This document shows positions 1 to 64,000 of a DNA stretch of 64,000 bases, in pieces (position 1 is the stretch's first letter; each line of letters begins with the position of its first letter). Source of the DNA: Malus domestica. Lineage: Eukaryota > Streptophyta > Magnoliopsida > Rosales > Rosaceae. Position numbers and translations under genes: made by a program. The stretch is from positions 39,071,501-39,135,500 of the forward strand of contig NC_091670.1 of assembly GCF_042453785.1 (NCBI RefSeq). Direction: 5' to 3'. A model generated the notes under the pieces. That model was not told the DNA's origin. It made no database searches and saw only the letters and a program-made list of their open reading frames with translations.

Positions 1-888
1 TGTGAATTGTGAAGGTCAACACTGAGCTACAGTAGCAACCAATTATAGATTGGGAAATGATTCGTGCGCTCACGTTTTCTCCTTCAAGAGGGGGAAAAAG
101 ATGGTGCGGAAATAATTTTCCTCTAGTTTCCTTTCTTTCAGATTCACATCGATTGGTAAAACGACAATAAGGTGGCAGAATCAGTTGTAAATTGATTGTT
201 TTACTGAACCAGAAGAATGGTTTCGAGTTCATAGATAGACAAAGAACAGATTCAAATCCGAATGAGAGTGTAGGTGTGGTATAATTGAAGAAATGTACAT
301 GTGGAATTTTCCAGCATTGTGCTCAATATAATTTCTTTTAAGCTCTTGAATTTGTGAAGATACTATATTGATACAACAGCAACAGAAACACATTATTTCG
401 GTTTGCAATTCAACCCGAAAGCTAAAGTGATTTCAAGAACGTTTACTATGTTCCAAATGGATGACAAGCAAATATGAACACAAATTTAGGATTTTGTGAA
501 GAAATCGTCGGTAGCATCATGTATCTTCAATTCCAATTATTAATAAGCATAAAAGACCAAGCATTCGGGGACTCGCTGTACAATCATCAGCCACAAAAAT
601 GACAGGAAGACAGCTTTTGGTACAGAAAATCAAAGATATGTTGATGGATACTGCTTGTCCTCTCACAGGCGAAGACACTGATGCACCAGCCATGACTCTC
701 CTAGAAGGGTTCGGTATCAGTTCAAGATAACGAACTTGAGCAAGTCCACTTCAAAAAGACAAATCATTTGATAACAATTCTTATGTTAACTTCAACTATG
801 GGATAAACAAAATACCAGTGCAGGCAAGAAAGCAAAAGTGAACAAACCTTAAAAACACTCCGGTAAGGGATTTGGAGGAAAAAAGAAG
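1..888. other. 3' flank of the Lin0512-family gene, no gene seen
   Basis: No open frame with a recognisable family and no RNA gene was seen on either strand. The part next to 889 probably includes the 3' UTR of the minus-strand gene that ends there. A short stretch near 48-105 resembles 4488-4540 (both carry a 'cactcacg..ttctcc' type motif), which hints at a shared dispersed repeat, too short to classify. Confidence 0.4.
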
Positions 889-2633
889 CTAGTAACCAAT
901 GTAAACTGCTGCATTCACTATGTAACAGTCGTCAGTCTTATCTCCCATTTCTTCCACCAACACGCCACTTGAGCATATCAGTCCACCATCCACAACTTCA
1001 ACTTTCACAATTTCTCCACTGCAATCAAGTTTTAAGCCAGATACAAGGCAAAAGTAATGTCAGATTAGAACTTGTGGATTGTGGTTTCAATGTGATTGCA
1101 TTACACTGTATAAGATAAGATTTGAAAATCTACAGAGTGGATAAACCGAATAAGTTGGTTTTCAAGCTCAGCGAAGACTAAAGTCACTTACTAGTTACTG
1201 CTAATTCAATATTTTTTCTTAAGCAGCAATGTATTACAATCAACGAGCAAATAGTTGGATATATCCCTTAATCTACAGTATGTAAGCTAAGCTCAATTCA
1301 AACTGGAAACAGAAGTTGGATAACATAGAGAATCTTTCCTCCATTGTAGGGGAATAATCCTGCTAGAAAGATTTCAGATAGACTGAAAAGCCTTCGAACA
1401 TGGATTAGTACCAGCAAAGGTCTTAATACAATATGATTATAACCACTAAGAGAATCCGTCGTTACATTGCACAAACAGGCACAATTGTAAAGACAGGTAA
1501 TGCTATTTGATTACCCATGAAAGCTATCACTCAAACTTCAGAGTGCACGAATTAGTAGAACAACTTGGTTAAGTTGAATTTGATATGTTTCAACTTTCAG
1601 GTAATGAAAATTCATTGATTCAGACTCAAAAAGTGCAGATACTCACTAAGGAAAGACTGATTTGACCTTTTCGACATCCAGCGATGGTTGGAGTACACGA
1701 GGCACTCCCAGCTTGATCTCTAGCTTCATCTGCTCAAATGTCACACCAGGAATTGACCCTGCAGCAATTGAACTTCATGACTACTAATTAAACAAACTCC
1801 ATTACAATCCTCCACATACGACCACAATCATCCACCACGAGATAGTGTCATCAAGCACATCATCACACAAGGATTCCTACTACAACAAATCCAATTTATC
1901 AAAACAGAAAATTAAACAGCAACGCATGTAGCAACCGAAATTCACGGTGGAGTATGCTAACAACTTAGTTTTCTTCTTCCTAATTTTCAGAAAGACATGT
2001 GATGATACCTCTTCGAAACGCAGGGATTGAATTGGAAGTGATGGCATCTCTGCAAGCCCGCATTGCCGCAGACGTAACGTCCTGCCTGTTACACCAACAC
2101 AATTTCATCAAGCTTCAGAATCACCAGACCACTCTCTTTAACAAAAGATCAAATTTTGATACTTCAAGTTTACCAAACCAAAGAAAGCTCCAAATTTACG
2201 TTTCCAAACTAAAAAAAAACTCGAATTTTTACACTTCAAAATTACCAAATCAGAAAAAGCTCAAATTTTGATACTTAGAACGCATAAAATTGTCAAATGG
2301 GCAATCATCAATCCAGGCAAAGAGAGAGATGAGAGAGTCAAATGGTCAAAAGCAAGCTGACCCGTGTTGGTCGTAGCCGACGCCCATCTCCACGAACAAG
2401 AGCTTCATGGGCGACGCTGATGCGGTGGTCACGCTCTGCTGGGTGGCTTCCATGGCGGCTGATGCGGCTCTGATTTGGCGAGAGAATCGAGGGGTTCGAA
2501 GATGGGAGAATTGGGTTGGGATTAGAGTGAGAAGTGGAGGGAAGGAAGCTGGTGATTGGTAGTTTCTGTGAGATGCAAACGCAGTAGATGAAGAAGAAGA
2601 GAGTGACAGATTTAGAAAGAAGCAGGCCGTCAT
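889..2633 (-). CDS. Lin0512-family conserved protein, probably organelle-targeted
   Basis: Four exons by splice-site reading: 2633-2362, 2085-2009, 1758-1647 and 1018-889, with phases that agree and a total of 196 codons plus stop. The mature part starts at MKLLFVEMGVGYDQHG (residue 76), continues through a GVTFEQMKLEIKLGVP stretch and ends in a VEEMGDKTDDCYIVNAA segment and a C-terminal YIGY. This is the pattern I know for Lin0512-family proteins (a bacterial family also kept in plants, biochemical role unknown). About 60 residues precede a second Met (M61). They are rich in Ser, Thr and Arg and poor in acids, like a chloroplast or mitochondrial transit peptide. Start choice: the first Met gives the transit peptide; M61 or M76 would give a cytosolic form. 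All key blocks look intact. Family call fairly sure; targeting is inference. Confidence 0.82.
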
Positions 2634-3593
2634 TTTTTCAGCCCAGAAAAAATTGAGTTTTGTATTTGTTGCCCCGACATGATCAGCACCGCCTCTCGAC
2701 GGGTAAAAAAGCCGGCCCTTTTTATTTTTTGAGTTTTTTTTTATTTTATTTTTTCTATAATCAGGACGGGTTATCCAACAATGGAAGGATCATAAGCACA
2801 CTTTTTTTTTTAGGGTTTAGAATTCTCTCCCCTTCTATTTTTCATCATTTTCTTTCTCTTCTTTTCACTCTCTCCATTTTGTCTTTTTCTCTCTATAAAA
2901 AATTAATATAGAATGTTGACGTGTCTTAACCCTGACCGTTCAAACAAGAGAAGAGGAAAATGAAGGGAAAAAAAGAGAGGGAAGAGAATCTTACTTCACA
3001 CCAAATTGACATACTCCGAACTCCGTGTTCAATGGACACCGAACTCGAGACATGCGGACTATTATCTAGTTAGGTGACGAAGCATGACAAGCATGAAGAC
3101 ATAACTAAAGTTGTCAACTGATAACTGTAATTATAGAGATGAACTTTTATTTAAAAGGAATTTTACATGGAGTAGACATCCGAGTTGGTATGAACGAGTC
3201 AGAGATGTTGAAATATATGCCTTGACATTAGATGTGATCACTGCTACGGCTACTGAGTCCTGAGGAGATGCAAAACATAAAAATCTAAGTGAATTTTTAT
3301 TTCATAAATGTTTTATTTATCGATATTAAGCATGCCTAGATAAAAGGTTTTCAACTACATATTTTGTGATAACCAATCAACTTGTCTAAACCCAAATTTG
3401 TATTATTCACCAAATTGTAGCTGCATGTGTACAACCCATCATACCAGACTCAGTTCAACACGAGTAAGATCCGTTTAAAATCGGGCACGTACCCCTATAG
3501 ATCAGGCCGGGTTAAGTTTTTTTTGACAAACTGGTTGGCCCAAGCCAGTTATATTTAATTTAAAAATATAATTTGCCTTATATCTTACTTAAA

Positions 3594-3640
3594 CCTCCCA
3601 CCACCCATCACCCATTACCCACCACCCACCACCCACCAAT
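3594..3640. repeat. Degenerate CCACCCA minisatellite
   Basis: About seven head-to-tail copies of a 6-8 base CCACCCA/CCCATCA-type unit, seen directly. Confidence 0.75.
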
Positions 3641-3887
3641 AGAGTCCAGTTTGATACGTTTGATACGTTTGACCAAACTATTTAAACTGAACCGAATTAA
3701 ACCGTACCAAACCATAATGAATTAATATGACAAGATCGCAAAGAATTGAAATGAAAAGAATAAGTCGATTTTATTTGAGGATGAAGAAGTTGTAGCATTA
3801 CTACCTTGTATTACAAGCTATTATACATGTTAGTGAACTTCCGGAACACATTAAACCGGTACCCAATCTAGCCGAGAAGGTCATGAG

Positions 3888-3907
3888 TAATAATAATAAT
3901 AATAATA
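3888..3907. repeat. (TAA)n microsatellite
   Basis: Six to seven TAA units in a row, just downstream of the IPGA1/CHUP1-like stop codon on the minus strand. Confidence 0.8.
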
Positions 3908-4001
3908 TAAATACATAAATGCAATAATAATACCATATAGAAGTTCATCTTTACAACAAAAAACTCTCGGAGCAATTTCTGAAGCTGAGCTTGCTACAGA
4001 T

Positions 4002-7000
4002 TTAGCACGGCGTAGACCGGCATACGATTTTCTGCTGCTGCTGGTTCTGGCATTGTACATGGCACGATCTCACCTTATCTCTCAACACCTGAAACGCTCT
4101 CATCGTTTCTGCATCGAATCCTCCAGCAAACTGCAGCGAATACTCACAATCACACCGTAAGAATGCGAAATGCAGGAAACAGTAAAAGGATTGATGCTGT
4201 TTTAAGTGTTTTTTCAGTTACCTGATGTACGCGGAAGGCAAATCGAACGCCTTGAACTATCAGCTCTTCTTCTTCGGGACCACCGCCGACTATTTCAAGC
4301 TCGGCAGAGACTCTCTTCATGTACTTCATTGCCAATTTTACCGATGCCAACTTGATCTGCGATCATGTACCACCATAGTCAGTATAATACAAAACTAACA
4401 AACATTTGCTGGTACTATCAATCACATTTTTTTTTTCGGGTTGCAATGCTGGTATTCTTTTCTGCTAACATAACACTTATGTGGCGTATTTTTGGAAGAG
4501 AGATGATTTTCGCACTCACGCTTTCTCCTTTTGCGTATCCCTCTCTATTTCTAGCTTTTTGAATTGAATAAAACCAATGCAGAATCAAGGGACAAAAATT
4601 AACAATAGTATGCAAAAGGAGAAAACGCATAAGCAAGAGAAATGCTACAGGGACTCTCCATCTCTCACCTCACAGTTTAACGTCAATTTCTGTGCCAATG
4701 TTTTATAATGTTAACACGAAAATTAACGTTAAATAACAGATAATTCACAAAGAGTCCCACTTTAAAAAGAATTCCCATAGCATTTCTCTCTAATTCTATT
4801 CAATGGTGAAATGCAAGCACATTGAGGGGCAGTATCCAGACAAAACATATTATAATGTTGAAAATGTGGGAGTCTTAATAATTCATTTCCTTGTTTACTC
4901 CTATGAAGTCAACACTGACTTCTTTACTCCTACCAAACACTCCGAAATAAAAAGTGAAGAAGACAAACATATGGTGGGGACTTCTGTACTCCTACCAAAC
5001 ACTCTGAAATAAAAAGTGAAGAAGACAAACATTTGGTGGGGAGTTCACATGTGCACATGCATGTAGGCATGGGATATAGAAAATATTGAAAAATCTAGGT
5101 CTTATTTAATTTCAAAATTTTGAGTGTGGAGTGAATACGGTCCAATACTCCAAATGTCATAACACAACTAATTGAATTTTTTCTTCTTTCAAATACTCAA
5201 CTACTTGTATTATAACATTTAGTGTATCATATCGTGTACTCGGTACACTAAAAATGGGTACATCTTGTCACCCCTAAGCCCTGAGCTTAGATTCTTCAGT
5301 TAGTCAATTATCTCCAAGATCTACAAGTATGCAAGTCACTAAAGAGTACCACCTATAGAAATCCTTAGCCGATAATAAAAGATGATCTTGTGGGTGATTG
5401 AGTGTAGATGAGACTAGAGAGAAACTTTGACGGAGTCGGGATGCGAATACTGTAACGGTATCTCAAATCAATCATGCATTGTATTTTAATTTGTTCATGT
5501 GATAATGTGTAATTAACTTGGGATATCGCTAAAGTGTCATCCTGATGCATGTAAGTTCTCACAAAATTGGCATACAGTATGAAATATTGGAACAATGAAT
5601 TACCTGGCTTACAAATTCAGAATCGAGCATCCAATTTGTAGGAATTTGGAAAACTTTGTATCTTTTAGTGGCGGATTCTCTCACCCGCGAGAGATTGTAA
5701 ACCCCATGCTCCAATCTGTTCAAATTATTCCAACACATTTAAGTATATTACTCTAAAATTGCCTATAATTTTCAAGGACAATACTAAAAGATGAAGAAAT
5801 CTACTTACTTTTCCAGCAAAGCCTGCATCTTCTTGAGGGTTGGACCGCAGGGCTGGCGAGAATGATCAGGGAACGACGAGGCCTCGGATTCAAGCTTCTT
5901 GAGATCGCTATACCCGAATGCCGCTTCGCGCAGAGCATCCGCCTTCAGCTCCGGCCAGTCAAAGTGCTTCAGCACAGCTCTTTCATCCACCTAAATAAAC
6001 AAATTCAATGTCAATACGGTATTCTTAACTACTCTAATGCACGGGAATGTGGCAGACATTGCCTTTACAAACTAGTCTAACTCACGTCTGCAACCCTGAG
6101 ACTCGATTAAGTCAAGTAATAACAGATTTACGAAATGGAAAATGAAATGTTACCAAGTACGAGAGCTCATCATCCAGCCACTTCACAAAAGGCACCACAT
6201 CGTTGATGTCTGTAAACGCTGCGTTTTCGATTTCTTTTATCAAAAACCTTATGAAATCTCCCTGCGTTTCTACGTCCGTTTTTATCTGCAAATACAAAAA
6301 AACACATCAATTTCACAAGCGATAAAGATTTGCCCCTAAACATCACAAAAATTACACCTTTTTGGCATTTAAACCAAAGCATTTCGAATTTGCGAATTGT
6401 CTTATCTATCAAGCAAACAACCAAATCCAACGGAAAGGGCAAATAGGAGGGCCACCTCACTGACACTGCAAAAAGGCCAGTGACAAAGTCGTAATTTAGA
6501 TAAAAACACAAGCTACCGGAACTTACAGCAAGCAGGTGAGCTGACCGGTTCTCGATCTCGCCGATCATGTCGCGGGCATTGGCGGTTCCCGTTGCGTCCG
6601 AGACTCCGCTGCCGGACTCCCTCCGGGAGTCTCTTCGCATCAGGGAGTGGTAGAACTCCACAACCTCCGGCACTCGCTTCACCTTCGCCGTCGCTGGCCT
6701 TGAACCTCTCGGTGGCGGAGGAGGCGGAGGTGGAGCCGCCTTAGACGGAGGTGGTGGCGGTGGGAGTGTGGATTTTGTCTGACTTGGCGGCGGCGGAGGC
6801 GGTGGTGGAAATGCATTCCCCTGTTCTGTTGAGGCCTTGTTTTGACTGTTGGATGTGGACGGTCTCGGCGGCGGTTTGGGAACCCTCGGGATGCGAGATC
6901 TGATGGTAGCCAGAGCCGACTCGGCTAACTCCTCCGAGTTACACCTCGACAGCCTCGGCCTCTCTGATTCCGGCTCTTCCCTCTTCGACTCGGAGCCGTC

Positions 7001-7657
7001 GAGCTTCTGATTCTCCGGATTTGTCGGAATGTCGGCGCATTTCACTCCCCTCTTCAGATTTCTGATCAGATTCGACCTTCCGGTGACCTCCATCAGTCCC
7101 TGAAATCTCTGCGACGACGAAAGCTCGTCGTTTTCAAAACTAATCACACGATCCGACGCCGTTTTCTTCAGCTCCGAAATTTCAGCCTCCAACAGCTTCA
7201 TTTTCTCTTCTTTCTCCCTCCTCTCTTCTTCCAACACTGACGTCACTTCGGCCACCTGATTTCTCAGCCGCTGGTTCTCCGCCGCCAGCTCCTCCACCCG
7301 CTTCGACGCTCTGTCAATCTCTTCGTCCTTGCTGATGATCTCGTTCTCCAATACGGGGAGGATGGCGACCGACTCTCTCAGGAGCTTGTGCTCGAGGAGC
7401 TCCGTTTTCAGTCTCGACTCTCGCTCCCGGAGCTCCTCCACCAGGCGGAGAAGCTCCGTCACGTCCGGCGGCTTAGGCTGCACCTGCGCAGACGAGCGCG
7501 GGAAGTACGCGCCGAAGGAGCGCGAGAATACCGCCCCCTTCTGCGATGTCTTCCCGGAGCTCAGCGACGGCGACGGCGACTTCGATGGAGTTTCCGGTTT
7601 TGGATTCGCAGGTGATTTTTGTAGCCCCATTGCCACCCTCACCTTCCCAGCCACCAT
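4002..7657 (-). CDS. IPGA1/CHUP1-like proline-rich coiled-coil protein
   Basis: Six exons: 7657-6527, 6285-6154, 5990-5809, 5715-5604, 4356-4222 and 4130-4002. Phases agree and give 606 residues. The start is taken at MVAGKVRVAMG (7657), because relatives begin there; an in-frame Met lies 7 codons upstream (7678). Order: basic Ser/Pro-rich N-terminus; coiled coil about residues 66-165; poly-proline clusters about 256-316 (three runs of 6-8 Pro), a profilin/actin-type motif; then the conserved C-terminal domain with blocks VETQGDF, FVKWLDDELSYL, VDERAVLKHFDWPE, KYMKRV and GVRFAFRVHQFAGGFD. These blocks match CHUP1, which links chloroplasts to actin, and its relative IPGA1, a microtubule-linked growth-anisotropy factor. 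The N-terminus lacks CHUP1's long membrane-anchor region, so IPGA1-like is preferred. Intron 4 (5603-4357) is long and holds a MITE and a tandem repeat. Confidence 0.88.
4636..4789. mobile_element. MITE in intron 4 of the IPGA1/CHUP1-like gene
   Basis: 154 bp bounded by inverted repeats: AGAGAAATGCTA at the left and its complement at the right end. The inner ends also pair loosely (GGGACTCT and AGAGTCCC). AT-rich core, no coding capacity. Superfamily not assigned, since no clear target duplication is visible. Confidence 0.7.
4917..5041. repeat. Two-copy tandem repeat, 62-bp period
   Basis: The segment starting GACTTCT.TACTCCTACC is repeated at 4979 with only a few differences. It lies in intron 4 of the IPGA1/CHUP1-like gene, so a short open frame across it is not a gene. 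Confidence 0.85.
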
Positions 7658-9437
7658 TGCAAAACCCACCTCTCTCACTCAACACTCCGGTTTCTCTCCC
7701 GTTTCTCTCTAAGAGTGCGGTGGTTTCTCTCTCTAGGATTTGGGGTGTGTGATTAGCCTTGCAAAATCCTGTATACAGTGAAGGGGTTACTTACACGGAC
7801 GTCCTTGTCTCTCCCTCCAACTTGAAGTTCGCGACCAAAATTTATATTTTAAATAAAAAAGGAAAAAGAGTAAAAGTAAAAATTAATTAAAAAGAGGGAA
7901 AGCAGAAGGCGCCGTTAACGAGGAACGGTCTTCTTTTCTCGGATCCAAATTATTTTTGACAAAAGTAAAAAATATTCAAGTTAAAAAAAAGGGAGTCCAC
8001 GCGCGGGGAGGGATTTGATGGGGAAATTTTGAAACACCCTATGAGTTTGTGAGGGCGTTTGGGGAAATTGCGCGTGGGATTGGGGTTGGTGTTTCAGTTG
8101 GGAGATGGTGAGATGGAAAGCGTGGGAAGATTTTGGAAACTAGAGTAGAAAGGTGCTTCTAACGGTCGGTTTTGTACAGTATTTATCGCCATATTCTCAC
8201 GGTATCTCCCTTGCTTTTGAGTTTTGTGTCTTGACCGTTTTGTTTTCCACGAGAAGTCAATGCAGGCATTTGGCGTAAGGACTAATTTATATGTTACCGT
8301 GGATACATGTTTTAAGTTTCCTAGGTTGGTATGGATAGATTTTTCAGTGTGTCGGAAATGTTGTTGTGGTACGTCAAAATGTAATAATGCTATTAGTTGA
8401 AAAAAAAAAAAATTTCAACTAATTATGTTATGAAATTTAGTTCAATACCCTATTCTTAACATATTGAAAATTTTCTCGTTGGTACAAGGTAACACCACTT
8501 TGGTACCTTGGTTTTTTGTAAGTTCTTTGGCAAAATTTCTGCACTTGTGTGATGTTTGGGACTTGATGAGATTGTAATTGAGTTCAAATTCAATTTAAAG
8601 AATTTAATTTTTCTAGAGAGAACTTATACGAAAGAATATGCTGTACAATATTTGTCTTTAGATAAGTTACGTTTGTGTAAGTTTATCTTACAATACCGAT
8701 CTCAAATTCAAATAAAGAAAGAGAGGGAGTGCGTCAGGTAGTTGACGACGAGCACTTTGTTCTTCACGTTTGAATCCTAAACAAAATTGTTGTTGTAGTT
8801 CAATCATATAACTCCACCAAACAAAATTTAAGATTTTAGTTCAATACAAAAAATAATCCACCAGCCATCAAATGAATGTGTATACAGTTTGACAAAAGGA
8901 AGATCAGAGATAAAATTTGGAGGTTCATCAAACGAAGGTTTAACTTCGCTAGTCTATGTGCAAGTATATTATTATCAAAGCTACTGTGTGAATTAAACAT
9001 GAATTCCCAATTATATACAAATCCTTTTATATTTACTTTTTACTTTGGTAAATCAAAGGCTCAAAATAAAAAATAAAAAAAAATAAAAAAATCAAAGGCT
9101 CAGAATGTTGCATTGCAGTGAGGGAACGTGAGTGGAGTGGGGGAAAACAAATCTGGGGACTTGTTTTTTTTTTTTTTTGGCACTTTTAAATCTGTGTGTT
9201 GCAACAGTGACTTGAGCTTTGGGGCAAAAAAAATTGACCGCAACTGCATTGGAGCAGACCATATAAGGTAAAGTCACTGTAATTTCTTGCCTAGATTTCA
9301 ACAGTGATTACGTTTAAGAGAGAGAGGGCGGCAGGTTTGAGGCTGTTACAGCTGCTGTGAGGTTGACATTAGAAGTTTAGAATGTACATGAAGTTCTCAG
9401 TACCCCTCTCAATCTCCCTGCTTAGCCATTTTCGTTC
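7658..9437. other. Upstream spacer of the IPGA1/CHUP1-like gene
   Basis: AT-rich, with A/T runs at about 8400 and 9165. The first few hundred bases should hold the promoter and 5' UTR of the minus-strand gene. No gene or RNA recognised. Confidence 0.4.
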
Positions 9438-9604
9438 GGAAAATACTAAGGTGACTTAATTTATAGACAGATTTGTAAACTAATGATCGATGTGTTATCA
9501 ATAGGAATGAACATATTTATCAACGTTTAAGTACTAATTCAATCATCAACTTTCATGTCATTTAGTTTACAAAATTTTATCTACAAATTGAATCTCCTTC
9601 CATT
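9438..9604. mobile_element. Possible MITE of the AATGCTA/AATACTA type
   Basis: Begins with an AAATACTAAGGTGACTTAATTT-like end, and its right part (TACAAATTGAATCTCC) is a loose inverted copy. The layout parallels the clearer element at 27432-27596, including a shared 'caatcatcaact' core. Degenerate; low confidence. Confidence 0.4.
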
Positions 9605-9782
9605 CAATTTACATTGTGAGTGAGACTGATTCATGTTCAGCTTATTAAGGGACGTCAAATATAAATATCTTTGGGAGAATTATTTATATATAAAATTTAG
9701 ATTGAAATACTCATGATAATGTACATTGTTAAGAAAATAACCGCAATATGAAAATTTAACACAACAAAGTTTATCTAGTTTT

Positions 9783-10690
9783 TAAGAAATACAACAATAA
9801 CACCAAAGCCTTATCCAACTAAGTGGGTCGGCTCAGGGGCGGATGCATTGAGGGGCAGGGGGTAGGCTGACCCCCCAAACTTCAGTGAATGTTCAGAGAT
9901 AACTTGAGTGCTGACCCTTCGAATTTCGGTGAATGTCCATGGATGACTTGGGTGCTGCCCTTTTAAAGGTTGGAGTTGCCCTTCACATATGCCATTCAAC
10001 TGCTTGATAAAATGCATTAGAGAGGTGTTGCCCCTTTGCAGTCTAGTCCTAATATTATTTACCTCTGGCTTGTTTGTTGGTTTTGATTACAATTGTAGGC
10101 AAAAAAAAAAAAAAAAAAAAAAGGAACCAAGTAAAAAACTATCCAAAAATGCAAAGTAAATGAAATGGTGATATCAGATAATAATAAAGCATCATCATTC
10201 TTAGACAAACATATTAATGGGATGCAATGATATCAAACATTGTTAGTGTGTTCAAGATAAGTGTATTTCTTTGTTAAGTATTCATATGGGAACAGCCTTG
10301 GAACATGTTAGTTACCCACGCAAATGAGGCATTAACAGGTGTGCAGTATGCCTTTCCAATTGACTTCAGACCTACCAAGACTCAATGAAATGACGATATG
10401 CATGCTATTTCTGTTAAAAAAAATTGCGCGCTACGCTCATAATTCTTACTGACCCCCCTAATATTATTTCCTGAATCCGCCACTGGATCAGCTGTATGAA
10501 TAATAGAACGTCACTACACTTATACCAAGTCTTCCGTTAACTCTAAGTCTCCTATGTCTTTTCTTAGAGACAATGTTGTCTTGTCCAAGACAGTCAAATT
10601 ACGCTTGCAAAACAGAGCCTCTAGTAATTTGGTGGTCGCATCGATCCAACTTCAATAGTCACACTCAAACTTGATCTCTAATCAAACAAT
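9783..10690 (-). mobile_element. RTE-type LINE 3' tail, interrupted by a MITE
   Basis: Plus-strand text AAAGCCTTATCCAACTAAGTGGGTCGGCT followed, after the inserted element, by GTATGAATAATAGAACG is the complement of the 3' end of plant RTE LINEs. Reading the minus strand gives a decayed RKDI.DLELTEDL...RSIIHTADP, the usual C-terminus of RTE reverse transcriptase, with in-frame stops. The left edge carries ACAACAATAACA, the complement of the TTG-type tail. Only the last few hundred bases of the LINE are present; the 5' limit is approximate. Confidence 0.7.
9834..10485. mobile_element. hAT-type non-autonomous element
   Basis: 652 bp with terminal inverted repeats CAGGGGCGGATGCA (left) and the complement of CAGTGGCGGATTCAGG (right). 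Flanking 8-mers are GGTCGGCT (9826-9833) and GATCAGCT (10486-10493), six of eight matching, as expected of an aged 8-bp hAT target duplication. It sits inside the RTE tail. No transposase frame. Confidence 0.75.
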
Positions 10691-11551
10691 CATACCAAAG
10701 TTTCTTTGGGCACACCAACAGATTGTTAAATAGGATATCATAGAACAATTTGAATTTACAAAGCTATTATACCACGAATTAGCAAAAAGTAACTGTGAGG
10801 AGCTGTTTTTTTGCAGGAAATCAGATATGAAAACGAAATGAAAGTAATGTAACAAGCAAACCCTAGCCCCAGCAGGAGTAAATACCAACGTGATCGAAAG
10901 TGGTCCTCTCCGACTTCATGCATGCATGCATATATATATATATATATATATCAACGGTTAATATGCAGCAGTTTTCTGCATACGACAGAACGTGTAAGTA
11001 ATCCCAAGGCCAAAGAAGCACGATATGTACATCTTTTTAGGGCTCCATCAGTCCATTAGACAGTCTAAACCTAATAATTAGCCGGGACCATTGCCTGAAT
11101 GTATTATTTAGTACAACAACAATTTCCATTACGCCACCACTTCTTAATCTTACGAGTTACGTCCAATATTGCTCACCAAGTACATGTCATGTCATTCTCT
11201 TATTTAATGAGAAAAAAAAAAAAGATTTCTCCGCATTCATGTAACTGTGTTTATTTTTAACTTTTGAATAAAATTTTTTTAACAAATGATATTATATACA
11301 TTAATAGGGTAGGAGAATAGACTAAACCTCACAATAGGCTATCAATAATGTGAGTTTAAATTCGCCTATGGCGAGAATTAAACCGTAGACCTCTCGCTTA
11401 CAAGTGAAGATGAATACCACTAAACAATAGTACTAAGTGACATTGAATTGAAATTAAATAAAAAGAAAATTAGGTAATAACACAAATATAAGCTTACTTT
11501 GTAGCTCATTTAATTTAAATAAGTAAGACTCTAGCTAATGTGTGCAGAGAC
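10691..11551. other. Spacer with an (AT)n microsatellite
   Basis: Holds TGCA/AT simple repeats at 10918-10951. A stretch near 11330-11450 (GAGAATTAAACCGTAGACC and onward) resembles a common degenerate plant repeat that I cannot classify. No gene seen. Confidence 0.4.
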
Positions 11552-12094
11552 TATGGATGCAACTTGGATAGGAATGTCCATTTCTGACCGATTTCAAGCA
11601 GAAATATTTCAAATATTCAGTCCGATTCAAATTTGAAACTGAAATTCCGAAATCCAAAATAATCCAAAATGAATATTATACAGGAATTGGAGTGTATTTA
11701 GTATTTCGAATCAAAACCGAAATTCAAAGACTTGAATATCTCTATTACCTATACTTAATTATGTACTTATTTTATTACGAAAAAAATGAACTTATTGACT
11801 TTGAATTTGTAAACAGTGTACTCAAATATGTAACTCTTTTTTTCAATTACAACTCTGTTGAATATATTACATACACAAAATGAGAATTTAAAAACTATAG
11901 TACTTTATATTATGAAGTCATACAACCCCATAATTTGAAATTTTGAAATTTTGAAATAACCCATGCCGAAAATACCAAATTCGGCATGAGTTTTTAAAAC
12001 TTTGATTCCAAAATTGAAAATGATATGCATTTTCGAAACTTTTTGTATTGGAATTTGACACATGTATTTCCGATCCGACCGATAATCATACCTA
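11552..12094. mobile_element. Degenerate hAT-like MITE
   Basis: The left end TATGGATGCAACTTGGATAG and the complement of the right end (TAGGTATGATTATCGGTCGG) are loosely similar. Flanks GCAGAGAC and GTAGAGAG match at six of eight positions. The interior is AT-rich without coding capacity. Confidence 0.5.
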
Positions 12095-13449
12095 GTAGAG
12101 AGTCTAGAGACGCATCCATCATTTAAGATATAAACTCAATAAAAGAAATTGGTGCCCATGAGCATTTACATGGCGTGCATTGACATGACCTCCATGTGAC
12201 ATTTAATCGGTGTATTATCTGGTACAGTGAAGCAATTATATATAGAAGCACATATATACAGACATACACACTCGGAGTCGTTGGAAAATGACACACATAG
12301 TTGCTATATGCTTTGTCTCTGGTTCAATTGAATACATTAAGCAAGAGTTGGTGGCTGACCACCATCAAATTTTGAGTGCAATGTCAAAAACCAAGTAAAT
12401 CAAAAGAGAGAGAAACTTCGAATTTTTTGAAACATGAGAAACTTACAACAACTACACCAAGTCTTCTGTAAGAGATGAGATAAAACCCTAATGAAACCCT
12501 AAATGCCAAGGAGGAGGAATCACCGATCACGCATTTGTGAAAGAGGGAGGTGATGATTCAGGTGAATATGTGCGGGATTATTATCTGATCACTAATTTGT
12601 CCAGAGGGGAACAAGTCTCGTGAAGCTGGAGAGGCTGGTCACGGACTCTGACGGGATAGGACTATGGTTGTGGGGCTTTACCATTTCTCAGGGAACATGC
12701 ATGTATGTCTGTATATATGTTGGAGAATAATATCCCCTATAAGATTTGAGTTTATAGGTATCACCTCCCAAAAAATATGAAAAAAGTTAAAAGGACTACT
12801 GTGTTGTCCGAACTTAGTCCGAAGCACATTGCAGTAGGGTGACATGGGGTGTGCAGCAAAACAAGTGACAGCTGAAAGAGAGAATATTACCACCATTTCT
12901 ATCTTGAAAGAAATTGGTAAAATTGGATTTCAGTGACCCATACTTTGTAGATGGTTTGGAAGTTAGGTTATTTCACTCTTAAAAAATAGAAGACCGGAGA
13001 ATAACTTGCACAGATATATCGTTATTGTGATGTCCTATGCTAATGATATAGTTTTATGTGGAGAAAACTTACACATGATAGTATATCATTGACACATAAC
13101 AATGTACTATGATGATGTATCCGTGCCATAGAATATTTTCTCATGTTCTACAATATGCCTAATGTGAAAAAAAAAACTTACTTTAAGTGATGAGGTTAAA
13201 AAGCCATGATTATAGACATGAGTTCATTCAAGTTGGCTCGACCAACGTGTTACTTTTCTCACCTAAATTCAACTCCCTTTCCCTGTGATTGGATTAGGGG
13301 AAAAAAAATGAACCAACTATGGTGCTTGGAATTTCAACCTTGTGTGCATATAAAAGTTCCATTGGGCCAAGTACATAATTTTGCTCCAAGCCTTAATAAT
13401 AGTTCACAACTGTTGCCCCATAGTGCTGATTTCACTATCTTTTCTACGG
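12095..13449. other. Spacer, no supported gene
   Basis: Short open frames exist (for example minus strand 12678-12896), but none shows a known domain, and codon-like order does not continue across splice sites. Nothing else recognised. Confidence 0.35.
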
Positions 13450-15050
13450 CACTAGTACAAATAACAGTTTGCGCGACTAAACATAGTTCATAACCCAAAG
13501 TCAAAAAACGTTGCCAGAATATTAGCCCAACGAAAACTTCGTCATGCATAAAACGTCGCTCAAAGGTCGTGAAGACAAGGTTTGCGCGATGACATACCTA
13601 CGTTGCTCAAAAGTTTTTGCGTGATGCAAGTATTGTCGTCGTTGCGCAAACCCCTTTTTTTTTTCTTTTGGACAAAATATTTTTTATTTAATTTTTTATA
13701 AATATTTTAATTAAATTATAAACAATAATTAATAAACCAAGAAAAAATATTTAATTATAAAATATATGAAAGTGTACATACAAGCTGTCCGAACATAAAA
13801 GAAAAAAACTACAACAAGTAGTCGTCTGGGTTTGATGCATCAGATTACTAGGTATCGGCTGAGCGAAGTGGTTGGGAGGTCGAAGGTGGAGCAATATTAG
13901 GTGCTACCATCAGGATTTGGAGGCCGGACATCTATAAGGTATGTAAGATCATGCTCATCTTCTCGTCTTGGGCCGAAAATTGGGCCGCAATCTGGGCTTC
14001 CCGAGCATCTTGGGTTGCTTCCTGGGATTCAATATTATCGTTTAGGGTTTCCACTTCCTCTGTCAGGGCGATGACCTGTCTTGTGGTCGGTCTGAAAGAG
14101 GAGGCACCCATCTCACACTACAAAACAAACTATCGTTAGCGAGGGTCAAATGTTGTCGAAAAAGGCATTCAACCTCAATAGTAAATAGAAAATTGCACAT
14201 ATATAGCCCACCTTAAGCAGAATTTGTGTCACATCCTCATAGCTAGTCACATATTCCTCAGTCAGATTATCAACATAAAATATGAATACAATGAATGAAC
14301 TCGATCTTTAATCTAAAATATTTACACTAGTGGATACCACAAAATCTTATGTTATACTTAATTAAAGTATAAATAAACTCTAAGTGTTAGTGAATCTATT
14401 GTTTTGACGGGGTACGCATTCTACGAAACTAGTTTCAACGATCCAACCGTCAAACTTGTTTGTATGTACTTCGAGATCGCATATGCCAAAAATCGCAAAA
14501 AAACAAACATTCAAAAATCAAGTAAAGAGACGAAACTTTTCAATGGTTATAAACAAAAAACCACGATTTAATAGTTATTTTAACTCTGATTGCAATGATT
14601 TTTTTTTCTTCAGAAAATTGCGACGGACCAATCACGTCCCGCAAAGGCTCTTTACACAATGGAGAATCATAACATCATGCAAAGGGTGTTTGCGTGACAC
14701 ATTTGTCTGTCGAGCAAAAACTCTTTGCGCAACGCGGTTGTTCCATCGTGCAAACACCCTTTAATTGAAGTATTGGTTGGTACTTCACGCAACACGCATG
14801 TGGTCTGTCTCGCAATTTTCTGGCGTCAAACTAAGGCTTTTACCGTTTTTTTCCCAACATTGTGCAACGAAGGTACACCTTCGTTGGCTAAACAGTTTTG
14901 CGCGACGGAATGCTTCGTCGAGCAAAGTCCCGTTGCGCAAAATGTCCTTGGGTAACGTTTAGTTGTCAACGTTGCGCAAAATGTCCTTGTACAACGTAAT
15001 TTGCTCCATCGTGCAAGTTTTCGTCGCGCAAGTGTGTTTTTGTACTAGTA
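13450..15050. mobile_element. Non-autonomous CACTA (En/Spm) transposon
   Basis: Starts CACTAGTACAAATAACAG at 13450. The right end read on the other strand is TACTAGTACAAAAACAC, so the termini pair except for the first base and a few others. Flanking triplets CGG and TGG fit a worn 3-bp duplication. Both subterminal zones are packed with GTTGCGCAA / TTGCGCGACG motifs in both orientations, as CACTA elements carry for transposase binding. Length 1.6 kb, far below an autonomous CACTA, so it is an internally deleted copy. Confidence 0.78.
13932..14111 (-). pseudogene. Relic of a CACTA-encoded protein, C-terminal end
   Basis: A 59-residue minus-strand frame with a Glu/Gln/Ala-rich helical tail (VIALTEEVETL ... 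AREAQIAAQFSAQDEKM) and a stop. This is the style of the C-terminus of plant Ptta/En/Spm transposase-family proteins, which end in a coiled coil. It lies inside the CACTA relic, so it is the remaining coding stub. The family assignment rests on style and context, not on a strong motif. Confidence 0.5.
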
Positions 15051-15285
15051 TGGGGATATTTTGTTTAGTGGGAAGAGTCAAGGCAGGTGGACAGTTGGTT
15101 ATTTCTTTAGTTCATATCATCCAAAAATGTATGTACAAATGTACAAGATTTGCCTTCTTCAACTTGCCAGCCGTCATACTCTTCACAAATGCGCATGCTT
15201 TCCTTTGAGCAAAAGAAAAAGTCATCATCTGATTTCTTTATGTTTATGTAACCCAATAAAGGATAAGCACTCTTTTGTAACAAAA

Positions 15286-15312
15286 ATAAAATAAAATAAA
15301 ATAAAATAAATA
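15286..15312. repeat. (AAAAT)n microsatellite
   Basis: About five AAAAT units in a row. Confidence 0.85.
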
Positions 15313-15795
15313 GGCGATCTCTTTCTTAATGTTTCTTGTTAAGTAAACCAAAACCTAAATTTATTCAATCCCAGACATTGACGAAAGATGGTTGGAAAAT
15401 TAGGAAAACCAAAATTTGAACTTAAAAGTTTTCCAACCACCAATCTCTGAAGTGATTCTACTGACTTCCAATCCAAGAATATTAAAATTTTATCAGATTT
15501 GGCATATACCTAATGTCTAAGGGATGCAATCACATTGCTTGCAGCAACAGAATAACATATACTTCAAAATTTCCTATTCTTGGCTTGAATTTAATATCAC
15601 TTTTGTTTGGACTGCTATGAAACCACCACCAATCTCGAGCGAACACCGATCAAACCCTAACATTTCAACTTTTCCATGATTTCAAAACTTATATTTGCAG
15701 GCATCAATCACAAATGTTAGCTTTCTTCTAGTCAACCCATGAGTTTTACAGTGTATGTACTAAGTACGAAAAGTCATCAACGTGATGCATTGAAC

Positions 15796-15801
15796 ATATA
15801 T
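15796..15801 (+). promoter_or_regulatory. TATA-like box of the phospholipase A1 gene
   Basis: TATATA lies only 9 bases before the first in-frame ATG (15810) but 75-100 bases before the ATGs at 15876 and 15897. Transcription starts about 30 bases past a TATA box, so this spacing argues against the 15810 start. Confidence 0.45.
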
Positions 15802-15896
15802 ACTTCTTAATGCTTTCTAGATTTTTTCGAGGAGTTTATATAAAGAAGGCAATAAGGCTCATCCTCCCCACAAGGATGCTTGGTGTGAAGAAAAAG

Positions 15897-17237
15897 ATGG
15901 ATAGCAATCATAGCATAGCCAAAAAATGGAAGCACCTAAGCGGCGAAAACAAATGGGACGGGCTATTGGATCCTCTAAACATTGATCTCCGTCGATACAT
16001 AATCCACTACGGAGAAATGGCTCAAGCTACTTATGATGCCTTCAACTCAGAGAAGACATCAAAGTATGCTGGAAGCAGCAGATATGCCAGAAAAAACTTC
16101 TTCTCCAAAGTTGGTTTAGAGAAAGGCAACCCTTTTAAGTATAATGTGACTAAGTTTGTGTACGCAACGTCGCAGATTCAAGTCCCTGAGGCCTTCCTCA
16201 TTAAGTCTTTGTCAAGGGAGTCTTGGTGCAAGGAATCAAACTGGATGGCGTATATTGCTGTGGCTACAGATGAAGGGAAGGCTGTGTTGGGGAGGAGAGA
16301 CATTGTGATTGCTTGGAGAGGCACTGTGCAGTCCTTGGAGTGGGTTAATGACTTGCAATTTAATTTGGTTTCTGCGTCAAACATACTTGGTGAGGAAGGT
16401 GATCCGAAGGTGCACCAAGGTTGGTACTCCATATATACTTCAGATGATTCACGCTCGCCTTTCAACAAAACCAGTGCCAGACACCAGGTAAGATCACATT
16501 CAATTTGAATTAACAGTCTGTAACATAACATGAATGCCAATTTTGGTAAGACAATATTACACGTAAATGAGATAATTTTTAATTTTTAATGTTATTATGA
16601 CTACTGGGTTTTATGTATCTAGGTCATTGAAGAAGTTATGAGACTAATAGAGCAATACAAGGATGAGGAAATTAGTATCACCATAACAGGGCATAGTTTG
16701 GGTGCAGCAGTTGCCACACTAAGTGCAATTGACATTGTTGCCAATGGACTGAACAGGCCAAAGGACATGCCAAACAAAGCCTGCCCAGTTACAGCCATTG
16801 TGTTCGCCAGCCCTCGAGTTGGAAACTCGAACTTTGAGAAGGTCTTCTCTGGCTACAAAGATCTTCGAGCCTTGCGCATTCGTAACGCTTTAGATGTTGT
16901 CCCTAACTACCCAATTTTATTGGGGTACTCTGACGTGGGAGAAGAGTTGAAAATCGACACGCAAAAATCCAAGTACCTGAAGAGTCCTGGAGGAGTAGTG
17001 AGTTGGCATAACATGGAAGGGTACTTGCATGGAGTTGCAGGAACCCAAGGGAGTAAAGGAGGGTTCAAGTTGGAAGTCAAGCGTGACATAGCACTGGTAA
17101 ATAAAAGTGTTGATGCTTTGAAGGAGGAGTATCTTATACCGGCGTCGTGGCGTTGTGAGAAGAACAAGTGTATGACTCAACTGGAAGATGGTTCTTGGGT
17201 GCTCAAGGACCATGAGGAGGATGATGATCAATTCTGA
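15897..17237 (+). CDS. Phospholipase A1-II (DAD1-like, cytosolic class)
   Basis: Two exons, 15897-16487 and 16623-17237, give 401 residues with matching phase (CAG|GT ... AG|GTC). Predicted to free fatty acids from the sn-1 position of glycerolipids. The alpha/beta-hydrolase class 3 core has GHSLG with Ser222, Asp288 (NALDVVP) and a His in the [10 protein letters not shown] segment (H326 or H333) as the likely triad; DIVIAWRGT is the oxyanion-side block. Relatives start with short peptides like [13 protein letters not shown], so [11 protein letters not shown] (15897) or the Met seven codons upstream (15876) is likely; the ATG at 15810 lies too close to the TATA box. No transit peptide is visible, which separates it from plastid PLA1-I enzymes and fits the cytosolic PLA1-II class. 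Length is normal and the gene looks intact. Confidence 0.92.
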
Positions 17238-17327
17238 TTACTTTAGATTCTTGATTTCTTGAGTGGATTTATATTTAGAAGATATCAGTTCTGTGTGTGT
17301 CTTGGTTGCTCTGTCACATGATATATA
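17238..17327. other. 3' flank of the phospholipase gene
   Basis: Short 3' flank that runs straight into the solo LTR. Part of the gene's polyadenylation signals may therefore come from the LTR, which has AATAAA at 17618-17624. Confidence 0.3.
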
Positions 17328-17719
17328 TGTTGGATTTGGCATTAAATCAACATGCCTAAACTAAAACAAGAATCAAACAAGGATTATGATATCTTGGATG
17401 CAAGATATTTGGATTTGTGTTTCCTAATTGGTTTGGGATTTGGTTTTAGTATAGGATTTGGTTTCCTATATTCTAGGGACTTTGTGTAAACCTACGACAT
17501 CTATTAGTATAAATAGATGGATGTGGGATAGAGTTTTGTGTGAAAGTTTGTGAGAGGCATAAGTTTGTATACTTGAGAACACTATGTGTTTGTGAGTTCT
17601 CTTGTATTTATTAATAATCAATAAAGCTTATGTTGTTCGAGAGATACTCCTATATTGGAGGAACTTTGAAATTGTTGTGTTTTGTTTTACTTGATTGTTT
17701 TTTGGTTTAGTTTACAACA
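17328..17719. mobile_element. Solo LTR of an LTR retrotransposon
   Basis: 392 bp starting TGTTGG and ending ACAACA (TG...CA), flanked by a perfect 5-bp duplication ATATA at 17323-17327 and 17720-17724. It contains a TATA box (TATAAATA at 17508-17515) and an AATAAA signal near 17620, the normal layout of a whole LTR. No internal region is present, so it was left by recombination between two LTRs. The TGTTGG start and small size favour Copia, but the family is not proven. The perfect duplication suggests a fairly young insertion. Confidence 0.85.
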
Positions 17720-17724
17720 ATATA

Positions 17725-18061
17725 AGTGGGGTGTTTATTTGAAATGTTAGTTGTCCTAAAACCTTGGAATATTTGACTTAATTCATTTGTATAAAACTAG
17801 ACATAAAAATCAAAGATATAGCATAAATTTGTGTTTCGTTTGTGAAATATTAAGGAAAGGTTCGCAACTTAAATGATTAAAAACATTTATTCTACATCTA
17901 TACATTTGAAATTTAGTGTTTAATTTTTCCTTCCCTCAATATAATTTATAACAAAAGAAACGAAAAGTGAAATATCTGCATGCTTCAAGTACCTTATATT
18001 AAAAAAATACGGTGTAGGCTTGAAGCTAGCTAGTGGGGAGTGCTAAAATTACTAAACTTGG
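17725..18061. other. Short AT-rich spacer
   Basis: No gene, RNA or repeat recognised. Confidence 0.35.
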
Positions 18062-18233
18062 CAACGATGGAACAATGTTGCGATAGGCTCCTTCTGTTAA
18101 GTAAATTCCATCCCAATTTGCATACAAGTATGGATGCTTGCCAGTGGTTGAGCTGGGCTTCCACACGTTGCTGAACTATTGAAATTGTACGATCCTCGCC
18201 CTCCAACAGACCGTTAGAACACTTCTGAACCCT
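18062..18233 (-). pseudogene. GDSL esterase/lipase last-exon fragment
   Basis: On the minus strand a GDSL exon-5 copy can be followed: an acceptor-like CAG then GGGTTCAGAAGTG, a worn copy of the cysteine/glycine block, YAN WDGIYLTEGAYR in place of the WDGIHLTEAAYR block, and loss of frame between them. The block-V His is changed to Tyr. No other exons lie near, so it is an isolated fragment, closest in layout to the intact gene at 19650-21415. Confidence 0.75.
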
Positions 18234-18500
18234 GCATCTGTATTATGTATAATGTCAACACAATCATTTTAATACACTGCTTGCATCTCACTACTTATGT
18301 TAATTTATTTAATTGTCGGCCCATAAAAGCGACAACAAAAAATTAAAAGATGAAATTGGAATGGAAATTTCAAAACTTTTAGCATGATCAAATTAGATTG
18401 AACAGATAACTCCTTCAAAGTTTACTTCTCTTCAGCATTCGTCTTGGGTAATATAGTTCTTTCCTTTTTTAAAAGAAACAACAGAGGGTTAGAATTCAAC

Positions 18501-18573
18501 GGGGATGTAGCTCAGATGGTAGAGCGCTCGCTTAGCATGCGAGAGGTACGGGGATCGATACCCCGCATCTCCA
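18501..18573 (+). tRNA. trnA-AGC: tRNA-Ala(AGC)
   Basis: 73 nt that fold as a cloverleaf. The acceptor stem GGGGATG pairs with CATCTCC with one G-T pair, and discriminator A follows. The anticodon stem CTCGC/GCGAG holds the loop TTAGCAT, with AGC at 18534-18536. The T arm is CGGGG/CCCCG with loop ATCGATA, a form I know from plant tRNA-Ala. A long T run from 18581 serves as the Pol III terminator. No intron, no encoded CCA. Confidence 0.97.
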
Positions 18574-18580
18574 TTTAATT

Positions 18581-18598
18581 TTTTTTTTTTTTTTTTTT
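18581..18598 (+). terminator. Pol III terminator of tRNA-Ala
   Basis: Run of about 18 T just after the tRNA gene. Confidence 0.8.
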
Positions 18599-19649
18599 AA
18601 TCTTCTCACGACCAAAACAAGAAAGTATCAAAGCCAACCATACTTTTTGTGGTAAGCAAACCCGGAAACGAAAATTGGACCACCACGAGAAACATGTCTT
18701 TGTGGTTCAGTCTGTGAAAGAAATGGATTTTACAGAATACTGAACTAGTTGTACTCTAGTAGTTAGCTAGATTAATGTCCCTTTGTTCACTACTACTAAC
18801 ATGAGAAAATAGGCTGTCATTGAAGTGTCTCTTGTGTCTACAACGCTCGTCACAGTAGTGTTAATTGATTCTTATTACAAGGTAAGGAGAAATTTTAGAA
18901 TCTGACTTTCGGACCACGTGTTCATGCGGACTCTAGACATAAAACCATGTAATAACCCCACCCTCCTCAAACCAACCTATAACTCACCACCTCTGCCACC
19001 TACACCCAAGACCATCTCCAAAATGGGGTTAACCATTTAAATTGGCGATTTGACGACTCAAAGCGAAAGCATGACATATGGTTGATACTTCTTGACTTTG
19101 AGTTTAGATTAGGCCAATCGTATTATAGACAAATCAATCAATGTACCATTTGTAATTTGTCTAACGCGATAATTAACCATTGTATAAGTTAGAGGGGCTG
19201 GTAAACGGCCATGGATCAAGCTTATTTTATTTTTGTTAGTATGGATGTTTTAACGTTAAAAGAGATTTCAAGTTCGAACTTCGCATTTCTTTTCAGTTCA
19301 TTAAAACAATAATAATCATATGATGAAAATGATCATATCTATAAGCAGGGTGATGTGATCACATGTACTGGACGCATAGAGCCTAGGGGTGTGCGGTAAA
19401 ATGGCCATGGATATAGTCTTGTGTTTGATGTTAGAAGAGAATCAACTTCAAAACCCTTGTCTCCCAAAAAATAAATAATTATACGATAAAGGTAATTAAG
19501 CAACGACCAATCATGTATAGGGTAGACAAGATAAAAATAGCCACGAGTCAAACTCTCTTTATAACTTTGGAAGAAATCTCAAGTTCAAACGTCACGTTTT
19601 TTATTTATCAAAGTACACGATCAAGACGAAGTAACTAATCACATATAAG
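18599..19649. other. 3' flank of GDSL gene 1; right part duplicated at 36 kb
   Basis: From about 19080 to 19649 this spacer is clearly similar to 36000-36541: shared blocks include TAAACGG.CATGGAT.AAGCTTATTTTA and GGTGTGCGGTAA.ATGGCCATGG. The similarity continues into the GDSL last exon on both sides, so it belongs to one duplicated segment. No gene of its own. Confidence 0.6.
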
Positions 19650-21415
19650 CTAAATGGGTTTTGTAAACTGGCCATGGATCAAGCCCTCGGCAATGTAGCG
19701 ATAAGCAGCTTCTGTTAAGTGAATTCCATCCCAGTTTACATAGGAAGATGGATCTTTACAGGCAGTTGATCCTATGTGTCCACACCTTGCTGAATTATTG
19801 AAATTGTATGACCCTCCTCCTCCACAGCATGCCCTTAGAGTCCCACTTTTGAATCCTGCAAAATTCAATCAAAAAATTACGATACTTAAACGAATATATA
19901 AAAATCTTAATTTTGATTTAATTCAATAAATAATTTCATACTTGTTGATTGATGAATGATTTTTTTTTATAAATAAATGTAATATATTTTTTTCCCACAA
20001 CATATAAATGTAATATATAGAACTTACCATAATGTTGAGGGGCATGGAAAAAGGGCATGGCTGCGCCATAGTAGTCAGCATATATTATGTTTGCATGAGG
20101 GTATTTCTGTCTAAGTGTTGCTAGGGCACGTTTGAGCTCACTGTTATGGTATTTGGAGAAAGCATTGAAAGCCTTCAAACACCCATTTCGTTTATCATAA
20201 TAAGCTCTGTTAGTGGTTTGAAACAAAGTCAAATACACGGCTGAACATCCAATTGGCAAGTTTCCAGGCACCAACAACTCCACTGCTCCTTCTTCTATCA
20301 ATGCCTGCCACAAGTCCCCAACTAATTAGGTCAATCATGTGACAAATTTTTGTGTACAATGACTTTTAATGACTAATATATACAACGATATAAGTATGAG
20401 ACGCTTATCCGTATGTAGGTAACTACATACTGTTAGATGCTAGTACCAAACGTACTGCATGTGTGTGGTTATATATTGTTGATGCATGACGTGACGAATC
20501 TTATATACGATGACTTATTGACTGTTATTGATATATTATTACTGATGTGACATACACTGGTGGCGTTAGTAATTGCTCCAACAACATATGGTACTGAAGC
20601 TTTGAGCTGTTCCATGTTGCCACCGACAAAGAAAGCGTAATTGTAATCGTTTCCACCTATCTCCCCCACCAAAAAGAGAGTCTTCTTGAAGTAGTTGTCA
20701 CACTCTGAAAAATAAGTAAATAAATAAATGTGAATTAAGTCAGTAATTTAGATTACAGATTGAATTGTTACCTTGTTTGGTGCTGCAAAGTGATGGCTTC
20801 AGCTTCTTGAACCAACCAAGCTGAGTGCTCAAAGAGTCATTCGTCCACATAACCGGTCCGATTTTTCTTTGGTAGAAGAATTCTGGGTCAAGTGCAGTGG
20901 CTCCAGCAACAGCAAAGTTCACTCCATGCTGAATATCTTGGGTTTTGTTCAGTGCTAGGTAGGGTGGCAAAAGTGGCAACCCAAATGCCTCAACTAAAAC
21001 AGTATCAAATGATTTATTATCATATGTCTGTGTTGCTTTTGGAGTTGTTATTAGCATGCAGTCCGTTAAAGAGCAAATTTATTCATACCAGTTTTATTGA
21101 CATAAATTGTGTTTACAGAAAGTAACTGACAAATTAAGGGAGGAGGAGGGAGAGGAGAGAGTTACCAATGAAATCGACGACAAGCCGTCCATCGGAGCAG
21201 CGACCGGTTGCGTGTTGAAAAAAGGTCTCTCCATAAGGGAGCTTTCCGATGACGGGAAATGCAAGGGCACCGGAGAGAAGGAAATTTCCGGTGTCGCTGA
21301 GGGAGTCGCCGAAGTTGAATATTGCCTGGTAGGGTTGAAGACTTGATGAGACTAGAGTGCTCAAACACAACGTGAGGCATAAAGAGGAGACTACAAGGAT
21401 ATTAATCAACTTCAT
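19650..21415 (-). CDS. GDSL esterase/lipase 1, secreted SGNH hydrolase
   Basis: Five exons: 21415-21166, 20993-20772, 20704-20556, 20304-20028 and 19855-19650, all phases consistent, 367 residues. Residues 1-25 form a signal peptide (ILVVSSLCLTLCLSTLVSSS), so the product should be secreted or vacuolar. Block I is FNFGDSLSDTGN (nucleophile Ser38), block II HGVNFAVAGATAL, block [12 protein letters not shown] and block V WDGIHLTEAAYR (Asp342, His345). The ACCGGGG stretch precedes block V, as in the family. Best fit is the At1g28570-At1g28670 type clade, which includes acetylajmalan and sinapine esterases; the substrate cannot be told. A TATA-like box is at 21461-21471. It is the nearest whole relative of the broken copy at 36542-43229. 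Confidence 0.93.
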
Positions 21416-21460
21416 TTTTTAATGTTTTGCCAATTCGATCGGATTTTGTTTGTGTTCTTT

Positions 21461-21471
21461 TTTAATATATA
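21461..21471 (-). promoter_or_regulatory. TATA-like box of GDSL gene 1
   Basis: Reads TATATATTAAA on the minus strand, about 46 bases before the ATG, giving a very short 5' UTR. Confidence 0.4.
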
Positions 21472-21847
21472 CTATTTTTTTTTCTAGCTACATGCATGGT
21501 TAATGATGCTTTTTAGCAGTTGGAGCTTTAAATCTTGTACAAGTATATTCAACTAGATATTTGGCTGAAGTGTGTATGCCATTTATAGCGGCGGTCCTGT
21601 GAGTTATGAGCAGGAGCACAAGTGTCCTCATTACGGGTACAACGGACACTAAAACAAAAATGGCTTCAACACCATTGATATTCAAATGTGGTATACTAAG
21701 ATTACTCTAAACTGCATAGCATTGAAAAGAATTTAAGCTTATTTTATTGTTGTTTCCAAAAAAAACAAAAACAAAAAGTTATTTTATTGTTTGGATTGTC
21801 TTGTGAGTTTATGATTTGCGCCTAGTTTCATTTCCTTGCCTAGCTAT

Positions 21848-22520
21848 TAGGCAATCTCCAACTGAAGGTTGGCCAAATGACTCGTTTTAGCCCTCTGGTC
21901 TTCCAAGATATTAATATTTTAATGAACAGTACATTGTCATATTTGCCTCCATCTCCAACTGAAGGTCAAAGGGCCATAAAGCTCATTTTAGCCCTATTAC
22001 AAAAAACCGTCTCCAACCGAGGATCATAGGGCCAAACATAATTTATTATTTAAAAACTACAACTTAAATTCAAATTTAAATCCAACGGCTAAGTACTGCA
22101 AAAAACTACAACATAATTTATTATTTAAAAACAACAACTTAAATTAAATTCAAATTTTGTAAAATAGAAGTTATAGGAAAAAAATATAATTTAGAAAAAA
22201 TATAAAACAAATTTTGTAAAATAGAAGTTAAAAGAAAAAATTGTGTAAAAATAAATAAAATTGTAAAAAAAAAAAAACGGCTAGCTGACGTCAACTAGCA
22301 ATTGCATTTGAACTTTGGCCTAGAATTCCTGTCGATTATATCCGACAGGAATGCAAGAATTTCTGGCCCAGCCTGGGGCTGGCTAGATTGGGCCAACCCT
22401 CTAGCCCTTTGGCCCTTTCAGATTTCGTGGGGCCCACAAGCCCTCTGGCCTAGCCCTCAGTTGGAAACGATTTTCGAGCTATTTTCGGCCATCTGGACCC
22501 TTCGGTTAGAGATGACCTTA
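21848..22520. mobile_element. MITE with GGCCA/GGGCC-rich interior
   Basis: 673 bp. The left end AGGCAATCTCCAACTGAAGG and the complement of the right end (AAGGTCATCTCTAACCGAAGG) form imperfect terminal inverted repeats. CTCCAACTGAAGGTC and CTCCAACCGAGGATC recur inside. No clear target duplication; no coding capacity. It lies in the upstream region of GDSL gene 1. Confidence 0.65.
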
Positions 22521-22786
22521 GAGATTAGGGCTAGTTCTATATTGATATGGTGTTCTGTAACTCGGTTCATAACAAATTAGTCACAATGCTGTCTTTTAAT
22601 TTGTAGTTGTCATGGTAATATTTCTTTTCAGCTAATAAAATTATTGAAATGTTTGTAGTTGATTTCTTCAATTTTGGTTTGTTATTCCCCGTTTGTTCTT
22701 CACACTCTGATTTTCAAATCATACATCCAACACTAAAGCCTCCATGAACTAAGTTGAACCCTCTATATATCGGAGTTAGTAAAGTT
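22521..22786. other. Spacer
   Basis: Nothing recognised. Confidence 0.3.
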
Positions 22787-23640
22787 TGTTGGAAATTTTG
22801 AGTATAAGTTTCATTATCCCACATTGATCACTACCAAATGGTTTCCTCACTTTATAAGGTTTCGTCCCTTATAGAAAGTGATTTGAGTGATAGACCATAG
22901 AGAATAAAATTGGGCTCAACCTTGGAGTTGGGCTTTGCGGTGTACTAATTAATTGATAATTAGTATTGGGAATTGTAATTGGCACTCCAAAAATCTCATT
23001 CCACACTCCAAACTTTCTATATTTGGAAAGAAAAATACACTTTTGAGGAATGTAGAATGAGGCTTTTGAAGTGCCAATAACACTTCCCTTAGTATTGATA
23101 TATAATTAATTATCAAAAGATGAGCCTTAGGAATTGGGGCTCTTGAACTCAGGCTCTAATAATTAAATTCTTTAATTAATTTCAAATTTAATTAATTAAT
23201 TAATTATTTTTTACTAACAGACTCATCTTTTTAGATGAAGTCTGATGAAAGAACACAAAGAGCAAAGCACCCATATGAGAAAATTTCTCCCAACAGACGC
23301 ATTTCATTCTCATACATGTTGCAAACATGCATACATCTACTATATATACATTCATCTGTATGGCATTTAGAACACAGAAAATGAGAATTCTTCTTCTACA
23401 ATCCCAAACATTCTTACTGAGAGAACCGCAAAGAAATTCGCCAGAAGTCAAGTTTTCCAGTGCTGGAATTCTGACTTGATCGTTGAATCCTAGTGAAGCA
23501 GATGTCCGTAGAACTACAAGCATTGCGTAGGGATGAAATTTCTGTTTTAAGAACATTGCGGTACGCAAGCCTCGATCTTTGATTTGTCTGTTTAATATTA
23601 TTTTGTTTTGTTCATACTCTGTTAAACTATTTGTTCGCAT
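22787..23640. mobile_element. LTR-like retrotransposon relic, right end unclear
   Basis: Starts TGTTGGAAATTTTGAG followed by a TTATCCCACATTG motif, which is typical of plant Copia LTR starts. The later part resembles an LTR R-U5 region. I could not find a matching end or target duplication, so the right limit is approximate. A small MITE (22978-23088) has inserted into it. Broken and old. Confidence 0.4.
22978..23088. mobile_element. 111-bp MITE with an 8-bp target duplication
   Basis: Inverted ends GGGAATTGTAATTGGCACT and the complement of AGTGCCAATAACACTTCCC. Perfect flanking TTAGTATT at 22970-22977 and 23089-23096 (a 9-bp TTAGTATTG reading also fits). hAT or MULE cannot be separated on the sequence alone. 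Confidence 0.82.
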
Positions 23641-24157
23641 TTATTATATATTAGCGTATATAAATTTATCATTTATTGTTGATATTTATCCACATAAAAA
23701 GTACATACGTGTATATATACCATCCAATTTGGGTATATATAGTACAATTTCAAAAAGCATGTAAGTTAACGAATTATACAGAACCATAAGAAACTAATAA
23801 AACTATTTTTTAAAAATAAGTACGTATAATATGCGTATCATACACTAATTACTAACTAGGGTGTACACCAAATTGGGACGTGGAGTCTCTAATTCAATCT
23901 TTGAAACTTATATTTGGTTGACAAAGAATAAAAACGTGTATGTATTTGGGAAATGAAAGTTTATTTTAGTGCTTGGAGGCTTCTTTTTTTTCGTTGTTGT
24001 CAATAGACACTTCATTAGCTAGAAAGGGGCTAGAGCTGAAAAAAAAAAAGAAAAGCAAAACAAGCAAGGTTTAATTTGGGATATGATGGCTTCAATTGGA
24101 ACATGGAGGCTCTAATAAGGAAGAGGTTTCTATGGATTCACTTTGTAGGGGTTTTAG
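23641..24157. other. Spacer, no gene seen
   Basis: AT-rich, nothing recognised. Confidence 0.35.
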
Positions 24158-24300
24158 GGATTTTTCACATCTTAACCGTTTATCGTATATCGTGCGATCA
24201 GTTTTTGTCAGATACTATTTCTGTTTAATTTTTAAATAAAAAAAGTCAAATAATTTCTGACCGCACGATACACGATAAATGGCTAAAATGTGAGAATCTC
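24158..24300. mobile_element. Foldback MITE, Stowaway-like
   Basis: 143 bp; two arms of about 45 bases are near-complementary (GTTTATCGTATATCGTGCG against CGCACGATACACGATAAAT). TA dinucleotides flank both ends, as Tc1/mariner-type elements leave. It directly abuts the Tourist-like element that starts at 24304. Confidence 0.72.
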
Positions 24301-24303
24301 TAA

Positions 24304-27300
24304 GGTATCATTTGGTACGTGGAATGCGATGGAACGTCATCGTCCCACGTTTGGTGCACTAAAGACAGTGGGATGCGCTGTCCCACAGAACGAATTTTGG
24401 TTAAATTTCCGTTCCACCTTCCCCTGGAACGACTCATTCCACCATGTGGAGCACAAAATTATAAAATTTTAAAACAAAAATGCCCCTTATCTTTTTCAAT
24501 ATTTACACCATCTAAATCATAAAACAACCCTAAAATTATATCATCTTCTTTCCATCTTCTCTACTGCTGCCTTTTTTTCCCCTTGGTCTCTCGCAACCTT
24601 CCTCCTCATCCTCTCCCGTAGCCTCTCTTCTCTCTTCCCCACGGAGTGGAACTCAAAGCTCTGCATCTCCAGGTTCCAGGTTTAATTTTGCTCTTTGTAG
24701 ATCTTTGATTTTGCTTTTTTGTTTGGGTTTTACTTTTTCGTTTTCTTGATTTTTCTATGGAAAATAGGATGATTCTGAGAAAATAAGTTAGTTTTCTTGG
24801 TTTCACTGGTTTAACTTGTGCTTGGGAATTGTATTTGATAAGTGGTCTGCTTGTGGTTTGATTTTCAGTTTTCCTTTTTTTTGGAAGGGGGAGGGGGGGG
24901 GGGGTCAGATTCCTGTATAGTGTCAGTTGGATGGTTATATAGTAACTAATTCTCAGCATTGCTGAATTGGGTGTAGAGTGCAAGGACCTTCGGGAACTTC
25001 TTTTAGTATGTTAAATCTAGGTTCTGTATTTTTGTAAGATTTTGCAGAATTGTATTTTAGTAGGATTTCTTGACATTTTCGTATCCATATTCCATGTTAA
25101 TTGTGACACCCTGGGCATTTGTGTGCTTCTTTGCATATTTGGAAATTCATGATACAAATCTTGTGGTAATAAATCTCTATCGACCTTTTCCATGGAGCGT
25201 TGTTTTTTAACATAATTATGGAGCAATTAAGGAGGGCTTTAAAGAATTTTTGTTTGTAGTTTTAATTTCTGCTGGTGCTCTTAAGAGGTATATTTAACAT
25301 TTGGAATAGATGTTTGAGATAATACATTACGCTTCGAAGTTGGAACACAAAAGAAATACTGCTTTCTGAAGAACATTTTTGTAGTAGTATAGTATAATTA
25401 GTTAATTATTTTTTATCCTCTCATTACGAATATTAAATGTATTTTTTTTTCAAAAAGTACTTCATGTATCTTTTCCTTGTTGGAATTAAGTCTTTAACAA
25501 GTATGATTTCTCCTGGTTTAAATACAGTTTCAGTTTTTATGTTATGCATATATGTTAAACGTTCTTAGTCTGACTCTTACGAATGACTTTCAAATTGAAT
25601 TTTACAGAGATTATATATGAAAAGAAGTGCGGATAAATATGTATACATTAATCCTGATGTGGAAAGTTAAATTAGATTGTTTCTCTTACATTGAGATGAT
25701 ATGTAAAATGATCTAAATTGTATTGTTTTAGGATAATGCATTTTATAGCAGATGCATTAATTTGTCCTTTTCATATTAGTGACATTTCTACTCAAACTGT
25801 AATTGAAAGATTAAAAGCCATGGACTTTAGTTTATGTAAATTATATAAAAAATCTGGATCTGAAAAATTCTTTTGAAATTGTAGTCACTGTCCTCCTGCT
25901 TGATACCAGGAAGTTTGTCATGAAATCTTAGTTTTGTCCCCTAAATGGAAAAGCATTTTATCTAGTACTACGATGTTCATCCTTGAAGCTTCAGAGGCAA
26001 GACTAATTTTCTAATCTTCTTTTTCTAAGATTTTGATAGACAATTCTTTCTTCAGAGCATTTCACGGGTAACTGTACATATTTTCTATGCTCAATGAACT
26101 GGTAGATGATGAAGTTTCTAGTGAATCATATTGTTCTAATGATGAATTTAGTGTTCGACTCTATTTCACATATGTAACCTCCATTGTCCCTCTTTGTGTC
26201 ACTCTTTTATTAATTTTGTGAGACCTCCGAAATGCCTCCGACTTCACCTACCCCATCTCCTTATGTTGCTACATCTAGTGCATCTCAACCTATTAGGAAG
26301 AGGAAGAGGAAGAGGAATAGGAATGATGCTAATGCAAATATTGTAGCTGTTATCAGTGAAAGTTGGGATAAAGCAGTTACTGAAATGAAGAAGTTAGGTG
26401 AAAATTTTACTTTCTAAGAAGCGAAAGCCAGGTTACCTTCTGAGCTTCAGGCCATTGGTCTCTCATACGATCAGATGCTAAGAATTTCAATGAAGTTAGT
26501 GAAAGATACCAATCTGATACGTATTTGGTGTACTTGGATGACTCACACAAGTCAAATTTAGCATTTGGGGGGTTTAGTATGATGAACTATATCAACGTTT
26601 AGTGCTTTCATTATTGCTTTAGCAAGACATTATCTTTTTTTTTTTTTTTTTAAATCAGGACGAATGTTTAATTTTGGATATTTCATGTTTAAGTTCTAGA
26701 TATATATTTCATTTTCTTTGGTTAAGTTCTAAATGTTTAAACCTAAAACATTTACGACAAGCATGATCATTAAACTTGTATATTTTTCAACATTACATGA
26801 CAACCATGACCATAGACATCCAATCCTCTCACAGCTCAACTTATACTATACAAATTGTTTGAATGTTATATAATATATATACAATCTTACTCATACTTAT
26901 TGTTTTGATTAAGAATGAGGACCAATGCATGCTTATGCTTTTCCTACGTTATCAGGGAAATATCAGGGCAGCTACAAAGAAGCGCTAGAAATGGCTGCAG
27001 AGAAGAAAAGATGCACCCTTGCTATTTCATATTTTCAATTTTCTCGACTTACACACGGTACGAATATATGAACACAGGAAAGTCCATATCTGCCAGTAGT
27101 GTTAGTGTAAAAAATATATCATAGATAAGCATATATGTGTTCAAATATGAACAAGTTCCAAAAAAAAATTTGTCTCATCCCGTCCTATGCAGAAACATTG
27201 TATAAACAACAGACGGAACATGAGTAAGTTAATCATTTAATCTTTTGGTTTTGTGCCGTCATGCGCTTACCAAACGCAGAACGGAACAATTGTCCCTTTC

Positions 27301-27361
27301 CGTCCTGCGCGTACCAAACATAACACAGAACCTCCGTCCCGTCTATGTACCAAACGGTACC
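24304..27361. mobile_element. PIF/Harbinger (Tourist-type) element, 3.06 kb
   Basis: The left end GGTATCATTTGGTACG pairs with the right end (GGTACCGTTTGGTACATAG on the other strand). The flanking triplet is TAA on the left and TAG on the right, compatible with the 3-bp duplication of this superfamily. Inside the ends are GGAACG/CGTCCC-rich stretches shared with the short elements at 31031-31315 and 32210-32509, so these three are one family. It keeps an ORF1 stub at 26232 but no transposase. Confidence 0.75.
26232..26520 (+). pseudogene. Harbinger ORF1 (Myb/SANT-associated) remnant
   Basis: An open stretch of 61 codons with a Ser/Pro-rich start, a KRKRKRNRN basic cluster and ISESWDKAVTEMKKLGENFTF, then a TAA. 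The same frame continues past the stop with EAKARLPSELQAIGLSYDQML and MKLVKDTNLIRIW. This is the C-terminal part of plant Myb/SANT-like proteins, including Harbinger ORF1. The upstream DNA-binding part is missing, so it is not functional. Confidence 0.6.
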
Positions 27362-27431
27362 TAGGATCCCCACAATTTGGATCCGGATGGGATCCAAATC
27401 CCTCTAATAATTCACCCGATCAAATTAATGA

Positions 27432-27596
27432 AAGAGCAATGCTAAGTAGACTAAATTTATAAATTAAATTATGTGATACTAAGAAGAAATAAGGACGTTA
27501 ATAACACTTAACTAATATTAACTCAATCATCAACTCCCATGTCTTTACAACATTAATCTACAAATTTAGTCTCCCTAACATTAGCATTACCCTTAA
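27432..27596. mobile_element. MITE, AATGCTA/TAGCATT type
   Basis: Left end AGCAATGCTAAGTAGACT, right end the loose complement (AGTCTCCCTAACATTAGCATT). 165 bp, AT-rich, no coding capacity. Confidence 0.65.
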
Positions 27597-27709
27597 TGAA
27601 TGGTTTTTTTTACATGATACAAGTGACATGTGTGGAGGGGGATTTGATCATAACATTACCACCGTTGCAAAGCTAAACGCGCTTAATTACTTGAAGTATA
27701 AGCCCCTTA

Positions 27710-28860
27710 ACCCAAAATAACTGAAAATTTGTTATTAGCCCTTGAAACTATATTTTTCCTCTACTAAAACCCATCTCTTTTTGTTTTTGTTTTTTTTTGA
27801 ATAAAGCCCATTGACTAGCCTCCAACTAAACAAATTCTTTAATTAAGTTTGACTTTTTAAATTGTGTATTTTTTGAATGCCTAAACTACCCCTATTAATA
27901 CTTGGATGGGGTTTTTGGATAAGTTACTTGTTTTATCCATTTAATTAATTTTATATATTTTACAAAATAATTCATGCCATTCATTGTATATTCAATGTAT
28001 TGACTTTCAAATTGTTATAACGTGCCAATTGAAAAATAATAATACTAATTTCATAATTTTGTGCATTAAATATATAAGTTAATTTACCTACCAACACAAG
28101 AATAAACCCAAAATAGCTTCGGCTAATACTCCAATCCCTAATACACAAAACAAAAGCGATATGTTCAGTGCAATTTTTACCTACAAAATAGTCTAATTTA
28201 CCTATTCCATCAAACCAAAATTTAAAGGGTCTAATTTACTTCCAAAATGGTCTAATTTACCTACTTGATTTAATTGCCTACAAGCACAAACCCACAACAT
28301 TCGAACATTATCTAATATCACTATTTTTTTTTTTGGAATAGGTAAATTAATTTAAATGTAGGTAAATTAGTATAATATTTTATAAGTAGGTAAATTAATT
28401 TAAATGTAGGTAAATTAGTATAATATTTGTATGTAGGTAATTACATGATTCAAAATGCAGGTAAATTAGTATAATATTTTATAAGTAGGTAAATTAATTT
28501 GTATGTAGGTAATTACATGATTCAAACAATATTAGTTTTTCCATACAAGATATGTCTTTTCTTTTTTAATTTGGTAAATTAATTTATATATGTTGCTAAT
28601 ATTTATGATACAAAAAAGGTAAAATATCCATATGGATTTAATTGCTCATCATAATTAGGATGAGTAATAACATTTATTGACCAAATTAGGATTTTGTGGC
28701 ATAAGTTGTAAATGTATTGTAATAGTTGGTCATATATTTGTCTACATGGTAGACTATTTGAAATTTGGGTTTTATTTGAATGTTTAAATTTAAGTGGGTT
28801 TTTATTTTAAAAATAAGAGTTTCAAGGGCCTATATCTAAATAACCCTTAAAATAATTATT
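27710..28860. mobile_element. Element with long imperfect inverted ends
   Basis: The left arm has TTATTAGCCCTTGAAACT and AAAACCCAT. The right arm, read on the other strand, has AGGCCCTTGAAACTC and AAAACCCAC in the same order, giving about 60 bases of imperfect terminal repeat. The interior is AT-rich, with the GTAGGTAAATTA array described separately. MULE-like by arm length only; no target duplication confirmed. Confidence 0.5.
28337..28525. repeat. GTAGGTAAATTA tandem array
   Basis: Six to eight imperfect copies built on AGGTAAATTA(G), alternating with ATTTAAATGT, TATAATATTT and TAATTACATGATTCAAA segments. A higher-order period of about 55-65 bases repeats two to three times. Confidence 0.8.
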
Positions 28861-28951
28861 GATGGGATGTAAGTCTACCAAGTGACATCACCAAATGGAA
28901 CAAGATAATTTCTTGTGTGATATGAATGGCAAAATAAATCTGTAGGCCAAA

Positions 28952-31900
28952 TCACTGTTGTGAAACAGAGGAGGTACTAATGTGGGGAATGGTGTAAATT
29001 CCATCTAATAAGGCCTTGGCAATCCACTGGTTTGCTGCTTCAGTAGTGTGCCGACCGTCCCAGTTGATAGACTTTGCAGGGTTTGCACAAGCACGTGATC
29101 CTGGAAGACCACATAGTGCTGATAAGTTGAAATTGTACGTCCCTCCTCCTCCACAGCATGCTCTGGAAGTATTCTCGGTAAATCCTGCAATGAGATGAAT
29201 CCGATGATTTGATCACCGAGAGGATCAACATTTGAAACACTTCAAATAATCATGTATCTTAACAATAATTGTAAAATACTTTAAAACATTTAAGACCGTT
29301 TGATAATCATGCATTACGTTTTCAGTTTTCAATTTTTTTAATATTAAAAAAACTGTAGCAAACGAGTGCTAGAGAGTTGCAGTACCAAAATGTTCTGGAG
29401 ACTGATACAATTGTAGCTCAGCATTGTAAAGATCTCCATAAATGATGTTGACATGAGGATGAAGGCTTCGAATCTGACTTAGCTTTGTCTTAAGTAGCTC
29501 ATTGTGATACTCAGAAAACTTGTTTAACCAGGTAAGACAGCCAGTTAAAGGGTCATATTCACTCTCATCTGAACCCTCATATAAGGTAAGATAACAAGGA
29601 ATGCAACCAATTGGAGCGTTGCCTGGTACCAAAAGTGTCGATGCCCCATGCTGAATCAACTCCTGCAGAAATAAAAATGTAAAACAACCAAAAGCCTACG
29701 TTTCTTAAAAAAAAAATTCCTAGAGCTCCAGTGAAACAAAAATATTTCGGGCATTTAAACCTTTAAATTTTGATTTTTGTGTTTAAAAAAAATATGTGCT
29801 ATTGAAAATCCCACATTTCATAGCCAATATTGTAAGAAGGATGCATAACTAAAAGCAGATATATATGATATTCCAACTCGTACATTGATGGCTGAAGCCA
29901 TTGCTTCTATCACGAACGGAACATATGTTTTAACAATTTCCAAACTCTCTCCTGCGAAAAACGGACAGTTGTAATCGTTGCCTGCAATCGGTCCCATAAC
30001 AATAAGAGAACTTGAAAGGAGATTCCTGCAGTCTGTAAATTAAAGGTAAAAAACATAAGTACATCATATCCAAGATGAAACCTTCAGATTCAGGTCACCA
30101 AGTTCAATTATTGAAGTTCTTTACCGAAAAGAACAGGAAAAAAAAAAGTTGACATTGCAGTTGTTTATCATAAAAGAAAACAAAAGAAAAGTTCGTTTAT
30201 AGAAGTTGTTACTTCTGTGGCATTGGAAATTGTGGACATGGATCCTCTCCGGATCCAATTGTCCTAATCTTAGGATCCATCAATCCGGACCGTTGAAATT
30301 TGATCTAACAGTTAAAGTTATTATAACTTTTAAAATGGGCTCCTATTTTTAGTCGTTGGATCAAATTTCAACGGTCGGGATTGATGAATCCCTAAAATTA
30401 GGACAATTGGATCGGGAGAGGATTCATGTCCGGAAATTGTAGTCAATCACAAAAGCAATGGGGACCAGAAACGCTTTCAAAAGTAAAAACAAAAGAAATG
30501 AAATGGAATTTAGATGGAGGGGAATGAATGATAGCCAGCTTCTTATTTGCACAATTGCACTTTAATGGTTGAGTCCCCGCTAACTGTTTAATGAAACGGA
30601 AAATGATAAATACACATCTTTTTTAATTTTTTTTATACATTCATACTTAATCATGTTCATATTTTGTTTAATTTATTTAATTCGATGGATAAAAAAAATA
30701 AGAAATGTGCGAGAAACTAAAACTTAGAGAGATGGTCAATATTATCAGACGTTACTATCAATATTCCATCAATATCAATGTACCACATATATATGTTGCT
30801 TTCAAAACTAATACCGGTGAATTATGTAATAAAAACTAGCCTAAGTCCACACACATTGTGTGCAAGAGCAATTTGTTTACTTTTTTTTTATGATATTTTT
30901 ATTGAATTGGGAATAGAGGAAAAAAATCATGTTTTTACCATCCTTTAGTTAAGACAGAGAGTTTTGTTATAGATAATATAGATAAAAAGTTATAATCAAA
31001 GTTCTATAACAAAAAAAAAAAGATCCTTTAGGGTGCGTTTGGTACGCAGACGGAACGGAACGGAACGGGACGGGACGGGACGGAACGAAGGTGTAATTTT
31101 TGAAAAAGACATGGGGTATATTTGTCTTAAAATGGTAAAACATTGCGTTCCACAAACGTGGAACAAACCCGTTCCAGGGGGGGGAGGTGGAACGCAAAAA
31201 CACTCAAAATTTGTCCCGTGGAACAGCCCGTTCCACCCATTTTTGGCGCACCAAACGCGGGACGGAACGCCTCGTCCCGTTCCGTCCCGTCCCGTCCCAC
31301 GTACCAAACGCACCCTTAGTGTACATATAAGGGAAATGAGGCACCTAAATCTACATGATTAAAAAAGTATATATTTAGACTCATTTATAGAAACATATTT
31401 AGACACAGAATATAAGTGTACCTTACTATTTTGTGTGGACGAGTATATAAACAACATAACCCAAAAGAAAAGTCTTGGCAATTGACCTGAGGATGTATTG
31501 CATAAAGGTGATAGCATTCCCTTGAACCAGTCCACTTGAATTCTTAGAGAGAAGTTTGTAAATATATCATAACGTCCCATTGGGTCAAGAAAGTCAGTGT
31601 CAAGTGCAGTGGCTCCAACAACTGCAAAATTCACACCCTCGTCAAGGTTGCGCACCGTTTCATTGACGTTCAGGATTTCAAGATAAGGTCGTACTAGTGG
31701 AAGCCCCATAGATTCAGCTGCAAAAGGTAAAGCCAAAGAGAATCTGAGAAAGAAAAAAAGCAGATCTGTTTTTCTTATGGTAAGATAGATAAGTGGATGC
31801 ACTGCACATACCAATGAGGTCTATCATTAAACGACCGTCGCAGCAGCGCCCGGTGGGGTGATGAAAGTAGGTCTCCCCATTTGGAGGGAAGAGGAAGTGG

Positions 31901-32091
31901 TACGGACCCTTATGGTGGTCAAGGGCATAGATGTATTCGTTGCCAGTATCAGCAAGTGAATCCCCAAACCCAATGATAGATGTGTAGCCACAATTCGCGT
32001 ACGGGATGATCACTACTGTTAGGAGAAGGAGGACGTGCATGGTCAAACTTGCCCGATAATACCAAGCCATGTCTCTCTCTCTCACTCTCAC
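28952..32091 (-). CDS. GDSL esterase/lipase 2, secreted SGNH hydrolase
   Basis: Five exons: 32091-31812, 31717-31487, 30032-29884, 29662-29386 and 29184-28952, phases consistent, 389 residues from the first ATG. A TATA box at 32113 would start transcription at about 32085, so the ATG at 32070 (382 residues) is more likely; it also gives a cleaner signal peptide (MAWYYRAS...HVLLLLTVVIIP). Block I is IGFGDSLADTGN (Ser45 from the first Met), block [14 protein letters not shown], block III GPIAGNDYN with Ala for the usual Gly, and block V WDGRHTTEAA, whose Asp and His are kept. The ACCGGGG segment is present. Exons 3 and 4 are 149 and 277 nt, exactly as in GDSL 1 and 4. Intron 2 is swollen to 1454 bp by two MITEs. 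Looks functional; substrate unknown. Confidence 0.9.
30234..30431. mobile_element. Palindromic MULE-type MITE in intron 2 of GDSL gene 2
   Basis: 198 bp, nearly one long inverted repeat: GGACATGGATCCTCTCC at the left, GGAGAGGATTCATGTCC at the right, with arms pairing for about 70 bases or more. Perfect 9-bp target duplication GGAAATTGT at 30225-30233 and 30432-30440, the size made by Mutator-like transposases. Confidence 0.9.
31031..31315. mobile_element. Tourist-like MITE in intron 2 of GDSL gene 2
   Basis: 285 bp with inverted ends GGGTGCGTTTGGTACG and CGTACCAAACGCACCC, flanked by TTA on both sides (31028-31030, 31316-31318), the PIF/Harbinger signature. Dense GGAACGG/CCGTTCC repeats inside match the other two family members in this window. 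Confidence 0.9.
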
Positions 32092-32112
32092 TTACTCACA
32101 CGCAGCTTGACT

Positions 32113-32120
32113 TATATATA
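32113..32120 (-). promoter_or_regulatory. TATA-like box of GDSL gene 2
   Basis: TATATATA about 22 bases before the first ATG (32091) and 43 bases before the second (32070). Favours the second. Confidence 0.45.
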
Positions 32121-32209
32121 GATATAGATATATAGAAGATCTTTAAGGGAATGAATTTTTTTTTAATTAATTGGGATTAGTTGTGGGACCCATACCACAT
32201 TGAACTTCA

Positions 32210-32509
32210 GGTACAGTTTGGTACGTGAGACGGGACGGGATGGAACGGGACGAGCTGTTCCGTCCCACTTTTGGTGCGCCTAAAAACTGTGGAACGGGTT
32301 GTCCCATAGGACGAAATTTGGCTGATTTTTTGTTCCACATCTTTCCCCTGGAACAACCCGTTCCACATCCGTGGAACACAAATTTATAACATTTTATGAC
32401 AAAATTTCTCCTTATCTTTTTCAATATTTACATCATCTGTTCCGTCCTGTTTCGTCCCGTCCCGTCCCATCCTGTTCCGTTCCGTCCCGTCTGCGTACCA
32501 AACGGTACC
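32210..32509. mobile_element. Tourist-like MITE upstream of GDSL gene 2
   Basis: 300 bp with ends GGTACAGTTTGGTACG and CGTACCAAACGGTACC and a TCA duplication on both sides (32207-32209, 32510-32512). It lies about 120-420 bp upstream of the GDSL 2 start codon, so it forms part of the promoter region. Confidence 0.88.
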
Positions 32510-32512
32510 TCA

Positions 32513-33099
32513 ATGATTCAAATCATCTATTTTTCAAATTACATCTCATAGATTATCCTTATAAAATATTAACCAAATCAGAAATAGTTGAAACATTTAA
32601 TTGACTTAAAAAAATTTTGACAAAAACTTTATTGTATAAGAAACAATGAAATTTCATCATGATAATTAAGTAGACAAATGATTTTGGATTGAATTTAATT
32701 TTTGTAAGAATAATTTATGAATCGAGACTTACAAAATAATGGTTCGAATCGTGAAATTTCGATGTAAAGCATATCCCACAACTAATCTTTATTTAAAAAA
32801 AATGATTAAGGCATGCAATCAGTGCTGCTACCACGTGTAACACGAATATACTGTCACCATGTTGAACTTCAGAAACGAACAAGTCTCTAAAAACTGCAGC
32901 TTGCAACTGTAGGTCTACGTGAGGAGGCAGCTGCAGCATGCCTTCCAACCACAAGTCTACGAGAGTAATGCTATATGTTGATACCCCTTTATTTGCTTAT
33001 TGAGCCTTCAAACTACATGTCTGTGTGAGGAAGTCTATATAGTGATATCCCTTTATTTGCTTATTGACCACACATTTCAACAGTTCGGGAACTACCACC
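32513..33099. other. Spacer with a small local duplication
   Basis: CCCTTTATTTGCTTATTGA occurs twice (about 32986 and 33050) within similar surroundings. No gene. Confidence 0.45.
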
Positions 33100-33366
33100 T
33101 CGAAAAGTGGTTTAGGGCTTAGCGTCGCTAGCTACCAATGAAGTCTATGACTACGGAGCAGCGTCCGGTCGGGTGGTGAAAGTAGGTCTCTCGATAAGGA
33201 GGGAAGAAAATGTTGAAAGATTTGTTAGGAGAGCTGTTGTAGAAGTTGCCTGTATCGGAAACTGAATCGCCGAATCTGATGATTGAGCTGTAGCAACCTA
33301 GAGCATGATGAGGGATGAATGTGACCACTGACATCACGAGGAGGAGGATGAGCAGGAGCAGGAGCT
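33100..33366 (-). pseudogene. GDSL exon-1 fragment, copy of GDSL gene 4
   Basis: The minus strand reads a signal-peptide-like start, [30 protein letters not shown], then PTGRCS and VIDFIG with the DGRL part lost. It matches exon 1 of the gene at 43252-45421 residue by residue, and the homology runs into intron 1 and, on the other side, into the promoter (33840-34020 resembles 45690-45800). No exons 2-5 follow in place. The S of block I is kept, but the gene cannot be functional. Confidence 0.85.
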
Positions 33367-33389
33367 ATTCATTGACGAATTACTTTTTT

Positions 33390-33827
33390 GAGTAAATTGT
33401 AGCTATATTCCTTTAACTTTAACTCAATTGGAACAATGGTCCCTCAACTAAAAATTTATTACCATTGGTCTCTCAACTCATCAAAACGTGCAGCTATGGT
33501 CCCTCAACTTTAATTCAACTAGAGAAATAGTCCGGTAACTTTAACTCAATTGTAGCAATGATCATTCAAACATAACTCGTTTTGACAAATTTTTTGACGT
33601 AGTTGACAAAAATGACCATAATTACACACTTTGATGAATTGAGAGACCTTAATTGTATAAATGATCATTCCAACATAACTTATTTTGACAAAATTTTGAC
33701 GAAATTGATGAAAATGACTATAGCTACACATTTTGATAAGTTAAGGGATCAATGTTAATGGATTTTTAGTTAAGAGGTCATTACTCCAATTTGATTAAAA
33801 TTAAAGAACAATTTCTACAATTTACTC
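33390..33827. mobile_element. MULE-type MITE with a 9-bp target duplication
   Basis: 438 bp; ends GAGTAAATTGTAG and CTACAATTTACTC are exact inverted copies. Perfect 9-bp flanks TACTTTTTT at 33381-33389 and 33828-33836. The interior has several ..AATGGTCCCTCAACT.. / GATCATTC direct repeats. Confidence 0.9.
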
Positions 33828-33836
33828 TACTTTTTT

Positions 33837-35112
33837 CCCTCCCTCCCTCAAGTTGCTTCTTAAGCTAAATTGTAATAGTCAAACTGTCAAATTTGTAATA
33901 GTTTATGAAATATTCATTGACGAATTACTTTTTGGATTGTTAGGTACACTCATGTACTTTTTGGATTGTTAAGTACACTCATGAGTTGAACCTACCTACA
34001 AGCATGGTGTCTCCACAATTTGGGGAAGAAATAATAAAAAGAAGTGTGATATTCACGTCACTTTTTACTTCTTACATACTTCTTATTAATTTTTGTTATT
34101 TGATTTTTTTTTAATTTATTTGGTCTGACGGTCAAAAATTAAAACAATATGTAAAAAGTAAAAAGGAATATATGAATAACACATGGCATAATAAAACTCC
34201 GAAATTTTTTGCCAGTTGTGTTGACATTGATAGCTAGAATGAGTATAACCACAGGTTTAGAGTTGACACTGACATATTACAATTGTGAAACACAAGGAAC
34301 TAATTGTTGAAATATAAACACAACATGATAGATTTTTCAATGTGACCGATACACATGATAATACGTCGCGTGTTACTATATAAATAGTGAGATATGTGTG
34401 TTAAAAAGTTAATAACTTAAAAAATAAAAAATTTCGTAATTTCTATAAAAACATACTGTGTACCATCCGTATTTCCATCGCAAAGAAAAAAAATTTCACA
34501 TACGAGTTACTAATTGTTAAAATATAAATGTTAAAGTTATTATTTTAATTATTTTAATATAAATAATATCGTTTATTAAAAAAATTATTATTTTAATATT
34601 ATAAATACCAAGACAAATGCTTGGTGTGTAAGAGGCCACATTTGCCAGCTTTAGTTGGAAGATGGAGTTAAATCTCCTCGAAGTAAAAGAGGAGTGTGAA
34701 AGAAGAGTGGTTGAAAATATCTTCAACCAAGGGCTTTCTTATTATATAAACTAGCATAGAGCAAATATTTTGTGTGTACGAAGTACGTAAACAATCGTCT
34801 ATCTTCTTCCACGTTCTCCTCAAGCGCAATCATTTCGGTTCATTCAAACTATTAAAAAAACATTATGATTTTACTTATCTGTATAAAAAAATGATGGTGA
34901 GATAATTTTTCTTAATAAGTGTATATTTGTATCTTATGTAAATATTTTGATACAAAATTACTATTTTACCCTCCTTATGTAAATGTTGTGTATAAAAAAT
35001 GAGGGCAAAATATAAAAAATTGGAATATGATTGTCATTTTGTCAAAATACAAAATTAAAGCCCTCTTCTTTTAGTAGAATAGAAGATGAGAGAGAGACCG
35101 CAGAAATATAAA
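33837..35112. other. AT-rich spacer, duplicated promoter at the left
   Basis: 33840-34020 is similar to the region upstream of GDSL gene 4 (45690-45800). The rest is AT-rich with no recognised gene. Confidence 0.5.
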
Positions 35113-35242
35113 AGAGTGCAACAAGAGCTTGTCTGTGGAGTTGAAAATAAGCCCGACTCTGAACATAGAACCGGCGAAGAGTGCAGCAAGAGCTTGTCTG
35201 TGGAGTTGAAAATAAGCCTGACTCTAAACATAGAACCGGCTT
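35113..35242. repeat. Two-copy tandem repeat, 65-bp period
   Basis: The unit starting AGAGTGCA(A/G)CAAGAGC at 35113 recurs at 35178 with very few changes, so the duplication is recent. Open in several frames, but with no known domain. Confidence 0.9.
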
Positions 35243-35340
35243 CTGAGATACAAAAAACACCAACAATCATAAAATGAATGGAAAGTTTGTATTTTTTTTC
35301 TTCTTCCCTTCCTTGTCAAAGTTTCAACACTACTGCGAGG

Positions 35341-35987
35341 AATGACGTATTTTCCTTTTAATAACACATTGGCTAGCCGTGCTTCAGTAAAGTGGATGCC
35401 ATCTCAATTGATAAACTCTGCAGGGTTTTCAATCAAAACGCTTGCCTGTGGAGTACCGCATTGTCCCGATCGATGAGTTGTAATTGTATGCCCCTCCTCC
35501 TCCACAGCACGCTTTCGGAGTTCCCCCGATAAATCCTGCAATCAAAACGAACCCAAATTTTCTTATCGTAAACAGGGTCGGCCCGCTTCAGCATATGGAA
35601 GCTATATATAGGCATTGTTAACCCTTCAAATATATGCCTAATCTTCTGGGTAGAAATAGAATTACACCAAAAATCCACAAGCTATTCAGAAGGCAGCTAT
35701 CTGTGAGTAGGGACTAAATTATATGCACATGAAGTTTCAGTTTGTGAGTTTTTAATTACCAATTCGATTAGAATCTTGAATCTTCATCTTTTAAAGAAAA
35801 ATATGCAAAATACTTGGATGGAAATATTGAGGACTTGAAGTACCAAATTGTTTTGGAGAATGATGTAAGTGCATCGTAGCATTGTAATAATCTGCGTAAA
35901 TGATGTTGGCATGAGGATGAAGGCTTCAGATCCAACTTAGTTCTGTCTGAAGCTGCTCATTGTGATACTCCACAAACTTGTTTAGCT
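35341..35987 (-). pseudogene. GDSL exons 5 and part of 4, broken
   Basis: Exon-5 homology lies at 35341-35536 ([22 protein letters not shown], then a frame shift, and WDGIH with Trp replaced by a stop). A normal-looking intron and the 3' part of exon 4 lie at 35843-35987 ([11 protein letters not shown]-type block). Homology stops abruptly at about 35987, where it joins a copy of the flank of GDSL 1. It is closer to GDSL 2 and 4 than to GDSL 1. Confidence 0.85.
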
Positions 35988-35999
35988 AAACGTGTTATA

Positions 36000-36541
36000 G
36001 ACAAATAAATCAAATGCTGACGATGTAGCAATTGTAATTGTTTAAATAATTGACCATTATATAAGCTAGTGGGGTGTCGTAAACGGCAATGGATAAAGCT
36101 TATTTTACTTTGTTTGTATGAATATTTTAATGTTGAAAGGGATTTCAAGTTTGAATCTCGCATCCATTTTTCGTTCATTAAAACAATAATGATCATATGA
36201 TAAAAATGATGTAAATAATCGTATAAGCATGGTGAAGTGCGCACATGCACTGAACGAGTAAAGCCTACAGGTGTGCGGTAATATGGCCATGGATATGATC
36301 TTGTTTTTATGTTAGGAGATCAAGTTCAAAACCATTGTCTCCCGTTCCATTAATAAAAAATAAATAATAATAACCGATAAAGGCGAAGCTACGACTAATC
36401 GTGTATAGGCTTGAGAAGACTATATCCATGGATCAAATCCTTCTTTAATTTTTAGAAGACATCTCAAATTCAAATATCTTGTTTATTTATCAAACCGGTA
36501 ATAATTATACGATAAAGGGAAGTAACTAATCATATATAAGC
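36000..36541. repeat. Duplicate of the GDSL gene 1 downstream flank
   Basis: Collinear with about 19100-19649 (shared TATAGACAAAT.AATCAA, GGTGTGCGGTAA.ATGGCCATGG and CTAAATGG blocks), moderately diverged with small indels. Confidence 0.75.
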
Positions 36542-37384
36542 TAAATGGTCTTGGTAAATTGCCATGGACCAAGCCCTTGGCAATGTAGCGATAAGCAGCA
36601 TCTGTTAAGTGAATTCCATCCCAGTTTACATAGGAAGAAGGATCTTTACAGGCTGTTGATCCGATTTCCGCACTTTGCTGAATTATGGAAATTGTATGGG
36701 TCCTCCTCCGCAGCATGCCATTAGAGCAGTTCCACCGTGGTGTATTACCCGGTGGACTGGGGATGGAACAAGGCCAAATAGGCTGGGGGATAAGGTCCAG
36801 CGTATGCCAGCCTAAGGGACAGGCCAGGCCCGAGTGATAGGCCCAACAAGGATTGCTAGCCCGAGAGCCCGAAGGCGACCTCTCTTCAAGCGCGCGTGGG
36901 CGCTCGTCGTCCAACACAAAATCAGGGCTGGGGCCCGCAGTGCCTTTTCTGCGATGTTACTGTTGGGGAGGCCACGTGGCTTCCCCATGTCCGTTGGATT
37001 TCAACGACTATATTTTATGCACCGTTGGATTTCCAACAGTAAAAAAAATTTAAAAACCTCATTTAATTTCAGCCGTTGGATCTGAGATCAACTGTCCACG
37101 TTTTTAGGCTTTGTAAATTAATAAAAAAAAGAAAAAATTGTTTAAAATTATGAAATGTTACTGTTGTGCCACGTGGCACAATCTGGAGTGTTGGAATTCA
37201 AATTTTTTTAAATCCAACGGCAAAGATTAATTAGGTGAAAAAAAATATGAAAAAAAAATGATTTTACTTTTCTATAAATACCTTCTCATTATCTTCTACC
37301 TTACACCACAGTTTCATATTTTCTCAACTACTTTCAACCACATTCCTATCTTTCTCTCAAAATTTCAATCCAATTTTTTTCCAA

Positions 37385-38494
37385 CAATTTGACTATTGAT
37401 GTAGGTACAAATTGGATGCTTTTTGAAGATGTTGCATTGTGTACTAGCTGGTTGAAGTTACTCATGATTCGATTACGGGTAATGAGATGCAGTTGCGAGA
37501 AACGTGAAGTCTTATTTATACCAGTTTTCTTGAGAAAATTGGTGGGAAAAGAGCCAAAGAATCGATGTCCAGCCGTTGAAAACTACTTAGCCAATCGTTT
37601 AGTACGTGGAGAGACGCATTGGCACAAACTAGTAGTAATCTTCGAAGTGGGGAAAATTTAGCAGATCAAGTAGCAATATATTATTTATTTGTTTGTACTA
37701 TACCCAAATTTACATTATAATTATTTGTTTGTATTATTTATTTGTTAGCTACTTTCATTATAATTATTTCTTCTCCCGCATTATGTAGACACTTCAAGCA
37801 TAATCTTGGTATACTGCCAAATCCAAAAACCACAAGCAATCATTCAACCGGTGGGAATGTTGGAATATTGTTAAAGATTGTCCTAAATTCAGAGTTGTGC
37901 CTGTTGGTCCCAAAGTTTTCATGAACAACACTCCTCTACACTCTACGCCCGATCATTCCTCGCATGTTGATGAAGATGACGCAGAAGAAGTGCCAGAAAC
38001 GCCCTCTTGAGCAAGCGTCGGGGTCGACCGGTTATCCAATTAGGCCTCAAGGTAAGAAGGCTACAAAGAGAAAAGGGAGTGCTTCCAAGAATGATTATGC
38101 AAAGTATAAGGAAGAACTTGCTCGCCAAGGTGAATTGAGTTTGGCACGGGAAATTGCTAAATTTGAGGCTAATAAGGCTAGAAAGGAGGCAAAAGATGTT
38201 GTTGTTGAGAGAGAATTTCAAGCTAATGAGAGAGAAAGAGAGCTACTTAGACAAGAAAGGGAACATGTTAGAGAAGAAAGAATAGCTCAACGAGATCTTG
38301 ACATTATGAACACACCTTTAGAAGGGAAGTCTCCAAATTCTAAATATTTTTGGAAGTCAGGGAAAGCGGACGTGGTGCGAAGGAGGCGTGCAAGAGAAGC
38401 GAGAGCAAGTGGAGATGATCCTAGTACAACAAGAGAAGATCATCCTAGCACCACAAATTGGTTAGGTGATGATGATGAATTCACGACCCCATAA
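37385..38494 (+). pseudogene. Harbinger ORF1-like gene, broken
   Basis: The left part keeps pieces of a Myb/SANT-like domain (NWMLFEDVALC, GNEMQL-like, an EKIGGKRAKE-like stretch) in changing frames. The right part, 37964-38494, is open for 176 codons with RPQGKKATKRKGSASKNDYAKYKEELARQG and a long charged helix, the pattern of the NAM-associated C-terminal domain found in plant Harbinger ORF1 proteins. ORF1 proteins help the transposase bind DNA. An intron probably lies around 37680-37770. Frameshifts in the left part make it non-functional. Confidence 0.72.
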
Positions 38495-38688
38495 TTTTTC
38501 AATCACTTTGTTTGTAATAGAAGCCCATAATTTTCTAATCACTTTGGGTTGTAATTTATTATTTATTGAATATAGTACTTTATGTTGTTTCCAATTTATT
38601 GAATATAGTACTTTATTTAAAGTAAGAGTAAATTTATTTAATTTGGTAATTTATTTATAGTAAGAGAATCTTTATTTAAATGACATAA

Positions 38689-38819
38689 ACACACCAAATA
38701 AAATTACATAAACATACCAAATAATAAAAAACTCACTAAATGAACTAAAAAAAAAACACACCAAATAAAATTACATAAACATACCTACCAAATAATAAAA
38801 AACTCACTAAATGAACTTA
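38689..38819. repeat. Two-copy tandem repeat, 66-bp period
   Basis: ACACCAAATAAAATTACATA ... AAAACTCACTAAATGAACT occurs twice within the Harbinger element, between its two genes. Confidence 0.85.
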
Positions 38820-41800
38820 AGTATCTTGAACTTGTTTCAATTTCCACTGGTGCTCTATCAAGTCAATTTGCCATACATTGTGCATATATGGCATTTGAAA
38901 TGCAGTATATCGTTGAATGAGCCTTTCATTGTAACATCCATTCCTTTCTAATGGCTCGTGTTGCACGAGTTCTTCGATGGCATCATGAGCACAATATATT
39001 TGTGTTCTGGAATTGTTCATCATGTCTGGCTCATATTCATCAACGGCATCATAATCATGCTCATCTTCCATAATCATGTTGTGAAGAATTGTGAAGACCT
39101 GTAATTTGGAAAATATATTTATAAGACCATCTATAATTATAATATTTGGGTTCCTTGTATTTATTTAATTATTTATTTGTTTACTATATATTAACCTTGT
39201 CTAATTACCTGTTTATATTTATTTTATTTATTGATTTTAGCTTTACTATAATTATTTTGGTCTAAAATAATTGGCTGGTCAAGGTCAGTGCTATTGTTGA
39301 CAACACCTCCCTATTTAGACACACCCGTAGCAGATTATGGGAGTACGGAGATAGGTTCAACTTATCTCTTGCCGCTACACCTTCCAATAAGAGAATAGCT
39401 ATAACCGTCTCTTAACCTCCTATAAATAGGAGTGCTTTTCATTCATTTGAAAGAGGAAAACAAACGGACGAAGGGAAAAATAATTCGAGAGAAAGAGACC
39501 AGGATAGAGAGAGAGAGAGTTGTTTTTCTGTGGTTTCTGTTGAGAGTGAGAGAGAGATCGATTGAGTGAGGGAGGGAGGACTGTGGAGTCAGTAGCCTGC
39601 TTTGTGTGGGTAACAATTTCTATACCTTGTTTATCTTTTCATAACTATTATATATTTTCCTTGTTTATATTTGTCGTGGAGTTTCTATTCGAAGTTAGTT
39701 TATACAAATTCTTCGCTTGATCAAATCTAATGTAATTTGGCTTCAAATCTGTATAGATCTTTGAGTTGGCTGTCTTATTATAAAATATGAAAGAACTATG
39801 ATAAACCCTAGTTTGACAAATCCAATTCAATTTCCTTTTCCAAAACTACTTTATATTTATACAATATTATGTTAATTTGATTGAGAATAGAATGAAGTTT
39901 ATATATACACATATGCTACGCTATCAATATATGTAGATGTATATGTATAGCTATTTTTATATACATTAGTATATGCTGGAACAAAACCACACTAAGTCTT
40001 AAGCTTTTTGCACTATATATCGTCTAGGTTATAAATGATTAATCATGTTGTGAAATGGTTTTATGTATGGTTATTTTATACAAGTTACATAAGGTTTTGA
40101 AGGCAGAGGACTATCTAAGTTTATTCTTTATTTTGGTCTCCATAATATGTTTACTATACACAAAACTATTTTGCATAGTATTATAGGTCAACCAATTTGA
40201 TATCTGATTTGAGTGGTAGTAAATTAGTAACCCAAGTACTTTGATTAGTTAGAGTCTATGTCTTGCATATATTGTGATTTGCTTAATACTTGTGAATAGG
40301 ATTTTGTCAAGGTGGTGAACTCTTGTAATAGAGAGTTGGAGCAATGCTTTGGAGTCCAGGTAGGGGAAATACGGCAGACCTTTACAGATATTGATTCTAT
40401 TAAATTTCGTGAAGTACTATATTTGTGTTGGTTTATTAATGTGGTTGGACCTTGTTTGGATTATTGCTTCAGTTCGTTGTTTACTTGTTAGTACTACTGG
40501 AATGTTATTCGTTGAGATATATATTGTGACTTGTGAAGATGTAATAACGTGCTTGTGCATCACTCATGTGTAAGAAGTGGTTGGAACTTTGTAGGTGAGA
40601 AAGGAAATTGGAAAGAGGGTAATGGAAATGATCTTTTGTGTAGTTGAGTCAAACTCTTAGCAGGTACCAGGTCTCAGGTGAGCCCACAGTGCACATATTC
40701 TTTAAGGGTAATTCGGGACTGGCGACGAAGAGTTTTGGCAAGATGACTAACAAAAGGGGAAATTGGGATGATTGAGTTACAGGGGGTTAATTTGTATATT
40801 AAACCATTCGAACCACCACTGCAGAGGTAAAATGCACGGTATGGGACGTGCAGGTCCGCGTGTTTTATTATATTAATTAACGGGGGTAGCCGAAGAGGTT
40901 CAATTGCATCCATGCATTATTTTATCAATAATAATTTGATATTCGGCTATATGATTTCATGACACATAATTTAATATTGTCAATTTACTGTGATAAGGTT
41001 ATGTCCCTACTGAGCGACGGTGGTTGTTGCTCACCCCTAACCTATTATTTTACAGATGAGTTATTTGGCAACACTGGTGATAGACGAGCTGAGGTTGTGT
41101 TAGACGAGGGATCTAAGAGTGTTGATTTATTATTTCTATACACCTTGTAAAAATTTTGGAGTTATTTTAATAAGAGGAGTTTAATTTTCCAACCCGTGTC
41201 AATTTCCTTTTATTTATTTAGCTTTTAACTCGCGTTTCGGACTCGGGATCGAGTTTTTACTACCGACCCCAGGTCCGGGGCGTGACAAGAATGATGCACG
41301 TCATCATGATGGATCGAAGCGACTCTACATCAAATATTCTGGCAGCATCCCTAACAGTCGCCCATCGAGCTTGGAGGATACCAAAACAACGCTCCACATC
41401 CTTCCTGCACCCCTCTTAACAACTTGCAAAGTGTTTTTCCTTTTGCATTTCGCGGATGTGGCACTGTTTTCACAAACGATGACCACCTTGGGTAAATGTC
41501 GTCTGCTAGGTAGTATGGCGTGTCGTACTTACGTATGTTGACCTAATACGTGACTTTTGGTGTCTTTCCTTGCAGGACATCATTGAACACTAGGGATTGG
41601 GTAAGGACATTGAGGTCATTTTGAGCTCCCGGAACCCAAAAAAATGTGTGCCAAATCCATGTATCAAAAGATGTCACTGCCTCTAAAATGATATTTTTTT
41701 CTCCTTTTCTGTCCCCATAAACGCCTTGCCATGCACTTTGACAGTATTTCCAGGTCCAGTGCATACATTCGATGCTTCCAATCATCCCAAGAAAACCTCG

Positions 41801-42331
41801 CATCTTACCCTTCTTCAAAAGCCTTTGCAAGTCCATGTCAGTAGGTTTCCGGAGGTACTCTCCAGTGTACATAGATTTGTTTGCTCTGCAAAACCACATT
41901 AAGCACTCAAGAATGGTTGACTTCTCTATCCTTACTATATCATCCACTTGGTCTGTAGATGCTCCATATGCAAGCATCCGCAAGGCAGCAGTAATTTTTT
42001 GCTCAGGAAGGAGACCCATAGCACCAAAAGCATCATTCTTTTGCACAAAGTAAGAATCATGGTTGCAAACAGCAATCATGATTTTGTTGAACAAATGTCG
42101 TTCCATTCTAAAACGACGTCTAAAGCACGTAGCAGGGAATGCATTATTACGGACAAAATAATCATCCAAGAGTTCCGTACCTCGTTGTTGCCTGCTTCTA
42201 TCAAGGTTTCCAGAATGGCTGAGCCTGCATATCTGACCCCACAACTTGGATAACTCGACGGGAATGTGAGGCTTTGCCCATTCTTTCTTCGTCATCTCTC
42301 CTTCTACGCTCCTCATCCTATTCCCTCTCAT
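38817..42331 (-). pseudogene. HARBI1-like transposase, split by a solo LTR
   Basis: A 262-codon frame (42331-41543) holds the N-terminus and most of the DDE core: DDYFVRNNAFPATCFRRRF, LRMLAYGAS, the helix MYTGEYLRKPT, GMIGSIECMHWTWKYCQSAWQG and GAQNDLNVL. The first catalytic Asp (usual SIDCMHW) is Glu here. Just past KVTY the usual Trp codon is a stop (TAG, about 41540). The frame then resumes with VNIRKYDTPYYLADDIYPRWSSFVKTVPHP and shifts again. The C-terminus (MIMEDEHDYDAVDEYEPD ... WKLKQVQ) lies beyond the solo LTR at 39075-38817. At least three independent lesions; a dead transposase. Confidence 0.9.
39090..41287. mobile_element. 2.2-kb solo LTR inside the Harbinger transposase
   Basis: 2198 bp starting TGTGAAGACC and ending GGGGCGTGACA, flanked by a perfect 5-bp duplication AGAAT at 39085-39089 and 41288-41292. 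TATA box TATAAATA near 39421. No internal coding region. Length and end motifs suggest a Ty3/Gypsy element of the Tekay/Del type; this is recognition, not proof. Left by LTR-LTR recombination. The perfect duplication argues for a modest age, and it must be younger than the Harbinger insertion. Confidence 0.88.
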
Positions 42332-42599
42332 TTTGGGCCACCTGGAGATTAAACATTCATTCTGATTGGTTAAACAATTCTTCCTATTGCTGATCGATTT
42401 CCCACATCATCCTTGAAGAAGAAGATATTGTAAGAAGGAAGCAGAAACTATAAATAATGATATACAAATTTTGATTTTGGTGAAGAATGAAGCAGAAACT
42501 ATGAATAATGATAGAGATCTTCATAAAATTGGTGTGAGATTTCTGGGGATAAATGATGGTTATATGAAGGATTCAGAAAGGATTAGGTTGTAGATAATG

Positions 42600-42860
42600 T
42601 CATATGGCATGCCACCATTCGTTAAAAATCTGATCGAAATCTATCATTGAAGATTGTAAACAAATTGTGACATGTGGCACGACGTGATTGGTTAAAAATC
42701 TTATCGGAAATCTATCCTCAACGATTCTAAAAAGGTAACGACACGTGACACGACGACATTGGATAAAAATCTTATCGAAATCCATCACTAATAATTGTCT
42801 TTTCGGATAATGACACGCGGCACAACGAGAACAATTAAAAATCTTATCTGAAATTACAAA
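42600..42860. repeat. Subterminal tandem repeats of the Harbinger element
   Basis: About four imperfect units of 60-65 bases, each with a GACACGTGGCACGACG-like part and an ATTGGTTAAAAATCTTATCG part. Such subterminal repeats often bind transposase or ORF1 protein. Confidence 0.8.
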
Positions 42861-43251
42861 TTAAATTATTTTATAAAAAAAATGTTAATATTTTATTGCC
42901 TATTGCCAGAGCTATTCAATGTAGGGGGGGAGATGCAAAAGGTTGTTACTGTTCATTAAGGGCAGTTACTGTTCATTGGGTGGATTAAATAGTAAATAGC
43001 CTGGGGGGGCTTTCCCACGGTGGAACTACTCTTAGAGTCCTGCTTTTGAATCATGTAAAAAATTAATTAAAAAAAATTACAATATTTAATACAATATATA
43101 AAAAAAAAACTAAATATCGTAATTTTGATTCAAGTCAATAATAATTTCAATGAATGACTTTTTGAATAAAAAAAAAAAGATGTTATATATAGAACTTACC
43201 ATAATGTTGAGGGGCATGATAAAAGGGATTGCAATAAAGCTATAAATGAAG

Positions 43252-45421
43252 TCACAGTTGCGAAACACACAAGGTACTAATTTGCGGAACGGTGTAATTC
43301 CCGTTTAATAAACCCTTGGCTATCCACCGGTATGCTGCTTCAGTTGAATGCACACCATCCCAGCTGATAAACTGTGCAGGGTTTTCACAAAGTACATTTG
43401 CCTCTGGAGTGCCACATAGTGCTGATGAGTTGTAATTGTATGGCCCCCCACCTCCACAGCATGCTTTGGTAGTTTCCCCAGTAAATCCTACATTTCCATG
43501 AATCCAATAATAATTTAGGGTTTGACTAAAATCTTACTATGTTTGAATTCTTGACGGCCAGTTTAGTAAACATTTAGTTAACTAATACATTTTAAAACTC
43601 TCGAAAAATCCTCACATTTACTAACACGCATTGTAAAAATTTTACAATATTAAGGGAGTACCAAATTGGTCTGGAGACTGGTAGAGTTGCAGCATGGCAT
43701 TGTAGTAATCTGCGTAAATGATATTGACATGAGGATGAAGGCTTCGAATCCGACTTAGTTCTCTCTGGAGCAGCTCATTGTGATACTCGGAAAACTTGTT
43801 CAACCAGTTTAGACAGCCAGTTGAAGGGTCGTATTCACTCTCATCCGAAGTTTCATATGTTGTTAGATAAGCAGGAATGCAGCCGATTGGAAAGTTTCCC
43901 GGTACAACAAGTTTTGAGGCGCCAAACGCAATCAACTCCTGGAGAGCAATGCAGCCATAGAAATTCATAGCCAACAAGATTATAAAAATGACTGCATTTT
44001 GAGCAAAGAAATTATGATTCCAACTCTTACATTGATTGTTGAAGCTATTGCGTCTATCACCAATGGAACATATTTCTCAACCTTTTCTATACTTTTTCCT
44101 CTAAGCAATGCGTTGTTGTAATCGTTGCCTCCGATCTCTCCCATAAGAACTAGAGAGCTCGAAAGCAGTTTGTTGCAGTCTGTAAATTAGAGATCACTAA
44201 TCACTTGTACCAAATGAAGAACTATTATAGATGATATACATATAACTTATACATTGGAAAATATGCAATAATAAAACACAGTTTATCTAATTTTAATTAA
44301 AAAAAACATAACTCTGGTAAATAGAGAACAAGTAGTATACAAACCACGAATTAAGGCCTCTTTAATCTATTTAGGTCTCATTTAAGAAGTTCTTTTAAAG
44401 AACTCAAAACGCTTTTAGAACAAATTTTTTTTTGAATTAATCCTTAGTAAAAATGCAAGTTAATCTTGAAAAATAATTTCAAGTGCTTCTTGCAAGAATA
44501 ACTTTAAGTGTATTTGGAATTCAAAAACATTTTTTTTCAAAAAATTTCTTTAATCATTTAAAAACACTTTCCGAACTAACTTTTAGTAATACTCCTTATT
44601 TATTCTATTCAAACATTAAAAGCCGACCAAGTTCAATTTTTAAAGTTATGCACCGAAAAAAATGTTCAAATATTAAAGTTGTTATTTATGTGGCATTGAC
44701 CGCCAACCACACAAGCAAATGGGGATAAGAAACAATGTCTTTTTGGTGCAAGACAAGTAACACTCTCAAGTAAAAAAATAAAAAAATAAAAGAAAAAATG
44801 AGAAGACAAATTGGTAACTAACCTGAAGATGTGTTGCATAAAGATGACAGCATTTCTTGGAACCAGTCCAGTTGAATTCTTAGAGAGTTGTTTGTAATTT
44901 CATTATAAACTCCCATTTCTTCAAGAAAAGCAGCGTCCAGCGCAGTGGATCCTACCACTGCAAAATTGACACCACCGTCAATGTTGTGGACAGTTTGGTT
45001 ATGGCGTTCGAGGTAAGGTTGCACTAGTGGAAGTCCCATATATTCAGCTGCCAAAAAAAAATTAAAGTAAAAATCAAGTTCAATGAGATGCTGGTGATGA
45101 AAAGTGGATGAGGGTTTAACGTCGCTAGCTACCAATGAAGTCTATGATTAAACGACCGTCGGAGCAGCGTCCGGTGGGGCGGTGAAAGTAGGTCTCTCCG
45201 TATGGAGGGAAGAAAAAGTTGAAAGATTTGTTAGGAGAGCTGTTGTACAAGTTGCCCGTATCGGCAATTGAATCGCCGAAGCTGATGATTGAGCTGTAGC
45301 AACCTAGAGCTTGAGGGATGAATGCAACAGCTGACATCATGAGCAGGAGGAGGAGCGTCATCAAAATTGCTCTGTTTCTCTCTCTCTCTCTCTCTAGTAG
45401 ATTCTTAAGCTTGAATTTCAT
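43252..45421 (-). CDS. GDSL esterase/lipase 4, secreted SGNH hydrolase
   Basis: Five exons: 45421-45133, 45047-44823, 44179-44031, 43938-43662 and 43487-43252, phases consistent. 391 residues from the first ATG, 371 from M21 (45361). A (CT)n tract at 45377-45396 lies between these ATGs, encodes the odd ERERER stretch and looks like 5' UTR. M21 also starts a good signal peptide ([20 protein letters not shown]), so M21 is preferred. Block I is [12 protein letters not shown] (Ser51 from the first Met), block [15 protein letters not shown], block [12 protein letters not shown] and block [13 protein letters not shown] with Asp and His kept. Closest in sequence to GDSL 2, and the source or sister of the exon-1 fragment at 33100. 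Its stop codon lies only about 23 bases from a scrap of another GDSL copy, so its 3' UTR must run into that pseudogene. Confidence 0.92.
45377..45396. repeat. (CT)n microsatellite
   Basis: Ten or so CT units, in the leader region of GDSL gene 4 (GAGA on its sense strand), a common plant 5' UTR feature. Confidence 0.85.
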
Positions 45422-46172
45422 CTGTCAGAACAGTATTAAAGTACGTATAGATACTAGGGGCAGAAATATAGGGTAAGATTTTCACCCCTCCTATTACCAT
45501 TTTCTTTCATCCATTTCTTTCCCATTTTTTTTTTTATCTTATTCTTTATATAAAAAATTCAAAACAAAATATAAACGTGACGTAACCGTTTAAATAAAAA
45601 AGGATAAAAGGGGTAAAAGATTAAAAGGGAAGAGAATTCTATTTCAAAAAATATAAAATATAACATGCGACATTTTTTGAACTAATAGTCAAACTGTCGA
45701 GATCGTAATAGTTTGACGAATTCATTTTTTAATGTTAGGTACGGCCATGACCTGAATCTATCCGTAAGCATGGTTTCTACATAAGAAATTGGATTCCATC
45801 CGAATCCATTTTGTGGATAAAATTTTCATTATGACGAGAATATGAGAGTACGTTACGTGTTTTTAACACAAGTGATAACAATTTCCAAACGAGAGTTTAG
45901 TAGAACAAAAATGTCAAGGTTCCCTTCGTCCAAACAAAAAAACATGTTTAGGCTCCCAACATTACACACGAATGGTATGAAATCACAAAACCTAGCCCGA
46001 TTATTCCGGTTGGGTTAGAATACATTACACAAGAAGCAAATACATTGCTTCTATTATTTCAATTGCTCTTATTTGATACAGCAAGCAAAATTTACAACAA
46101 AGTACATTGCTTTCAAATTTTCTAATTCTCCGGTTTAGATCTTCCGTTTTAATTCTTTCGACTGCGATCTGT
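45422..46172. other. Spacer between GDSL gene 4 and PDC
   Basis: Promoter of GDSL 4 on the left and 3' UTR of PDC on the right, both on the minus strand. 45690-45800 is the parent-like copy of 33840-34020. No gene. Confidence 0.5.
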
Positions 46173-49133
46173 TTACTGGGGATTTGGAGGTCGGCTGTTG
46201 GCGGCCGAAACTCGGGATCCCCATTCCAGCAGCTCTTTGCTAGTGTCATCCTTGTGCACAAACACTTCAATAAAGCATAGACTATCCTTGTGCACCCCTG
46301 TTGCCTTCGCAATTGCTTCTGTTAAATCCTCCTCCGTTCGTACCTGTATCAAAGCAAGAATAATCATCGTCCCCTGCATCAGATTAGCTATAGCGATTAG
46401 GAAAGTTGTTTCTTTTATGCTAACCTTGGTGGTCCAGCATTTGCCTTCGCCATTGTGGATGGCATCGACAAGGCCGGTGTAATCCCAGTTCTTAATCACA
46501 TTGTATGGACCATCGTGAATCTCTACTTCAATTGTGTAGCCTCCGTTGTTGATAAGAAATATAATGGTGTTTTGTCCACATCGGATCATTGTCGAAATGT
46601 CCTGTGCAGTTACCTGAAAGGAGACACTATTTACCAACCAAGCGCCATATATATCTCTCTAAAACATGAACTTTTCCGATCGGAATAATTACAAGGCAAT
46701 GGTAATTTCTTTATCTTTTACCGTTTTAAATGATTAAAACAAAAGAAGAAATTGTTTTGCAGAAAAATTATTTTACAGTCAGTCGCATTCCAGCTCGATG
46801 GTACTCTTGAACCTGATATAACTAACCTGGAAACTCCCATCACCAATGCAAGCGATCACCCGTTTATCTTTGGCACCCTGAGCATAGCCAAGAGTGGCGC
46901 CCACCGACCATCCAATTGATCCATACTGCATCTGAAATTCATACCTGAATAAAAATGATACAACTGGTTGGTAGTCCGTTGCGTAACACGCAAAGTTAAT
47001 CATATTCGAGAACCACATAAATGAGTTGTCTAAAGGAAACCGCATCATACCCGCAATTCTCAGGCAGTCGGAGCTTCTGACAATTGAACCATGAGTCTCC
47101 AGTTTCGGCAATTATCGCAGAGTCTCCACTGATAATCTCCTGTAAAAAGTTCAATAAATAAATTAACAATTAGAAATCTCAATATGAGAAGCACGAACAG
47201 AACATAGACAGCTCAAGTATACAAAACAGAACACTCTGCTCCTACCTGAATGTGCTTGAAAAGAATATTGACCCTCAGAGGCTCATCCTTCTCACTCTTC
47301 AGAGGGATGCCATGGGGAACAAAGATACGGTGGTAATTCTCAACAGCAGTACTGTTTTTCTTTAGCTTCTTGGCCAATGCACTCAAGAAGTCCGCCATGA
47401 AAACCCAGCCAAAGGACGGACCATCCCCAATTGTCACACGATTTGGCTGCACGACAATCGCTTTCTCCTTCTTGATCAACAAGGAATACCCCACAGAGCT
47501 ATAATCATTGAAAATGGGTCCAACAAAAACATAAGCATCAGCAGACTCCACAATCTCACCGCAGAAGGTGGTGCTCACAGCACCCCAATAAGTCCCAATG
47601 AAATGCGGGTGGTGCTCGGGCACCAAACCCTTAGCAGAGGGCATAACAGTGATCGGGTACCCGCTAGCATCTGCAAACTCCATAAAGGCCTGCTGTGCCT
47701 TGGCTACTCTCAACTTGGGCCCTCCGACAATCACGGGTTTCACAGCCTTGTTGAGAAAAGCAGCGGTGGCTTCAACTGCTGCCTCCAAACCACATTGGTT
47801 GCTTACTTTCGGAGCAAGGAAGAAGGGGACCGGGTCTCTGGCAAATGTGGGATGAGGAATTGCAGGCAGGTTGCAGCCTATGCTGATGTATACAGGCTTG
47901 CTTTCTTTCAATGCTGTTGAGATTGCTGTGTCTATCTGCTCATGTGCATCTCCCAAATTGTTCACCACTGCCTGTCACAACAATTTGCACCAAATTCAAT
48001 ATATTTGGAAACACAAAGGGCATATTTATAACTAGGGAAACTTTTAACACTGCCCCCTGAACTTAGGATCTGATTCTGATATGCCCTAATCTTTCAAAAC
48101 GTATCGATTTACCCCTACAATCAATCAAACTTTCTGTCAAAAGGAAATAGTAGAGGCTCGTTTGGGATATGTTTTTTTCAAGACTCAAAACTTTTTAAAG
48201 AAAATATTTTTGGGTTCCGCCTTTCACTTCAAATACTTTTTTAAAATTAATTTGTATTTTTACTAAAAATTGGTTGTAAAAACATTTTAATTAAAAAAAT
48301 GCTTTCACAATTATACAAAAGCACTTTCTGAACCAGCCCTAGTTTTGTCCATTTAAGTTTAGGTTCGGTGTTCAAAACAAAACTAAAAGCAGAAGAGGCA
48401 AATCGGAAAGAAAGCATAAGTTCAAGGGCATTGGTAAATTTTTTTTCATTTTTTCTAAAACGAGACTATATTTTTAGAAACATTAACGAAAAGGGATTGA
48501 AATATTTAAGTTTTAATGATAAAGATAAAATAAATAAGAAAATAAATAGTATCAGATCTGAGTACCTAAAAAATATGGGGTTGTTCATTAAAATAAACAT
48601 TACGGGAGTTATTTTTTATTTTTATTTTTTCTAGTAAGACTGAAGACATGAAAGAGCTTTACCTGATGACAGGTGACGGTTTGGAAGCACCGAAGCTCCT
48701 GAGTGAAATCGGGCAACCCGATCGTGTGGTGGAGGATCCGGTTCGTGCCGTAATCGTTGGAGTTCGGCCCACCTACTATGCAGATGACCGGCAAGTTCTC
48801 GCTGCACGCACCGGCGATCGCGTTCAGCACACTGAGCCCGCCGACGGTGAACGTAACGACGCACGCTCCAACCCCCCTGGCGCGCGCGTAGCCGTCGGCA
48901 GCATAACCGGCGTTGAGCTCGTTGCAGCAGCCGATGAGGTTGAGGCCGGGCTCGGCGATCAGGTGGTCGAGAAGCGTTAAGTTGAAGTCGCCGGGAACGG
49001 AAAAGACATCATGGGCTCCGATTTCGACGAGTCGCCGAGCCAGGTGGCGGCCCAGCGTTCCGCTGGAGGCGGCGGGTAGGACCGGCAGCGGAGCCCCGCC
49101 TTTTGTAGAGCCGATATGAGTAGAAGCTTTCAT
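46173..49133 (-). CDS. PDC: Pyruvate decarboxylase
   Basis: Six exons: 49133-48663, 47971-47246, 47139-47051, 46944-46827, 46613-46425 and 46343-46173, with all phases agreeing, give 587 residues. It converts pyruvate to acetaldehyde and CO2, the first step of ethanol fermentation in the cytosol, with thiamine diphosphate and Mg2+. Seen: [14 protein letters not shown], catalytic Glu72 in [16 protein letters not shown], the HH pair at 135-136 (ILHHTIG), and the ThDP motif GDGS (463-466) to INN (489-491). The C-terminus [22 protein letters not shown] is the conserved plant PDC end. Exon 1 is GC-rich, unlike the rest. PDC1/PDC2 type cannot be told. Such genes are usually induced by low oxygen and in ripening fruit, but no element was verified here. 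Confidence 0.97.
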
Positions 49134-49213
49134 GGATAGGTGTAAAATGATGGTTTAGAGTTTGATTAGATGGATGATTATTACTGGTTAGGGAGGTTTT
49201 GGTTGTGTTTCTG

Positions 49214-49221
49214 TATATATA
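49214..49221 (-). promoter_or_regulatory. TATA box of PDC
   Basis: TATATATA 81 bases before the ATG, giving a leader of about 50 bases. Confidence 0.55.
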
Positions 49222-49371
49222 CACGGTGGAGTGGAATTTTAGTGGTGGTTTTGGAACCTGTGGGTGACTTTGTAATATGATTAGGTATTAAAATATATAA
49301 AAGTTTTTTTTTTTTAACTTAAAAAACATCTAGAAGTTTTTTATTTTTTATGTAATGATATATTAATTATT

Positions 49372-49824
49372 AAGAGCATCCTCAATAAAAAAAAATACAA
49401 ATTCGAGATGTAAAAATTATATTTCATGTCATTCGTAAATGGGAGTTTTACTTTGAGAAGAGATGTAAATTGGAGGTTTTATTTTGAGAACTTTAACGAA
49501 AAACTTCTGATATTGTTCATTTTAATGAAAAATCATATTTTTACATTAAAAAGTCAATCATGGTACTATTCACTTTACCCTTTATTTTGTTTTTATCGTT
49601 AAAACTTAAAGTTTTCAAATCATTTTAATTAATTTTCCTTTTTATTTTCTGTCTTTGTGGGCAGGATTCACCAACAAAAGATGTAAAAAATATATATATT
49701 TATATTTTTCGGTTAAGATGTGTATTTTATATCTCATCATTAGAGAGTTTCTCAACTAGCTAAAAATGTAAAGTACACATTTCAATGTATATAGCATTTT
49801 TATTAGAAATGTTCTTATATACTT
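49372..49824. mobile_element. MITE upstream of PDC
   Basis: Left end AAGAGCATCCTCAATAAAAA; right end, on the other strand, AAGAACATTTCTAATAAAAA. Repeats of the GATGTAAA.T type occur inside. It encloses a second repeat (49488-49650). Confidence 0.55.
49488..49650. mobile_element. Nested repeat, TTTAACGAAAAAC type
   Basis: AACTTTAACGAAAAACTTCT ... GTTTTTATCGTTAAAACTTA forms inverted ends around a core with TCAATCATGGTACTATTCACTTTACCC split over several blocks. I know near-identical repeats as common in apple-family DNA, which is part of the case for Rosaceae; that link is from memory. Confidence 0.6.
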
Positions 49825-50665
49825 AAATTAAAAGGTGGAAATAAATTGGTATCGCGTGATTATTTACAAAAATTTTAAATTTTAGACGTCTGAATTATAA
49901 ATGAACATTTATACCGCTAGACCTTAATATTATGTTTTAGACACAAAAATGTAAGGTTTTGAATACAATGATTATTGAAAGCTAAACCACTTACCAATGA
50001 GCTGTTTAAAGGTGGAATTTGATTTCCTTTGATTTGGTAATTGGCTGTTTTAGCTTTTGGCTTTGGTGGTGGGTTTTGGGGGGCTGTGGTTTTAGGCAGT
50101 GGGTTTGCTTGTTTTTTAATGTCCTTGATCACTACAAAGTGGGAAAACTTTGGATTCTTGTGGATTGTGATTTGTGACCACCGTTTGAAAAAACCAGGAA
50201 ACCGGAAGCTGCTAATTGCTGGTTTTCAATTTCAAATCCGACGTTTTGTTTCAAATGTCTACGTGAGCACGGAGAAAAGTTGCTGTCTGGTTATTTATGG
50301 AGAAATTTTCAGTATGTTAAGAACACGACTCAATATATTATTTCATAAACTATGTTATTGTGCGATGAAAAATATCACGAAAATATGTTCTTATAATTTT
50401 ACTTGTAAAACTCTACAAAAGCCAAAAGTTTAGAATCAAAGTTGCAAACCAAATATGTGGTTTTAGATGATTAAATTATTAATTAAATATCGATTAACGT
50501 ATTTGATCTCCCTAACATTATTCTTATAAAAAATGCAAATGCAATCGTGAGTTTTCAAAATGTGCGTGATAAGAAAAATGTTACAAATTATTTAAAGACA
50601 GTTTTACCACTTATTCAATCACATTTTTCAATTAAATTTTGCCTTGAATATTTAAGATATGATAT
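49825..50665. other. Spacer before the Tat element
   Basis: No gene supported. The last five bases before the LTR (GATAT, 50661-50665) should be its target duplication, but the other side lies outside the window. Confidence 0.4.
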
Positions 50666-51603
50666 TGTTTGGGCCCAAAATATTAGTTTGGGCCGAGTAT
50701 AGAATCATTCTCGGCCCAGGAGGCCTTACAACAGGGATATCATGGATCGTGGGCCTCCAAACCTAGGACGGCTAGGTCATAACGCAGGACAAGTCGAGTC
50801 CTGGTGCAATAAGGAGTCTTGGCAGGATTAATAACCCGAAAGCGAATTCGGCTCGATTAAGAACTAGGTTCACAATCATAGAGAAAATAGGACTGGTCGA
50901 GTTGGCATTTGATCAAGAGAAGAAGACCTACTCCGAGTAGGGTTTTGACTCGACTTTGAAGGTGTCCAGTGCTATAAATAGAGGAGGCTGTGCAACAAAT
51001 GAGGTCTCCAATTCAACACATAAAACTGCCCTGCGCAAACCCTCTCAACAACTTTGAGATTTTTATTTTCTCTTTTCGCTGACACATTTTCCGTTGGCAT
51101 CAACAGCACTGTGAAAGCAACCGGTGATATCTTAAGTCGGCATAGATATCTCTGTTACCATAGAATCAGCCGGTCTCGCAGCATCTTCCGTTGGTACCAA
51201 CAGCACTACGGTGAGGACAGTTGATTACCTATCCAAGTCTCGGTTAAGAAAGATTTCTGAATCCTTGTTAGTCGAGGTCATCTCATCAGCCTTTTCGGCG
51301 AAGTGAGGTGTTACGAGTTACTACATTCGGCACATTGGAAGTTGAATTGGATATTGAACTTCGTAAGAATAGTAGCCTTGTCTTCAGGTTCGAGAACCCA
51401 AGAGGCCGAGACGTGTTCCTTCCTCGGTCACAATCGCAAGACGCAGAAGTCAGCCGCGCACCCAACTCAACATCAATAAATTTTACTCCTCGGCCGAGCT
51501 CGGCCGACGAGTTGGCACGCCCCGCATTCACCGAAGGACGTAGTTAGTTTTTAAATTACTCGGCCTGCGCGCCACGTAGGCTTGGTAGTTTTTAGGGTCA
51601 ACA
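50666..51603 (+). repeat. 5' LTR of the Tat element
   Basis: 938 bp, TGTTTGGGCC ... GGTCAACA. TATA box TATAAATA at 50973-50980. Matches 63249-64000 over all of the shared length. Confidence 0.92.
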
Positions 51604-51625
51604 TTTTGGCACGCCCAGTGGGACC
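51604..51625 (+). other. Primer-binding site zone of the Tat element
   Basis: TTTTGGCACGCCCAGTGGGA directly follows the LTR. The position fits a primer-binding site; I could not assign the tRNA. Confidence 0.5.
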
Positions 51626-51639
51626 CAGTGCTAAACTAC

Positions 51640-54130
51640 GAAGTTTATGCCAATTGAAACACGATCGGTAAAAAAGAAAACAGCTATGGGAAAATCAACA
51701 GCCAATTTACCAACTCAGAACATAGGACACAGTTTGCCACAGGCGCAGAATCCCATCAGCGCCGTAACACTTGAGTCCACGAGCGCAACTCGCCGAGAAA
51801 GGGAAGTTAATCTCGACGGTCAGTTTCGCAGCTTCGAAATCTTCGACAAGAACACCTGCGTCCTCAATGAATGGATAATAGAGGATTATGACGAAGATGG
51901 TGGCGAATGATCTGATCCACCAACAAGGTCGTTTCTTCGAAAACGGCTTGACGAGCAATCTCGGACGGTTGAACAGACGTTTAGTCGAGGAATCGATAAA
52001 CTTCATGACGTGATACGCAATACCAGTGAGGCACAAACCAGATTACTTGAAATACTGGTTAGTAAGGTCATCGATGGTAGAACTTTCGATCTTGCCCAAC
52101 ATTTGCCACCGAGGAATAATCTATTACCAAGTGCACCGACCGAGCCAATCCCTGCTCGGCTCAAACCAATTAACTTGGAGAGAGGATGAGGATCGAATAG
52201 TAGGTCAGACGGATCCGACCAGAGAGTAGAAGCAACACCCGTCGATATGACCGAGGTCCAACAGATGATCGATTCGGCCATGAAGAAAGGGCCGAAGTTC
52301 CCTACGTTTATACACCCGTATCCAGCTTATGTGGAACAGTTCGAATACCCTAAAGGTTTCAAAATCCCAGATTTTAGCCTTTTTACCGGAGAATCATCCT
52401 TATCCTCGTTAGAACATGTAGCTCGTTTCACCGCGCAATGTGGAGACGTCAATAGTGACTTTCACAAGCTGCGACTTTTCAATTTCTCGCTGATCGGTTC
52501 AGCGTTCGCTTGGTATATCAACCTCCCACCGAATTCCGTCCAGAGCTGGGAGGAGTTGGTCGAGAAATTTCATGAGTAGTTTTATCGGTCGGGGATAGAA
52601 ATGTCAGTATCCTCGCTAGCAAGGATGGCTCAAGCATCCGACGAGTCACCAATGGATTATCTTACCAGATTTAAATCAGCCAGGAATTGGTGCCGAGTAC
52701 CTCTCCCGAAGTCGAATTCGTCAGACTTGCTCTGAACGGTCTTGACGTCGAATACAAAAAGAAATTCTTGGGGGCAAACTTTCGGGATATGTATGAATTA
52801 GCCTAACATGTCGAGCAGTATGATTATTTGCTCCGCGAGGAAAAGATTTCGAAAGCTCCATCTCGATGGACGATTTACAAGAATCCTACTATCAATTATG
52901 CATCGACCGAGGATGAATGCGTTAGCGTGGATGCAGCTGAGATAGTGATAGATAAGCCATACGTTTGCAAGGCACTGACTCAAGTTGACTCTAAGGAAGT
53001 CAAAACCCGCTCGGCCACTGAAGGAACACTGAAACCGTCAAAAGTTTATACTTTTGATATTACAAAAGCCGATGCAATTTTTTATCAACTGTTATCAGCG
53101 AGGATCATCAAACTTCAGCCTGGGCACAACATTCCCAAGGCCGAAGAGCTTAAAGGAAAGATATATTGCAAATACCATAACTCAAGCAAACATACGACAA
53201 ACAATTGCGTCGTGTTTCGAGACAACGTCCAAAGCTGGATTGATAATGGCAAACTGAGATTTCCAGAGAAGAAGATGAGCGTTGATACTGACCTGTTCCC
53301 CACGGCAACAGTAAATATGGTCGATGCGTGCCTACCTAAGGACAAAGGGAAAGGGAAGGCCGAAGCTGTTGCGACGCAACGCTTTCATAATCAGAACTCT
53401 CGGCCACGTTTCATGGTCGATTTTCGTTCAAACGAACCACCTACAACTTTAACGGGACCCGCTATTGTCAAGCCTATGATGGATTACAGCACTGATGAAG
53501 ACAGTGAGACGGCGGTTTTATGCAGTAAATGTAGAGCAAAGGTCAACATTGAGCCAGAGGGAAAGTCCTCTCCGCTTATAATGGAACAACCTACAGCCGC
53601 AACCCAGCAAAAGGTGACCAACGTGGGCCAACATCAAGGGGTTTTTGATAGGCTCAGTCCTAAAGTGAGGATGGAAGAGACACCTTCAGTCAGACGGCGC
53701 CTTGATTTTGATGCTTCATTTTATGACGAGGACTACTATATATGTAACTCTAGCAGCTCGGAATCATCGCGGAGCCAAAAAACTTTCAAACCTCCCGAAC
53801 CTAGATACCAACGTTGGTATACATATCACTCTTTGAAAGGCGTCTACACCGCACTATCTAAATCCCAGAAATGCCAGCACCAAAGAATAGATTGCATGGC
53901 CCGCCGACGGGCAGCCCAAGAAACTTCGGTCCCTAAATGGCGGCCGAAAGACACAAATACCACCGACGATGAACGACCACCTCCAACGATTATGACGGAG
54001 TTGGTTCAAGGGAAACGGCTGGTCAATCAAGATATCGAAACCACGTTCGAAGAGGCTGATAAACGAATCAAACTTCTTCTTCGGCCTAGGGAGATGAAGG
54101 CACGTCTCGAGCATTTCAGGTAAGAAGCTG
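51640..54130 (+). mobile_element. gag region of the Tat element
   Basis: Fossil gag: a capsid-type stretch around 52240-52700 (FKIPDFSLFTG ... WEELVEKF, the retrotrans-gag pattern) and a Cys/His-containing segment near 53160-53260 (YCKYHNSSKHTTNNC). Long acidic and Ser-rich tail. Limits approximate; broken. Confidence 0.8.
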
Positions 54131-54989
54131 AAAGCAAATTGACCCCGCCAGCCACACAAAAGCCTTTGATCAAAATTCGATGGAATTTACATCCACCATT
54201 CCTCGGGGAGGCCTTAGAATATATGCGAGAGTTTCATAAGAAACATTCGGCCAACGATTTGTATGGTTTGCCGAAAGCATGTCAAAACACAATAGATTTT
54301 GTCCTAACTTACCCAGATGCCGAGCGAATCATTCAGAGGACTTCAGACCCAGGATTGAAAGCTCGGTTCCAGCACATACGGGAAGCTCATGTCCTTGGTT
54401 TTGAAGTCGACCCATATACTGACATCGATGCAGCCGACCTTCATTTCTCCATGGAGGACCTTCAATATTTACGATATCACTTCGAAGTTTTTTCAGCCGT
54501 TTCTCTCTTCGGCCTCATGGCCAATGAAATAACACGAGTTGCACAGTTGGATGCCTATCTCGACACCAGGGATGCCCGTATAATGTACCAAGAGCAAGCT
54601 CGTATCCTGGCATCAATCCTAGACGTAATTCTGATTTCAGACGCACCGGAGGTATCTGCACAGAACAAACAGGCTTCCGAATAGACATTGCGAGAACAAA
54701 CCATTGAAGAAGGCGCAGAAGAATCTCTTAGTACTACTCCACCGCAAGTAGATGCGGCAGTCGGTGACCAGGAACGAGAAGAGGCGGAAGAGGATGATGG
54801 TAACCCGATGGGCCCGTCGGTCCTGGATAACATGGAAATCAGTATGATCCATATTTTGCCCGCTGATTTTCAGTCGAGCACATCCCAACCAAGTTTCCTT
54901 GATGGTGACGTAATTGCCGAGGAAGCCGGTCACATTGATTTTGTAACTGTTGCTAATGATGACTCGACAACAAAAGATGACAACATCAA

Positions 54990-55620
54990 AGCAGCTTTGG
55001 CCGAATTGTTTCCTCACTTATCATCGGCCAAACTTCATCATTTAAAGCCATTGTATGTCACGGCCCATATCGAAGGGTATCCAGTCTCCAAATTTTTTGT
55101 CTACTGCGGAGCCACGGTCAATATCATACCTGTAAACATCATGAAGGCGTTACGTCGCTCCAATGACGAACTCATTCCCTCCGGGATCACAATGAGCAGT
55201 TTCATCGGCGATAAATCCCAAACCAAAGGGGTGCTTCCTTTAGCGGTAAATATTGCCGGCCGTAATCACATGACCGCCTTTTTTTATCGTCGATTCCAAG
55301 ACCGAGTATAATGCACTGCTCGGTCGAGACTGGATTCATCAAACCAGCTGTATTCCTTCATCATTATATCAAGTGCTAGTTTTCTGGGACGGTAAATCGG
55401 TCATCGTTCACCCGGCCGATAGTCAGCCCTTCGAAACTAACATGATCCAAGCACGGTATTATGATGACCACGTCGGCTATATCATCCTACAGGGTTTTAA
55501 TGACGAAGGACGGCCGACTCGGATTTCTGTTCAAAAAGGTATTGAGGTTGGCGCTGAAACTGTCCATCAGGATTCGGCGAGACTCGGTTTAGCTAATTTC
55601 ATCCCCGACCCTGATGTTTG
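54990..55620 (+). mobile_element. Protease region of the Tat element
   Basis: Aspartic-protease-like stretch with hydrophobic strands around the VNIIPVNIMK block and the later GRDWIH-type block. Weakly conserved; position between gag and RT supports it. Limits approximate. Confidence 0.6.
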
Positions 55621-55899
55621 ACACCGATCAGGAAAAACGTAGAGCCACTGTTTCATCTACTATGGAACGACTGCTGGCTCATTGGTATACTATATCTAAA
55701 CAACCAAATTCGGGCGTTAACCTCGTCGAGTTCCTCACCGAAGGAGATAATGATCCTGTCTTATCTCTTGACAAAATTCAAGCCGCCCCGGCCGAGCTCG
55801 AAGATAATCGGCCCCAAGTCAAAGATCCCTTGGAGGAAATTAATGTTGGGACGGCCGATGACCCACGGCCTTTATTTGTTAGTGTTTGACTTCCCCAAC

Positions 55900-57140
55900 C
55901 TATGAAGGCCGAACTTCGTGCCCTACTGGAGGAATTTAAAGATTGTTTTGCTTGGAGCTATCATGAAATGCCTGGCTTAGATCGTACTTTCGTCGAACAT
56001 GAGTTACGTATTAAGCCTGGATGTAAACCTTTCCGTCAACCACCTCGCCGATTCTCGACCGAAGTACAACTCGGTATCAAGGACGAACTGGTTCGGCTCT
56101 TAAACGCCGGGTTCATTCGGACAGCTCGGTACGTTGAATGGTTGGCCAATATCGTTCCTGTTTTAAAGAAAAATGGTGCACTGCGTATTTGCATTGACTT
56201 TAGAAATCTGAATCTGGCAACTCCCAAAGATGAGTATACCATGCCGATTTCAGATTTGTTAATAGATGTTGCGGCAAATCATGCCATCTTATCTTTTATG
56301 CATGGCCATGCCGGGTACAACCAAATTTTCATTGCCGAAGCTGATATGCACAAAACTGCTTTTCGCTGCTTGGGGACACTCGGCACTTACGAATGGATTG
56401 TTATGCCATTCGGCCTCAAAAATGCCGGCGCCACATACCAACGGGCAATGAACACCATATTTCATGATTTAATGGGAACCATCGTCGAAGTCTATATCGA
56501 CGATGTTGTAATTAAATCCAAACAACGGCGGACTCATCTGGATGATTTCCGACAGGCTTTCCTCCGTATGCGTCAACACAATCTCAAAATGAATCCTACC
56601 AAATGTACGTTCGGTGTGTCGGCCGGTAATTTTCTCGGTTTCCTAGTGCATCACCGTGGGATTGAAGTGGATGAAAATAAAGCACGTGCAATCGTCAGTG
56701 CTCCACCCCCGACGATGAAGAAACAACTGCAGTCCTTACTCGATAAGATAAATTTTCTCCGCCGATTTATAGCTAACTCGGCAGGTAAAATGAAAGCGTT
56801 TTCGACGCTTTTGAAACTTAAGGACTCAGATAAATTTGAGTGGACCGATGAGCATCAGGCAGCATTTACACAAATCAAAGTCTCCCTCACGACATCACCT
56901 GTCCTTGTTCCACCCCGACGCGGTAAACCTCTCAAACTATATATCTCGACGGCTGAAGAGTCCATCGGCTGCCTTCTCACCCAGGATAACGATGCCGGGC
57001 GGGAGCACGCTATTTTTTACCTCAGTAAAAATCTTAATAAACCAGAAATCAATTATTCCACCGTTGAGAAGCTCTGTCTCGCCGTGTTTTTCGCCGCCTC
57101 TAAACTTCGGCATTACATGCTCCCATCGGTCACATAAGTC
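55900..57140 (+). mobile_element. Reverse transcriptase and RNase H of the Tat element
   Basis: RT blocks ICIDFRNLNLATPKDEY, MPFGLKNAGATYQRAM, the catalytic YIDDVVIKSK and NFLGFLVHHRGIEV are all readable. RNase H follows (YISTAEESIGCLL, REHAIFYLSKNL, NYSTVEKLCLAVFFA). Typical Ty3/Gypsy order. Confidence 0.92.
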
Positions 57141-57329
57141 ATTGCCCAGACTGACATCATCCGCTACATGCTCACTCGAACCCATCGTAAAAGGTCGAAT
57201 TGGGAAGTGGACAATGGCGTTGTCTGAAGTTTGCTTGCAATACGTGCCGCAGAAAGCTGTCAAAGGCCAGACACTAGCTGATTTCCTTGCTCACCACCCT
57301 TCCCCTTATGGTTTTGGGGGGACTGACGT

Positions 57330-57740
57330 CGAAATCGGCATGGTTGACAAGCGCGATAACTATTGGACGATGTACTTTGACGGCTTAAGTACTTCATCAT
57401 CGGCTGGCGTCGAAATTGTCATTCAATCCCCAAACCATGATCGCTGGTATTTTTCACTCAAGCTGGATTTTGAATGCACAAACAATCAGGCCGAATACGA
57501 AGCCCTTGTTATCGGCCTTGACATCCTGCATGACTTACGGGCAACCCGTGTCCTCATCCTCGACGACTCCGAACTCGTGATTAACCAACTTAATGGGTCT
57601 TTTCGCTACATGAGTTGCACCCTGGCACCCTACCACATGGTCGCCAGCTATTTGGCCGAATCTTTCGACGGTATTACATTTGAACATATTTCTCGGATCC
57701 ATAATACCGACGTAGACGAGTTGGCTCAAATCACCTCCGG
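57330..57740 (+). mobile_element. Second (archaeal-like) RNase H of the Tat element
   Basis: WTMYFDGLST, NNQAEYEALVIGL, DSELVINQLNG and HISRIHNTDVDELAQ are the blocks of the extra RNase H that Tat-lineage elements carry after the first one. Confidence 0.85.
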
Positions 57741-58139
57741 TGCACAACTCCTGGGGGGTAAGCTAGGCCGAGAAATACCCATGTTACGACAGCTATACCC
57801 GGCCTTAGTTAACCAGCAAGTCCTCCGACGCGACAACGTGATACGCACTAGAGTCATGTCCTTACCTTCGTTGCTAGACCGACAAGACTTTATAGAGGTT
57901 TGTGCCGTCGAGGCAATACCAGATGATTGGAGAAATCCCATTATGCAGTACCTTGACAATCCCAATGGCAAACATAGCCGCAAGACACGAGTCACGCCAC
58001 AAACTATGTCACGTACCAAAACGAGTTATACCGAAAGGGTGAGGATGGTCTATTACTGCTATGCCTCGGCCCCCAGGAGAATGCTCAGGCAATCACGGAA
58101 GTCCATGAAGGGATTTACGGAGCTCATCAGTCCGGATGA

Positions 58140-59185
58140 AAAATGCGGTGGTTGTTACGACGACACGGCTATTTTTGGCCACGAATATTAAATGATTGTA
58201 TCGAGTTCGCACGAGGGTACATACAATGTCAGATTCATGGTCCTATACAGCGGGTCTCGGTCGAATCATTACATTCGGTCACTAAACTATGGCCATTCAG
58301 AGGATGGGCCATGGACGTAATCGGTAAAATTACACCATCTTCCGGGGCTGCCAAACACGCATGGATACTGGTAGCAACCAATTACTTCACTAAGTGGGTT
58401 GAAGCTAAGTCATATGCCGAGCTAACATCTAAAGAAGTTTGTGACTTTGTGGAAGAACACATTGTGACCAGGTTCGGTGTACCAGAAATGATTATAACCG
58501 ATAATGGCATAATCTTTACAGCCGAGAGGTTTAGAGAATATACGGTGAGTTTGAAAATTCGGCTTGAACAATCTACACCGTATTATCCACAAGCAAATGG
58601 GCAGGCCGATGCAAGTAATAAAGTGTTGATCGGCATTCTCGAGAAAATAATAAAGGATAGGGCCGGCATGTGGCATTTAAAGTTGAATGAGGCTTTGTGG
58701 GCATATCGAACATCACCACGATCGGCGACCGGAACAACCTCATATGCATTAACCTACGGACACGATGCAATGTTACCAGTCGAGTTAAGCATAAATTCGA
58801 TGCGGTTAATTGAACAAAGTAGTTTGATCAGCGCCGAATATAATCAGTCCATAAGACAGGAGTTAGAAGATTTAGAAGAAGCGCGATGCCTATAACTTAC
58901 TGGTGGCGCAAAAACGGATTGCCGAGCGCGCCTATAACCAAAAGGTACGACAAAAAACATTTGGCGAAGGAGAATTGGTTTGGCAAACAGTGTTGCCAGT
59001 AGGACTAAAGAACCCTAGGTTTGGCAAATGGTCGCCAAATTGGGAAGGGCCGTACGTTGTACATAAAATATATGGCAAATGGGCATATCATCTTAGAGAC
59101 CGGACCGGTTTCGTTCACAAATTACCAATCAATGGGAAATTTTTAAAGAAATACTATCCGGTCACATGGGAAATGTGGGAATAGA
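58140..59185 (+). mobile_element. Integrase of the Tat element
   Basis: Core blocks WAMDVIGKI, KYFTKWVEAK-like, ITDNG, YYPQANGQ and LWAYRTS are readable. The C-terminal part has NWEGPYVVHKI and KYYPVTWEMWE. No chromodomain is seen, as expected of the Tat lineage. Confidence 0.9.
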
Positions 59186-59239
59186 AAATCAGTTCATTAA
59201 GATCGAAAAGAGCACATACAAATTGAACAAATCGATCAG

Positions 59240-62200
59240 TTTACATTTAAATACATTTAAGGCGAAGAAGGAAGAAGAGTGCCGAGAAGGGCCTTCAGCT
59301 CCAACCACCGCACCTCGCCCATTATGACCTCGGCCTGCCGTTTCTTTTTGTCCATTTTTAACTGCTCGACCCGTTTTGTGCTCGCTGCATACTCGGTTAA
59401 GCAAGCTTTGCCGCCCGACTCGAAGTCCTTAGCAAGCTCGGAAGCAATAGACGATTTTCGTTTCGCTAATTCGGCCATTTGACGGTCGAGGTCGGCCAAG
59501 GCCTCTCCTTTTCCCTTTAAAGCATCAATCTTTGGACGGAGAATTTCTCGGACGGCCATGGCATCTTGCAGGTCTTGTTCAGCCCTCAAAGTGTTCTCAA
59601 AGACACTAAAGGTCTCCCGAACCCGCTTCAAGGCGGATGACGCCTAAACGATAGCCTTGCCGCTTAGTTGACCATCAACTCCGAGATTGTTTAGACATGC
59701 ACCCAACAAATCAAGACCTTTGTGTTCAAGGACTTGCGATGCCGAGAGAGACAAAACCTCTTGCAACCGAGCTAGAGCAGTTGAGTCAGCGGTTTTGGGT
59801 GTGGCGGCCGAAGGACCAGCCACTCCAGTAGTGCTGGACAAAAGGGCGTTAAACTCAACCTCCCATGAAGCCTGCACACAAAGGTAAGGTTAAGCTCAAG
59901 AAAATCACAAAAAGGTAGCAAGGAGGTGTTATTTCTTTTAAACCTAAAGAGATGAGACTTCGGCCATATCTTCAGGGTCATTGCTCGAACCTAAAGAACT
60001 TAATGGCCGAGCCCAGTGTCTTAGATTGCTTCTCAGTTCACGCAGTCGATGGAGGTTATCTACGTTCGATGGCCACTGAGGCGGCAAAGAAATATAGATA
60101 ACACCCTTCGGCGCATAGAATTTTCGATGAAAAGAGTGTGCAGGCACCTGACATTTAGTATTTTCCTGGTTTAGAGTTTTATGGCAGCAAAATAACCAAG
60201 GAAAAGCGGTAGGAGGTACTTACAAAGGTCGAAATGGCCTCATGCGGAGGAATATTGAGATCCCAGTCCTGTGGATGAACAAGCATTTTCGCCGACGCTT
60301 CTGGCTCCCCGACAGGTCGTTTGCCACGGTCGGCCGTAGAAGGGCCGACTTGGACAGCCGCTTCAGACACGGGGTTGAGGTCCTGGTCTTGTGGAGGAGC
60401 GGGCGTTTCTGTCGCCGCTGCTGGCTCTCCAGCCTGTCGTTTACCACGGTCGGTCGTGGGAGGACCGACTCGGGCAACCACTTCAGACACAGGAGGAGGT
60501 TGATGACGGGAACGAGGGTGACTCGCCAGTGGAACCTCGTCCCTCCCCTCACTCTCTTCCAAAACGAAGATCGAGGGTTTTGGATTTGCAGGGGAAGTTC
60601 TCTCTGTCGCAGAGACTGCCTTTTCCAGGACAGGTGCAGCTTCGACCGAGGGAACAACGATGGGTTTACCAACTTTAGAAACAGGCCGTTCTTGGACTGT
60701 TTCTTCAGTCGGAATTGGCCATCTCTCAACCAAGGCTTGGGCGATGGGAGGAGAAGGGGAAACACTAGGAGTCGTCACCCCCGTGGTTTGGCTGGAGATA
60801 ACGTGAATCTCCCGTTCCCCTTTCTTCGCCAGCTTTTTGACTCGCTTGGCGGGCTGAGGAGGTTCGATGGTCGGCTCGACCTCTTGATGAGGCCGTTTGC
60901 TCGGCGGGGCCTGCACAACGATCTTTACCCTCTTCGAGGTGACCGATTTTTTCTCGACCGCAGCCGCAGCGACTACTTCCACCTTTTTCAAAGACCGACC
61001 ACCTGTGAAGGTAAGAGCGAGTCAGCAAAGCTGATTCATAGTTCAAAAAGTTAAAGGAAAAAGGTAGAGATAAACCGTTACCTTGGGCTGGAGGGGCAAA
61101 AACCTTCTTAGGTCGACCACCAAAGAGTTTGTTCAGAACGATTTCGATCGAAACACCAAAGAACCGTTGGGTATATTCTTCCCACCAATCACCGAAGGTG
61201 TCGGTGCAAAGGGATTCTGGAGTGGCCGGTCGAAGGTGAAATTTCTGGCACTGCTCTTGGAACTCTTTTTTGGCGTCGCTGTACTCCTTCTCTGAAGAAC
61301 CAGTTTCGCATCCGTGGCTTAGGACGGACCGTGAGGAGAGAAGGGGGACCGGGCAACCTTGGAGGTAGCCAAGTTACCGAGCGAGGAAGTTGGGATGGTA
61401 CACTTCCCAACTCGCCCAGCGACCTTCACAGCCGAGAGGCAGATCACGGGCAAGCACGAACGACCCCCAGGATTGACGAAAGTCATCATCTTCGTCCGCA
61501 CCCCACGCTACTGTAGGAAGTCTGATCGACGAAGGGTATTCCCGACGACGACAGACCATGAATTCGTCATCAGAAAGGTCGTCGAGAGTGAAAAAGTATT
61601 TGAACACTTCTTCGGCTTGGTGATGAGGGATTGGCCGAAAAGCCAGCTGAGGGCCAAGCGATTCCTTGGGCGAGAAATCAGCAATCGTCGGCCGAAGAGG
61701 AGCAAAGTAGACCTGCAGCCAGAGTTGGAAGACCCAGAGGGGACCATTCTGCTGCGGGTCGACCTTATCTAGGGTCGTGTCAGCCAAGCAGCGTAGGAGA
61801 TGGGCGAGAATGGCCAGGCTGAGTGCCAGAGTGTGACCACTAGCTAGGGCTTCGGCCACTGACATATTCTAAACCAGACACTTGTTGGATTTGGTACAAC
61901 AGATAAACTTGTTGTACCAATAGAAGATGAAGGCCTCGTGCTCTCTTTCTCGCAGCGCCTCTTCTCCTCGGCTGGCAAAATGGAGGTAGAGGGTGTTAGA
62001 GTTGAAGAAGTTCTTGTGAAGCTTGTGAACCTCTTCTTTTGGGGGTGTTTGGCCGTCAGTGCTTAGCGTTCTCAAGTTAAGATTCGACGGGTACCTAGAA
62101 AGGGCAGAGTTGACTGGGATTCCAGTCGGGGAAGTCCCCAGGATGGCAGTAAGATTGAGGATGGTGGGACCAATGGGGCCGAGAGGGAGGACCATGGTGT

Positions 62201-62615
62201 TAGTGGCCGAACACCAAAAGCATAAAACCGCTAGGAGGAGCTTCTTGTCCAGAATGATCTTCATAGATGAAAGGCGAATGACGTCGTAGATGCCTAGGGA
62301 TTTCCATTGCTCGCCAAAGATTTTTTCCATTCGAACAACCCAGGCTACCCAGGTTGTAGTAGTCGAGGGCCAAGAACCTTGGGGCCTCGCTACCTCCCAC
62401 TTCGACCAGTCGAACCCTTGTAGTAAGGGTGATAAGCAATGCTCCTGGAGAAGTGCAGTAATGGTCGATGGCACCGTCGCCTTAAAAAGAGGACCCAAGA
62501 TTTGATGAGGGGTGCTCATGTCGCTCTCAAATCGGATGGTCTTGATTGAACTCCGATCGATGATCTTCTGGCATTGGTCACACTCCTTGGAAAGCTTAGA
62601 GATAAAGAAGGCCAT
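59240..62615 (-). mobile_element. Antisense coding block of the Tat element, plant-mobile-domain-like
   Basis: Between integrase and 3' LTR the coding-like sequence runs on the opposite strand. Right part (about 61370-62615): a globular protein-like stretch (GFDWSKWEVARPQGSW, VAWVVRMEKIFGEQWKS, LTAILGTSPTG) resembling plant mobile domain proteins. Middle (about 60180-60990): Pro/Ser/Lys-rich with two similar GP.TADRGKR segments. Left (about 59250-59880): Leu/Lys/Glu-rich, coiled-coil-like. Antisense ORFs at this place are known in some Tat-lineage elements. The family call is tentative. Broken in a few places; some gaps may be introns. Confidence 0.6.
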
Positions 62616-63233
62616 GATGAATGGTTTGAAGGAATGACAAGAAAAGAACTTTATGAGTTAAAGGTTGAAGACGAAAATTTGGAAGAAAGATATGCACTGG
62701 AGAGCAATGGCAAGAAATTCAGAAAATTGGAAAACGTAAAAGTACAAATGAAAGGATTTCGGTATCTATAGGACGATGGAGGGAAGGGCAATCGTTCGAA
62801 ATTCAAAATGAAGGGTAAAATCGACCGAGAAATTCGCTAATCATTATGAACATTCAGAAGATCCAGTTGAGAAGACCAAGGGTTTCGTATTTCGGACGCA
62901 CGATTACGTGTGGCGGCGAGATTTATGGTGAAAGATGGTTTGGCGTCTGCACGATGCTGAATGGTTCGCAGATCGAGGTGGCATGGTGGTGTTCAGCAAT
63001 AAAGCCATGATGATATGACGGTTCAGGCGGTTCAGGGAGCCGCACGCTTCAAACGTCATTATTAGGGACTAGCCCTATAAAAGAATGCCACGTAGTGTGG
63101 TGGTTAGCAGGATCAAGATCGTGCAATCGTGCTCAATAAATGCGCCTCGGGAATAAGAGCATTTGAGTTTTGAGTTTTAATTTCGCTTCTTCAAGGCCGA
63201 AGCTCGACCAGAGGGTTCAGGCCGAGGACCTCT

Positions 63234-63248
63234 GAAGCGAAGGGGCAA
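63234..63248 (+). other. Polypurine tract of the Tat element
   Basis: GAAGCGAAGGGGCAA, purine-rich, directly before the 3' LTR. Confidence 0.7.
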
Positions 63249-64000
63249 TGTTTGGGCCCAAAATATTAGTTTGGGCCGAGTATAGAATCATTCTCGGCCC
63301 GGGAGGCCTTACAACAAGGATATCATGGATCGTGGGCCTCCAAACCTAAGACGGCTAGGTCATAACGCAGGACAAATCGAGTCCTGGTGCAATAAGGAGT
63401 CTTGGTAGGATTAATAACCCGAAAGTGAATCCGGCTCGATTAAGGACTAGGTTCACAATCATAGAGAAAATAGGACTGGTCGAGTTGGCATTTGATCAGG
63501 AGAAGAAAACCTACTCCGAGTAGGGTTTTGACTCGACTTTGAAGGTGTCCAGTGCTATAAATAGAGGAGGCTGTGCAACAAATGAGGTCTCCAATTCAAC
63601 ACACAAAACTGCCCTGCGCAAACCCTCTCAACAACTTTGAGATTTTTATTTTCTCTTTTCGCTGACACATCTTCCGTTGGCATCAACAGCACTGTGAAAG
63701 CAACCGGTGATATCTTAAGTCGGCATAGATAGCTCTGTTACCGTAGAATCAGCCGGTCTCGCAGCATCTTCCGTTGGCACCAACAACACTACGGTGAGGA
63801 CAGTTGATTACCTATCCAAGTCTCGGTCGAGAAGGATTTCTGAATCCTTATTGGTCGAGGTCATCTCATCAGCCTTCTCGGCGAAGTGAGGTGTTACGAG
63901 TTACTACATTCGGCACATTGGAAGCCGAATTGGATATTGAACTTCGTAAGAATAGTAGCCTTGTCTTTAGGTTCGAGAACTCAAGAGGCCCAGACGTGTT
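63249..64000 (+). repeat. 3' LTR of the Tat element, cut by the window end
   Basis: 752 bp seen, collinear with 50666-51417 and about 96 percent identical; the remaining 186 bp or so lie beyond the window. Confidence 0.93.

Follow-up and report, generated by a model that had tools for sequence, protein, structure and literature searches.

Tat-clade retrotransposons of plants can carry accessory genes on the strand opposite to their other genes, and a review describes one such gene that has a promoter of its own and a product located in the nucleus, and states that for most of these antisense genes in plant retrotransposons the origin is unknown (PMC7264820). A second line of work has published the plant mobile domain (PMD) in Gypsy elements (PMC5418596, PMC6317226, PMC9289625), with Gypsy-encoded PMD clades spread over the angiosperms (PMC5418596) and 57% of Ogre elements carrying the domain (pfam10536; Neumann 2019, PMC6317226). 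Host genomes encode PMD proteins as well: MAIN and MAIL1, of the PMD-C type, are silencing factors of Arabidopsis (PMC7156037, PMC5418596), and element-made PMD proteins have been proposed to act against host silencing (PMC8616336). The ancestry of element PMDs versus host PMDs is described as fully open (PMC5418596). With regard to the elements themselves, Ogre and Retand elements of angiosperms are described as having the order reverse transcriptase, RNase H, second RNase H and integrase (PMC6317226), and priming by tRNA-Arg is given as a feature of Ogre (PMC9289625).

Here we describe an antisense PMD gene in an element of this kind, found in a stretch of 64,000 nucleotides (the window) on contig C10 of a plant genome of 651 Mb and 19 contigs, which served as the genome for all searches.

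The host element and its antisense gene

An LTR retrotransposon occupies the window from 50666 to past its end at 64000 (Table 1). The two LTRs share 96.3% identity across 867 bp, the part that could be compared before the end of the locus used. The LTRs, a gag match below the Pfam cut-off, the reverse transcriptase, the RNase H and a second RNase H between the first one and the integrase are the features of the Tat clade of Ty3/gypsy elements (Ogre/Retand group), and this domain order agrees with a first-pass annotation, made from the sequence alone, that had called the element Tat-type. The same order (RT-RH-RVT_3-rve) is found in one unbroken ORF of copy L039, and a match to SH3_Tf2-1 at the window integrase is weak and under its cut-off. 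The primer binding site is complementary to tRNA-Arg(TCT) of the same genome (its pattern occurs at 5 places, and both of the 2 that were fetched are tRNA-Arg(tct) genes), and tRNA-Arg priming and the PMD together point to an Ogre as the candidate class. An Ogre would have a gap of ~274 bp between the GAG-PROT and RT ORFs, spliced in some species; in the window copy the gag-pro region is broken, with differing frames and adjoining pieces.

Between the integrase and the 3' LTR, the first-pass annotation had seen about 3.4 kb of separate minus-strand segments with a globular part and a Pro/Ser-rich linker containing an internal repeat. Alignment of eight copies resolves this block (59257-62615) into a minus-strand gene of four exons and three short GT-AG introns, in which the segments are mostly exons and both the PMD and a linker rich in Pro, Ser and Glu are present. 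The basic cluster of exon 2, picked out by eye, resembles a nuclear localisation signal and may be one, and the C-terminal part is a candidate coiled coil. The gene and pol lie tail to tail with 72 bp between their stops, and the opposite strand, the position between pol and 3' LTR and the presence in most copies are those of an aORF-3R antisense accessory gene. The window copy has four in-frame stops, and its own antisense gene is dead, because all eight copies of its family carry in-frame stops.

The proposed likeness to the PMD was borne out by a search with PF10536, without the failure to match that would have spoken against it: two consecutive minus-strand pieces of exon 1 matched with E-values of 1.3e-18 and 3e-8 (Pfam), the first at 67.8 bits against a cut-off of 34.9 and the second, at 33.6 bits, slightly below it. 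Related copies reach 135-139 bits across all 347 positions of the profile. Pieces of the linker and tail gave no Pfam match above a cut-off, the best match among solved structures was unrelated (E 0.31), and an AlphaFold model of an intact exon 1 from a sister copy was poor (mean pLDDT 47, pTM 0.45).

Table 1. Features of the element and of its antisense gene (positions in the window).
Feature	Position	Strand	Remarks
5' LTR	50666..51603	+	3' end inferred from the primer binding site
Primer binding site	51607..51624	+	18 nt complementary to the tRNA-Arg(TCT) 3' end including CCA
gag fragment	52190..52576	+	Retrotrans_gag, 20.4 bits, under the Pfam cut-off of 24.1
Reverse transcriptase and first RNase H	55890..57134	+	RVT_1 2.2e-22, RT_RNaseH_2 2.2e-24
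Second RNase H (RVT_3)	57376..57729	+	7.1e-14, residues 188-305 of ORF 56815-58188
Integrase	58140..59184	+	rve 1.5e-11; two reading-frame pieces in the window copy
Exon 4	59260..59871 (stop codon 59257..59259)	-	Leu/Lys/Glu-rich C-terminal end; one in-frame stop in the window copy
Intron 3	59872..59943	-	72 nt, GT-AG
Exon 3	59944..60147	-	68 codons; stop at the last codon in the window copy
Intron 2	60148..60223	-	76 nt, phase 0, GT-AG
Exon 2	60224..61002	-	Pro/Ser/Glu-rich linker with internal repeat, read from sequence
Basic cluster in exon 2	60812..60898	-	Read from sequence
Intron 1	61003..61081	-	79 nt, phase 1, GT-AG
Exon 1	61082..62615	-	Holds the PMD; two in-frame stops in the window copy
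Antisense TATA-box region	62756..62770	-	155 nt upstream of the antisense ATG; altered in the window copy
3' LTR	63249..64000	+	Continues beyond the window end

Copies across the genome and constraint on the gene

The block matches 67 stretches of the genome at 79-100% identity, 20 of them longer than 3,000 bases; these counts are lower bounds, with 40 of 877 candidates scored, as are those of the integrase search, which scored 40 of 775. At all 40 integrase copies examined the block is present, directly adjoining in 38. It was located within 12 kb of 26 of them, directly beside the integrase in 24 and displaced by ~8.5 and 10 kb in two, perhaps moved apart by later insertions, and in the remaining 14 exon 1 is always present, in the orientation opposite to that of the integrase. 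One of these 14 (L061) has no exon 4 match within 4 kb and shows repeated partial matches in the antisense linker. In some copies (L041-L046, six of six looked at), the end of exon 2 and intron 2 are tandemly duplicated (window 60142-60373), which adds an exon-intron unit of ~228-235 bp; both donors of the duplicated introns are GT and the first acceptor is AG in all six, and the second acceptor is intact in three and altered or not fully aligned in the other three.

The domain itself has at least 118 PF10536 matches in the genome (117 of 1,706 candidates scored), all above the cut-off. Most of them look to be of the element kind, judged by a shared match length of 1,143 bp and by scores that hardly differ, and this is confirmed for the 25 copies that were aligned. 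Beyond the 30 PMD loci that we considered, 88 further matches were assigned no locus; L009-L020 and L035 are stand-alone, partial or of other kinds and were omitted from the alignment of 25 copies, which thus comprises eight of the window family and 17 related ones. Sixteen sister copies came from the top of the PMD score list, which favours unbroken ones.

Across the 25 copies, the splice dinucleotides are intact in 148 of 150 cases, the exceptions being one donor in L007 and one in L031. Among the eight copies of the window family every gap run in exon 1 is a multiple of three, introns 1 and 3 carry gaps of 1, 2 and 4, and seven gap runs in exons 2-4 are not multiples of three, a sign of decay of these old copies. 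Between the window family (8 copies) and the sister family (16 copies), Nei-Gojobori dN/dS in the gene frame is 0.09 for exon 1, 0.32 for exon 2, 0.17 for exon 3 and 0.16 for exon 4, which the sisters cover only partly, as opposed to 0.85-2.38 when each exon is read in its four out-of-step frames, in support of the original claim that the block codes for protein on the opposite strand. The minus-strand frame with the same codon triplets gives 0.16-0.48, likely explained by its overlap with the gene frame. For exon 3 this mirror frame (0.16) equals the gene frame, and within the 16 sisters its gene frame has 0.55 against 0.40-2.19 elsewhere with two wrong frames (0.40 and 0.45) lower; at 68 codons, this exon is short and therefore discriminates frames poorly.

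In the same pairs of elements (the eight copies versus L025/L039), dN/dS is 0.095 for exon 1 and 0.088 for the C-terminal 434 codons of pol, and this equal constraint suggests that the element needs the antisense PMD protein; dN/dS cannot tell what the protein does. Within the window family, the values are higher (exon 1 0.18, pol 0.26), fitting decay after insertion since all of its copies contain in-frame stops. By comparison, 13 of the 16 sister copies are free of in-frame stops in the aligned columns, though L021 has a frame break in exon 2; exon 1 is unbroken in 14 of the 16 as well as in L005 of the window family. The sister family has moved recently, as 28 of its 120 pairs are at least 99% identical, and in one of its copies the pol frame, which runs opposite to the PMD gene, stays open for 1,198 codons. 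We consider it highly probable that a functional spliced protein gene exists on the antisense strand, and the element probably makes use of this gene, which would then be no stray insertion.

A TATAAA motif lies 142-156 nt before the antisense ATG in 24 of 25 copies, between the gene and the 3' LTR. In the promoter table over all 25 copies (another covered 18), its block of 15 columns ranks sixth of 652 windows by conservation; five upstream windows score higher, so that the box is not uniquely conserved. It is a candidate part of a promoter of the gene's own, near which a putative antisense transcript would start.

What the antisense protein may do

From these patterns we infer that the antisense gene is transcribed and spliced and that its product is nuclear and functional; a nuclear role is what we would predict as likely. 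In the mechanism that we favour, though at less than even odds, the protein would enter the nucleus and act there on the host's PMD pathways (MAIN/MAIL1-PP7L in Arabidopsis) or on the chromatin of the element, and such action would keep the element expressed, making the protein a counter-silencing factor. We put this role forward tentatively: the element gene is a relative of silencing factors and under selection, which fits the counter-silencing proposal of PMC8616336.

The protein might instead be a nuclear accessory for the element's own cycle, in import or in integration targeting, without touching host silencing. The basic cluster in exon 2 and the nuclear product of gene23 of Grande (PMC7264820) argue for this possibility, which leaves unexplained why the domain should be that of host silencing factors, and we regard it as conceivable but short of probable. 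A function of the block as RNA, in which convergent transcription against pol would yield dsRNA and siRNAs that tune the element and the protein would be irrelevant, draws on the tail-to-tail arrangement and on the discussion of a dsRNA function in PMC7264820; it is very improbable, as neither an amino-acid constraint about equal to that of the pol C-terminus nor the preservation of splice sites is expected of an RNA-only function, and antisense RNA as the sole function is disfavoured and largely refuted by dN/dS. That a host gene had inserted just once, into a single copy of the element, was the outcome that the first-pass annotation expected a survey of other copies to be able to reveal; nothing found speaks for it, and it can practically be dismissed with the block at 40 of 40 integrase copies examined.

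Stand-alone relatives and the origin of the gene

The nearest PMD found outside the element group (117 of 1,706 candidates scored) belongs to L019, a stand-alone PMD gene (G000:C11:19892925-19894673, minus strand) with three or more open exons (583, 266 and 248 codons, counted from stop to stop) that is 27-34% identical to the element PMDs, depending on the stretch. Its own next matches are in turn element PMDs (75 of 1,689 candidates scored); most of the top matches show 31-34% identity and some show less. In the 21 kb around L019, no match to pol has an E-value below 0.2, and the direct repeats found there all lie on one side or the other without a flanking pair. Its intron 1 follows the PMD in phase 1 and its intron 2 is in phase 0, in the same order as in the element gene; these introns were placed by eye, and two phase matches arise by chance in about 1 of 9 cases. 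In a tree of 13 sequences, all from this genome, for which the tool warned of long branches and from which the partial or broken L013-L017 and L020 were left out, L019 is sister to the window-type PMDs with support 100/99, which is 100/99 without L012 and 100/100 without L012 and L035. The stand-alone PMD genes L009-L012 and L018 share 18-24% identity with the element PMD. Contig C3 has a cluster of such stand-alone genes and of fragments (L010, L011, L017 and L018; G000:C3:27566370-27616344), some of them with stops.

A second antisense kind is represented by L035, a PMD frame that runs for 941 codons from one stop to the next, lacks the introns that follow the PMD in the window type, and lies antisense beside an open pol frame of 1,213 codons with two RNase H domains (G000:C8:15096500-15105276, with L048); L035/L048 is a second Tat element with an antisense PMD. 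L035 joins L009-L011 and L018 (100/99) only if L012 is omitted; with L012 included, its attachment to one side or the other is poorly supported (59/23). The AU test rejects the union of the two antisense kinds in one clade (p 0.00044, with a warning about long branches from the tool). We treat the tree-based relations of L019 and L035 to the element PMDs as a lead.

The suggestion that the element had captured a host gene is unsupported if the recent capture of a local PMD gene is meant, as there is no near-identical or clearly parental gene among the scored candidates, of which L019 is the nearest. An old exchange, in one direction or the other, is plausible in view of the sister position of L019 and of the two intron phases that it has in common with the element gene. 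L019 is a candidate for either a domesticated gene or a progenitor. Domestication, by which a Tat element's antisense PMD gene would have become the host gene L019 with its introns included, may account for the tree and the introns, for L019 having no closer relative than the element PMDs, for its surroundings devoid of pol and of a flanking repeat pair and for its three open exons, and PMC5418596 states both a precedent and a preference for this direction; since capture fits the same data, we hold domestication to be possible but less than probable. In the opposite direction, a Tat element would long ago have picked up from genomic DNA, in antisense orientation, a host PMD gene that already had introns. 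The sister position of L019 and its intron phases agree with such a capture, and two antisense PMD kinds that do not form one clade could mean two captures, but the small, single-genome tree with its flagged branches, the introns placed by eye with their chance of matching and the leaning of PMC5418596 toward the other direction weigh against it and leave it rather doubtful.

The splice and poly(A) signals of an antisense gene are not read in the genomic RNA, and introns may therefore survive each round of retrotransposition. Two kinds of PMD gene occupy the same antisense slot of Tat elements in this genome, each with stand-alone relatives of its own: the four-exon window type, sister to L019, and the 941-codon L035 type without these introns, which groups with L009-L011 and L018 if L012 is omitted. 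Under a broader reading that we consider unlikely, this slot would repeatedly exchange silencing-factor genes with the host, the antisense orientation would let their introns pass unharmed, and the protein would blunt PMD-based silencing of the host. Introns that can be compared between an element gene and a stand-alone host gene offer a clue to the direction of transfer that is additional to trees, and the antisense PMD gene is worth following for its intron comparison with L019. A spliced PMD gene that is intact within an element could, moreover, be taken for a host gene in annotation. A genome paper counts PMD proteins among species-specific host genes (PMC11152179), and element-borne antisense PMD genes could be included there.

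Among described systems, the PMD ORFs of Ogre (PMC6317226) have in common with the window element the Tat clade, the additional RNase H between RNase H and integrase and the PMD, and tRNA-Arg priming is shared with Ogre as characterised in PMC9289625; the account of these ORFs drawn on here (PMC6317226) describes them without exon structure, promoter, selection or location in the element. Compared by description, the PMD-A1/A2 clades (Ikeda 2017, PMC5418596) are Gypsy-encoded PMDs of angiosperms like the ones found here, but are presented as clades without host genes, whereas the stand-alone L019 is sister to our element PMDs. MAIN and MAIL1 share the Pfam domain with the element gene but are host genes (PMC7156037, PMC5418596). 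The slot between pol and 3' LTR is shared with gene23 of Grande, an antisense accessory gene with its own promoter that PMC7264820, as far as its account goes, does not report as a PMD gene or as spliced, and with the antisense ORFs of Retand (Vicient 2025, PMC11963269), which also have repeats in this region and carry TRP28 in place of a PMD, with neither "PMD" nor "mobile domain" in the available text. A literature search at the level of listings and abstract openings turned up neither a spliced antisense PMD gene nor a statement on selection acting on such a gene, an absence that weighs little. Against this background, the PMD in Gypsy and Ogre elements and antisense accessory ORFs were already known, and what may be new here is the spliced structure of an antisense PMD gene and the selection acting on it.
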